NCBI GenBank assembly: GCA_037951105.1
Contig: JBAMJV010008146.1
Location: forward strand, 1-64,000
Length of the DNA: 64,000 nt
Reading direction: 5' to 3'
DNA from: Echinarachnius parma
Taxonomy: Eukaryota; Echinodermata; Echinoidea; Clypeasteroida; Echinarachniidae
The number at the start of each line of letters is the position of its first letter. The first letter of the stretch is position 1. Both the position numbers and the translations under genes were made by a program. The notes under the pieces were generated by a model. The model had not been told where the DNA came from and ran no database searches. It saw nothing but the letters and a program-made list of their open reading frames with translations. Positions 1 through 64,000 of this stretch are shown here, piece after piece.

Positions 1-1204
1 TCCCTCCTTCCCCATCCCATCTCACACCACAATGAGTTTTATTAAATTGTTCTTTTATGCTTGTGTAATTTTGTTTTAAGACCAAAAAATGTGTTTGTGT
101 ATGTGTGTGTCTGTGTGTGTGTGGGGGGGGGGGGGGGGGGCGTGGTTCTGCAACCTCTGGTACTATGACGACCACCTCCACTACTGCTACCACTATAACT
201 ATTATACCACTACATAACAATACCGCCACTAACATCTTTACTAAACCACCTCCAATACCCTCACCACCCTACCAAATCCACTACTCACCAGAACATATAC
301 CACTTTTACCTCCATCACCACAAACATTGCTTTCAATAACTTGAAAAAAAAAAAAAAAAAACACAAACAGGATCACCACAACAACAACCACAACCAAAAC
401 TTCCCATACCATCTTCAACTAACAGCGTTTTGTTTGTTTTAGGTTGGGAAAACACGCACATTTTTGCTTGTAAAACTTCACACACATTTTTGCATGTATG
501 CATATTTATGTCAAGTCTTCTATGTAACTACGTAACTACCAACACTACATAATTACACTAATTAAATGTATGACACACATATGCACAAACCAATTAAACA
601 CAGAGAAACTGACATTTGTATTTTCATTGCATGAAATGAACTTTGATAGTCTCAGAAGAGAATCATTTACAACAGATCAATTTGCATTACCGAGTATGCA
701 AAGCATACACAAATGTTCACAATTACTTGATGAAGAGGAAATATCGACAATGACAATATTTAAGTTTCAAATCTCTTAGAAAATTATTATCAGAATCACA
801 ACCAAAAAGTAAGCCCCCTCCCCTAATCAAAATAGCGTAACTTTTTAACTAATAAATTTGAGTAACACAATTTGGGAGGATTATTTCTTAACTTATGGGC
901 TAACGTCTCCGTGAAAATAAACTTGGTCCGCCATGCCATGCATGAATTAGCACACATCACAGGCGACAATGTCACTTTTTAAAAGTCACAAGAGTCAATA
1001 AGTGATAATCTTCATAAGTGAAAGTCATTTATGAACCATATTATACACATAATCTTAGGTGCATTAAAACCGAAAAAGTGTTCCAAATGATCCATAAATC
1101 ATTTTGGGTGCGTTTCAGACCATTTTGAGCATTAAACAAAATTGCGGAACATAAGCATACCTTCATAACCAAAGATCAATTTAAAGCACATACATTTCAT
1201 GTAA
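1..1204. other. No gene recognised; simple repeats
   Basis: I see no credible gene here. A (TG)n tract runs directly into a G homopolymer at about 92-140, and an A run lies at about 343-360. The short open frames over these tracts are low-complexity translations. The rest is AT-rich with no motif I recognise. Confidence 0.6.
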
Positions 1205-2870
1205 GAAGGCAAGAAGCCAACATTTATTCATTTCAATCAAAGATAAAAATACAAAATATATACAGATACATACATAATTGCATACATATATTTTAACAAT
1301 TTAGCATAAGCCATATAAAAATTAATAAAATGAAATGAAAGAACTTTAAAAAGGCCATAGGGCCTTGTGAGTAAATTCTCAGGAAGTCGTATTATTTCAG
1401 TTTGGCACAATTAATAAAATGATAATTCACAATCAACAACAATAACAAATAATAAAAAAGAATCTTATTTAAGAGGATCAAATGTATATTACAATATCAA
1501 TAATTTTGTAGAAAATGGTGTTTGAGCGATTTTATAAATAATCTTAAATTAGAATGAGACCGAATAGAACTTGGTAACATATTCCAAACATTTGGCAGAT
1601 TGAACCGAACAGATTTTTTAGCAAGAGTTGTGGTAACTTTATACATATGAAATGAATTACCTATGCGGGTCCGTATGTATGAATATTTTGATTAAGACAA
1701 AACATCTCTGAAATAATACATTTTGAAAATAATTAAAGCCAAGTAATAACATGTAGTACAAAAATAAATCATAAAACTTCAGAAAGTTCAACATTTTAAA
1801 TAATGGAGCTGAATGAGCTAATTACTTTCTGTACAAATTCGTACGGCCTTTTTCTGTAACTTTAATAATGAGTCTATAACAAATTGAGAGGAATTTCCCC
1901 ATACAACAACACAATATGACAAATGGGGCAATATCAAAGAATTATATAAATATTTCAATGCGAACAAGGGTAAGTAATGCTTAAGTTTATACAAAATTCC
2001 AATGCACTTAGAGACTTTATTAATTATATATTCAGTATGTACGCTCCAAGTTAAATGTTTGTCAATAAATACACCAAGGAAATTAACGCTATCTGATTTT
2101 TGTAACGAGTTTGAACAAATAGCTATTTCAATATTTTGAAGTGTATTTAATACAGGACTATATTTATTTAAAAATGGAACAAAGTGTGTTTTCTCAAAAT
2201 TAACTAAAAGTCATCAGCATGTCATCAGCATATAATACAAAATCAAATTTATCAGAGGATTTAATTATATCATTAATATATAATAAGAATAACAGGGGGC
2301 CTAATATAGAACCTTGGGGTACACCTTGTTGGATTGGGGTTTGAGTTGATGAACAATTAGCAAAATGTGTATTAAAGGAGTTCCACGAATACCATAATAA
2401 TTTAATTTATACAACAATATATCATAATTTACTATATCAAAGGCCTTTGATAGGTCCATACAAATCACTATCCCATAATTATTCAAAGTAATAGCAGAAA
2501 CAATTTAATTTTGTAAGTCAATTAATGCATGGGCTGTAGAATGATTACGCCTAAAACCATATTGATTATTACAAAGAATGTTAAAGTCACTAAGAAAATA
2601 AACAACACGATTAAATACACATTTTTCAAGTAACTAAAAACAAACATGGTAAAATAGAAATGAGACGATAATTTTTCAGTAAGTGAGAGTCACCTTTCTT
2701 GTAAACAGGTACAATTTTAGCAATTTTTAATTTTTGTGTTACTAAGCCAGTTTCCATAGACTTATTAAAAATATAAACCAACGGTTTTGCAATTTGATGA
2801 ATAATCCTTTTTATAATAGAAACTTTTAAACAATCATAATCATAAGAAAAAGTATTATTCATGTCACTGG
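1205..2870 (-). mobile_element. 5'-truncated, degenerate LINE (Jockey/CR1-like reverse transcriptase and 3' UTR)
   Basis: Minus-strand translation gives consecutive reverse transcriptase blocks in different frames. The first has PVYKKGD and KNYR followed by a degenerate Pro/Ser block (2626-2862). Next is a QYGFRRNHST block (about 2520-2580), then MDLSKAFD (about 2440-2480), then [13 protein letters not shown] (about 2290-2335) and the catalytic YADD (2221-2232). In-frame stops and shifts separate them, so the copy is dead. The AT-rich tail down to about 1205 looks like a LINE 3' UTR. The 5' end (endonuclease, ORF1) is missing, as is usual for truncated LINE insertions. The clade call (Jockey/CR1 group) rests on motif wording and is tentative; that it is a non-LTR reverse transcriptase is secure. 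Confidence 0.85.
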
Positions 2871-3469
2871 TAAACTTGTAAAACTATAAAAGTCCAAGTG
2901 CACATCATGACGTGTCTAAATTTAAAAATAGCCCTAGAATCCAAACGCCTTAACAAAAATCAATGATTATGGTATCATTTTGTTGGAAAAGAAATGTTCT
3001 ACTCAATTAAATACAAACAATGACATTTGATCGATGATGTTGATGAAATTAACGATTGTAGGTGTTGTATGTGGCAAGAAATATCACAATGTAAGTTAAA
3101 TAAAAAGTTTTTACCTTTTGCACTTTACTTCACCATGACATTGCAACATCCTATTTGTTTTCAAATACAGTCAACTCTGTATTAGTTTAATCCGTTGGGG
3201 TTGAATGAATTGCTTCATCTAAGAAAGAAATTGATAACATCTTTGACTTAGGCGATTATTAGACTTATGCAAATTCGACTTAAGCAGAGTTGACTGTAGG
3301 TCTACTTATACAGTACTATCTGTATAGTCTGAACTCATAAAAATATGCAGACATATCGTCAATATTTTCCGATGCAGTCTATGTACGACATCGCTGTAAG
3401 AAATACCCCAATTCTCAGTACAAGTCGCTTCATGAAGGCTTCATTACCCCAACGAATTAGCTGTGCCTT

Positions 3470-3980
3470 TGCGTAGATGGCCCGGTCAAAGACAACAGCA
3501 ACGCTTTCCAGCTGTAGTTGGTATGGTCAAGACAGTACCCATATCTGTTGGGCTTGCATCTATGATGGATAAATATCCAATCTTGGAGTTTGGCCGACTT
3601 GATCCCTTGACGCCATCTCAGAAAATGGCAAATGATTAAGAATGACCCCAACTTAGTTCATCCAGTTTTTGTATTCACCTGTCCGACAGTCAAATATCTA
3701 GTGAATGCCTTGTAGCATGAGAGGTGGTATCGTAACTCAATGGCTACACAGTCTCAACCTTTGATGTGCCTTTAGATATCTTCATTGGGTTTGTTCTCAG
3801 CTGCCTTTATCAAACAGTCACTCTACGCACATCATACTTATTTCCTTTACAGCTAGACGCACTGACGATCGAGGAAGGAGGATCTTGCTGAATGCCCGCA
3901 ACGAGTTCGATCTTAGTCTCTTCTGCGGAGGATCTGTTGATAATCTTCCATCTCCCAGGTCTCCATTTGCCCTTTAACAA
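3470..3980 (+). pseudogene. Possible eroded coding sequence, unrecognised
   Basis: On the plus strand, stretches read like protein but are interrupted by stops: a piece with VVGMVKTVPISVGLASMMDK and LTPSQK at about 3520-3638, and a piece with HPVFVFTCPTVKYLVNAL at about 3657-3712. A third piece, with RILLNARNEFDLSLFCGG, runs to a stop at about 3976. It is preceded by an acceptor-like tract (tttcctttacag, ending about 3852). I do not recognise the protein. It could be a decayed gene or exons of an unannotated one; chance is possible. Confidence 0.2.
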
Positions 3981-4053
3981 ATGAAAGACAGAAAAGAAAG
4001 AGGTGGAAACAAAGAGGAATTAAGTACTAACAAAACTAGATGGATCTTCAATT

Positions 4054-4783
4054 ATGCCTCCGCCATCACGCAATTTTAAAGTGATCCATGTAAATTATCA
4101 TGCCCAAATAAACATGCGCTGAATTTATAAGGCATATTTGCATATATTTTTAGTCATGTGACCGTGACCTTTGAACTCATGACCCGAAAATCTAATCACA
4201 TCATTGGCTCTCCAAGATACATACATAAACCAAGATTGGTCTGAATCCGCCAATCGGACCATGAGATCATGAGCTATTTTTGCATGTATAATGAGCCCTG
4301 TGATCTTTGACCTAAGGACCCCAAAATCTAATCAGATCATTGACTTCCCAAGATACATACATATATACTAAGTTTGGTAAAAATCTGTCCATTAGTTCTT
4401 GAGATAACGCAAGAACAAGCTATTTTTGCATATTAGTGAGCCCTGTGACCTTTGACCTCATGACCCCAAAATCTAATCAGATCATTGGCTCCCCAAGATA
4501 CATACATATACCAAGTTTGGTAAGAATCCATCATTAGGTTCTTGAGATAATGCAAGAACAACCTATTTTTGCATATACGATGAGCCCTGTGACCTTTGAC
4601 CTCATGACCCCAAATTATAATCAGATCATTGTCATTCCCATATGTACACTCATACCAAGTTATTCTTGAGATATCGCGAGAATGAAAACGGGACGTACGT
4701 ACAAACGGACAGACGTACGGATGGACGGATGGATGGACAACCCGAAAATATAATGCCTCCGGCCACTTCGTTGGTGGAGGCAT
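4054..4783 (+). repeat. Dispersed repeat A, copy 1: ATGCCTCCGCC termini and tandem nuclear-receptor-like sites
   Basis: The block begins with ATGCCTCCGCC and ends in its inverted copy (GGTGGAGGCAT), with a small terminal hairpin at 4753-4783. Inside, a unit of roughly 130-150 bp repeats. Each unit holds a variant of TGTGACCTTTGACCTCATGA, followed by CCCCAAAATCTAATCAGATC and an ACCAAGTTTG...TCTTGAGATA segment. TGACCTTTGACCT occurs exactly at 4446-4458 and 4590-4602. Its reverse complement is two AGGTCA half sites spaced by one base (DR1). It looks like a non-autonomous transposon; no coding potential. Confidence 0.75.
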
Positions 4784-6316
4784 ACAAATAATAAATCAAA
4801 GAAACAAATGTCTTTACATAATAATTAGACAAATAATCAAATAGAAAACAAAATGAAGTCTGCAGTTGCTGTCAAGTAAACTGATGTTATGAAGAACAAT
4901 TAGCTTTTCATCAAATTTTTCAAGAACATAATGTATAGTGCACCAAGGACTGATAAATGTTAAATGCCCATCTGATAATCGGTTACAGCATTAATACAAA
5001 ATGTTAGAATATTATGTTAGAAAAATTATCAAAACTACACAAACAAATATAAACACTGATAGCTGATACAAAATATATTTTAAGAATTTAAGTACCGTAT
5101 CCGTTTCTTTTCCAGTGCAGCCAAAGCTCTCCTAACCTTAGAGATGTCTGTGAAGTGGCTGTAGTAAGAGCTGAAAATCATGATAGAACAGGGAATAGAG
5201 GTTAATATATTGCCTTCCTTTTTTTCACTGTGGTATATAATGTATGTATCCTTGTAAATGAGCTTACAAAGGGCACTTTGTCATCAATGATCACAGCTCC
5301 TGATCCAAATTTTAAGACGAAAGAAGAAAGAGCATCAGAATTATTTAACATATATACAGCAGGACACCACATATTTGTTTTTTGCTGGCAAACCAGACTC
5401 TATCTTTCCTAGAGGCCCTGAAGAGAAATTTCCTGCCCCAAGACTTTTATTTCATGAACAAAGTCTGCACTATTCAAAATATCACTCTGTCCAGATAAAA
5501 CTGTGATTTTAGATGAAGCCTGACATGGGAGAAAACAATAATTTTAAGATTTTGTCAATGACAGGTTGAAAATATCCTTGCCCTATTAGGCCACCAAAAT
5601 ATGACTTCTGCAATAACACTCGCCCCAGTCCAGTTTGAGTGTCGAGTCATGGTATACGGTCACTGTTCCCACCCATATAAGTCAAGGGGTCAACTGCATA
5701 TGCTGCAGTAACCCCTTCCTCTGTTGCCATGTAAAATACTAAGTTAAAGCTGCACTCATTGTTTAAGAACTCAAACTTGATGTTTTTCACACCATTGTTC
5801 AATGTGATGCTGACATGAATAGGTCTTATATTTGGCTTTGCCTTTGTTATGTTTATCTTAAAAGTAGTTCAAAGCTGGCTGCCAAGAATTATTTATAGTC
5901 ACAAGCCGATCTACATTCTTTGTTTTACTTTGGAATGCAATCTACTGGGCAGAATCATAAACATGTAAACAACTGGTCTACTTTGGTATTTAGAAGGCAA
6001 TAATGTTTTGTCCCTTTGAAGAGATCCAATATAGATTAGATATTCACAAATAGGAATTAAAAGTACTTTTTACATCATAAGGCTTGATGTACATGTCAAA
6101 ATGTGTTTAATTTTATCCTACTACTATCCACAGATGTTTTTAAAATGAAATACTTTATTATAGCTATAAATATTTTACAATTTTTTGTTAATCTTGTTAA
6201 CTGTGTTTACTGTGTTAACTTTATTACATAATTGTGTTAGAGTGCACTGTTCCCCCCGCCCCTGCCCCATTCTACTTACTAAACCGGTATTCGTATTATA
6301 TATCGTATTAATAATG
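4784..6316. other. No gene recognised
   Basis: AT-rich single-copy-looking sequence. Short open frames (for example 5230-5412) have no motif or family resemblance that I can see. The segment at 5580-5760 is less AT-rich than its surroundings but gives no convincing exon in any frame. Confidence 0.5.
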
Positions 6317-7120
6317 CATATTTGAATAAATATTGAGTCATGTGACCTTGACCTTTGACATCATGACCCCAAAATCTAATTACATCATTAGCTCTCCAAG
6401 ATACATACATAACCCAAGTTTGGTCCGAATCCGTCAATCGGTCCTTGAGATAACGCGATCAAAAGCTATTTTTGTATATAATGAGCCCTGTGACCTTTGA
6501 CCTCATGACCCTGAAATCTAATTAGATTATTGTCTTTCCCATATGTACACTCATACCAAGTTTGAAATGCATCTATCAACCGGTTCTTGAGATATCGAGA
6601 GACCAGCTATTTTTGCATAATGAGCTCTGTGACCTAAGACCTTTGACCTCATGACCCGAAAATCTAATCAGATCATTGTCCTTCTGATACGTCCACTCAT
6701 ACTAAGTTTGAAATTGATCCGTCAACCGGTTCTTGAGATATCGCGAGAACAAGCTATTTTTGCATATATAATGAGCTATGTGACCTTTGACCTTTGACAT
6801 CATTACCCCAAAATCTAATCAGATCATTGTCCCTCCCATATGTCCACTCATACCAAGTTTTAAATTGATCCGTCAACCGGTTCTTGAGATATCGCGAGAA
6901 CGAGCTATTTATGCATATATATAATGAGCCCTGTGACCATTCTCATGACCCCAAAATCTATTCAGATCATTGTCCCTCCCATATGTCCACTCATACCAAG
7001 TTCGGAATTGATCCGTCAACTGGTTCTTGAGATATCGTGAGAACGAAAACGGGACATATGGACAGACAAAAGGACAACCCGAAAACATAATGCCTCCGGC
7101 CACTTCTTTGGCGGAGGCAT
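6317..7120 (+). repeat. Dispersed repeat A, copy 2
   Basis: Same repeat unit as the block at 4054-4783, with five units and the same right-hand end (CATAATGCCTCCGGCCACTT then GGCGGAGGCAT, ending 7120). The left inverted terminus is not evident, so this copy seems truncated or eroded at that end. Exact TGACCTTTGACCT lies at 6491-6503 and 6781-6793; the latter runs into a third half site (TTTGACA). A one-base variant is at about 6638. Confidence 0.75.
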
Positions 7121-7877
7121 AAAAATCATCTGTACATGTTTCATCCCTGTAAGTCAGACATTCACCGGTGATATATTGCATTGACTAGTATGTATGTTGG
7201 TGATAATTAAGCAGTCAGCTCTCAATGTGACATCATCTGTGAACCCTCGATCTGAATTTCCAGACAAAAGAAGAAACAGCATCAGAAACAGTAACACTAG
7301 TTAAAGTGATTACAGTGCTAACAGATTACAGTCATGTCACGGTTCCCCTGCCCCCAGTAGTTACTAAATACTACTAAATACAAACATTCAAATTGTTCAT
7401 ATAATCATGTGGTACATTAAACCAAAAGTCCAGTTTCGGGAAAGTAGCCAAATACATCTATATTGATCAATATTGTTCATTATGTATTGAAATAGGGCTT
7501 GTGTGGTAAAATCCGAACCTAAGCATCGTTAAATACAGATATATCGGAAGAAATTCAATATCCGCCTGTGAAATTCATAAATCCACCGCACATTCAGATC
7601 TGCGAGCGACGCTAGCGCTGGGGGAAATATCGACAAGCAGGAACAAGCCCGTATACGAACACTCCACGTGGGCACGGCATGATCATAATAAACGGTAGAG
7701 TATGGGCGATTCCTCGTTGGCAATATCTGTCCAGTCATGACTAATATAATAATTTTGCAAATCGGTTTCTTGGCCAAATTTGGACAATACTATATGAGTA
7801 TAATTATATTCTTGGTAATAAGAGCTTCCATTTCATTTTTTTTGAGAGGGGGGCGTTACCAAAACTGGCCTTTACCT
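7121..7877. other. No gene recognised
   Basis: Single-copy-looking sequence between repeat A and the TTAA-flanked elements. Open frames on both strands are short and have no recognisable motif. Confidence 0.5.
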
Positions 7878-7881
7878 TTAA

Positions 7882-8495
7882 AGGGAGAGATCCTCTTTTG
7901 CAAGCCAAAATTCAAAAGTTGCGAGGTTATTGTCTTATATGAAAGGAAATGTCATTTAATAGCATGCCTGAAAAAATTAGGGCTTGAAATTTCTTTTTCG
8001 TGGAGTTATAGACCTAAAACTGATTAAACTGAGGGACGTCGGTTTAATGGGTACATACATATTTTCGGCCGGTGAGTAAGTTCGTACACAGATTTCATGG
8101 AGTGCCAGATCGGTATGCATGACCCCTACATGACCCGCGCTTAAGTACTAATGTGTGAGCGTTTACCAAGCAAAATACCCAAACATCGCTTAAACTGACT
8201 ACATGTTATTATATATTCTTTATTTTTGAGATCTTTTTCCGTGACATACGTTAACAAATGTCGGCTTCACAATACCTTTACGAGAATTAGTTCTATATTG
8301 TAGTAATATTATGCTAAATCAGTTGAACTCCTTTATTGACCGATATATAGTTTAAATGGAGGGACGCATTCGTTTTTCATTCATAGAATCCAAATTAGAT
8401 GGCTGTTCGCTCTGATTTTTTTTTTGCGTGTTACATTGATCCCCATCCGTCAACTGAAAGCTGTTCAGACGTTTTGTAAAAGTGGACCTGTCCCT
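7882..8495. mobile_element. TTAA-flanked MITE, family 1, copy 1
   Basis: Flanked by TTAA at 7878-7881 and 8496-8499. Left terminus AGGGAGAGATCCTCTTTTGC matches the inverted right terminus AGGGACAGGTCCACTTTTAC. A second copy of the whole element, nearly identical through most of its length, lies at 42822-43451. TTAA target duplications are diagnostic of piggyBac and Kolobok transposases. No transposase is encoded, so the element is non-autonomous. Confidence 0.88.
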
Positions 8496-8499
8496 TTAA

Positions 8500-9131
8500 A
8501 GTGGTCCAGGTAAAGTGTCAGAAATTGCACAAAATGACTTCAATCCTATATCAATATCACTGTAAAATACAATTAGAAGATTTGTGAAAGTTTGAAAGAA
8601 AACGTCCACTGTTTATCTAATAAAAAGTGGAATATTGTATTCATATTTTATCACTGAATCCCAAAGATTTGTCGCAGTGATGCTCGTCTATTTGATGATA
8701 TCCGCGCGCACCCGTAATACAGAATGTACAGATTTCGCGCGCGCGCACAAATAGCACGGCGGGTTCCCGCTGCCGTGTCTATCAGTATCAGGAAGGTGAT
8801 TGCGTGGCGGCCCGAGCTGCATCGGTGGGGCGTGTAATCAGATCGCATTGATCCATCACCGCGCTCTGCATGTACATGTAATAAACAGTACAGCTCACTA
8901 AGTACGCAACTACAGTGTATATAAGCACGAGGCACAAGTCACGGACACCAGCCAATTTTTGAGCGACGACATTTGAATAATAATTATCGTCATACTAAAG
9001 CCTATAGGGACATTTGAAAAAATCTAACCAGATTTAATTTGTTACCCCCCATAAGCTAAACATCACGATAGAAGAGAAACGACGAAGCTCCAAATGAGTT
9101 TTGTGGAATTAGACACTTTACCTGTGCCCCT
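8500..9131. mobile_element. TTAA-flanked MITE, family 2, abutting family 1
   Basis: Left terminus AGTGGTCCAGGTAAAGTGTC and inverted right terminus AGGGGCACAGGTAAAGTGTC, flanked by TTAA at 8496-8499 and 9132-9135. The left TTAA is also the right TTAA of the neighbouring family 1 element. The interior includes a CpG-rich patch (8700-8870) unlike the flanks. No coding potential. Confidence 0.82.
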
Positions 9132-9348
9132 TTAACTTAGAATGCAACATTCAGCCTGCAACGCCAATACTAATATTTAATAATACTAATTTACAATTAC
9201 ATAGTAACATGAATATGATCAGTAAGTTGCAGTGGTAGACAGAAGACGGAAGGTCGAGACATTTTCATTCATTTTTGGACGTTATTTTGTTTACATGACA
9301 CGTTAAAAAGAAAAGAGTCAACAAATTATTGAAAATGTCTCTTCCTTC

Positions 9349-9856
9349 TGTAGAGAAATACCCGGTTACCCGCCATACCTCTATGCCGACGGCTCCGGCG
9401 TTCCTCCGGCGCCGCTGTCCCCTGCTGGCGACGTGCGCAGTGGGCCCACACGACGCGACGCACGACGACGGGACGGCCGAAGCTACCGGCGCTGGCTCTG
9501 GCTGGCGATGGCGACCGGACTCTTCCGTGTATATATATGCTGAACCACCTATCACTTATCATGCTATAAACTACGACAAAGCTACTGCAAACGTGCTAAC
9601 TGGTATAGACGACTAACTAGATATATACTCTTCACACTATAACTGTAACTGTAACTGTAACTGTAACTGTCTGGTTCTGAACTCCCTGAACTAAGCATTG
9701 CCAAGCCTTTATATAGCTTCCCCAGGGCCAGAGGGCCATTAGGCTTGCCTAACATTCCCCCTATTGTTATTGCCTACCTGAGCAGGACAAAGGACCAGTG
9801 TCCACACTACTGCCCTTAACTGGGGCTAACTAGAGGAATAATCCTATTTCTCTACA
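9349..9856 (-). repeat. 3' LTR of the Gypsy element
   Basis: Starts TGTAGAGAAATACCC and ends TTTCTCTACA, giving a short inverted terminal match. Compared with the other LTR it has five AACTGT hexamers instead of four, lacks one TA, and has G instead of A in CTACTGCAAACG. These account exactly for 508 versus 504 bp. GC-rich stretches in it (9380-9520) give long open frames on both strands that are not genes. Confidence 0.95.
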
Positions 9857-9867
9857 TTCCTCCCCGT
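9857..9867 (-). other. Polypurine tract of the Gypsy element
   Basis: On the minus strand ACGGGGAGGAA directly abuts the TG of the 3' LTR. This is the expected place and composition for the plus-strand DNA primer of an LTR retroelement. Confidence 0.8.
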
Positions 9868-10138
9868 TATATTAGAGTTGGGGGCATTTTCCAACTCTCA
9901 CAAACCATAAAATACCGAAAATCCTACTCTGGGTCGCCATGTTTGTTTCCCCCCCAAAATACGCTACCACTACGGAATCACCTGGACGTAGAGAGCGGGG
10001 CTTCTTGGCCTTCTATAAAAGTTAACCCAAAACCTAACGTATAAACCCGACTAATTGGCTCTTATAAACCAAACCAAAATCGCCACCCTATTTAAATGAC
10101 AGGAAACTGGCCGGGGACAATTATGGCACCTCAAAAAA

Positions 10139-10966
10139 CTACAACGTAGGAGGGTCGAAGGTCACCCCGTAGAGCCGACGGCCGTTCACCTTTCCCGCCT
10201 GTAGGACCTCCAGCCAGGGCTCCCTCCTCAGTCCGGCTACCAGGTAACCCACGTCCCCGATGTGAGTAGGGGTACTCAGCTCTGCATCCGGATGAACGGG
10301 CAGATACGGGGCGTCCGTTTCCAGCAACAAACGGTTGAGGGGAACGCTCCGTAGCCCGTCCAGCTGCTCCGCGTTGAAGGTCCTAGCCAATCCTGAAAAG
10401 CTGAAATGGGTGCCAGGGAACGCTTGCCTCCACCTGCGAACCAACTCCCGGTTTCCTGAAAAGCAGTGTAAGTGAATGCGCTGGGCGGACAGACAATACT
10501 CTTGTAGAATGCGCAGGCACCTACTATGAATATGGGTTCCACAGTGATCAGAAACCTGGCCCCTCAGATGGAGGATGAGAACCTTGCCCAGTACTCCGTA
10601 TCGCAAAACCCTCCTCAGGAATTGCTCCTGCACAGGCCACGTGTCGGGCTTCTCGGCATGGTCCAGTCCCAGCTCGCTGACTCCCACAACCCGCGGATCC
10701 GCCAATAGGTGCTCGAACTGGTGAAGCTGCCGATCCGTGAGCTGTGGGATCTTCTTTGGGTGAACACCTATGGCCAGCTTGCAGTTCGCGGCTGGAAATT
10801 GCACCCGGTGGAACTCTTCGGGGTCACACATGTTGTCCACTCCACCCACAAGTTGGATCGGGTGGTCCGGGCTACGCACGGTGGACACTGCTCGAAGTCG
10901 ATGCGCCAACCGGTTGATATGGAAGTGAGCGTCAAAGGCCTCGGGTAGTGCGGATTCCGTTGAAGG
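10139..10966 (-). pseudogene. TatD-family metal-dependent nuclease domain in the Gypsy third coding region
   Basis: TatD-like proteins are TIM-barrel metal-dependent hydrolases with DNase activity. All the family's metal-ligand positions are visible in order. DAHFHINR at the start carries the HxH pair. SELGLD carries the Glu, and LILHLRG a His. HLHCFSG carries a further His, and LLETDAPYLP the Asp. GVHPK near the N-terminus and the length of about 270 residues also fit. The frame is open to a TAA at 10967-10969, immediately upstream of the domain, which separates it from the Ala/Pro-rich repeat region in the same frame. The nearest methionine-like start would cut off the HxH pair, so the domain was probably read as the end of a longer protein. 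It lies inside the LTRs, after integrase, on the element's coding strand. In human the nearest relatives are TATDN proteins. Ordinary Gypsy elements do not carry this domain. Its role in the element is unknown. Confidence 0.85.
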
Positions 10967-12125
10967 TTAAACCGCTGCCGCTGATGGCGCTACTGGCTTG
11001 GGAGTGCTGGACGTACCACTTACCACCTGCGCGTAAGACGGCTGGACACCTGCCCGCAAAGACCAGGGTCTCCATGAGGCTGAGGACGCTGACGACGGAG
11101 TACGTCCCAGGGCGGCCGGTGCGTTACCGCGGGCTGCCCGTGGAACCGTCTTCCTCGCTGATGATGTCGGGTGGGGACGAGGGGTTGCCACTGCTGACAC
11201 TGGGGCGCGTCCCAAGGCGGCCGGTGCGCGAACGCTGACTGCCCGTGGTACCGTCCCTTTCACTAGCGGTGCCGAGGCTGGACGATGTCCTGCTGAAGAT
11301 GAAGCGCGGTCCAGAGCGGCCGGGGCGCGAACGCTGGCTGCTCGTGGAACGTCACGGTCACTGGCGATGACAAGGCTGAACGATGTCCTGTTGAGGGTGA
11401 AGTGCGATCCAGAGCGGCCGGGGCGCGAACGCTGGCTGCTCGTGGACCCGTCACGGTCGCTGGCGATGCCGAGGCGGGATGAGGTCCTGCGGCTACTACC
11501 GGTGACGGAGCACGTCCCAGGGCGGCCGGTGCACTAGGGCCGACGGGCCATGGAACGGGCACCTTCAAAGATGACAGGGGCTGCTTCCCAAGGGCTAGGA
11601 ACTCCTTCTGCTGTGCTGCCGTGAGGGAATTAAACAAGAAGCTCATTGGGCGCCAATGGATCAGCGCGGCTGGAGAGTTAACCTGATGGTGAAAGGCTGG
11701 CGCTCTCTCCACCGCTCCAGACGGGCGAGGGCCTTGATCTCTGAGGCTATCTCATCGGCGATGTAGTCGTCGGGCGACTTCCAGTTCTTGTTGACCCACT
11801 CCACGAGTCCTCCCGGGGTGGTCCCTTCTCCCAGCAGCACGATGGCCAGCCAGCGGATACCGATCCCTCGCTGGCGCCGGGATCCCAACGGCTCTCGCTC
11901 CCCTGGTTTCCGAATCCTAAAGTGGGCCGGAAAATGGAAGTACGTGTGTCGTTTTAACTTCTCAGTTCGGTGCACACACCCAGACACCGGGCATAGTTGC
12001 TTGCGCGGCTTCCGCTTCTTCGCTGGCTTCGGAGGGTCCTCTGAGGGGTCAGACCGGGGGCGCTTGTCTCCCCGCCTATCATTCCCGGAGGGATCCATCT
12101 GGAGGAAAGAAATGAATGCATACAA
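10967..12125 (-). pseudogene. N-terminal and Ala/Pro-rich part of the Gypsy third coding region
   Basis: Three overlapping minus-strand frames follow one another. 12125-11661 starts with a basic stretch (KPAKKRKPRK) and a zinc-finger-like CPVSGCVHR...KRHTYFHFP (C-x4-C then spaced His). It continues into a non-repetitive stretch with GGLVEWVNKNWKSPDD. 11712-11263 has FLFNSLTAAQQKEFLALGK and then APAALGRAP-type repeats. 11263-10967 continues the same repeats and contains SYAQVVSG. One frame change lies at about 11690-11712. A second, near 11350, is a single missing base relative to the neighbouring repeat unit. The stop at 10967-10969 ends the run. Together with the TatD segment these look like one long protein broken by small lesions. 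The alternative is separate exons or genes. I do not recognise the N-terminal part. Confidence 0.6.
11098..11540 (-). repeat. Coding minisatellite, about 110-bp units
   Basis: Five imperfect GC-rich units, each with GCGGCCGG(G/T)GC followed by GCTGCCCGTGG-like and CACGGTC-like blocks. On the minus strand they encode APAALGR(A/T)(P/S) plus Pro/Ser/Ala linkers. Unit-length change here would change the length of the linker in front of the TatD domain. GC content is far above the flanks. Confidence 0.8.
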
Positions 12126-12282
12126 GGGAAGAAAATATTAAAAACTATCCATTTTTAATTTCCCCTCCCTGTACTCTAGCCCAATTGACCAACCATCATC
12201 AATTACCTCAGACTCTACCTCTTCACCCCCTCTTTTTCCTTTTTTTTTTTTTTTTTTTTTGAAAGCATAAAGCCCTTAAAGC

Positions 12283-13028
12283 TTAAATGCCCCTCCTCCG
12301 CCCCTTCCGCTTACACTTCGGGCAATAATACCTACGCAATTTCACCCCAACGCTAGGCACCACATTCACACACCTGCCATGAAACCACTCATCGCAGCGA
12401 TCGCATTGAATCATAAATTTTCCATCGTCCGGCCTCCGACATAAACAATATGACTCTTTGTCTAGCCGCACTGGGACTGATTGTCCTGCCGCACAACGAG
12501 TCTTACACTTCTTCAATCTATCATGATTCACTGTGAATACAGCGTTTCTATGGCGCAAGCGAAATACGACCGGGGACAAGCAGGCTATCACCTGAGCGGG
12601 CCCTTTCCAGGGGGGCACAATTTCTTGCACCTCCCTTTCTGGATGGCCAGGTCTAGGTAATACACCAAGTCTCCTTCCTTATACTCGTGTATATTCACCC
12701 TAACATCATGATCCCGCGCCATACGAGCTTGTGTAGACTTTAATTTACTACGAGCAGTCTCATGTGCTTGCTGCATTGCCTGCGTGAGCTGCGCACAATA
12801 TTCATTAACCGGCACCTCCTGCTGTGCCACAGGCAAAGGGAACATTAAATCAGCGGGCTGGTTCGTTTCCCTTCCCATCATTAACATATTTGGGGTTGCC
12901 CCTGTACTACGGTTAACTGTCGATCTGATCGCGCTCGCCAGCTGAGGCAAAAACTTGTCCCAACTGGATTGAGACGTGCCTATATAACAGCGTACCGCGT
13001 CCATTAGTGTCCGGTTGTACCGCTCTAC
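12283..13028 (-). pseudogene. Integrase C-terminal region with PHD finger (detached from pol by a stop and a frameshift)
   Basis: In frame directly below the pol stop, the sequence resumes at VERYN and runs to 12588. It includes a typical Gypsy integrase C-terminal part (GATPNMLMMGRE, then DVRVNIHEYKEGDLVYY). A frame change at about 12610-12625, next to a run of six G, leads into 12630-12283. There WKGPAQVIACLSP and VNHDRLKKC complete the integrase tail. A C4-H-C3 PHD finger follows: YCLCRRP, MIQCDRCDEWFHGRC, YYCPKC. The Trp in CDEWFH and the Tyr and Met before the zinc ligands match the aromatic-cage positions of H3K4me3-binding PHD fingers. The protein ends in a basic tail (KCKRKGRRRG). Chromoviral Gypsy elements carry a chromodomain at this spot; a PHD finger there could serve the same targeting role. 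That function is inference. Confidence 0.85.
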
Positions 13029-16000
13029 TTAACCATTCGAGGATGGGTGATATGGTGTCGTTCGTGCTTTATGAATCTTCAATATTTTACACAACTCCAC
13101 AAAAAGCCTACTCTCAAAATTCCGCCCCTGATCTGAAAAGATCTGTAGGGGGTAACCAAACCTACAAAAAAACTCATTCACCGCTGCTTGCGCGGTGACT
13201 TCGGCAGTTTGCGAGGGGAGGGGAATACATTCAACCCATTTAGTGAACTGGTCGACCATCATAAGTATATGTTCGTTTCCTTTTCCAGTCTTTGGCAACG
13301 GGCCAATAAAATCGATATGCACCCGCTCCATGGGAACCCCCGCGTGGCATTTGGTCATCGGGACCCGACTGTGTCTATTCCCTTTCTTGCAACTCCCACA
13401 CTCCGGGCAAGATTCTACATGCTGCTTCACATCTCTTACCAACCCATACCAATAATACTTAAGCTTAATTCTTTCTACCGTCCTATTAACTCCTGAGTGA
13501 CCCGCTGAGGGTAGATCGTGATTGTTAGTCACCACCTGTTCCCTCAGCTTTCTTGGAACTAGGATCCTAAGTTCGTCATCTATTTTCCACCAAATAATAT
13601 TATCCTTCAAGCAAAACAATTGACGATTTAACCAAAGCCACTTCTCCTCAGGCCCCCATAACATAATTTCATATTCCCTTGGCTCCACTTTATTCTTCAG
13701 CCAATCTAACAAAAACTTAAACACTGCATCTTGTTCCTGCTCCGTTCGGAGCTGAACGTCCGGGCCTACTTGTCCTAAAGTTACTATATCTATACTCCTT
13801 TCCTCGTCCTTATCTACCAAATCCAAATGGGCCCCTCCCCCAATACTACCGGATGTAACACAAAACACCAACGGCTCTCCCGCAGTTTCCTCGCCTACTC
13901 CTACTACCCTTACCCCATGCTGGTGGCCTATGCCTGGTGCTTTATTCTTACTCTCATCTAGAGGTATAACCTTAACACCTCCATCACACTCTAGCTTAGG
14001 ACCCGACTCAGTTTCCGAAGGTTGCCTTATCTTCTTCCTAAAAGCCAAGGGTACTACGTTGTCCACCTTCCTCTTGAATGGTCCCCAGTTTTGATGAGCC
14101 CGAGTGCAATAATGGCAGCCACCACAGGGGAGTGTAGGCGGAGAAATGCCGGGCTTATACTCATTGCAAGGGTCCATGTGGTCCGGAATCCGCGAGAGCG
14201 CGTCCGCGTTACCATGCTTACTCCCAGGACGATGGACCACCGTCATATCGTATTGACTCAACTCCTCCAGCCAACGTGCTATTTGCCCTTGTGGATTCTT
14301 AAAATTTAATAACCATGTTAGGCTGCTGTGGTCCGTACGGACTATGAAAGGCTTTCCTAACAAATAGTGGCGGTACTGGCGAGTAAACAGCACTACTGCC
14401 AATAATTCCCTTCGAGTGACACAATAGCGACGTTGGATTGGCGTGAGTGAGACACTACCATATGCGATGACCCGTTCCTGCCCGTCCTGTAACTGAACGA
14501 GCTCGGCCCCTAACGCGACATCAGAAGCATCCGTATCCAAAATAAATGGATCCTCCTGATTGGGGAGCACTAGAAAGGGTGCAGACGTTAAGAGGTTCTT
14601 AATGGCTTCGAACCCTTCCTGCTGTGCATCCCCCCAATGAAACGCTTGCTTGCCTGTTATGCAATACAGTGGGACTGCAGCGCGAGCATAGTCCTTAAGA
14701 AAAATACGGTGGTAATTCACCAACCCTAGGAATTGCTCCACCTCGCGTGTAGTACGTGGGGTGGGCCACTCCTGCACAGCTTGCACGTGCTCTTTCTTAA
14801 GGTGCATGCCCCTACTATCAACATTGCGTCCTAGGAACTCGGCTTCTCTTTGAAATAAAGCACATTTCTTGGGCTTAAGTTTTAGCCGGTATTCAATGAA
14901 CCTTATAAACACTTGCCGTAGATTGGCTATGTGTTCATCGAATGACCGTCCTAGCACGACAATATCATCCAGAAAGGCTAACACAGTGCTCCAGTTCAAC
15001 CCATGCAGCACTAAATTCATAGCGCGCGAAAAAGTTGCCGGAGCATTGCACAAACCAAATCCCATGCGTACAAACTCGAACAGGCCGTATCGAGTGATAA
15101 ATGCAGTCTTCCTCCTATCGGCTTCATTCATTTTGATTTGCCAGTAGGCCGAGTTAGCGTCTAGCTTTGAAAACCAGACGTTCCCCGCCAGAATGTCCAA
15201 ACATTCTTCAATATTTGGCAGAGGATATACATCTTTCCTTGTGACCGCATTTAACCCCCGATAATCAATGCACCAGCGTACATTGCCGTCCCGTTTACGT
15301 ATCAAGACCGGCGCGGAAGCCCACTCAGAAATAGAAGGCTGAATCACACCCGCCTGCAACATCTTATCTAAATGCGCTTTCTCCTCGTTTACAAAACTCA
15401 TTGGAGTTCGCCGCATCTTTAACTTTACTGGTGCCGCGTCACCAGTTTCTATCGCGTGCTCAATGGCAGTAAATTCCCCTAAATCAAATTCACCGCGCGC
15501 AAACACGTCCTGGAATTCAATGAGTAATTCCTTTAACTCATTCTGCTGCGCTAGCGGCAATGTTTCACTAGACCGCGACCACAAATTCTCCAAATGCTCG
15601 GGCATTTGGACGTCTTCATTATCTACCTCCACTTGGCACGCGCCAGAAACTGGAGCGAGTGTATCCTCGTCTACTATTTCCTCAGCATATCCTAGTACAC
15701 TTCCCTGCTTTAAGTGTACATGATGTTCGCTAACATTCAACCCATATACACATATATCCTTCCCCCTATCAAAAACGATTCGGGGAACCCACACGGGCAA
15801 ATCCCGAGTCGCCTCGAAGATGAACTGCGACAGAGAGCTGTCCGCACTGCCTACAATTCGTTTGGCACAGCCAGGAGGGATGATTGTATCCTTACAAACC
15901 AATACTCTAGCTAGCCTCACTGGCTCGGCCCTCGAACCAAATTGCAGTGCTAACACCTCCCCATCCAGTTCGAGCAAAGATTGCTGAATCTGTATATTCG

Positions 16001-16865
16001 CATTATAGCGGCGCAAAAAGTCTATGCCAAGTAGCATATCGTCACCTATAGCTGCCACATACAACTGCTCACTAAAACATTTGCTGCCTAACGACAAGTT
16101 GACTGGCCCTATTACGGAGCCGGCCATTCTCATTTCACGCCCGGCCGCATGCAAAACGATAGATTTTAAAGTCGGTGGCTTTGGGCTAAGCAGCTCGTAT
16201 ACAGAATCGGAAATAATAGTTACCTCCGCCGCGGTATCTACTATTGCTCGAACCTCTACGTTCTCCACTCGCATCAGTACGCTCATCATTGAATTTGACC
16301 TTAACTGATTGACGACCACCTCCTCGACGTCATCCACCTCCTCAGGGAGTACTCGAATACACTCCTCAAATTTATGCGCTAGCTCAAATTTACTCAAATC
16401 GAGTGTAACTATAGATTGATCACTAGGTGGGGAGAACTGCGCCTCGTGATCAACTAGCCCATCAATTATGTCGCTTATGACTTCCCTAATTAATGAATGA
16501 CTGTCAGTGGCGGCTTCGCTGAATATTGCGGGTGCGTCATCCAGTGAGTCCACCACTTGATCTACCATTTCACTTAGCAAATCCGTTAATGTGATCAACG
16601 TATCCATATCTCCTAATTCTAGAGTTTGATCGACGATCAGGGCTTCTAACGTTGGCTCTTCCAAAATTATTTCCCCGGCCATTTCCTCATTCCCTAAATC
16701 AATAGATTTAACAATCAGGGTTTCTATTTTTAACTCGTTAAAAATAGTTTCCCCAGTTGCGCCATCATTCCTTAAATCCAAATTGTGAGCTATGACCCGG
16801 GTTCCTAAATCTCTCTGATTTTCTTCCCCGATCATAGACTTTATTTTTGTATCTAATAATATATT

Positions 16866-17003
16866 AGTCAGGGCTTCCAATTCCACCTGAACTGTTTCCC
16901 CGGCCAAATTCATCTGTTTTTCGGCCCCAATGCACTCTTTTTCCATATCCATTACTGTATTGGTCAGGGCTTCCAATTCCACCTGAACTGTTTCCCCGGC
17001 CAA
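16866..17003 (-). repeat. Tandem duplication in pol N-terminal region
   Basis: A segment encoding LAGETVQVELEALTN occurs twice, about 99 bp apart, in the same frame. Shorter degenerate versions (AGEIILEEPTLEALI, TGETIFNELKIETLI) follow further along. The region looks like an expanding spacer rather than a folded enzyme domain. Confidence 0.75.
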
Positions 17004-17032
17004 CGGCAATAATAATCCTAACTTTTGACCAT

Positions 17033-18676
17033 CTAAGTGTCGGATCGGGGAGAGTCGGCCTCGTCCCCCGACCCACCCTCGTTTCCCTCCCTTTCCAGGA
17101 ACGAAACGCTCTTTTCAGCTTTCCGAGGGCAATCGCGCTTAAAGTGACCAGTCTCTCCGCACAAAAAGCATTTATAACGAGAGGGCGACGTGGCAGGCGA
17201 CCTGGAACGAGTTGATAACCGCTCCAGAGCTTCTATCACGCCCCCCAGTTTGTTTTCAACGGTGTTCAAACGGGTCTCTATGGTCCGTTCTATGGCCACA
17301 AAACGCTTCTCTACTTTATCCTCGTATTCACTGGTTCGTTTTTCACGCGAACCAGTTTCCACCCGCGGAGGATCTACTGGCTTACTCGGTACGCTTGGAC
17401 GGGCACTAACCTGGCGTACGTCTATATCGGGTTCAGCGCGCTCGTTGCCGTAGCCCACCTGCCGTGCGCCGCGCCGAGGCCTACCGTACATCACGCGGTA
17501 AGTGTGCTGATACCAGCGCACCGCATCTAACGCCTTCTCCAAACTAACTGGCCGCGAGTTAATAGCATATTGGCCTGCCTCTAAGTCAGAGCACCCCTGG
17601 CAAAATCGGAGGATCAGTTGTTTCTGAATCAAACCTTCCGGCATGCCAGGAAATGCTTGTAACGCTAGCTGCAGCAGTCGGTCCGCCCACTCGAGGACCG
17701 GCTCGTCTGCTCCCTGCTTTGCATAATTAAATTGCATTTGACTAGCCTCTGGCAAATCACGCAGCGCAAAACGCCTCTCTAGTTTGCTCACCAAATCAAA
17801 ATATTCAATATAGGGCTCGCGCTCCACCACCATAGCATAGTACTCACTAGCCTTCCCACCCAAGCACCAACACAAATTATTCTTTCTTTGCTGCCCGTTC
17901 CACCTATACTCATCCGCGTAGGCAGTGAATTTTGTCAGGAATGCCTGCCAACTCCCCTTCCCCTCATACAAAATCGAACGCGGCAACGCGGGTGGTGGTC
18001 TTAAAGCATTCGGATCTACCACGGGGGGCATACCAAAACCTGCACGGCCTGCGGGGGATGGAGGCTGTCCTACGGGGGGCCCTGACCCTGGGGGTTGCAT
18101 TGGAATAGGCCTAGAGACTACTGGGGGACACCCGCCATTAAACTGTGGGGGGTCTGGCCACCCCATTCCTGGAGGGGGGCGATGGGAAACCCCTCCCTGA
18201 AACTGAGGAATTTGCATCCCAGTACCCACACGTGGGGGAAGTGGAGGAAGTTCTAACGGGGGAATATCCATAAACGCAGGATTCCTCATCGGGGTCGCCC
18301 GACCAAAATGGAATGGGGGCGCGTTATTCCTTTCCTCCCGGCCACTACTCAGGGGTGGATTATTACCGTTCCCGTCACTCATTGGAAGATGGGGCCTAAA
18401 GTCAAATTGATCCGCCACCTGTTCAATATTCTTAATATGCGGCAACCGCATAAAATCCTGACGAGTCAAATTTGTACATGCCCTACGCAAATCCAATATT
18501 CGCTGTGCAGTAGCATCGCCTATACCTTCAACATCGGTGAGGTCCCGCGGTGAGCACACATTAATCAACACTTTTCCCTCATACATTTTCATAACACGCC
18601 TGCTGCTAGCAATCAAATCCTTAACGAACACACACCAAGTGCAAATACTCATCCACCAGGTATACTCAATGCACAA
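17033..18676 (-). CDS. gag: Gag polyprotein with helix-hairpin-helix, capsid and zinc knuckle
   Basis: 547 codons, intact. Residues about 35-80 (VLINVCSPRDLTDVEGIGDA...TAQRILDLRR) match a ComEA-like helix-hairpin-helix, with VEGIGDATAQRI as the hairpin. A Pro/Gly-rich stretch follows (about 100-220, PPLELPPLPPR type). Residues about 235-400 are a retrotransposon capsid domain, with WQAFLTKFTAYADEY, ALRDLPEASQMQF and QKQLILRFCQG as landmarks. Near the C-terminus one CCHC zinc knuckle, CFLCGETGHFKRDC, would bind RNA. The end is acidic. Gag would form the particle in the cytoplasm and package element RNA. The first ATG is used provisionally; MKMYEGK some 29 residues on is an alternative start. 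Confidence 0.9.
   Translation of the reverse strand: MCIEYTWWMSICTWCVFVKDLIASSRRVMKMYEGKVLINVCSPRDLTDVEGIGDATAQRILDLRRACTNLTRQDFMRLPHIKNIEQVADQFDFRPHLPMSDGNGNNPPLSSGREERNNAPPFHFGRATPMRNPAFMDIPPLELPPLPPRVGTGMQIPQFQGGVSHRPPPGMGWPDPPQFNGGCPPVVSRPIPMQPPGSGPPVGQPPSPAGRAGFGMPPVVDPNALRPPPALPRSILYEGKGSWQAFLTKFTAYADEYRWNGQQRKNNLCWCLGGKASEYYAMVVEREPYIEYFDLVSKLERRFALRDLPEASQMQFNYAKQGADEPVLEWADRLLQLALQAFPGMPEGLIQKQLILRFCQGCSDLEAGQYAINSRPVSLEKALDAVRWYQHTYRVMYGRPRRGARQVGYGNERAEPDIDVRQVSARPSVPSKPVDPPRVETGSREKRTSEYEDKVEKRFVAIERTIETRLNTVENKLGGVIEALERLSTRSRSPATSPSRYKCFLCGETGHFKRDCPRKAEKSVSFLEREGNEGGSGDEADSPRSDT
17045..17087 (-). promoter_or_regulatory. Programmed -1 ribosomal frameshift signal between gag and pol
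   Basis: On the minus strand the heptamer GGGAAAC at 17087-17081 is phased as G GGA AAC in the gag frame (Gly-Asn codons), a canonical X XXY YYZ slippery site. Nine bases downstream, TCGGGG (17071-17066) can pair with CCCCGA (17050-17045) to form a GC-rich stem. Pol is open in exactly the -1 frame through this site, and gag ends at TAG 17035-17033. Phase, spacing and stem all agree. The efficiency is unknown. Confidence 0.8.
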
Positions 18677-19021
18677 TAATAATTACTAGTTGCACACTTT
18701 CGATCACCATGCAATATAAAACCAAATGTTCAGACCGCACTCAAAATGTACTACTAATTTCCAATTACTATCATACAATCCCTTTAAACTCTAAACAATC
18801 AAGAATCATATCTTCAATTTAACCATGAGACCCCTCCCAATATTACATTATTGCTTCACTTAATTAAAAGCCCTACAAATATTTCCACCCAATTTATTGA
18901 ACTTCCCAATTTTAGTGAGCACCCCACAAAGACTATTAAACCCTTATATATAATTCCCAATTCTTACTAACAATTACTGACTTACTAGAACACAAGAAGC
19001 GTTGCTCTCGCTCGGGATGGG

Positions 19022-19250
19022 TCCGCGGTCAATCACGGGCCTGGTCTTGGATGACCAACGATGAGTCGAGTCCGTGGTCTCTCACGGGCCTGGTCTTGGA
19101 TGACAAACGATGAGTAGAGTCCGTGGTCTATCACGGGCCTGGTCTTGGATGACAAACGATGAGTAGAGTCCGTGGTCTATCACGGGCCTGGTCTTGCGAA
19201 GCTTATCTTGGACTTGCTGGTCCGTGGTCAATCACGGGCCTTGTCTTGGA
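19022..19250 (-). repeat. 49-bp tandem repeat in the Gypsy leader
   Basis: Units start at 19022, 19071, 19120 and 19169; a truncated one starts at 19221. The core is TCCGTGGTC(T/A)(C/A)TCACGGGCC, followed by TGGTCTTGGATGACAAACGA and TGAGTAGAG. The embedded CCGTGG...(T)CACGGG is itself an imperfect inverted repeat, so each unit could fold into a hairpin in the RNA. Confidence 0.9.
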
Positions 19251-20805
19251 ACAAACAAAAAGGGATAAGCGTTAGCCAGCCAATAACCTTAATTTGCCCT
19301 AAACTAAAGACCCCGCCCCACTAAAACCTCCGCTGCTAGCGTCCAAGTGATTCTAAGGGAATAAAAGTACTAATAAAAAATGTTAGCACCACAATATTCT
19401 CTTAAAATGAAGCTCCTTTTTGCATTCAATAATTAAGGTTTATAGAACAAATTTTACAAAATGCTACTTATAATCTACAATGAGCAATCAACAAGACTAT
19501 TAGTTGCTTCACTCACTACATGTGTATTCCCATCAAGGTCTAATAGGAGTCCACACTTATTACAACCTTATCCACTAAAGAATGTATGATGTGTATCTTC
19601 ACAATATAATATAATCTACTCTAACAAACAAGTGTCCAAAATCACCATACAATTACAACAATAATATCCTTATATTCTACCTTAAATTCAACAAGTGTCC
19701 GTTTTCACTATATAAGCAATCCTTAAGGCACTGCACACTAATCTCAATAATGTCCACAAAATGCAAACACTAGCTTAATTACTAGTATCTACATCTACAA
19801 TCTCACTCCCTACTTTTTTTTTTTTTTTTTTCAACAAACTCCCCAAGTCAACATGACAAAGAGATACATAATCAACCCACACTACCAAGCATGAATACAA
19901 AAAAAACCTTAAGTCCAACTAACACGGAGCTTCATAATTATCTTAGTCTTACACTAACCATGCATAAATAAGTTTAAATGCTTCCAAAAATTCTCAAGTC
20001 CACTCGACGAGGAATTCCAAAATTATCTTTCACTAAGTAAGCATGCCAAAATTTCAATGTCACAAAAACTTCCCATGCTAACTTTCCAAGCTACCAATCT
20101 TAAATTGACAAATTCATAAATTAAGAATATGATCAATAATGATCGACAAGTCCACGTGTTCACGAGGCTCAGTCATATAATCAATGTCCTCTGCGAGGTA
20201 TCCCAAAATTTGTCTCAAAAAATTTCTAAGTCAACTTAGTAAAGAGAGGGAAAAACCAAACCTTCCCTAAATTTAGCTAAGTCCACACTGCGAAGAAGAG
20301 GAAAAATCCCCCCTCTAACTTCACCTCCCTAAATTTCCTTAGCCGAAATATCAACGGAGAGAGTAATATTATAATTCTTTCTCAACAAATTTCCCAGTCA
20401 ACTTAGTAAGAAAAGGGAAAAAACCAAAACTTCCCCAAATTCAGTCCAAACATCAACGAGGAGAATAAATAATTCCCCTAACACTTTCTCCTCCCCCACC
20501 AAAAAAGAACTCACAAATCCAAAAACCCGGCAAGGGAATCGAAAACCCTCACGCACCCGTCAACACGTGCACAAATACACACACGAATGAATTTCCAACA
20601 TGGCGGCCCACGTGCGTTGCAAAAAATTTACTTTACCACGCACGCATTTACTCTAAAATTACCCAATATTACTTACCCTACAAGCTTCGAAAATCAACCT
20701 TATAATTCACAAAACACCTCTCACTATCTCCAATAGGAAATACCAAGTTCATATAGCACAACAAATCGACAATACAGACCACGACGGCCGAGAAGAAGTC
20801 CGCTT

Positions 20806-20829
20806 GTTCGATGTGCGAGCGGCGTCATT
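20806..20829 (-). other. Candidate primer binding site region
   Basis: The bases next to the 5' LTR do not start with the usual TGG that pairs with a tRNA CCA end. Read on the plus strand, however, they look like the 3' part of a tRNA: TTCGATG like a T-loop, five bases like a T-stem strand, seven like an acceptor strand, then CA. This suggests a tRNA primer with an offset or mutated CCA match. It is a pattern resemblance only. Confidence 0.3.
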
Positions 20830-21333
20830 TGTAGAGAAATACCCGGTTACCCGCCATACCTCTATGCCGACGGCTCCGGCGTTCCTCCGGCGCCGCTGTC
20901 CCCTGCTGGCGACGTGCGCAGTGGGCCCACACGACGCGACGCACGACGACGGGACGGCCGAAGCTACCGGCGCTGGCTCTGGCTGGCGATGGCGACCGGA
21001 CTCTTCCGTGTATATATATGCTGAACCACCTATCACTTATCATGCTATAAACTACGACAAAGCTACTACAAACGTGCTAACTGGTATATAGACGACTAAC
21101 TAGATATATACTCTTCACACTATAACTGTAACTGTAACTGTAACTGTCTGGTTCTGAACTCCCTGAACTAAGCATTGCCAAGCCTTTATATAGCTTCCCC
21201 AGGGCCAGAGGGCCATTAGGCTTGCCTAACATTCCCCCTATTGTTATTGCCTACCTGAGCAGGACAAAGGACCAGTGTCCACACTACTGCCCTTAACTGG
21301 GGCTAACTAGAGGAATAATCCTATTTCTCTACA
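20830..21333 (-). repeat. 5' LTR of the Gypsy element
   Basis: 504 bp, TG...CA boundaries, nearly identical to the LTR at 9349-9856. It would carry the promoter for leftward transcription. TATATATATG at about 21010-21020, about 320 bp downstream of the LTR's transcriptional left end, is a possible TATA element; its use is unproven. Confidence 0.95.
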
Positions 21334-22499
21334 CTTCTGTGTTCTTGGCTACTCAGAAAGTGTCCAAAAAAAAAAAAAAAGTCAGACACAAACACACATT
21401 TGAACATATGGGACTACGTAGCCGTAATCGTAATAGGGACCCACTCTCAACATTAGCCCACTTTACATCGTATCATCAGCTTTATTTTTTGAAGGATCGT
21501 CATACAAATACATAATCATAAACGTTGATTTCTTACCTTTATACTGATAATTGAATAAAGGGCATCACTGCAGTATAACGGATCCTGTACTACAAGATTA
21601 CGATGTAGATTCGATAATTTTTAGAATGATCGTGGCGCGGCAAAGCTGCTCTGCTGCATGATTGCACGCGTACGCGCGGCCGGCCAGTCACCGATTTTTT
21701 GGGGAAAATGACCCCGCGACCTGTGACGTCACGCGAGCCCAGTGTGTAATTACGAAAAGGCTTATTAGTGTCACTGCGCAATGGTATTTTGTATCAATAA
21801 TTAATGCACTATGAGCCGCGTCCATTGCATGTCGCATTCAACTCCTATCCTTATCATAGTAACACATTTGGCAGCTCATGTATGTGAGGTCATGTCCAAG
21901 ATCATTTATACCAGGCTGTGTACGTGTACGTGTGATCATGGATCGATTTGTCATTGCTCCGGATTGTGTACGTACATTTGCGCACTACACGTGGTACACT
22001 TGCACACAGAAGAGGCATTTTTAATATAGGAGCATAGACATAGTTCATATGGTATGGTGGTGATAAAGACAGATTGTGTTCGAACGAGACAAACGAAAGA
22101 CGTCGTTTTCGTGACAACGTATTTTATAATACATCATTGCCTCACGGCTCGACGGTGTTTTATCGTGACAAATCAACCATATTTTCTCTAGTTATTACAA
22201 TAGTTAATATTAATATTAGGTCTGGATTCTAGTCACGCGACACGTGATCGAAAGCGCGGAAACGATACGAAGCCTTCTATCAACTGATATTGGACCAAAT
22301 TGAAATGTGTATGGCAGCTACACGGTAATTATAATAGCCTAATTGTTTATTATAGCTTGTAAAATGCATCAGGCAAATTCAAATTGCACTAATTATAATG
22401 ACATGTTATTTATTCCACGGTTGTGATTTGTGTATACTTATCATACGATGATGCATTTGCATGAGCATGATGAGCCGTATATTTTGTAACACCCTTAAA
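21334..22499. other. No gene recognised
   Basis: Contains an A run at about 21367-21380 and a moderately GC-rich patch at 21620-21760. Open frames are short. The area around 22200-22330 is ordinary AT-rich sequence. Confidence 0.5.
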
Positions 22500-22789
22500 T
22501 CCAAGGTGGATCCCCCTAGACCTAGTGTGCAAACTTATGAATAATGATTGGTTTTCAGTGGCTATAGCCTTCAATAAGCAATATGTACATGGTATTAGTT
22601 CAAATATGCAAACAAGATATTTCAGACTGATAGCAACCTTGGCAAATGTTGCATATAAATCACATAAATATAGTACAATCGTATATTGGGAACCTGGAAG
22701 TTGACATTGTTGACGAACAATACCACGTTTCCAAGGTTTTGAGTGGCAACAAATCAATTTCTGGTCCTAAACCAAAGTCAACATATTAA

Positions 22790-23544
22790 AGGACAATGAA
22801 ACCCAATCAAACTGTTGCTTTCATATACTTGAAGAGGTTAGGAGGAATAATCTCTGAAAGTTAGAGCATAATTGGGCAAGAAACAAGAAAACTATGGCTC
22901 TTTGTCTTTGAAGATGTCCATTTATTCCTATAGGGAACTCAAATTGGCAACACACTCTGATACAATTTGTGGACTACTCCCCATATGTTTTGTACACAAA
23001 TATTCAAATTTGTACCTTTTTTCTTCATAGTCACTCTTTTCAATTCCCCAAAATCATGATATGGTGTGTATAAATATATTCTCAAACGAAGAGTAAACAT
23101 ATATAATTTGAGAAAATTGAACAAAATTGAAATGTTGTGTACAAAACATATGGGGAGTAGTCCACAACTTTGCTAGTTCGCTGCCCGAGCCGCCTGCGCG
23201 CACATAGCGAGCTCAGCTCGGCCAATAGCTGCCGTTATCGCTCACTCAGCTGATAACTGCCGTATGTACTTTGGAGCTAGGAAAGGGGAATTACGGACGT
23301 AACGATAGTAGCGTTAGCGCCCGTTTAGCTCTGAGTGGTGTGCATGTAGGTGGTGTGTGTTCACAAATCACGTCCTGAATCTGGACTACAACTTTGCCAG
23401 TGTGCGTTGCCAATTTAAATGGATATTTTCAAAGAGCCATAGTTTTCTTATTACTTGACTGATTGTGCTCAAATTTTCAGGGACTATTCATCATATTTAA
23501 TGTCGTATAGTGCATGCAACAATTTGTCCGGATTTCACTGTCCT
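22790..23544. mobile_element. TTAA-flanked MITE, family 3
   Basis: Left end AGGACAATGAAACCC and inverted right end AGGACAGTGAAATCC, with TTAA at 22786-22789 and 23545-23548. The inner flanks AACTATGGCTCTTTG and CAAAGAGCCATAGTTTTC are also inverted copies. Non-coding. Confidence 0.8.
22968..23167. mobile_element. Small inverted-repeat element nested in the family 3 MITE
   Basis: TTGTGGACTACTCCCCATAT at the left is matched by its exact inverted copy ending at 23167, with arms of about 31 bp. It lies off-centre within the 22790-23544 element, so it could be a later insertion of a 200-bp MITE. Confidence 0.7.
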
Positions 23545-24079
23545 TTAAAGTGGCAACCCATAAAGAATCATCAAGCTGGCAATCTGACTTTTGAAACAAG
23601 AGAATGTTATCGGGCCATTTGACTGCATTTATGTCATAAATGTAATATTCACTACTTTAATAAAACAACAATAAACAAACTAACTAAAAATAATGTGTGT
23701 TGTAGTTGATAATGACATTGTTCGAAAGTAAACAAAAACAAAGATGATCTCTATCTAATACAACCAAACGATCGATGGATCACATATATCCAAGCTGTAG
23801 GCCTACTAATTTGAAGAGCGGCCATTTTGGATTTATGAAGATTGCAATGATGATTATTTTATGAAATTAAGGATCACAAATGGATCTGTTGCCCCCCTAA
23901 ACCTTGGAAAATTGGTCTTACTCATCAGTTGTACCTTCCGGGGTCACCAAATATAAGAGTTTACCCAATTTCTGGGAATATGCAAATTGGATAAATTACC
24001 TAATTAAGATAACTTGGCTATATAATGTGACAAACAAGCAGAAATGTCTTTATAAATATTAGGAACACGATTTAAAAAA

Positions 24080-26340
24080 TAAGGCTCAGACAATGGCGTA
24101 GTGAGGGTGTATTATATATGTGCCTGTGCGCGCGTGTGTGAGTGTGTAGGGATGGGTGTGGGAGGATTGAGGGTTTCCTGGCTGGGCGGTTGCAGCCCTC
24201 CCCCCCCCCCCCCCCCCCCACCCTTGATCACTTAAACTGGATACATACAGCAAAAAGCACCTGAAAATCGGCCAAAGCCATGCCATATTCATGTTTTTAC
24301 ATACATTTAGGCACAGTATTTTTCTGTATTAATAACTGCATGCACTGTATACTGGGCATGTACCGTGTTTTGGTGTATATTATGTACATTTTGTGGATGT
24401 TGAAAATGGTACATGTATATTCATGTTTTTGTGTTAAGCTATTGGTTTAGTTTGATCTTCAATCACTTACTCTGACACTTGTGTACAAACAAGACGGTCG
24501 ATACATACATTCATGGGCGTACTCGCAGCCATTTTATGGATGGAAAAGGAATGGGGCTGAGATATGCTGATATTATCTTTCTATGTGTGTTTAACCTGAC
24601 AGAAACAAGAACCTTCTATCAAGCCACCATAAAATATGAAGGTTTGTATGTTTTGCCTTAGAACGAATATTCTGTTTATGCATTACTTACTCGCTGTGGT
24701 GCGTTGAGGCCCCGTAGCCCCGTCGTGTACGCCTGGAAATGCATTGTTTCCCTGCCTTTGGGTGTCCTTTTCATGAGCAGATGAGTCGTGGAGAAGAAAA
24801 CAAAACTAGCCAACAGGGCAAAGTCCTACATTGTCTAAGTAGTGTGCCTATTCAGAAAACGAAACTAGATTGCATGCGACGGGAATATGGATACTGTGCG
24901 TAAATATATAATGCATACAACTTGGACTTCATTGTGTTCTTCTTATCATTGGTGCGACACATGATAAGGTTGAATCGTACATAAGGGCAATAATTGTAGG
25001 ATTTATATTTTTTATTTGCAAAGTCCAAAGGGTATTTGTAATCTGTTGCCCCGTGCACAATACAAATATGGCGGAATCAGGCATGCCAGACATGTGAGCA
25101 AGTAATGTGTCACATGTCTACACCATGTACACAGCGATTTATTCACATAGGCCATTAAGCAGACGATGCGGGTGAATTAAGGGGCTTCAAACACTCCCTT
25201 TTTTATTTATTAATTTCGTATTAATTCGTTGTATTTCTGTAGGGTAGCTCTGTCGGTGATCGGACCACTGTTTTTTTTTTCGCAAAGCTGTTCTTTTTTC
25301 ACTGTATTTACGTACACAATCATCGCTAACCATAATTTCAATACGTGGGAGTGATACTGTTTTGGCATAATTGTCTAAGACCGTACCTTTCCGGAAAAAA
25401 ATGTACCCTTAAACATGTTAAATGCAAATTAAAGCTGATGTGTAATAATAAAATAACTATAGACAACCTAAACAGTTTGATTAAGCACAATTGTCCAAAT
25501 GGGATGAATTAAACAAAATATGTATGCAAATAGTTATGACCGTTTAACCAACATTAAATCACACACATTGTATTTCAATTAAGTGCATTTAAGATGTGAA
25601 AGCTCTATTGACTTTGATTAATAGACATGCATGGCACTCCGCCAGCGGTGTACTAGCCAGAAACCGTTAAACAAGGGGTGCAATGGGTGTGAAAAATGGG
25701 ATGGGGGGGGGGGGGGGGGTGTGTCTGTTGGGAGGGGGGTGTGGTGTGGGTTTATCAGCATTCAGTACGCACAGTTTATACATATCCAAGTTGTATACGG
25801 ATCTCTGAACGGGGGAGGGGGAGCATAGAACGATGTCTCTGCCCCGTAGGCTAGCTTCGCCATTGCTCGATACGATATAATGTTCACATACAGTGGCATA
25901 GTGGGGTCGGGTTAAAAAGGGGTCACGATAGTTATTTAAGGGGAGGGGTGGGCACAATCTATGATTTGTTTTTGTTACTAATATACCCTCACGTCTGTTA
26001 CTGTTTTTATAAACAAATCATTTTTTACTATCTTATTTTATTTTAAATCATAATTATATGTATTTGTTTTCTTGGGCGGGGGGGGGGGGGGGGGGGTTGC
26101 CTCTCATGCATCCAGAACTACGCCACTGTTCATTATTGGGTTATGGTCTGTGGTATAATCCGCTGTACGCGAAACTTTAGTTTGTGGGGGGTAGTGCTAC
26201 AATGATGATTACACGTTTATCTCGAATTACTTGTGTTTCTTGATTAGATTATACTTACACGTTGTTTTTTCTTATCAAAATGAGAATTAATATTTCCAAT
26301 GTTCAACATTGACTGGTTGTAGGAACAAAACCTCCACAAA
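24080..26340. other. No gene; homopolymer-rich repeats
   Basis: Three G or C runs (about 24198-24219, 25704-25719, 26077-26096) lie next to fragments resembling AGTGGCGTAGTGAGG or its inverse (24093, 25891, 26115). They look like parts of one G-rich dispersed family that also appears at 59.1-61.1 kb. Open frames over these runs are glycine/proline artefacts. Confidence 0.55.
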
Positions 26341-26364
26341 GAACATCATATCCAGCTAGCCACC

Positions 26365-27450
26365 TGACGTCGTGCCAACGTTGGGCCGATGTCATTTTCG
26401 TTGTAAGAGGACGTTGGGCCAACATGCGACATGCGACATCACCGAGATGTGAAAATGTCCGCCAGCCTAACATCAGCTCGGCGTCTTTTTTTAATGCTGG
26501 CCCAACGTCATTAGCGATTTCGGCCCAACATCAGTTATTGACAATGGCCCAATGTCAGTTCTAACGTAGGCCCAACATCGATTCCTGACGTTGAGAGAAC
26601 ATCAAGTTCTGACGTCGGCCCGACGTTAAAATGTCCGCCAGCCCAACATTGTCCCAACATCATTTTGTGATGTCGGGCAAATGTCAATTTCCGACAATGG
26701 CCCAACACCGAATCCTGACATAGCTAGGACAGATATCAAATTTTTATGTGGGCTCGACGTTAAAATGACCGCCAGCCCAACATCGTCACTACGTCATTTT
26801 GTGATATTGGCATAACGTCAATTTCCGACAATGGCCCAACATCAACTCATGACATTGGACCAACATAACATTATGATGTTGGCTCGAGGTTAAAATGTCC
26901 GCTAGCCCAACATTGTCACGATATCATTATTTCTGTGATGTTGAGCCAATGTCAATTTCCGACAATGGCCCAACACCGAATCCAGACATAGGACAGATAT
27001 CAAATTCTGATGTGGGCTCGACGTTAAAATGTCCGCCAGCCCAACATCGTCACTACGTCATGTTGTGATATTGGCATAACGTCAATTTCCGACAATGGTC
27101 CAACATCAACTCATGACATTGGACCAACATAACATTATGATGTCGGCTCGAGGTTAAAATGTCCGCTAGCTCAACATCGTCACGACATCATTCTGTGATG
27201 TTGGCCCAACGTCAATTTCCGCCAATGGTCCAATATCAAATCCTGACGTTGGCCCGACATTAAAATGTCCACCAGCTGGACATTAGCCCAATGTTATTTT
27301 TTATTGTTGGCCCAACATCAAATCTTGACGTTCGCCCGACGTTTGAATGTCCGCTAACCCAACATTGGCCCAACGTCATTTTCTGATGCTGGACCAACAT
27401 CAAAATTTGACAATGGCCCAATGTCAAATGGCCAACGTAGGACCAACATC
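26365..27450. repeat. Type 1 tandem array, about 130-bp monomers in alternating pairs
   Basis: The marker AAAATGTCCGC(C/T)AGC recurs at about 26628, 26763 (ACCGCC), 26893, 27025 and 27158, spaced 130-135 bp. Two monomer versions alternate. One contains GACATAG..GGACAGATATCAAATT; the other contains GACATTGGACCAACATAACA. That gives a roughly 265-bp higher-order period, like a two-monomer satellite. Confidence 0.8.
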
Positions 27451-30400
27451 AAAAACGTAAAAAGAAATTGGAAAAACATGCATAGATTCCACGTTCGATC
27501 CATGCATTTTGTTTAACCTTTACACACATTCATTCATAAATCATGAATCATAAATCATAAATATCCTATTCCTACACCTATTGCCTACTCCTAAACCTAT
27601 CATCCTATCGTCCTACAAACATAGGTCGCAATCGGTATAATATATATATACACTTCTTCTTAGCATGTATGTTTTATAATGGTTAGTATTTGCAGAACGT
27701 TCAATCTGAAATAATCCACCTTCAAATCATATTCATAACACTATTTAAAGGTGTTATTTATATTCTTATATGTCCTTCTAAATTATATACAGCAGCAAGG
27801 ACATGACGAAAGTATATTTTTTAATATAAATAATTCCAAAAATCTAAAATTTTCATTTCACTTACGATCGCTTATAATCGATCATGATTTCCCCGATAGC
27901 AATACTTCTTTTTTTGGTTTTACTTTTGAATTACTAATGTTTGTAATCGATCAAACGAAATAAATTAATTCAAGATTCTTAAAGCAAGTTAACAAAAATA
28001 TTATAAGTATCCAGCTAGCTAACTGACGTTGGACCGGTGTCGGCAGGTGGTCGGCAAAATTGCGGTCGGCAAACAGACGTCGCGCCAACATAACGCCAAC
28101 GTCGAATTTAAGTTGGAGGTTTTGGAAATGAAATAAGTCGGAAAATGGTTGTAGTTGAATGTCGTGTCGATGTCATTAAGCTGACGAAAAAATAGGTCTC
28201 AAATAAAACGTCGCGCTAAAATCGCACCAATGTCGAAAATGATACCAATTTAAGAGCTCGATAGACGGTTGTAATATTAATGTTGGGCCGATGTCAATAA
28301 ACCAACATGAATATGACATCTCAAATATGACGTTGGGCCAATGTTGTACCGATGTCGGAATATATCATATTTTTAAATGGTTGTGGAATTGATGTCGGAC
28401 GGATGTTATTAATTGGACATCAATATGACATCAAAAATATGATTTCGCGCCGATGTTGGAACTTGTAGCAATTAAAGCGGTCGGTAAATGGTTGTAACAT
28501 TGATGTCGGACCAATGTGTTTTATTGGACATCCATATGACATCTCAATTATGACGCCAAAGCGATATCCTGCCGATGTCATAAATGGCATTAATGAAACT
28601 AATCATTAAATAGTCATTAAATGGATGTTATGCCGATGTCAATAATTCGACATGAATATGACATCTCAAATATAAAATCGGCCTTCTATCGCCCCGATGT
28701 TGGAACTGGTAGTAATTTAAGAGGTCGGTAAAACGTTGTGAAATTTATGTCGGGCCAATGTTATTAATTAAACATAAATATGACAACTCAAATACAGCTT
28801 TGGGCCTATACCGCACAGATGTCGGAACTTATAGCAATTTTAAAGGTCGGTGAAAGGCTATTAAATAGATGTCGGGCGGATGTCATTGATCCTACATACA
28901 TATGACATCTCTATTAAGACGTCAGTCCGATATTGTGATGATGTTAGATCTGGTAGCAATTTAAGAAGTTGGTACATGGTTGTGAAATTGATGTCGGGCC
29001 AATGTTTTTAATTGCACCTCAATATGATATCTCAATTATGACGTCACACCGATGTCAGAATTGGCAGCAATACAACAAGTAGGCAAATTGTCATCAAATC
29101 GATGTTGCGCTCATGTCAATTACTGCGACATGAATATGAGACCCCAAATTTGATGTCGGTCCGATATTGTGCCGATGTTACAACTTGTTAGCAGAGTTCT
29201 GTAAATGGTGTTTAGTTTGATGTCAGCCCGATGTAATTTATTAGACATCTATACACCGAGTCCCAGAAAAAACGAAACCGGGTTTCATGGCAGAAATTTT
29301 CTGTCATAATGAATAATTTAATTGATGATATATATATGCCTGGAAAGCTCTGTGTCTCTTCTTTCATTTGATGTGCAACTTATGGCACATACTTCAAGCA
29401 TGACTGAATTAGAACAATGGAAAGTGGTGTTACCAATATTCAATTTGCACGCATAAATTTGAAGTTTGGGTGAGTTTTAAGAGTTGTAAACGTACTTATT
29501 TTAAAAAAGGACAAACACCACATAAATGTTCATATTTTTATCTTTTAACATGACACCTCATGCTAAAAAAATAAATGATTTATGCCAGAGAACGAGTACA
29601 ATGAAAACATGCCTGATTTCTGCCCGAATGAGTGAAAGTTGAGTAAGAAGTCGCTCAGCTTTCCTGACTAGCAGCTGACAATGGACTTTGATGCATGAGT
29701 GAATTTACGCAAACATGTGGATCAGGAAACAGGCTATATCAGGAAAGTTACTCATTTGGGCTGGAATCAAGCATGTTTTCATTGTACTCGTTCTCTGGCA
29801 TATATAATTTATTTTTTAATCATGAGGTGTCATATAAAAGATAAAATTATGAATTTTCATGCGGTGTCTGTCCTTTTTCAAAATAAGTACGTTTACTACT
29901 TTTAAAACTCTCCCCAAAACATCACCCAAACTTGCAATTTCTGCGCGCAAATTGAATTTTGGTAACACCACTTTCTATCGTTCTAATTCAGTCATGCGTG
30001 AATTATGTGCCATAAGTTGTATATCAAATAAAAGAAGAGACACATAGTTTTTTAGACATATATGGGCAATTCCGGATGAGAGAGGCCAAAAATGGAAAAT
30101 TTAAAAGTTTATGAAATACAATTTCAAAGCATGTTTTGGGTGGACAACGTCCTATATATTAGTGAATAGAAGACCGTTTGTGAATAACTTAATCTGTTTT
30201 TCTGAAAGCAGTGTTTGAACTTTTTGGGTTTTCTAGGCTTCAGAATTGAAAAAATGACTAAATTCAATACCAAATCAATAAATCATTGATCCCTGAACTT
30301 ATTCCTTTGTATACTTTGCAGTTATACTAGTATGTGGATAATCTTCTTATTTTGTAAAGCACTTGTTCCAACCGGAACCAATATTTGCTGGACAGAATGA

Positions 30401-30972
30401 CCAAATCTACTCCAATTTGTATGTAATTCCGTTACCGAAATTCCAAGAAAGTTTTTTTAAAGAACTTTAATATTGATGAATTATTCTGTAATTGTAAATC
30501 CAATGCTAAAATATGTGTCCTTGAAATCCCAAACACCCAATTCTTTAATATCTTCACCCATTTCTATGAAAACATCGGTAACGGAATTACATGGTAACGG
30601 AATTACACCGGTAACGGAATTACATCGGTAGGGGACGCAACATTAATTTGACTTCAAAGTGGGTAGGAAGTTTTTGAAAGAAAGGAACTCCACCTGCTAT
30701 ACAGGGGGGAAAACAAAATCCAACTTCTGATGAGTAAAAAACAAATTATGAATATAAAGGAAGATATCAAATGAGATAGATCCTCTCTTATGACCTTCTG
30801 TTCTGTTGCCATAAAAATAGTTGAGAAACAGTTTATCTATTAAACATATGTCAGGCATAGTTTTCACAAAGTATAAACAAACAAAATCTTGCAGTCTTTG
30901 GCAAGAAAATAAAAAATAGATCACCCAACCCCAACTCCCTCCCCTTGTTGAAGTCTAAGACTGCAGGTAGTA

Positions 30973-31215
30973 TTGAGGAAGATAGTGTCCAAGATAGCAA
31001 GAACACGAAAAAGCAACAACACAGTCTATATTAGCAATGTCATCAGCAGCGGCATGGAGGACCTCAAATTGAAATGGGTGGTAGTTCAACACTGCAAAGA
31101 AAACAATGCCAAAAAATTAATTGGCCAAGTGATAGAAGCTGTGGATAGTAACATTACTGTCAAAATATTGAAGCAAACAGTACCAGAGAAGTATGGTTGG
31201 CCACATAGTAGATGA
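30973..31215 (+). pseudogene. Short coding-like remnant inside the 3.9-kb element
   Basis: About 75 residues with MEDLKLKWVVVQHCKENNA...KKLIGQVIE and YGWP near the end. The spacing WVVV...K.IGQV.E...VK.L resembles a small beta-rich C-terminal module I associate with uncharacterised transposon-encoded proteins of invertebrates. That link is from memory and weak. It could be the last exon of a lost transposase or captured gene. Confidence 0.22.
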
Positions 31216-31318
31216 ATTTGGCTTGAAATCTCATCAGTTGCTCAACTTGAGATTGGTCTAAAAAGACCAAGACTACCAGTACCACTTTGCGCCAGCAGGA
31301 GTATTGAGTATAAAGTTT

Positions 31319-31535
31319 CATCTCATTATCTAGTCAATCCCTTGCTTCTGCTTAAAAGCATTAAGACAATGGGCCCTTTGAAATTATGTCAATATTATAA
31401 GAGGTCACCTGCAAATGTCCAGGATGATCCAGACACAATTGGGCTGATGACAGACTATACTTTGGCTATATTTCAAAGGGCCCATTGCCCTGTTGCCTAA
31501 TATCAGAACTCAAGGGATTGACTAGATAATGAAAG
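31319..31535. repeat. Imperfect hairpin in the 3.9-kb element
   Basis: TCATTATCTAGTCAATCCCT and CAATGGGCCCTTTGAAAT on the left pair with ATTTCAAAGGGCCCATTG and AAGGGATTGACTAGATAATG on the right. Arms are about 67 bp around an 80-bp centre. Confidence 0.8.
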
Positions 31536-31679
31536 GAAACCATTCAAATATTATAGCACCATACAGGAACTACACAATAGGTCTACTGGTGAATATTGTT
31601 ACCGGTAGGTTTTGTCTTTTTAAGCCAAGCTCAAGTTGAGCTACTGATTTGAGAATTCGGGCCAATTACATCATTCACA

Positions 31680-33130
31680 GGTCTTAGATATATGTAAAAG
31701 AGCCACAAACAGGCAGAATAGATATATACTCTCCTTCATATAAATGCATGTATCATGCTAACTTATTCACTGGCTTTAAAATGTAGCTTGCCAGTATTAT
31801 TGCTGATGAATTAAAGTTCAGACAATAAGATTGAACTCTATCCTTGCTGGCCATTTGACTTGTCAGTATTGTAACATACTTTGTTAGTACAATTTATAAA
31901 TAAGTTTAGGATTTTTAAAACTTGAACATCTTTAATATCAAGTTGTACTCATTGTGCATTACATAATATACTACAAACAATTAATTGTATCCCTGATACA
32001 TGTATCACCTGATCTCTGACTATAAATTAATGTTCTTGTACATGCTTCTAACAATTTATTATGTCCAAATTGCATCAAGTATGTGTACATGATCAAAAAA
32101 GTGTCTTGGTAGTATTCTTCAGTAGTAGTGATTTTGATCAGATGGATGAGTTTAATTTAGAACAATTTAGTAGATGGCATACAGGCAGACATTATTTACA
32201 GGTCTAATAGCATATATCATAGATACCCTCAATGAGCCACAAATGGACAGAAGAGATACACTTTCCTTCATATAATTACTCAGAACATACTAATTAGTTT
32301 CCTGGCTTTCAACGTCCCAGAATTATTGGTATTAACATTCAGACAATAGGATTGAACCCTATCCGTGCTGGCCATTAAAGGGTACCACCACCCAAAAATA
32401 ATATTCTTATTATAGAAAGGTACCATCTTTAGTATTCCATTCCTTCAACAAGCTCACAAAAATACGTTTTCAGAAAAAAATATATAATTGGAAAAAGCAT
32501 CACCATTCTCAACCATGCTTTTATGCGGTCTGAATTGTGCAGACTATATGCGTGCAGAGCCAGAGCGCTCTGTGCAGAGCGAACGAATCATCCGGGATTC
32601 TATTGACGTACGCGTGAAAGCATTGGCGCACTCGCAAATGCTTGGCCCGTGTGGAACCAGGAAATAGCAGTGGTTCTGTAAGTGGTGGAAATTAATTGAT
32701 TTGTTTATGAATTACACAACCCTTTGCAAAATGTCGGGTATCTATTTGATATCACAAAACGGTACCAAAACATATAATAATGTGTTGTCCTTTGCCTGGT
32801 GGTCCCCTTTAAACTTACCAGCATGGTTACATACTTTGTTAGTACATGTCCAATGTGTAAGTCTTCCCAGGGTTTTCTGAATTCTAATATCAAGTTGTAC
32901 ACATTGTGTATTGCATGATATACTTCAAGCAATTCATGTTACCCTTGATACATGCATCATTTGACATCTGACTTTGATTTATTGTTCTGCTAAGCACTTG
33001 CTTCCCAATCTGTTTTGTCCAAATTGCATAATATAATTATAAGGAAGTGTACATGATCAAAAAAGTGTTTTTGTAGTATATCTGTGTATGAAATACTTTA
33101 GTAGAAGTGATATTTATCCAATGGATACGT
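31680..33130. repeat. Tandem duplication of about 480 bp, second copy split by a MITE
   Basis: The first copy (about 31680-32165) and the second (about 32205-33130) share blocks such as AGTTCAGACAATA(A/G)GATTGAA, TTACATACTTTGTTAGTAC and TCAAGTTGTAC(T/A)CATTGTG. In the second copy a 430-bp TTAA-flanked element interrupts right after CTGGCCA, where the first copy reads on without a break. The duplication came first. Confidence 0.8.
32379..32808. mobile_element. TTAA-flanked MITE, family 4
   Basis: Left end AGGGTACCACCACCCAAA and inverted right end AGGGGACCACCAGGCAAA. TTAA at 32375-32378 and 32809-32812. The paralogous uninterrupted sequence near 31850 acts as a near empty-site reference. Non-coding. 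Confidence 0.88.
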
Positions 33131-34734
33131 ATAGTTTAGAAGAATTTGTGGATAATTGACAAAGCAGTGTTACTAGTGTAATTCCGTTACCATGTTCATT
33201 AGATAGCTTTCTAGTATATAGAGAAATATGTGACCATTGATTTGAGCCAGGACTGCAGAGTTTGATAACAAGGACTATGTAAACGAAGACTGACTTGAAT
33301 TTCGCAAATACAAATAGTTATTTTTTTAGAAATTTCACACTGCGTTACCAAATTAACAAATTAAGCAGGCGTATTCATATATTACTTCATAATTTGGCAT
33401 AAAAGTATCTTGCATTTTGGTTTTTATAAATGTTTGAACATAAAAATAACATTTTAAAGGGATTTTAGCTTATCTGGTATTCAAAAAATTAAACTTTTTA
33501 AGGTAAATTTCAGAAGGCGTAATTCCGTTACCATTTATGTAATTCCGTTACCGCTGCCTTTTTTGGAAACATGGTCAGTTACGACCAAACAAGATGAACA
33601 TAAAGGAACAAATTAATGTTATCATGAAGTTGACACCCATAGCAATGAATTTTAAAATAAATCTACACAAAATGTCTTTTAAATTTCAGAGGAATTCATG
33701 TGAAAGTTGAAGGTGGGAAAAAAGGCCCATTCTCTGCCGTAATTCCGTTACCGACATATCATACGTGCTAGCACTTTCCTCATGTATGAAATGTCCATAT
33801 TTTTGTTTCTATATGACAGCAGGTATATCTCCAGAACTTATTAAAGTGTTGATAAGCCTTTAGGTCATAGGACTAATCCATATTATGAAAAAGAATGAGC
33901 AAAATTTCTCTGAATTGTAATTCCGTTACCACGGAATTGCCCATATATATCACCAAGGAAATTATTCATTATAACATAAAATTTCTGCCATGAAACCCGG
34001 TTTCGTTTTTTCTGGGACACGGTGTACTATGACGGCAAACATATATTCCGTTGAAGACAGAACCTTCAGCAACGGAACAAGTCGGCAAATGGTAAGATTA
34101 ATGTCCTGTCATTAATCCGTCATAAATATGACATCTAAAATATGGCGTCGGTTCGACAGTGTGCCGATGATAGAGCTGGTAGCAATTTAAGAGGTCGTTA
34201 TAATAAATGGTTGTAAATTTGATGTCGGACCGATGTAATTAATTAGACATCTGAAATATGACGTCAAACCATTATCCCGTCGATGTCAAAACCGTTATCA
34301 ATGGAACAAGTCGGCAAATGGTCATTACATTAATGTCGTGCCCATGTCATTAATCCGACATGAATAAGAGATCTCAAATATGACGTCGGGCTAATATCGC
34401 GCCGATGTTAGAACTGGTAGCAAATTAAGAGGTTGGTAAAACAAAGATTGTAAAATTGATGTTGGGCTTATGTTATTAAATATACATAAATATGACAGCT
34501 CAAATATGACGTTGGGTTAATGTTGTACCGAAGTCGGAAATGGCGACCATTTGCCGGCTTGTTTCATGCTGCCAGTTCTGACATCGGCATGATATCGCTA
34601 TGGCGTCATCATTGAGATGTCATATTCAGGTCTAATCACTGACGTCGCCACAACATCAATTTAATGAACATTTGCCGAGTTGTGTCATTGCTGCAAGTTC
34701 TTACATCGGCTTGACATCATATGTGACCCGTCCT

Positions 34735-36225
34735 ACGTAGAAGAACCAAAAGTCGACAAAGTTGATTTTCTGGATTTGTATTTAGTTCGATTCAGCAATA
34801 TCTAAGCTTTAATATGATATAAAGTTTGTCTCATAATGATTCTGCAACGCGGAGTTATTGACGCTTTTCTAAGGCAAATATTGAACGGTCTGGAAATAAT
34901 ATGCCAAGAAAATAGCTCAAGAAACTTTACATCTATTTCGAAAGTGAAATTAGCGTTTTAAGCAGGCCATAAATGAACCGATTGCATGAATAGAATGTCG
35001 TAGCAACCTTTATTCAATTTTCTTGAAAACTTGCATATCAGTAAATATGTATGATATACACCTTCCCTCCAGAAACTGTTGAATATTATCCATGCATTGT
35101 AGAGATATGAACAGATTTAATTACAATTTAAGTGGGTTTGGAACGATAAACTGTACACATCGAGCACATGATACAATAGCGAGCACTTTCAGGTAACAAA
35201 AGGGATTCCGCTCTGGCTCTGTTTATTGTTCGATTAATCGGTATTGACTTGCAGTTTGATTTTAGGAATGCAAACTTGCGTCTGGTGCGTAATGTAAAAA
35301 CTATTACAAAGAACAATATGTTGATACGTGAAAAGTAAAACGGGGTATCGAAGCTAGACATTTTGGAGGGGGAGGCCCCAGGTACAAAAGGGGGGGGGGG
35401 GATCCGTTGGTACAGGGTTTGTTTTCGTTCTTTTGGCGGGGATGCCCGGGGATGTCCCTTAGACAATTTTTAAACAAGTGTCTAAGTAACGGAGGCGAGC
35501 CTCGGTCAACTTCAAAATGAGGGTATATAAAATAGTGGGATTGTGCTTTAGCCAACTTAAAACAAGCTCTAAATAGCGTTGTTTTTTTTTTGTTTTTTTT
35601 TGGTGGTGTGGGGGGGGGGGGGGGGGCGTATGCCTTATTATAGGCCCAATTCTGTAATCTATATAATACTCACACTCAACCAGTGGTGTACATAGTGTAT
35701 GAGGTTGGAGGGGGGGGGGGGGGTGGGTGTGCAGTTAATTGGATAGGACTTGGGTTGTATTGTCATAAACATACTTTGTCAAACTCAATAGGGCCACTAT
35801 ACAATGGAGGCCATTTGGATTACTAATCTCCGTGCAAGCGGCGGCGCAGTCAATAGGGATTAAAGAATCTCGATGCGCGCTGGCCGCTCTTGACAGCTAA
35901 CGAGTTTTCAACTTAGCACAAAGGGGTTATTAAGAGGCGGAGCTTAATATCGATCGCTTTAAGTGGCAAATAATTTTGGAACGCAAACTTTTCAAACCTG
36001 CAAAAAACATGCTTCAAAACTCTGCTTAATTTTTACCTTTCCACTGGATATTTTTACTGGATATTTTGCGTACCGGTAGAACAGATATCAGGGAAATGCA
36101 TGAGGCAATAATATTTTTTTTCACTTTTTCATGCAATTTCAAATCAATCGTGATTTCTGAGGTTCGACATCTTGCGACTTTTGGCTCCCCTGCGGATGGC
36201 GAGGCACATATTAAAGAGGTCACAT
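34735..36225. other. Unrelated 1.5-kb segment interrupting type 2 repeats
   Basis: Type 2 units stop near 34735 and resume near 36225. The insert holds several G runs (about 35390-35402, 35609-35627, 35710-35722) and no repeat unit. The boundaries read ATGTGACC... and ...GGTCACAT, possibly very short inverted ends. No gene seen. Confidence 0.45.
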
Positions 36226-38844
36226 TTATGTCTAATTAATAACATCGGACTGACATCAATTTTACTACCATTTACCGACCTCCTAAATTGCTATCATTTC
36301 CGACATCAGCGCGATATTAGCACGACGTCACATTGCACATGTCATATTCATGTCGGATTATTGACATCGGCTCAACATCAACGTAATGACTATAAGCCGA
36401 TTCGATTCATTGTTGCCCATTCTGATATCGACCCGACATCAATTTCACAACCATTTACCGACCTCTCTAATTGCTACCAGTTCCAACATCGGCGCTAAAT
36501 TAGCCCGACGACATTTATGAGATGTCATATTCATGTAGGACTATAGACATTGGTGCAACATCGATTCGATGACCATTTGCCGAGTTGTTTCATAGCTGCC
36601 AGAGGCTGACATCGGCAGGATATCGCTATGGCGTCATCATTGAGATGTCATATTTATGTCTAATCTTTGACGTCGGCCCAACATCAATTTTACAACCATT
36701 TACCGACCTCCTAAATTGCTATCAGTTCCAACATCGGCGCGATATTAGCCCGACGTCATTCATGAGATGTCATATTCATGTAGGACTATAGACATTGGTG
36801 CAACATCGATTCGATGACCATTTGCCGACTTGTTTTATTGCTGCTAATTCTGACATCGGCAGGATATCGGTGTGACGTCATAATTGAAATGTCATATTGA
36901 GGTTCAATTAATAACATTGGGCTAATGTCGGGGTGGCGGACATTTTAATGTCGGGCCAACGTCAGGATTTGATGTTGGCCCTTTGTTGGGTAACTGACAT
37001 TGGGCCAGTGCCAACAATAATGGTAAGTCAACATCACAAAATGACATTGGGCCAATGTTGGGCTGGCGGACATTTTAACGTCGAGCCCACATCAGAATTT
37101 GATATCTCTCCTATGTCAGGATTCGGTGTTGGGCCTTTGTCGGAAATTGTCACTGGCTTAACATCACACAATGATGTTGTGACAATGTTTGGCTAGCGGA
37201 AACTTTAACCTAGAGCCCACATAATGTTATGTTGGGCCAATGTCATGAGTTGATTTTGGGCCATTGTCAGAAATTGACGTTAGGCCAATATCACAAAATT
37301 ACGTGGTTACGATATTGGGCTGGCGGACATTTTAACGTCGAACCCACATCAGAATTTGATATCTGTCCTATGTCAGGATTCGGTGTTGGGCCATTGTCGG
37401 AAATTGACATTTGCCCGACATCACAAAATGATGTTGGGACAATATTGGGCTGGCGGACATTTTAACGTCGGGCCAACATCAGAACTTGATGTTTTCTCAA
37501 CGTCAGGAATCGAGGTTGGGCATACGTTAGAACTGACATTGGGCCATTGTCAATAATTGATGTTGGGCAAAATGACGTCGGGTCAGCATTAACAAAAAAA
37601 GGCGCCGCGCTGATGTTGGGCTGGCGGACATGTTTTCGTCGCGGTGACGTCGCATGTTTAATGTAGGCCCAACGTCCTCTTACAACGGATTTTACATCGG
37701 CCCAACGTTGGCACAATGCCAGGTGGCTAACAGGGTTATTCCGTTGTGCTTCCTAAGAATTAGAGAAAAGTGAGTATACAGGTATTGTTAAAAGTGCCTA
37801 ATTAACAGACAAATCTCAACTTTTTGTCAAACTTTGAATCCCTCCCATACGAGTTCGGCTTAGAATGATATGTACACCATGCATCCATAATTAGTCGTCA
37901 TTTATGAGATGTCATGTTCATATCGGACTATTGACATTGGGGCAACATCAATTTTATGACCATTTGCCGAGTTGTTTCAAAGCTGCCAGAGGCTGACATC
38001 GGCAGGATATCGCTATGGCGTCATCATTGAGATGTCAAATTTATGTCTAATCATTGACGTCGGCCCAACATCAATTTTACAACCATTTACCGACCTCCTA
38101 AATTGCTATCAGTTCCAACATCGGCGCGATATTAGCCTGACGTCATTCATGAGATGTCATATTCATGTCGGACTAATGACATCAACGCAACATCCATTTT
38201 ATGACCATTTGCCGAGTTGTTTCATTGCTGAATGTCCTTACGTCGGCGTGATATCGGCCTGTCATCATATTGTAGATATCATATTGATGTCCAATTAATA
38301 ACATTGTCCCGAGATTACTTTCACAACCATTAAGCGACCTCTTAAATTGATACCAGTTCCAACATCGGCGCGATATTAGCCCGACGTCATTTATGAGATG
38401 TCATATTCATGTCGGACTATTGACATTGGCGCAACATCAATTTTATGACCATTTGCCGACTTGTTTCATAGCTGCCAGAGCCTGACATCGGCAGAATATC
38501 GCTATGGCGTCATCATTGAGATGTCATATTCATGTCTAATCGATTTTTATTGGGCCATTGGCGGAAATTGACGTTGGGCCAACATCACAGAATGATGTCG
38601 TGACAATGTTGGGCTAGCGGACATTTTAACCTCGAGCCGAAATCATAATGTTCTGTTGATCCAATGTCAGGAGATGATGTTGGGCCATTGTCGGAAATTG
38701 ACGTTATGCCAATATATCACAAAATGACGTAGTGGCGATGTTGGGCTGGCGGACATTTTAACTTCTAGCCAATCTCGATATGCCGACATCCGGCCAACAA
38801 CTTTTGACATCGGCCCGACGTCAGGTGGCTAGCTGGGTAGAGGC

Positions 38845-38852
38845 ATGCAAAT
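38845..38852 (+). promoter_or_regulatory. ATGCAAAT octamer near the NLR first exon
   Basis: An exact POU-factor octamer lies 100 bp before the start codon and 8 bp outside the composite transposon end. An 8-mer arises often by chance, and a splice acceptor-like tract (ending 38880) suggests this spot may be intronic rather than promoter. Confidence 0.2.
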
Positions 38853-38944
38853 AAATCTCCTTTTTCTTTCTTCTCTTCAGGTCGGTTGACAAGGAGAGAA
38901 GACCAGTTTTGCAGCTGAAGGCGTGACCTGAGCACCTGTCAACC

Positions 38945-39664
38945 ATGCCTGTCTCTCTGTGTGACTGGAGAGCCAGGATTGGGAGATTCATTCCAAGACC
39001 TCAAGCCGACAGCGAAACGTGTGGCTGCAAGACTACGAACAATGAGACGAGAATCCGTGAGAGTGATCAGAAGAAAAGGGGGAAGAAATGGCTGAATAGG
39101 GAGAAAAGAAAAACTAAACGGATGTTGTTGAAACGACTAAAAATCAAAAGGACAAAAAAGATGATACAGAAGCTTCAACGCCAGATTAAGAAGTGTAAGC
39201 GGGGGAAAGCAACAAAATCACCGAAGAAAACACCAGGAGACAGTCGTGTTCGGGAAAACAAACTCAAATACAACACACAAACAACCAACAAGGACCAAGC
39301 GAACAATTATTCCAGCTCATCAATTCTGAGAAACCATCCAACAGACAAGGAGTCTCTATCCACGGACAAAAAACAACACCAACCGGGAGACACAGGTGTT
39401 CGTGAAAACAAACTCACAGACAACACAAAAACAACCAACAAGGACCAAGCGAACAATTATCCCAGCTCATCAATTCTGAGAAACCATCCAACACTCATCA
39501 TAATTACAGATCTGATTCAAACAAGAACTAACTGCATTGACGAAAACCGAAACTCACCACCCGAACGTGAGACTTCGAAGCCAGGATATTCATCGAGTAG
39601 TTCTTCTGGAATCTTCAGTCGATGTAGGGACCATGTCCGACGCCTTACATCGCAAGCTAGAAAG
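38945..39664 (+). CDS. NLR gene exon 1: basic N-terminal protein released by 2A
   Basis: 240 codons ending in phase 0 at a GTAAGC donor (39665). The start is supported by A at -3 and by an in-frame TGA at 38924-38926; TTCTCTTCAG at 38871-38880 may be the acceptor of a 5' UTR exon. Residues 1-20 read SLCDWRARIGRFIPRP. Residues about 45-97 are strongly basic (KKRGKKWLNREKRKTKR, then KRLKIKRTKKM) and could be helical and nuclear-targeted or nucleic-acid binding. A 37-residue segment occurs twice, 50 residues apart (VRENKL..NT.TTNKDQANN and SSILRNHPT). A Ser-rich stretch follows. No signal peptide or membrane segment is evident. The WRARIGRF opening resembles, as far as I recall, the start of proteins encoded by 2A-bearing LINE elements of marine invertebrates. 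Function unknown. Confidence 0.7.
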
Positions 39665-40164
39665 GTAAGCTACTTGTCAAACGTCTGTGTTTATGTATGC
39701 CGTCGATACTGTTTAATGTGATAGGAGGTGATCTATGCTATTACATTAGGGAATATATACATCGCAAGTAATGGTTGTAAAATAATCAAGAGTATTACAT
39801 ACGTGTGAATACAGAATACGATGACAATTGTCGAAACAAATATTAGCTATGTCAGCTATTTGATGCAGACTGAGTGACATCAAGATAAATAATTAACCAA
39901 CACAAACGTCAAAAGAGAAATTGACCGTCCAAATAAAAGTTGATCAACCTTTCACTATAACTACCAAATCTCTATTATTTTGCCGTCTACAGGCTTAACT
40001 CAAACTTCTCTTTTAGACCTTCCATACAACGTATATTCATAATAATCATTTGTTCGATCATGTCAAAGAGGTCAGAATAATTAATGTGAACATTCATATC
40101 TATGTTTCTATTCCTAAATTAGAGTAATACATGAAATGCGATTTTCCCTCATTATTTAATGCAG

Positions 40165-40319
40165 AAAACTACCTATCGGATGTCGGATGATAAGAAGCAC
40201 ACATCTCGTTTGAAGAATAGCTGTAAACGTCTCTGGAAACTGTTCATCTCTTCACTTCACCTCACGAGGGCGGGAGACGTAGAAACCAACCCTGGGCCCA
40301 AGTCAGCGTCCAAGAATGA
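40165..40319 (+). CDS. NLR gene exon 2: 2A ribosome-skipping peptide
   Basis: Acceptor TTATTTAATGCAG ends at 40164 and a GTAAAT donor begins at 40320. Read in the frame of exon 1 it encodes a basic stretch, then LWKLFISSLHLTRAGDVETNPGP, of which the last eight residues match the D-V/I-E-x-N-P-G-P consensus exactly, with the usual hydrophobic helix before it. Skipping would occur between Gly (40294-40296) and Pro (40297-40299). The product upstream would be 284 residues; the receptor downstream would start with Pro. If the donor is not used, TAA at 40321-40323 ends translation eight residues after the skip site. N-terminal 2A peptides are known in sea urchin NLRs. Confidence 0.88.
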
Positions 40320-40869
40320 GTAAATATTCAGCCATACAATTTGAACAGAATTACGAATATGGAAACACGTTCTTTGTTTATTTATTTTTAACAGATTTTC
40401 CCCTTATTTGTGTATAACAACTAAGCCATCTGGACTTCTCTTATATAGCTACGCCGCAAGCTCAGGCCGTTGCAAAAAGCAGTCTGTACGATTACGTTTA
40501 CATTCAAAATGTGCCGTATCAATTAATTATTTATTAAGTAAGCATTGGTAAAATTAATGTCAACAATGTTTTTTAGGTGTATATTTTAATAAGAAGAACA
40601 TACATATTTCCTTCCTCAAATTATTACTAGAATGATTGTCCTCAAAATTAAGCGGGGTTTAATTTATGATTATGTTTTAATAAATCGTACACCGTTATAC
40701 ACAATGTGTACTTGATCAGTCATTTGCAGTGTTGTGTGACTATTACACTACATAAATAAATTAGAAAGCATGCTATTGTGAGTAGTCAGGAAACGTGGAT
40801 TATGTAAATAAAACAATACCTTTACATAAATGTATTGTTTGTTTTTGTTTCATGTTAACTTTGTATCAG

Positions 40870-41138
40870 TTTTGATGCCATTCTGCGTATCTTGGCTGGA
40901 GAAGTAACTGACAATGACAACATTGAAGACTTGGGAAGAGCGCTGGGATTCCAGCTAGGTGATATAAAGAGCTACATAAAAACCAACATGCGATTCGAAG
41001 AAGTGACCGGCAGAGGGACACTGCATATGCTACGGAAATGGCACCTCAACGTGGCGGAAGCTGATGAAATGTCTGTCCTTAGAGAAGCACTGGTGAAGGC
41101 GAACCTACGTAGGATAGCAGATGAACATCTACCGGGAG
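40870..41138 (+). CDS. NLR gene exon 3: Death domain
   Basis: Acceptor TTTGTATCAG (to 40869) and GTGAGT donor (41139). The phase 2 junction with exon 2 keeps the frame, giving an Asp codon across the intron. The about 85 residues form a Death domain: FDAILRILAGEV, IEDLGRALGFQ (the conserved LGR.LG), then RGTLHMLRKWH and VLREALVKANLRRIAD. Death domains at NLR N-termini recruit signalling adaptors through homotypic contact. It begins only about eight residues after the 2A proline, so it would be the N-terminus of the released receptor. Confidence 0.88.
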
Positions 41139-41286
41139 GTGAGTGTTTAAAATAACTAGTGTCAATATCTTCTTCACTTTGTTCACAGAGTGATATTGAA
41201 ACAGCAGCATATATACATATTCAATATTTCGCTTATTACCAAGCTACATATATGATTATCGTACATAGGTGAAAGGATAGCGTCTC

Positions 41287-41456
41287 ATGCATGGACATAC
41301 AATGGCTCCCTAAACAAAAGAGTAGAACGCCAAAGACTCACGACCGCTTTCGAGCGGTTTCGACATGTCCAAAGCTTAAAAAGCGGTCGTGGGTCGGTCG
41401 TGGGTCTTTTGCCGACCTAGTCTTTTGTTCAGCGAGCTATTGTCTGTGCATTCATG
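41287..41456. repeat. 170-bp foldback element
   Basis: GGACATACAATGGCTCCCT and ACAAAAGAGTAG at the left are matched, inverted, by TAGTCTTTTGTTCAGCGAGC and TATTGTCTGTGCATT at the right. The centre repeats ACGACCGCTTT in both orientations. It sits 150 bp downstream of the Death exon donor. Confidence 0.7.
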
Positions 41457-41853
41457 GAAGGATATCTATTGACACATGTGAGATAATCTTCCCATTCAGA
41501 TCCTCATTGGACCAAAGACATTTTGCAGATACATTCCAGTGATTGTGATCAGCAATTGTCTAGATCGTGGCTAGAGCGTGGCTCTAGTCTGACGCCGCCA
41601 TTAGGAGGAGAGTAATTTGTTTCGCCTGCCAACGTATTCATTCTTCGATAAGTGTATATTTTCGACCATCGTGAGGTCGTGAAAATAAAAACTGTTTCTC
41701 CACTTTCTTTCTGTGTGTTTAATATATGTTAACATCTGTAGATTAGGGAAATATTGTTTGGTGCGATCTTTAATGGGGCTATGTAATATTTGTCGGGTTT
41801 TATTAACATGTACACTGTTAATGCGTCATCTCCGTCACAACATTTTTGCACAA

Positions 41854-42340
41854 CTAAACTGGGCTCCAAAAGAAACTTATCACTTTTTCATAGCGACGCT
41901 CACTAAAATCCATAGCATCAAATTGATTCATATTTAGACACAGATAAGCTATCATTCTCCTTATGAAGCATATCTGAAAAATTAAAAGTTTGCTTTTGCC
42001 AACAAAGAAAAAAAATTCCATGGAATCAATACAGGTCACTTTTCAAAAATCACAGAAACTGCTCGCTGCGAACCTCCACGAAAGGCGGTCTATTCAGAAC
42101 TTTCAATAGCGATTCATTCAACTTCAAAGCGAGCAGTTTCTGTGATTTTTGAAAAATGACCTCGTGCGATTTCACCTTATTTTATTCTTTGTTGACTAAA
42201 GCAAACATAATCTTTTTTAGATGAGCTTGCTAAGGAGTATTATAGCTAATCTATGCCCAATTATGGTTAATTGTTATGCTTTGGATTTTAATGTGTGTCG
42301 CTCTGAAGAAGTGATAAGTTTCTTTTGGAACCCAGTTTAG
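41854..42340. mobile_element. 490-bp foldback element, CTAAACTGGG termini
   Basis: CTAAACTGGGCTCCAAAAGA and AACTTATCAC at the left pair with GTGATAAGTT and TCTTTTGGAACCCAGTTTAG at the right. The centre has a second pairing, CAAAAATCACAGAAACTGCT with its inverse (about 42043-42062 and 42131-42150). Non-coding. Confidence 0.8.
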
Positions 42341-42821
42341 ATCGTCGCATTTTAACTGAATAACATAATTCACTTCTTATTCAATCTTTGTTAGGAAAGA
42401 AAGGGTGACTGTGAAAAAAAAACATTGGTCAACCATAATCACATTTTTTTCTCTAGAGCCACCATTTATACTTGCCTTGCTGACTAAATAGTGATTTTTG
42501 CCAAATAGTTTTGCTTTCAATCAGTGTGATGAAAATTTCTCAGGAAATTAGGATGAAGAGAGGTACATGATTACGAGTAAATAGATCGCTAAAAATACCA
42601 ATACAAATATTTTTTACCAGAGTATAATCTTTGTTGAAATTTATGCATTTGAACTCAGCGTGACGGAGATGACTGAAGCGTGACGGAAATGACTGAAGCG
42701 TGTATTTAACATGTTTAAGAATACATTATAATCACATGTTATATAATAATCTAAAATTCATGCAAACTAAGCTTTGTCATAGAATATTTGTCAATTTTGA
42801 ACAACATTGTGTGTCAATTAA

Positions 42822-43451
42822 AGGGAGAGATCCACTTTTGCAAGCCAAAATTCAAAAGTTGCGAGGTTATTGTCTTATATGAAAGGAAATCTCATTTAAC
42901 AGCATGCCTGAAAAAATTAGGGCTTGAAATCTCTTTTTCGTGGAGTTATAGACCTAAAACTGAATAAGCTGAGGGACGTCGGTTAATTATGTACATACGT
43001 ATTTTTGGCCGGTGAGTAAGTTCGTACATAGATTTCACGGAGTGCCAGATCGGTATGCATGACCCCTACGTGACCCCCGCTAGCTACGTGAGCCGCGCAT
43101 AAGTACTAATGTGTGAGCGTTTACCAAGCAAAATACCCAAACTTCGCTTAAACTGACTACATGTAATTATATATTCTTTCTTTTTGAGATCTTTTTCCGT
43201 GACATACGTTAACAAATGTCGGCTTCACAATACCTTTACGAGAATTAGTACTATATTGTTGTAATACTATGCTAAATCAGTTGAACTCCTTTATTGACCG
43301 ATATATAGTTTAAATGGAGGGACGCATTCGTTTTTCATTCGTAGAATCCAAATTAGAGGGCTGTTCGCTCTGATTTGTTTTGCGTGTTACATTGATCCCC
43401 ATCCGTCAACTGTAAGCTGTTGAGACGTTTTGTAAAAGTGGATCTGTCCCT
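42822..43451. mobile_element. TTAA-flanked MITE, family 1, copy 2
   Basis: Second copy of the element at 7882-8495, with TTAA at 42818-42821 and 43452-43455. Differences include a short duplication-like insertion (ACGTGACCCCCGCTAGCTACG region near 43070) and scattered substitutions. Here the right TTAA is followed by unrelated sequence, unlike copy 1. Confidence 0.9.
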
Positions 43452-43810
43452 TTAAGTGAGTTGACAATCCCGCTAAAACTCATCATCTCAGTCAAAAAAT
43501 AGCCGTGACGGAGATGACGCGTGACGGAGATGACTATCAGACACATTTAAAGCGCCGATAGCTAATGGCAATGTATTTAATACAAATGAGCGATAGTGAT
43601 GTATGGTTGTTCCGTGGGCACATTCATACAAATGATTAGAAATTCAATCTAACATCTTTATCTAGCTAATATCAATCGTTCGGAGATGATAATCATCATC
43701 TCCGTCACGAAAAAAACGTGACGGAGATGATGCGTGACGGAGATGACTTTTAGACACATTTAAATCGCTGATAGCTTATAGCAATGTATGCAATACAAAT
43801 AAGCGATAGT

Positions 43811-43980
43811 AAGCAAATAATTACCGTTGGTGAAGGTGATGGGACAAACTATCACTTCCGAGGCGAGCTGGATGTAGCTATCTTTCCGAAGCGAAGCTGA
43901 GGAAAGATGGCGTATACATTCAGATCGCCGAAGAAGTGATAGTTTGCCATCGCCTGAAGCCAAAAGGTGATTATTTGCTT
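43811..43980. repeat. 170-bp hairpin, AAGCAAATAAT ends
   Basis: AAGCAAATAATTACC and CAAACTATCACTTC at the left are answered by GAAGTGATAGTTTG and GGTGATTATTTGCTT at the right. A short internal pairing (CTTTCCGAAGCG / GAGGAAAG) follows. It interrupts one of the repeat blocks of the GTGACGGAGATGAC region. Confidence 0.75.
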
Positions 43981-44455
43981 TATATTCCACAGCAAACTAA
44001 TTCTAGATCTAGTCTATAAGCAGGCCTAGTCTAACGCTAGTCTAAGTAAATACTACTAGGTTTGATCTAGTTACCAACATCAATTTATTCCAATTTCCAA
44101 TGTGTATGTTGCTTCCAGCATTCGCAATAATCTTGGAACACTTTCTGGCTTTTTACTTTCACTCTCAAGCAAAAAATGTCCATTTCAGCTTCGTTAGAGC
44201 TCAAATCTAACGTCGAACAACAGAACAAGCAATTAACAATAACAGCGCAGCAAACCGTGTACTACATATTACTAATGTACGATACGTATCATACACAGTG
44301 CATGCATTATAGCGTATTATGCAGCTTCAGTGTACGTATACACAACGAATACAATTTAATTTGTAATTCGCGCGCATAGAGAACCCCGTCACATCATTTG
44401 GGTACGAAATTTGAGTGGCCACACACGAGCTCTACAGTCAAGTCAATGCAACCGC

Positions 44456-44519
44456 GGTGAAAGTGCGTTGCACTCACTAGATAGTACTTTTTATCTAGTG
44501 AGTGCAACACACTTTCACC
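44456..44519. repeat. Near-perfect 64-bp palindrome
   Basis: GGTGAAAGTGCGTTGCACTC followed by ACTAGATA pairs with TATCTAGT and GAGTGCAACACACTTTCACC around an 8-base centre, one mismatch in 28. Confidence 0.85.
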
Positions 44520-46343
44520 AAAGATATCTACAGAGTGTAACGAAGTTTTCTTCTCCCATCAATGATGGGCGAAACTATGCTTCATCACGTGATTAACTTT
44601 TGACCAATCGTAGAGCAAGATTCTTAGTATGTGGAATATAATGTTGTATAGTTGTTCCGCGGACACATTCATACAAATGATTAGAAATTAAATCTAATAT
44701 CTTTATCTAGCTAATATCAAGCGTTCGGAGATGACGCTTAATAAAGGTACGGACCTGGTTTTTGACAAAGATCTCAACAAAACAATGTTACTTACCTATA
44801 GACCGGGGAAAAAACGTGTCTCTTCTTTCTACTACTTAGTCACCTGACATGTTGCCACCACGATCACTCAAATTTAGCATATTTTTGTACCGTAGATGAC
44901 GGACTCAAAATGCGTGACGGAGATGACGCAAAATATCGGGACACACAAAACAGATTCCTTTTTTTTTTTTTTTTGTAATCGTTGCATGTGTGCGTATTTA
45001 ATCTTGGTATTCGTAGTCAAGTCATAAAATTGAATTTATTAAGGTTTATTAGGACAAAAAATATGCATCTTTTTTGAAACGCTATATTATGATATTTTTA
45101 CATGATGCCATCGGGACATGCGAGTTTGAGGGGGTGGAACATTAAAAAAAAATAATAAAAAAAAAATATAAGAGTTATTACTTTACTTTTTTTTTTATTT
45201 GTTGATTTTTTACTTACTTGTAAGTCAACACAAAGAGGTAACAAAAAAAAAAGCTTTAATTTTGTTTCTATGCGACACCAAAGTAGCGGGACGCAAAACT
45301 ATACACTTATCGAAGAATGACGCACATAACTTATACACGTCCTGTACATACTTTACAGCCGGAAAATGCATATTCACAAGGGGCCTAGACTATGGGAATC
45401 AGAAAAGGTGATGTTCCAGCCACAATTGTTTGGAATTTGACATATACCCAGGGAGCAAACACCCCCTTTTTTGGGATATCAAACATGGAATGTTATAAAA
45501 GGTTGTGCACCAGAAATGTCTTCTAGGACCTTCTAGGATCACAACCTAGGTGCACAACCTCGCGATCTAGCTACTGGAAGTCTACAAAACGCGTATGAAT
45601 GATTCAACCCCATATGTACGTAAATAGCGCCTTAAATCCTTAGGGTTCACGAAGGTTTGTCTCTGCTATTTTCACAATAAGACTCAAATACACAAAGATT
45701 CCATCATATTGCTTCACATTCGTGATCTGTAGCGTCTTGCGCATCGTTTGATACCAAATTGACTGCATCATATCTTTGTTTAATGTGTCACGTGTCATTT
45801 TTTAAGTCACGTGTTATACAAACAACGTAAAATTGTATGTTCAGTTATGTACAAAAAAACGCATTGAAATGTTTAGACTATTTAAAACGTTACACACTTT
45901 TTATTTGGAAGTCTTCAAATGGCATTCAGTGTTATTTTGGTGTTATTAAGTTTTTCAAATTATATAAAAGTATAAAGTAATAAAACAATAGAACACATAA
46001 CGCATTAAAGACAATAGAATACATAAGAATATGAGTTCTTGATAGTGTAACTTTGGTATATGTTTTTAGTAAATCATTATAATAGAAGTAAACGCAGTTA
46101 TTTATTTCACATCTTGATAACGAAGAGCACATAATGTAGATATATATAGCAAAATATATATAGACTAGGAAAGGCAAATATGTAATAGGCCTATAGATAT
46201 ATAATATCTATCATGAAAGAACCCTTACAATTAAGAACAACATAATTATACTGTTTGAATCCGTGACACTGCATTGTTGTCATAATTGATAGTGATCACA
46301 GCTCCTACGGAGAATCATCTCCTTTATTGAGAAAAGATCTTAA

Positions 46344-46787
46344 AAGGGGAATTAACCCTTATCCTTTTGACTTACTGGATGTGATGAGAGCATAACTCTT
46401 GTCATTTCTAGTCACTTATTTCCTCATGAATATTCCCAATAATGAAAATAATCAATATTTTATGTCCCATTGTCGTCTGCTTTCAATGCCAACAGGGGGC
46501 GGCCATTTCTTCAACTTCTCGCGGTGAAATGACGTGTCAGGCGGAGAACACAATAGCGGGTTACGATAATGCTATTGTGTTCTCCGCCTGCCACGTCATT
46601 TCACCGCGAGTAGTTGAAGAAATGGCCGCCTCCTATATATGGGCATTGAAAGCAGACGACAGTGGTCCATAAAATATTGATTATTGTTGTAATCGGGAAT
46701 ATTCATGAGGAAATAAGTGACTAGCAATGATAGTAGTTATGCTCTCATCACATCCAGTAAGTCAAAAGGATAAGGGTTAATTACCCT
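46344..46787. mobile_element. Long hairpin MITE, TTAA-flanked
   Basis: TTAA at 46340-46343 and 46788-46791. Arms of about 215 bp pair almost throughout. Landmarks are GGAATTAACCCTTATCCTTT, ATGTGATGAGAGCATAAC and GGCGGAGAACACAATAGC, around a centre of about 13 bases near 46566. The arms differ by small changes only (for example GGGGGC versus a TCCTATATATG insertion near the GGCGGCC block). RNA from this locus would fold into a long duplex. Confidence 0.9.
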
Positions 46788-46940
46788 TTAAGAGTTTGTA
46801 TATTGCAGCTTTTTAAAGACTTAAATCCTCGAACTGGTCAGGATGATGGATTAAACAGCTATAGTTACATTAGGTCAGTGATTGCATGTGTTTCCAGGAC
46901 TCATTACAAACTGCCTCACTTGCCAATGACAACGAATATA

Positions 46941-47253
46941 CACTGTAAAAAAGAGTAAATTGACGTTGGTAATTTTTTTGTTGGGTGATATATACGTTGG
47001 TATTTGTTAAAAAGTTGGGCATATTAATGGCCTAAAAACGTAGTTCAAAATATTACCCAACAGTTGGGCACATTAATGTCCCAACAACATTGGTTGACTA
47101 TCAGCCCAACGTTGGGCGAAATATTGGGTAAATATACGTAATAACCTATTAGTTGGGCACATTAATGTCCCAACAGTAAACTATTGCCCAGTAGTTAGTA
47201 GGGTTATTATCGGCCCAACGTTGGGCAAAATATTGCCCATTTTTGTAACAGTG
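46941..47253. repeat. CACTGT-ended repeat with GTTGGGC reiteration
   Basis: Begins CACTGTAAAAAA and ends with inverse TTTTTGTAACAGTG. Inside, AGTTGGGCACATTAATGTCC and CCCAACGTTGGGC recur two to three times, some as perfect short palindromes. The vocabulary (CCCAACGTTGGGC) echoes the type 1 units at 26.4-27.4 kb, but I found no longer shared block. Confidence 0.65.
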
Positions 47254-50200
47254 CATGTAGCCGTATTTCATAATAAGTGCATTATACCCATCACTTAATG
47301 TAATGGTAAACAAAGTCACACTAATTTCATACAGATGTGTAATTAGGGTGGTGGCCTTCACATTTCAGTATACCAGAGTTAAGATCATTCATTATTCAGA
47401 CACATGTAATGGTGTCATCATTGACATTGGTGAAAACTCTGCGATCCACTTAATACCCGAACACCACAGATAATCAAGAAACCAGTCTTCAGATTTCTGG
47501 ATTAAAGACTAAGATTCGGACATGGAAATTCACATCCATTAATTGCTCACTTAATTAATTGTCAAGTTGAATTAAGGGCAGATAATTAAGCGGTTTATTC
47601 AAACACGGTTCTCTCTGAGGAACCTCAGAGCGTTTCCTGTTAGTAGTAAACTGCAAAACATCTTTGGTTCAAAACCTAAATGACTTTCGAGCACACCATT
47701 GTTACTATTTAGCGGATGATGTACTGTACACAAATGTATGCTGTTTAGTTTTAGAGGGATATCATTCAGCAAACAATTCCAAAATTATAGGCTAGTGTAT
47801 TTCACATTTTTTTGTGAAAATACCATAGAGTTATATTGGCATCTAAAAAGAACTGATTTCTTTATGTGATATGTCGCAAGAGGATGGTTGTTAAATGCAT
47901 CACTTTGTAGTTTGTCCCCTCTTCATCTTCATCAGGCTAGCCTTGATCACCAATGTGGGAATATAAGTGTACATTTTCTCCTTATTATGAATGGTAGTTG
48001 TTGAGCTTTACACGAATGTCATCTAATCAGTGGGAAAAAGACTCATCCCAAAGATATGTCAGCTTTCATACTCTTTTATTTTGACTTTGTATTTCTAAAC
48101 GATGTCGATACACCCTCGAATTCCCAGCCCCGTATTTTAATAATAATAATAATATTGAGTGCTAATCACAACCAATTTGTTTGCAGGTTCGTATTGTAAA
48201 ATGTGACAATTCATAACAACAAAATTGATTTGTTTGAAATATTATACACAATAAAAAAGAAAGAAAATATGGTTTATAATCATTGTAAACATTATTGATT
48301 TTATGGTTATATTATATATCTTTCTAGACCTGAACATATTTACAAAGGCCTGAAATATAATATAAAGGTTTTGTTTGTAATACAGATTGGAAGGACACAT
48401 GCCTTCCAATCATGAGGTTCCGAGTTTGGAACCAGAAAGTGCCCGGACATGTGGAAAGTGATTCTTAAGCACTGTATTCACATACAAGTTGCCATGCTGG
48501 AAGACTCCCCAGGGAGTGGAAATGTGTACTTTGTGTGCTAGATTTGTTACACTATGTATCCAATGACTGGGAATCTGGGAATAAACATGATGATACGCCG
48601 TGAGCGTCAAATAGACAAAATATTTGCTATATAGCAGCCATCTCATTGTCATTACAATTATTATTGTTATGTGTGTTTCTTTAAAATTCTTTTGTTTTGT
48701 ATTGTGTTATCATTTGTTTTGCCAGTATATTGTTTTTTAATCATATCAAATGCCATTCAACATTCAGTATATGGTTTTACAGATATAACATGTGTCATTC
48801 TATAATCTGAAACATTTCCATACATTTTTGTCCATAAGAGTATGTGAAATTTCATTTTCTATGTCTGACACGTGACATATAAAGACACGTGACATAAAAA
48901 CCATAGATCTAAAAAGGCACAATTTGGTATCAATAGATGCACAACTATCTATGGAAGACATATCCGAAGAAATGCGATGATAGCAGCATGCGTATGGGTG
49001 TAATCGTGAAAATAGCAGAGTAGAACATTCATGAACCCTAAGGATTTAAGGCGCTTTTAACGTACAGTAGGGGTAAAATCCTTCATATGTGTTTTGTGGA
49101 CTTCCAGTAGCTAGTTCGCGAGGTTGTGCACCTAGGTTGTGCTTCTACAAGGTCCTAGAAGACGATTATGGGCCCCAACCTTTTATAACATTCCATGTCT
49201 GTATAACCCCCTTTGCTCCCTGGGTAATAGTTTGAAACCCAACATTACCTCTACCAAATCTGCTCTTGAACATATTGCAAAGAACTACATATGCTGATCT
49301 CTGTATTACTCGTTAATTTAGTCATGTAGATATTAATTAGACCTAGAAATGTTCTTTAGTACAATGTTTTATTATTGATTAATATTCTTGAAGGGTTTAG
49401 AAGAAATGTCAGCGGCAACTTTGGGCAACTCTTGTTATAAGCATTATAAAGATAATTAGCTAATTTGCATATTTCTGAGATAAGGTCAGGGGTCATTCTC
49501 TAATTTGCATATTTATGAATATTATTGATTTTCAGTGGCTATAGCCTCAAAAATGTCTTTATTTTTCTTCGGTCATGTTCTCAATGTGTATTAAAGATAC
49601 TTCAGCTCGGTTACCACCTTGGCAACCTCTGGCAATGCATATAATTAGCATTATTATATTATTTACCTAATTTGCATATTCCCAGAAATCAGGTAAAATC
49701 GTGTATATTGTGAACCCAGAAGGTTAAAAAGACAAGAAATACCACTTTTCCAAGGTTTTAGGGGGCAACAAATCCATTTATCATCGATTCCATGGTGACT
49801 CGTGTGACATTTTTACTAAAATCTGACTTTTAACAGTTTGCCAGCACTAAACTGGCTTTCTAATCTTAACGTTTAGTACTTGTTTAATACACTAAGATAC
49901 TGGGTATGCATGGGCAGGAAGGAAAAAAAATGTTCTAAGATTCATATTTTCTTAGAAATTAGCCATCCTTTGCCGTGACTCGCGTGACGTGATACAAAAC
50001 AAGGTTCTTGACATCACTCTGTTCAAATTGGTTTTCGTATCCATCTAAAGAAGATATCTGGTTACTGACTGGTGAAATACAAACTTGATAACCTACCTCA
50101 TTCTTAGTATAAAGTACAATACCCCAAGTCTTCCTGATTTTGAGAAATAGCCTACACAAAACGTGACTCGCGTGACACAGAGTGTGACTCGCGTGACGGA

Positions 50201-50526
50201 GTATCTTATAGCATGGAGGCATAAATCTACAACTCGACATTTAAGCTAGAAATCATTAAACTACATTGGGAAAAAGTGTTTTGTATGGATTAAAATTATA
50301 AATAACAGTTTTCTTAATTATATTCTGGATGAGGTTCCCTTGGAAACATGTTTTGGGGGATGGGGGGGGGGGGGGGGGGGGGGTCACATTGTTTGATTAT
50401 GATGGGGTGCTATTTTCCATGTCCTTAGAAGCATGATAGCTACATGTACATAGCCTAGTGGGAGCTAAATTGCATACAATTGTTTGCTTTTAGACACAAG
50501 GATGTTTAAACAAAAGTATATGTGTG

Positions 50527-50770
50527 CATCTCTTGGGCTACCCCATGCAAACATACCGGAAGCCTGGGGGCTGCGTGCATCTCTTGGGGCTACCCCCTCC
50601 AAGCATACCTGAAGCCTGGGAGCTACATGCATCTCTTGGGGCTTATCTCTTGGGGCTTATCTCTTGGGGCTTCCCCCTCTGAGCAGACCCGAAGCTTTGG
50701 GGCTGAGTACATCTCTTGAGGTTCCCCCTCCAAGCATACCCAAAGCCTGGGGGCTGCGGGCATCTCATGG
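50527..50770. repeat. About 51-bp tandem repeat
   Basis: Units start with CATCTCTTGGG at 50527, 50578, 50630 and 50710, and CATCTCATGG at 50760. Each carries CCAAGCATACC-like and GAAGCCTGGGGGCTGCGTG-like parts. The third unit is longer because GGGCTTATCTCTT is reiterated. Confidence 0.85.
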
Positions 50771-50807
50771 GCATTGATCACCGAGGGAGGGGTGGAGGGG
50801 GATATAA

Positions 50808-51440
50808 CCCCCCCCCCCCCCCCCAACAAAAACAAAAATAAATAAATAAATAAAATAAAATGAAATAAAAATAATAATAATAATAAATAAATTTAAAACA
50901 AATTATAATATCAAAAATAAACAAAATAATAATAATAACATTTGAGGTGCGGGGGATGGCCTGTATTATTATCCCCCCCCCCCCCAAACCAATTTGAGGG
51001 CTCAGAAATATAAAATACATTAAAATGAAGAGACATGGGCCCCTCTAATTCATTATGATACAATAGTCTTCTTCTAACCCTAACCACATCTTGAGAGTGC
51101 TCAACTGCCCAAATCCAAAATCTTCAGGGGGGCTGTGCCCCCTAAAACCCCATTAAGGCCATCTGACCCAGTCCCTTGTACATTGTACTTATTTACATAA
51201 ATAAATAACATCTTTAGCCCTTCGGGTGCTCAGCCCCCCCCCCCCCCCCCCCCTAGGTACTAAATAGCAGGCCCCTACTCCCCACCCTTCTCTAAGGGTT
51301 TCTTGCCAATTTGCTCACCAAGTGTGCTACGCGTGCACACAATACCCATTGACTTAATAGGTGTCATTCGGTTAAAAAATATTTTTGTCTCTGCCCCCCC
51401 TCCCCCAACCCCTGCCCCCCCCCCCTCCCCCGTCATAAAA
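50808..51440. repeat. C-run and AAT-rich low-complexity tract
   Basis: C runs at about 50808-50824, 50974-50985, 51235-51254 and 51396-51430 alternate with an ATAA/AATAATA stretch (50835-50945). Proline- and glycine-rich open frames here are artefacts of composition. Confidence 0.7.
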
Positions 51441-53665
51441 CCCTGGCCATGCCTACTTGGTTTGTCACTTCATCCATCGCCTCTCCTTCGGCCCCCTCAT
51501 TTTCCAAAAATATGCACTGCCAGGTGAAAATAAATGCTTGAGCAGCAAGGAAGTGATCCACAGTAATCTAGCTGTATGTACACATGTATAACAGTTTATT
51601 TTTACTTCTAAAATGTTCTTATAAAATTTATGTTCCATAAAATATCTCTTAAAACATGTACAAACTAGAGCTAAATTGTTTGCATTCAAATTCTATCTCA
51701 TTTGGCATTATTACTCTGACTTTGGAATGCATTGCTGGCATGTGACTCGCGTGACAGAGTCCAAACGTGACTCGCGTGACACTTTTGAGGCAGCTTTTTA
51801 TGGGAGGGTGGCAGAACAAATGCTTTTATTACTGTATCAACTGATAAAGTATCACTCCTATATTTAAGGATATATAAACATTTCTTGAAAAGTAATCTAA
51901 ATTTACTGCAGTTTTAACAAATCAACCTTTTGCGTGACTCACGTGACATTCATCAAGTGTATTTTGAGGATGATAAATTTGCAAAATGCTAACAGCATAG
52001 AAGAAAAATCGTACTGTTTTCTCAAAATGAATGTTATAACTATTTAATAATGGAAGAATAAGGGACAGCTGATGCTTTAAATATTTTTTTTTGTTTTACA
52101 CTAATATGAGACCAGAGGCCTCTATTTTGACCCAAAACTTCCCCTACGTTCATAGGGCTGTAACTTTTTTTTTTAAAGGCCCCCCTGAAAAAAAAACAGA
52201 GATTTAAACCATTTCAACATTTCTCTTCCTAAATATATTAATCACAAAGTGGTTCTTTGTACTTCATTTTTTGAGTTTTATGATGACACTTCCATGGAAT
52301 TGGTGTTATGATACTTAAATCGATGTATCATCTTTGCAACCAACATTAATCCAAGATGGCCGCCTTTGGCATTTTCATGGAGATAATGCTATTTTCCACT
52401 TTAACAGCATTTATTTTATAAAACTGTAATATTTTTACTGTAAGCACACATCTACATTGTGATTAAAGTATTCTACTTGCTAATTCAAATAATTGAAAGT
52501 CCAAAAATTATAATAGTGATCTAATATAACCAAAAGAATGACTAGTCGTGTATCATAATATGTGAAATTTGATGAGCAGCCATCTTGGATTTGAGAAGGT
52601 TGCCATTGTAATATATGAAAATAAGTATCAGAAATGGATTTGTTGCCCCCTAAAACCTTGGAAAATGGTATCACTTGTCATTTTTACTTTACGGGTTTCC
52701 AATATACGCGATTTGGGGGAATATGCAAATTAGGTAAATACCCTAATTATGCAAATAATATGCATATCTAGATGTTCCCATATAGTGGCAACAAATCTGA
52801 AATATCTTTACTACATATTTAGAACATGATTACAAAATAATAATCTTAAATTATTGCTTATTAGAGGCTGTAGTCACTGAAAATCAATAATATTCATAAA
52901 TATGCAAATTAGAGGCAGCCATCTTGGATTTCAAGGTGTTGCCCATTCGGCACATGGAAATGAGCACCGGAAATGGATTCCTTGCCCCAAATTACCCTAG
53001 CAATATAGTTTTGATCACTATTGTACTATTCCTCGATAGAAAATGACCCCTGACCTTATTTCAGAAATATGCAAATTACCTAATTATCTTTATACTGATT
53101 ATAAAGGTTGCCAAGGTGGCAACAAAGCTGAAATTTCTTCTAAACCCTTCTAGAATATGAATCAATAACAAAACATTGTACTAAATAACGTCTCCAGGTC
53201 TAATACACAAAATATAGGACCGTCTACAGGACTAATTCCCTATCTAGGAAAACAAGTAATATGTTTCACTGTGATGGGAAATATTCAGTTTAATTTAATT
53301 TGGCTCACCCTGGTCTGTGACCCCGGATTGTGTCGCCTTCAAAGTTTGTATGGACAACAATACGTAGAAACGCTACTTCCTTTGCCATTGACCATGGGTG
53401 CAAAACAAATCAATAATTCGCTTTCAATCGGGGTACTTGTGTGTTTCCATACCTATTTGAGCATGAACCTACAATATCTAGGAAATACGATCTAAAGGGA
53501 TCAGGTAGCATTGTCATAATCGACAAAACTTACTGAGAACTATATACAACTCTCTCTTATTGTATTCGTATTACCCATGTACACATGAAAGTTTCTTTTT
53601 TCTCTTTCGTTATAAAGATATTTATGTACTTAAACAATCTCCCTGGGATGAGTTTAACTATACTA

Positions 53666-54397
53666 CGCACAAAAAGTTCCGCAATCGAGGTTTGCGCATT
53701 AATAACTTTTCTATTACGCTATTACCATTCATAAATGTGGTATCATTGTAAAGCGTGAATTCTCCCCTTTACATTGATATAACATTTGCTATGAATATTT
53801 TATCATGGAATGTGCATTGCATCCAAATGTACGCCAAATTCAAAAGTGAAATGTTGCAAAATGCACTAATTTTGTCAACAAAGTGCCTTCCTTTTGTTTG
53901 AAGATTAAAACGTCGCTTGAATGCCTATTACGATATTACCATTCATACATTTGGTATCATTGTAAAGCGTGAATCCTCCTCTTTACATTGATATACTGTA
54001 ACATTTGCTATGGGTATTTTATCATGGAATGTGCATTACATCCGAATGTAGGGCAAAGTAAAAAATGAAATGTTGCAAAATGCACTGATTTATTTCAACA
54101 GTGTGCCTTTCTTTTGTTTGAAGATTAAAACGTGGCTTGAATGCATGACCACCTCACCCCCATTCAAGCCAAGCAAGGCACACTGTTGACAAAATAAGTG
54201 CATTTGGCAACATTTCACTTTTGACTTTGCCCTACATTTGGATGCAATGCACATTCCATGATAAAATATTCATAGCAAATGTTATATCAATGTAAAGGGG
54301 AGAATTTACGCTTTTCAATGGCACCAAATGTATGAATGGTCATAGCGTAATAGAAAAGTTATTAATGCGCAAACCTCGATTGCGGAACTTTTTGTGC
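53666..54397. mobile_element. 0.73-kb foldback element, GCACAAAAAGTTCCGC termini
   Basis: GCACAAAAAGTTCCGCAATC with GAGGTTTGCGCATTAATAAC at the left is matched in inverse at the right end, with TA at 53664-53665 and 54398-54399. The left arm is itself followed by a partial direct copy (about 53928-54145), so the arm sequence occurs three times. Ends 355 bp before NLR exon 4. Confidence 0.82.
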
Positions 54398-54752
54398 TAA
54401 GTATATATACAAAGTTCACGGAATAATGTGTACGCATCTCAAATTAAAAGGGTTGATGTCATTGTTGGCATGAGGAAGACATGCGTGACGCACATATAGT
54501 GCTCATATCAAATCACAATGTAATTGTAATTACGGATTTCCAATTACCTTTCTTAAAATGCATGCAGTAATATGTGTTTCATTGTTGTCTATGATTAGCG
54601 TACAGACTTGCCTTACAAGTCATGTGTATTATAGCGCAACGAAAACTTGTATTCATATGGTATATAATATATGTAAAAACATTTCAATTAATCTCTGACT
54701 GCTGTCTTATCATTATCATAACGTAAATAATTGATTTCCTTGTGTCTGACAG

Positions 54753-54815
54753 ATTCCTTACCAACATGTGTGCCGCAACCTGTACCACAGTTTGTCACTC
54801 AAGCTGCTCAATCCG
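54753..54815 (+). CDS. NLR gene exon 4: 21-residue linker
   Basis: 63 bases between TGTCTGACAG and a GTGAG donor, phase 1 on both sides, so it joins exon 3 and exon 5 without breaking the frame. It encodes a Pro/Gln/Val-rich linker (LPTCVPQPVPQFVTQAAQ) with no stop. Being symmetrical it could be skipped without a frame change. Its support is purely splice and phase logic. Confidence 0.65.
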
Positions 54816-55838
54816 GTGAGAAATAATTATGTTTATTATGTTCGTTTACATAGTTTGTCTCTAATGTGCAATCACACGGGCTGGTTTCGCAGGAATACAT
54901 TAAATGCGGTCTACTCTCTGAGGACCAAACTCCCTTGTCTGTACTTTCGGCTGAAGCTACTTTAAATAAGTAGATCCATGTAGCTGCCTGAATTTTAGTT
55001 ATGAAAGTTAGTCAGTACATGGATGCTGACAAGCAACAGGAAATTAACAAATGCTAGATTGTTTGTGTACCATCGAACAGTGCCAATAAATTAATTTTAT
55101 TGTTTTATGTGAAAGTGCTCCATTAACTTTATCAAATTCAACCAAAATCACTTGGAACTTTTTGTTGTACCTCGTTGTTTGGCTAATGGAAACAGAAGAT
55201 GTACACGGGTTATGATTGCTCAAATGTCTCCTTTATTATGAAGATATTTATTATTAATTTGAAAAGTTTTCCGCAACGCTTTCCGATTGTAGTGAAAATC
55301 AAAGCGCACTAGTTTAAGTTTTCCACTAGGTAAACAGTGTTCCTTTTCTATGAAAATTCACACATCATTTGAACAAATCTTACGATGATATTGGTATAAT
55401 TTATGATTAATGTCTCTTTTTTTTGGATAGCATCTTTTTAAGTTAAATATGGTATGTAAGATCTCAAATACAGAATGGAAGGAGCCGTTTATAAATAAAT
55501 TGACGCAATGGTGGTATTGTTTTGTTCTTGAAATACATACAGCTTAGAATTCATAGTTCTGATCATAAAAATGCTGTGATGTGCCAAATTAAAATGTAAA
55601 ACAAATTCTATCAAAATAAAAAGTATCATCGATTATTTAGCCCGAATAACAGACTTCGTAATGTTGTTCTGTGTGTATAGGGCAAATAATAATTACCATG
55701 GTACAGTACTCTGCGCACTAAGATAATTACATTTCATATGACAAGCCCAACACAGGGGATGTGTATCCAAACAACTGTATGTTAATATATATATATATCT
55801 ATCAGTGCTTTTATTTCTACCGATCTTATCCTTTGCAG
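54816..55838 (+). other. NLR intron 4
   Basis: 1.0 kb, AT-rich, ends GTGAG and GCAG. Apart from an (AT)n stretch at about 55786-55800 I see no repeat or additional exon. Confidence 0.6.
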
Positions 55839-57436
55839 ATAATCCATCACTAACACTCCCGGCTCTCTCAGACAAACAGGTTGAAGACTGCGCTAGAGAA
55901 ATAATGTCTTTCTATCGGAAACATATCTGTAAGATAAGAGTGGACCCTCTCGATCATGATTCCATCCGTCCATTAAAAGATATATTTACCAATCTTACGA
56001 TGCTCACCGGAAATGGTGACGATTGGAAAGAACTGAAATATGAAGACCTTACAATTGACAACAATGGGGAACCAGCCAAACGACTCCTGGTACAGGGAGA
56101 GGCTGGGGCTGGCAAGACCACATTCTGTGCTAAGATAGCATGGGACTGGGTGAACAAAACTATATTCCACAGTTTCAACCTCGTTGCTTTAATTCCACTG
56201 CGAGAATCTGAGAATTTTACAGTTGGGGAAATATTAAAGGGGTATCTCAACAAAAACAATCCAGTTCAAGCCAGTCAGCTTGAAGAGTACATTGAGTTGA
56301 ACCCAAATAAGGTCTTTATCATCTTTGATGGGCTAGATGAGTTCAAGAAACGTATTGTACCGTCAAATAGCAATACAGCGAGGGCAGAGGGTATGATTTC
56401 ACAAGAACATGCAATAGATATCGTTACAACTGTAATGTCAGATCAACTAGAAAACTGCCTTGTTCTGGTGACGACTCGACCTTGGAAAGCAGACGAGATC
56501 AGGAGAAATAAAAAATTGAGAGAATTGTATCCTTTCATCCGCATTGAAGGTTTCAATAAGAATAATATAGCAGTATACATAGGGAAATACTTCAAAAACA
56601 ACACAACTAAAGCAAATAGTCTAATCCAGTTCATACAAGAAAATGACATAGTCTCAGAACATATGGCCCCTTATCCCCTTTATATATCTATGTTATGTTT
56701 GATGTGGAAAGAGCAAGACGAGGATAAACTAAGAGGAATAAGACGATTGCAAACATTTTCGCAGCTATTCAAGGAAATTTTCGTATTCTTGAAAGAGCAT
56801 TTTCTCCTTAAAGGTATGAGTTTAGATGATCCAGCGCGAAAAGGACGTCTCACAGTTATTGAGGACCATTTGAAGTCAATAGCTAAAATCGCATTCAATG
56901 GGTTATTGCAAAACAACATGACTTTCAAAGAGGAGGATTTCAAACACTGTCCTGATGCCATGGTAACAGCATGCAAGATAGGAGTACTTACCAAAGAAAA
57001 AAGGCTAGTCCCGAGAGTGGAATGGCATGATAAACCCCAGTCCCGGATAGAGTGTGCAGTAGACTTCCCACATAAGCTATTTCAGGAGTTTGTTGCGGGG
57101 ATGTACCTGGATGTCCTATATCACTCAAACCGTACTGAATACAACAGAGTGGTCGAAGAGGAAGTGCTCAATAAGAGAAAGGAGTTCATGTATTTGCTAT
57201 ACTTTGCTACATCAATGAGCAAGACGGTTGGAGTCGATATCATTAGCAGGCTGTATAAACCTGGTAAAAACAAGAATTTTTTAGTTGATGTCGCCTTTGA
57301 ATGTCATCAGAGAGAAGATGCAGAGTTCATGGAGTTGGTGAATCAGAAGGTTGTTAACAGGGTTAAATCATTGACCATAAACAGGAAGAAAAAGGTTCAC
57401 ACCATACTTGGCTACTTGTTCTTGACATCAACTCTG
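55839..57436 (+). CDS. NLR gene exon 5: NACHT NTPase domain
   Basis: One long exon, acceptor CTTATCCTTTGCAG (to 55838), donor GTAAGG (57437), entering in phase 1 and leaving in phase 0; 533 codons without a stop. The pre-NACHT part has FYRKHICKIRVDPLD and IFTNLTML. Walker A is GEAGAGKTT (about 56096-56122), Walker B is FIIFDGLDEF (about 56313-56345), and the sensor-like LVLVTTRPW follows. The later part (APYPLYISMLCLMW, FPHKLFQEFVAGMYLD) matches the NACHT-associated winged-helix and superhelical region of NLRs. NACHT domains oligomerise in an ATP-dependent way on ligand sensing. The family is greatly expanded in sea urchins and amphioxus. Confidence 0.93.
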
Positions 57437-58142
57437 GTAAGGCATTAATAACTGCTTATCTTCAATAGTTACCAGCGTACACAAAATGTGCATTTGTATT
57501 ATGTATTCCCAAAGTGAAAAATATTCCTGACTGAAACTGGAATTGTATCGCTGCTATCGTGTACAGTTGCGTACTTATATCGCATGTAAAGTGTTATCTT
57601 ACAATCGTACTCTATTTACAATGATTTTGACAATGATGTTTCTTTTCTCAAAAACGATCCCCAAATATACAAGTGTTCATAAACATGTGTGCGTAAATGT
57701 TAAAAGCATTACATATTTACATTAAGTATAAACATGATCAAAACAAACACAACCTTTGGCAACACTTTGGCGACATTTAACACCTCGCATGAAAATCAGT
57801 TATGTATCTGTTTAATATTAACAAAACGGGATTTCGTATGTGACATGTGTGTTAACATATTATGAAGAAAGAAGTCTTCTATACTGTACACATACCAAAA
57901 ATGTCTGAGACTGCTGATAGAACAGAAACACAATGTGTGTATCCCAATGTATCACTTTGTATGCAAATAATGTAATCCATGAGGAAACGGATACCCGCTA
58001 TATACATAACCGGGATATGTAAACAATCTCATGAAGAAATAAGTAAAGATATTAACATAGTTATTTGAGGTAAATTAGTGTGTTATTTCAAAAGTCACGT
58101 TGACTGTCATCTTCCCTTTGATCGCATCATACTTAATCACAG
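57437..58142 (+). other. NLR intron 5
   Basis: 0.7 kb between the NACHT exon and the first LRR-type exon. AT-rich, GTAAGG to CACAG. No repeat or gene recognised. Confidence 0.6.
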
Positions 58143-58304
58143 GCTGGGTTGAAAATCAGTGACAGAAAATGCAGAGTGCTACTCTCCAAGGCGCTAGCAG
58201 AGACTATCTGCACATCTACCTCACTCAAGGAGATTACTATGTACCAATGTTCTATGCACGAAAGCTTCTATGATATCCTTGCAATCAACGAACATCATTC
58301 CAAG
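58143..58304 (+). CDS. NLR gene exon 6: first LRR-type exon
   Basis: 162 bases, phase 0-0, between CTTAATCACAG and GTAGAG. It encodes 54 residues with a leucine-rich spacing (RVLLSKALAETICTSTSLKE, then ITMYQCSMHESFYDILA). Modular phase 0 exons of this size are how echinoderm NLR LRRs are typically built. No further LRR exon was found before the window ends, although 5.7 kb remain. Either a long repeat-filled intron follows or the gene ends with a short exon I cannot see. Confidence 0.7.
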
Positions 58305-58374
58305 GTAGAGAAGTGAATACACGAGTGTATTTTGATCCATAGTATTTTGCTACTCTATCATTGCGCACCCAATA

Positions 58375-58897
58375 CAGGGTGGCCCAGAAATAACGGAACG
58401 GGGCATTTCCCAAAATATAGTACCAAACTATTTATGTCCATCGGATAGTGTGTCTTTTCCAATAGAAAACGATACCAAGAACAGTAATTTTGGTGGTGTA
58501 GTTTTTGTTTTAGGGCGCTGTGAGTGAGACCATGTCAGGTGCCAATATTTTTTTAATTTTTACCTAGTCAGGGCCAGTAAACCGCCCTCACTGCCCGTAT
58601 TATACCATGCCCATTATCTCGTCACACGGCTGAGTGCACACTGTCAATGGTGCGCTGTGTTATACGCTATGAAATGCGGTGCGTGCGGTTTTACTGGCCC
58701 TGACTAGGTACCACAAATTGACAAAAAAAGGAACCTGACATCATGTCACTCACAGCGCCCTAGAACAAATACTACTCAACCAAAATGGCTGTTCTTGGTA
58801 TCGTTTTCATTGGAAATGACACCCTATCCGTTGGACATAATAATTGTGTTGCTGTATTTTGGGAAGTGCCCCGTTCCGTTATTTCTGGGCCACCCTG
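58375..58897. mobile_element. Tc1/mariner-type foldback MITE
   Basis: CAGGGTGGCCCAGAAATAAC at the left and its inverse at the right, flanked by TA (58373-58374, 58898-58899). Arms extend about 230 bp on each side (AACGGAACGGGGCA, TAGGGCGCTGTGAGTGA, TTACCTAGTCAGGGCCAGTA), around a CpG-richer centre (about 58585-58680). TA targets and GGTGGCCCA ends are typical of mariner-like elements. It lies 70 bp after exon 6. Confidence 0.88.
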
Positions 58898-60546
58898 TAT
58901 AGAGGTACGGATGTTCAATATGCAATATGTATGAAGTATTATAATTTATAATGGCTATTTACATGACTGTCTGAGAAGAAAGTACACAAATTATAACATT
59001 AAATATTATAAAATGTAGTGGCTGTAGCACAAGGGTCACGATATGTGCGTAAACATACAAACATCAGATACAATTACATCATCTGCACACAGTGGCGTAG
59101 CGAGGGTCAACGGATTGGGGGGGCACAACTGCGAGGGAGCGGAGCGACCAAGCCCGAGGGCGCGTAGCGCCCGAGGGGGGGGAGAGGGTGTGGGAGGGGG
59201 GTGTCCCCCCTCCCACGGTAGGGAGCTTTTGCAAATTTTCACTTGAAATAATGCAATCTGGTGCATACCTTGGAAGGAAATTTGATAATACTGAATTAAA
59301 GAAATCATCTCCCTCATGATAAAGTATACAAACACAATCGAACCTACGTGTACATGCACACACACCAGACTCAAATACGCTCACGTCGTATATATATCCG
59401 TGCTTGTCTATACTTATTGGGGGGAGGGTGTGGGAGGGGGTTTACCCCATCCCACGTGGAGAATTTTTTGAAATTTGTGTTTCAAATATCACTGTAGAAG
59501 TATGGTCATTATTGTCTTTTTATTTGTCATTGTATTATAATAGTGAACCTACTCGTAACGTATTTTTAAACGGGAATAGCGCGGAAAGATTGAGCCTTGC
59601 ATGAGATGGATCCACGTGATCCTGTATACTATATAGAGCCATCGATATAGTGATAGTGATATAGTGATATAGTGAAACTAAGCAAGGGCGTTAACAACTT
59701 CTCAAAAGTGGAGGGGAGACATTGCGAGGAAGCGAAGCGACCGAGTTGGGGAGGGTGTGGGAGGGGGTGTCCCCTCCCACAGTAGGGAGCTTTTGTATTT
59801 TGGGGCGTGAAATTGTGCGATTTGTTGCACACCTAAGACAGAAATTTCACGTAATATGAAGTATATAAGTATGGAACCAAACATACATAATGACAAAGGG
59901 AGGGGGACAATATCCCCCACTTTCAAATGTGGGGTGACATGATATTCCAATATGATTTGCGTTCAGCGCATATGGACCGAATTTACTGAAATATATATTA
60001 TTTCAGATTATTTTATTTCTCTGACGGTGTGCTATAGATGAGGGTTTAATAAACTTCGTTTGAGGTGTGTGTTTGAGAAATTACACTGCCCAACACAGTT
60101 CGAAAGGTGAGTTCAAGCAAACCGAAATGAAACTTGCAATATGAGAAACAGTATGCGCGCGAAGCGCCCGGCAAAAAACGAGATTTACAGTCCTTTTCAA
60201 ACAAAAAACAAACGGCTTTTTTGAAAATTAATTATTGATAAATGTGTCTTTCCCCTCTTTGGCATTTTATAAAATGGGTAGAAGAATCCCTGCATTCTGA
60301 TTGGTCAATTAGCATGTACAAGTTTGTTACTGATACATGGCTCACTTTAGTTTGATTTTCATTTTTGTTTCGCTTATTTTATAAAAACTAACGCTGCACA
60401 GGGGTATTTTGTGGATTTAAAAAATAAAAAAAAAATCTGATTTAATCTGATTTTTTTTCCATTTTTTATTTTAAAATTAATATAAACAAAATTTTATAAT
60501 TAAAAAAAATAAAAATATATGAAAATGTGAAATCAAATTTTTTCCC

Positions 60547-60632
60547 AGCCATGAGTCGGTACTTTTGCAGCCATGGGTCGGTACTTTTGAAGCCATGGGT
60601 CGGTACTTTGAAGCCATGGGTCGGTAAATTTA
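60547..60632. repeat. 22-bp tandem repeat
   Basis: Four units of AGCCATGGGTCGGTACTTTT plus two bases (first unit with A for G), at 60547, 60569, 60591 and 60612. Confidence 0.9.
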
Positions 60633-60687
60633 GCCAATTTAGCCATTACTGGGAAAAAGTCTGATTTTCACATTTTTTCGCGCCCAT

Positions 60688-60872
60688 TTTATAAAACAAA
60701 TGCTGCACAGGCATATTTCGTGGATCGGTAAGAATTGTATGCACTCTTTTAACTTTGGAAATGGTCTAAAACCCACTCGCTGCGCTCGTGGGTTTAAACC
60801 ATATCAAAGTTAAACTCGTGCATCCAATTCGTACCGATCCACTCATGCCTGTGCATCATTTGTATAATATCA
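60688..60872. repeat. 185-bp hairpin
   Basis: The left arm (CAAATGCTGCACAGGCATAT, GTGGATCGGTAAGAATTG, AACTTTGGAAATGGT) pairs with the right arm around CCCACTCGCTGCGCTCGTGGG. A related fragment without its partner arm precedes it at about 60375-60420. Confidence 0.8.
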
Positions 60873-61099
60873 CTCGATTTTTTTCTTCCTCATTTTCGGA
60901 ATTATTGGGGGGGGGAGCGAAATGATATGCTCGCCTCCAATATTTTCGTTGGGGGGCGACCGCACCCCTGCCCCCCAGGATCGACGCCATGGGAGGGGGT
61001 GTTCCCCTCCCACTGTAGTGAGCTTTTGCAAATTTGGGGCTTTAAATTGTGCGATTTGGCGCATACCCGAGACCAAAATATATGATTCGTAGTTCAAGC

Positions 61100-62240
61100 T
61101 ATAGAATCAAACATACATAATGTATGCATATTAAAAAGTGGGAGGAACAATCACCTCCACTTTCAAATGTATGGGGAGGGGCATGTCCCCCCGTCCCCGT
61201 CCCCGTCCCCTGCCTGTTGTCGCGTGACTAGACACATGACACGGGTCCCTTGAGCTAGTTTCAGTAGGCCTATGCTCAACTGATGCAGATGTCGACTCTG
61301 GAGAAGATGACTGGTGCTCCTTCAATCATGATCATCAACAATATGCCTAGATATGCATCATGAATTAATGGAACGGGTGCATTTGGAGTGAAGAAATTAG
61401 TAAAGGATGTTTGTCTTTATACCTAGACATTTAGGACTACGTAGTGCAGCTATGCGCCTTTATAGCCTGCATGAAGGCGTCAAATGGTCAAAATTATCTA
61501 TACAAGCGGGAGGCAGATTCAAGATCATAAAAAGGCCCTTGGTATGATGGACGATTTACCATGCGCTAGGAAGTTTGTTAGGCCTATACGCGCTCGCTAT
61601 GTCTTCTGAAGCGGTGAGCGTCGATCCTCGCGCACGGGACTGAAAATTTGTACATAAGGCGCTTTATTGGAAGGATTCTTCAAACTGATATACGTGCGCT
61701 ATTGCTATTACTAGGGAACGACCGTTATGTTCTTCTTTATTATCGTTGATAACATTATTATCATCACACAATTAAAAAACATGTTAAAGTTACCATATTT
61801 CGTTAATCATAATCTTACAATAAAATGTAGACACATTGTTGCATTATAAATCAGGCATTATAAAGCAGGCAGTAAGAAAGGGAACACCAATTCAACTGTT
61901 TTTTTGGTTTTTTGCCTTTTTTCGAGGGGGGGGGGGGGGGGGGTTGTGGTTTGTTTGCGTGGATAGTATACATGAGGGTTGTCATTATATAGGCAAACAC
62001 TTAACGGCAGATTGTAGGAAGGTTATTATGCATAACATTTTATTAGTATATTGTTTACAATTTGCTTTAGGAGGAAAGGTTCAAAATTCATCGAAATCTA
62101 ATTGACTGCATAATGCTAAACACTGATGTTCCAAAAAGAGCGATCGCATGAGAGCGCTCCAAAGCCCGCGCGCACTGCACGATCAGCTGTATGCGTTGTG
62201 TATTGTACGTGTATGTGTAAATGCCACTCGAACGCCAAGT
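61100..62240. other. No gene recognised
   Basis: Includes a GGGGAC reiteration (61185-61210) and a G run (about 61925-61942). No credible coding sequence. Confidence 0.5.
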
Positions 62241-62251
62241 ATCTCATCACA

Positions 62252-62373
62252 ATGTCCGATCTTGAGGAGGAAATTCCACTAAATTTAGACATCGAAGTTG
62301 ATGGTGATGATGGGGATGTAGGAGGGATAGAAGGAAGAAGACAAGTCGCAGAGGACCATAAAACCATTCTTCA
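62252..62373 (+). CDS. Candidate first coding exon, unrecognised
   Basis: ATG in a reasonable context (ATCACAATGT) follows a CpG-rich patch (62140-62200). It opens an acidic reading frame, MSDLEEEIPLNLDIEVDGDD, then a Gly/Asp run, then RRQVAEDHKTIL. A GTAAAGT donor-like site is at 62374; without it the frame stops at about 62375. Composition is unlike the random frames nearby. No downstream exon was found in the window, and chance is a fair alternative. Confidence 0.22.
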
Positions 62374-62418
62374 GTAAAGTCACTAAAAAAAGACTTTACT
62401 ACTATTTACTAGTGACGA

Positions 62419-62578
62419 CCCCGTTGCAGAAAGAGATACAATCGACTGTAAGTTACGATTGATCGTATGTCAGAAAATTTACGCGTTTCAACCAATCAGA
62501 TTTGCGCATCTAGAACACGTTATCTGACTTACGATCAATTGCAACTTAAAATCGATTGTATCTCTTTCTGCAACGGGG
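62419..62578. mobile_element. 160-bp MITE, CCCCGTTGCAGAAAGAG termini
   Basis: CCCCGTTGCAGAAAGAGATA with CAATCGA at the left is answered by its inverse at the right; subterminal TTACGATTGATCGTA/TTACGATCAATTGCAA also pair. Non-coding; superfamily not determined. Confidence 0.85.
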
Positions 62579-62580
62579 CC

Positions 62581-63160
62581 CTGGACACATGTACTGCTCA
62601 CTGCTGAATGCTGATACATAAATATAACATTTTATAATGTGGACAGTTTAGTATTGCGCTGGTTCTGGCGCACTAGTATGGGGCTCTGGCTGAGCGCGCG
62701 GCGCCAGAGCGAGACGCTGCCTGATGAGCTGCGGCACCGCTGAACTGCGATCGATCTGTCAGGCACATTGGCGGTAAACTGGAACGACACTCGGCGAGAC
62801 ATTTTGTAATTTTTCGAATGTGTAGGGCTGTTTCGGCAAATTTCAAAGAGTGTACAACATAAACTAATAAATGTGAGATTATATATTGCGAATATCAATT
62901 ACATAATCTTAAATGGAAATGCATAACATAAGTATGCAAAGGTATGCTCGCAATTTACCGCCATGTCTTTATGTACCGAACTAGTCAACAACAATCATCC
63001 TGCCAGGCTATGCCCGTTTACGGAAACATCTCGGCAAATAACACAACATAGAAGGATATTTAGAAGAAATTATCTGCATGCTTCAATATTGTATAATATA
63101 ATCTGCTTAATATGCAATATTAAAATGTAATTAGCTGATTTCGAGAGATTTTCTATTCCA
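62581..63160. other. No gene recognised
   Basis: A GC-richer patch at 62640-62775 (GCGCGGCGCCAGAGCGAGAC) is followed by AT-rich sequence. Open frames are short and featureless. Confidence 0.5.
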
Positions 63161-63166
63161 CTTTAA

Positions 63167-63905
63167 AGATAATGGTGAGTATTGGTCAAACTTAACTTTA
63201 GTAACCAAAACCTGCACGATTACGGTACAAACTAATAGTTATAACTTCACCATGCTCTAAAAGTATGCACAATTACAAACGACAAAGTAAAACCTCTGTT
63301 ATCATTTAAAAAATAGCCGTTACAACTCAAGTGTCAAATTAACTCTAGCGCGAAGCGATAGCGTTCTAGGTCCTAATACGGGACTGCAGTGCGCGGTATG
63401 GTAATACATGTATAGTATAGTACCGTGCATATTCATGTGTAACCGCAATCCCCGTTCGTTCGTCTTTCTAACACACGGATAGAAGTCCATGAGGCGCATA
63501 ATATCACTGATTTTTTGCGGAATGGAGGGGAAAATCATAATTTTAATCCACCCTATAGTTGGATCACATATTGGAGAGTGAATTGGTGGTAAGTACCGTA
63601 TCATATGTATAGTTTTAAGCACAATTAGCGTGCACAAACATATCTATTTTCAGTCCTGTATTAGGAGCACCTAGAACGTTAGGGCCTCGCGCTAGCGTTC
63701 TCTAAAAAGTGATACCCGGGCGTCAATCCTTTTATATCATATTTTGAAAGCAAATATCACAACAATGAAAGCATTTTTGAAAGGGAATTATTATTATTTC
63801 CCATGTTTTTTTCAATGATCTTTCATTTGGAATTGAAATCAACCAAATCCGTTACAATTGAATTTTGGGGGGCACTTTGGAAATTACCAATACTCACCAT
63901 TACCT
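63167..63905. mobile_element. TTAA-flanked foldback MITE, family 5
   Basis: Left AGATAATGGTGAGTATTGGT and inverted right AGGTAATGGTGAGTATTGGT, flanked by TTAA at 63163-63166 and 63906-63909. A second pairing inside (63345-63385 with about 63660-63705: GTTCTAGGT..CCTAATAC.GGACTG and inverse, plus GCGCGA..C) makes it a two-tier foldback. Non-coding. Confidence 0.85.
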
Positions 63906-64000
63906 TTAATCATCAGCTGGCGTAAGTCCGAGTCATGTAAAGTTTAGATATAGTACACAGTTGCATAATATATCTCGTGCTGAATCTTGAGCTAGGCGAG

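What the first reader, a model, noticed from the sequence alone, without database searches (positions are those of the whole stretch)
38945..41138. NLR receptor gene whose first product is a separate 284-residue basic protein released by a 2A peptide
Exon 1 (phase 0), exon 2 and the Death exon join in one frame, and exon 2 carries a perfect DVETNPGP. Translation should give two proteins in equal amounts: a Lys/Arg-rich protein with a duplicated 37-residue block, and a receptor whose Death domain begins about eight residues after its N-terminal proline. N-terminal 2A peptides in sea urchin NLRs are known and have been discussed as signal-like sequences. A long, basic, possibly nuclear partner in front of the 2A is a different design, a one-transcript link between an immune receptor and a second factor.
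Basis: partly seen in the sequence, partly recalled or inferred. Interest (0 to 1): 0.9.

Follow-up and report, generated by a model that had tools for sequence, protein, structure and literature searches.

The report
Sea urchin immune genes encoding two proteins
This gene, apparently from a sea urchin, carries a virus-like "2A" skip signal that should make one messenger RNA yield a separate 284-residue leader protein plus an immune receptor, and the same layout recurs in many related genes and in other urchin species, so it looks like a real gene design whose leader proteins have no known job.

Summary
Exon 1 (38945-39664), exon 2 with 2A (40165-40319), the Death exon (40870-41138) and a NACHT exon (55839-57436) join in one 914-codon frame with GT-AG sites. 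It is not a single oddity: of 49 strong exon-1 relatives in this genome, 48 have a 2A exon downstream on the same strand (opposite-strand control 0 of 49) and 46 then a Death exon; the 49th lies at a contig end. All 48 keep the 2A core. Some may be allelic copies. Predicted proteins of Strongylocentrotus purpuratus and two Lytechinus species show the same order (36 of 127 fetched). A second class in this genome has a membrane-helix-like segment ahead of the 2A (13 of 13 loci read, picked for having 2A). The "Lys/Arg-rich, perhaps nuclear" character is lineage-specific: the 36 homologues have upstream pI 4.5-8.4. "Equal amounts" is overstated. Short 2A leaders of sea urchin NLRs are published (Roulston 2016), which also mentions 2A "within the N-terminal region"; I saw no description of the long upstream family in the parts read, and one key paper (Rao 2025) could not be read. 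StopGo activity, expression and upstream function are inferred.

The parts
38945..39664 (+). Exon 1, 240 codons, body of the upstream product
   Evidence: 49 strong relatives in the genome
38945..39004 (+). N-terminal module MPVSLCDWRARIGRFIPRPQ
   Evidence: MPV..C.WR.RIG.F invariant in 20 aligned exons; MPVS[LV]..WR in 34 of 36 homologues of three other urchins (alignment)
39083..39211 (+). Lys/Arg-rich predicted long helix (residues 47-89)
   Evidence: AlphaFold2, mean pLDDT 94-96 over residues 51-80, whole exon 53
39232..39343 (+). Duplicated block, copy 1
39382..39493 (+). Duplicated block, copy 2 (92% identical)
39665..40164 (+). Intron 1 (phase 0)
   Evidence: GT-AG
40165..40319 (+). Exon 2, carries 2A; donor GA|GTAAAT
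40243..40299 (+). 2A/StopGo peptide FISSLHLTRAGDVETNPGP; predicted bond skip between 40296 and 40297
40320..40869 (+). Intron 2 (phase 2)
   Evidence: GT-AG; same acceptor place and phase in 8 of 8 locus sequences checked
40870..41138 (+). Exon 3, Death domain
55839..57436 (+). Exon 4, NACHT domain, in frame with exon 3
   Evidence: (NACHT E=1.1e-20)
58146..58310 (+). Probable LRR-region exon (boundaries approximate); further matches on the same contig at 67894-68070 and 71909-72085, outside the window
   Evidence: tblastn with homologue tails, best E 4e-6 in the window and 2e-4 beyond it

Best explanation
This is an intact-looking NLR immune-receptor gene of a sea urchin, one of a large family in which a single spliced mRNA encodes two proteins around a 2A (StopGo) peptide. 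The ribosome makes the upstream protein (MPVSLxxWRxRIGxF module plus a variable body), fails to form the Gly-Pro bond at NPG|P, releases it, and in most cases goes on to make a Death-NACHT receptor, probably with LRRs, that begins with proline. Shown: gene layout, in-frame splice phases, recurrence in the genome and in three other species, intact 2A cores, coding constraint on exon 1. Inferred: StopGo activity, expression and function. Committed guess for function: the upstream product is a real co-made partner that places or scaffolds signalling near where its receptor is made; its body has been swapped between clades (basic helix here, membrane helix in a second class, Ser/Thr/Pro-rich and mostly acidic in S. 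purpuratus and Lytechinus), while the N-terminal module stays fixed.
For: 48 of 49 strong exon-1 loci are followed by a 2A exon on the same strand within 12 kb, 46 by Death, 24 by a listed NACHT; opposite-strand control for the 2A exon 0 of 49. The 2A core is intact in 48 of 48 (matched by hand). Exon 1 of 19 copies: no stops, median dN/dS 0.53, 162 of 162 usable pairs below 1; residues 1-95 0.44, 96-190 0.75, 191-240 0.59. Death acceptor at the same place and phase in 8 of 8. 36 of 127 fetched homologues have the 2A more than 150 residues in (177-372 in the 31 shown), 34 of them with MPVS[LV]..WR; 34 of 36 are listed with NACHT. The upstream product keeps 183-315 aa across species, which a disposable leader would not need; short 2A leaders exist in the same receptor family.
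Against: No transcript or protein data. The exon 2 donor is directly followed by an in-frame TAA, so intron retention would give only the upstream protein with a short tail. The upstream body is mostly predicted disordered and fast evolving, so a partner function is a guess. Some copies look broken: C7289 with stops and C6238 split over two frames, an exon-2 match with a stop in C4249, the 2A of C455:234636 out of frame with its own upstream part, Death of C6260 with a stop. Several loci are near-identical pairs, perhaps alleles or recent copies, so independent genes are fewer than 49. Homologue models are predictions.
Confidence: 0.6

Rival explanations
1. 2A-gated targeting: the functional form is the minority in which StopGo fails, so the receptor keeps the upstream part as a location tag (membrane, basic/nuclear), while the majority is untagged. 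This extends the dual-targeting model published for short SpNLR 2A leaders.
For: Published dual targeting of a short SpNLR 2A leader, estimated about 80% active in vitro (PMC4981915). Upstream bodies here look like different location labels: basic helix, membrane helix.
Against: Exon 2 is less signal-like than the published leaders: peak 12-residue hydropathy 1.02 in the window and 0.04-1.02 in the copies scored, against 2.3-3.1 for two S. purpuratus short leaders, though a short leader of this genome scores only 1.41. In the membrane class the N side is net positive in 13 of 13, which suggests N-in topology and would put an unseparated receptor in the lumen; the charge next to the helix is ambiguous.
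Confidence: 0.25
2. The upstream product is a disposable leader; what matters is the 2A itself, e.g. coupling receptor synthesis to the state of translation.
For: Fast-evolving, mostly disordered middle (dN/dS 0.75). Roulston et al. propose a stress-dependent outcome through eEF2.
Against: N-terminal module kept across species and upstream length kept at 183-315 aa; short leaders would suffice and exist.
Confidence: 0.12
3. Exon 1-2 and the receptor are mostly expressed apart: an upstream transcript ending at the TAA after exon 2, or receptor transcripts starting downstream.
For: In-frame TAA directly at the donor in every class I exon 2 read. Exon 2 of the window has an ATG at 40180.
Against: The TAA is part of the GTAA donor itself; class II exon 2 copies run on past the 2A without it. 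Only 6 of 31 exon 2 copies have a Met 15 or more residues before the core (5 of the 31 by eye). Annotated homologues in three species carry upstream part, Death and NACHT in one protein.
Confidence: 0.08
4. The exon 1-2 segment is a retroelement piece that lies near the NLR by chance.
For: Non-LTR retrotransposons carry 2A (PMC4981915); one 2A site in this genome has a different downstream sequence (L008); one older S. purpuratus model (P0124) is listed with PF00078, recalled as reverse transcriptase, besides upstream module and Death.
Against: Death exon next in 46 of 49 loci, 2A exon on the opposite strand in 0 of 49; conserved splice phases; no Pfam match at E<=0.2 in exon 1 or 2. The other model listed for the same locus number (P0050, LOC105440782) has Death and NACHT instead.
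Confidence: 0.02

Closest known systems
Short N-terminal 2A leaders of Strongylocentrotus purpuratus NLRs (SpNLR2A; Roulston et al. 2016, PMC4981915)
   Same: Same receptor type (Death-NACHT), 2A core ahead of Death. That paper states that 85 of 241 S. [quoted passage not shown]
   Different: The leaders it studies are 26 aa and mostly predicted signal sequences; here the part ahead of 2A is 284 aa and starts with a conserved MPVSLxxWRxRIGxF module. I saw no description of the long upstream product in what I read (parts 1-2 of 6, Discussion, find passages).
Annotated long-class urchin NLRs (S. purpuratus LOC105445539, LOC100888628; L. variegatus LOC121414380)
   Same: Same order: MPVSL module, 2A, Death, NACHT; 30-33% identity over the whole model.
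   Different: Named 'uncharacterized protein' in the listing; upstream body not Lys/Arg-rich.
Viral 2A/StopGo polyproteins
   Same: One frame, two products divided at NPG|P; Leu at p7, whose change to Ala cut F2A activity to 34% (PMC12846837 passage).
   Different: Cellular, intron-containing, multigene immune receptor; p9 is Arg where F2A has Leu.
2A in non-LTR retrotransposons (Odon et al. 2013; seen only as a title in reference lists)
   Same: 2A core in a eukaryotic genome.
   Different: No reverse transcriptase or endonuclease domain was found in the exons of this gene that were scanned.

Membership tests
2A / StopGo peptide | Core (D/G/C/N)(V/I)ExNPGP | tested here: met
   DVETNPGP at 40276-40299; core definition from PMC12846837
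2A / StopGo peptide | Supporting upstream context (Leu at p7) | tested here: met
   FISSLHLTRAG ahead of the core; LHL kept in the in-frame class I copies read. Several contexts work, so this is weak support
2A / StopGo peptide | Skips the Gly-Pro bond during translation | not testable with these tools
   needs in vitro translation
NLR (Death-NACHT-LRR) | NACHT domain | tested here: met
   E=1.1e-20
NLR (Death-NACHT-LRR) | N-terminal Death domain | tested here: met
   window exon alone below the Pfam cut-off; 3 of 4 homologues above it; Fas death domain by profile; AlphaFold model of low confidence, five helices
NLR (Death-NACHT-LRR) | C-terminal LRRs | tested here: inconclusive
   matches to homologue tails by tblastn at 58146-58310 and beyond the window; not scored with an LRR model
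SpNLR2A short signal-like leader | about 26-aa N-terminal leader ending in 2A | tested here: not met
   284 aa ahead of the 2A proline; exon 2 hydropathy low
Long-class urchin NLR with MPVSL module | MPVSLxxWRxRIGxF start, 2A, Death, NACHT in one frame | tested here: met

The most novel reading that the evidence does not exclude
Sea urchins run a large set of cellular 'polyprotein' immune genes: each receptor is made with its own partner from the same mRNA, the partner carrying a fixed N-terminal module and an exchangeable body (charged helix, membrane anchor, Ser/Thr/Pro-rich tail) that decides where the pair acts, with 2A efficiency setting the ratio of free, paired and fused forms.
Probability: 0.35. 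Interest if true: 0.88.

Novelty: new variant of a known kind. Interest (0 to 1): 0.74.

Why it matters
In the passages read, 2A in cellular genomes means retrotransposons and N-terminal leaders of sea urchin NLRs, and StopGo is called rare in cellular genes (PMC12846837). A family of dozens of receptor loci with a conserved, long, probably separately released upstream protein, including a membrane class, would be a natural host use of StopGo to make two proteins from one gene. It gives a direct test of how an immune receptor is coupled to a second factor in animals with greatly expanded NLR families.

Tried and rejected
Chance open frame or chance 2A: rejected by shuffles and pattern control. 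Retroelement fragment: rejected by co-location and splice conservation. Exon 2 as a self-starting leader: not conserved. That script's acceptor rule often chose an internal AG and found none in 5 of 31 copies, so its exon lengths are not used; for those 5 I looked for Met by eye in the printed letters. A protein search with exon 1-2 alone found nothing: 280 candidates, none at E<=10; relatives came only with the full model. The search with an S. purpuratus upstream part admitted only proteins of about 547-1740 aa, so stand-alone short relatives were not searched with it. AlphaFold of exon 1 (pLDDT 53) and Death (pLDDT 60) were too weak for fold searches, so none was run. Rao et al. 2025 (PMC12338488) and Odon et al. 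2013 (PMC3708506) are not held, so the long class may be described there. Paper searches for a description. Rows dropped: exon-1 rows listed after C643 and those not listed, Death rows after C1251 (E 1.2e-13); the genome lists score a part of the candidates (exon 1: 150 of 226; exon 2: 150 of 289; Death: 150 of 508; NACHT: 81 of 648), so absence in them is weak and NACHT counts are lower bounds. The class II loci that I read were picked because a 2A site was listed nearby, so their 2A is by selection; their membrane segment is not. In one search the NACHT exon was set one base off; corrected. The species of the genome was not established; 'sea urchin' rests on the best protein matches.

Full report
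Observation. Exon 1 38945-39664 ends in phase 0, exon 2 40165-40319 in phase 2, the Death exon 40870-41138 in phase 1, and a NACHT exon 55839-57436 continues the frame: 914 codons without a stop, every junction GT-AG. The product ahead of the 2A proline has 284 residues, 32.9 kDa, pI 10.5, 24% Lys+Arg. A 112-nt block is duplicated at 92%. An in-frame stop lies at 38924, just upstream of the start codon. Matches to the LRR-region tails of homologues follow at 58146-58310 and, on the same contig outside the window, at 67894-68070 and 71909-72085.

Not chance. The longest stop-free run in 20 window-composition shuffles was 209 codons, against 264 here; none of 2000 exon-composition shuffles reached 264. 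In the 1.2-Gb genome that holds the window, 94 places encode exact DVETNPGP and none match the reversed control pattern. The 94 include other kinds of 2A site, such as short leaders (L002, L007) and one with a different downstream sequence (L008).

A family, not a single gene. The exon 1 protein matches 185 places in the genome, 150 of 226 candidates scored. By hand I merged listed rows into 49 strong loci (E<=1e-6) and 54 weak, N-terminal ones. Of the 49, 48 have a 2A exon (list) on the same strand within 12 kb, 46 then a Death match (rows to E 1.2e-13) within 10 kb, and 24 then a listed NACHT match (81 of 648 scored) within 40 kb; on the opposite strand the 2A exon is found for 0 of 49. The one without (C12464) has only 384 bases of contig downstream of exon 1. 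Of the 54 weak loci, 29 have a listed 2A exon (control 0 of 54), 3 of them a Death match to this query. Matching by hand, the 2A core of all 48 strong loci is intact; in C455:234636 it is out of frame with the rest of its exon 2. A few copies look broken: C7289 has stops and C6238 is split over two frames, the exon 2 match of C4249 has a stop, Death of C6260 has a stop. Some loci give near-identical matches (for example C621, C2832 and C13089, or C7207 and C10945) and may be alleles or recent copies, so the number of independent genes is below 49.

Constraint. Nineteen exon 1 copies have no stop; median dN/dS is 0.53 and all 162 pairs with dS 0.05-1.5 (of 171) are below 1; residues 1-95 give 0.44, 96-190 0.75, 191-240 0.59. 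Exon 2 gives 0.54 (70 of 73 pairs below 1; 13 copies), Death 0.32 (24 of 24; 8 copies, one with a stop). The Death acceptor sits at the same place and phase in 8 of 8. In an alignment of 20 exon 1 copies MPV..C.WR.RIG.F is invariant.

Other species. The 914-residue model finds 130 proteins at E<=1e-5; the 120 listed carry NACHT and, where named, come from S. purpuratus or Lytechinus. 74 of the 120 have a 2A core or the WRxRIGxF motif. Two classes appear: short leaders such as MDGFCLLYLLLILLMRSGDVETNPGP, and long ones. Of the 127 proteins fetched have the 2A more than 150 residues in; 34 of these have MPVS[LV]..WR, some after an extra annotated N-terminus; the upstream product counted from MPVS is 183-315 aa (one without MPVS counted whole). 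They come from S. purpuratus, L. variegatus and L. pictus. As the best matches to named species have about 42-44% identity, this genome is probably a further species. A search with the upstream part of one S. purpuratus protein found 26 proteins, itself included, all from urchins, 24 listed with Death; only proteins of about 547-1740 aa were candidates. Two older models have no NACHT: P0123 and P0124, the latter listed with PF00078 (recalled: reverse transcriptase) and ankyrin-type domains; I take them for mispredictions but did not test that.

The partner is not generally basic. In the 36 homologues pI is 4.5-8.4 and Lys+Arg 8-15%. In this genome there is a second class. I read 13 loci with weak N-terminal matches, chosen because a 2A site was listed nearby: all 13 have the MPVS.CEWR.RIGRF-type start and one membrane-helix-like segment near residues 55-90 (19-residue hydropathy 1.84-3.37), and the 2A core is intact in all. 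In seven loci with downstream sequence read, Death is found in 5 and NACHT in 4, one of each being L041 itself, the source of the query. The N side of the helix is net positive in 13 of 13, but charge next to the helix is ambiguous and sequons are only slightly commoner on the C side (1.87 against 1.22 per 100 residues). L056 carries two tandem 2A exons.

How it probably works. The core fits the published StopGo definition and the context keeps Leu at p7, whose change to Ala cut F2A activity to 34% (PMC12846837, passages; the alignment to p-numbers is mine). A short SpNLR 2A was estimated about 80% active in a cell-free system (PMC4981915: parts 1-2 of 6, find passages and Discussion). So most ribosomes should yield two products, with some fusion and some drop-off, not strictly equal amounts. 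The upstream body here is predicted disordered apart from one long basic helix, residues 47-89. I favour a co-made partner with its own role, because the module at the start and the length are kept while a short leader would suffice for StopGo; the swap of bodies suggests that location is what varies. This last step is inference.

Known or new. Roulston et al. report 2A in 85 of 241 S. [quoted passage not shown] I saw no description there of a long upstream product. A 2024 paper names NLRs among 2A bearers in one passage (PMC11512398, passages). Searches listed no other description; Rao et al. 2025 could not be read. I file it as a new variant of a known kind: an NLR with 2A, but with a separate long upstream protein family.

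Noticed in passing
L039-L041, L053-L062: Second NLR class in the same genome: MPVS.CEWR.RIGRF start plus a membrane-helix-like segment ahead of the 2A, 13 of 13 loci read (picked for a listed 2A site).
   Followed up: partly
L056:1-2601 (minus strand): Two tandem copies of the 2A exon about 200 bases apart in one class II locus.
   Followed up: no
L040, about 1856-4900: A LINE-like element with endonuclease-like and reverse-transcriptase-like reading frames (judged by eye) sits in the intron between exon 1 and the 2A exon.
   Followed up: no
L011 and L012, exon 1: First about 97 residues of exon 1 identical between two loci while the rest differs, as in gene conversion.
   Followed up: no
window 12283-18682, minus strand: LTR-retrotransposon-like gag-pol reading frames (zinc knuckle, reverse transcriptase, integrase; judged by eye).
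   Followed up: no
window 10139-10966, minus strand: Reading frame resembling a TatD-type hydrolase (judged by eye) beside the retroelement.
   Followed up: no
window 37001-38860: Dense degenerate repeats (by eye) directly upstream of exon 1.
   Followed up: no
G000:C10545:31854-37741 (minus): Weak exon-1-type N-terminal match (E 0.004) inside a 794-aa open frame, with Death and NACHT matches downstream on the same strand: perhaps an unusually long upstream part; no 2A exon listed there.
   Followed up: no
L002, L007: A short 2A leader class (MAAA.SPCSS...GDVETNPGP) with its own ATG and no exon 1 match in the held upstream 1.5 kb.
   Followed up: partly
P0123, P0124 (S. purpuratus): Older protein models with upstream module, 2A and Death but other domains instead of NACHT.
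   Followed up: no
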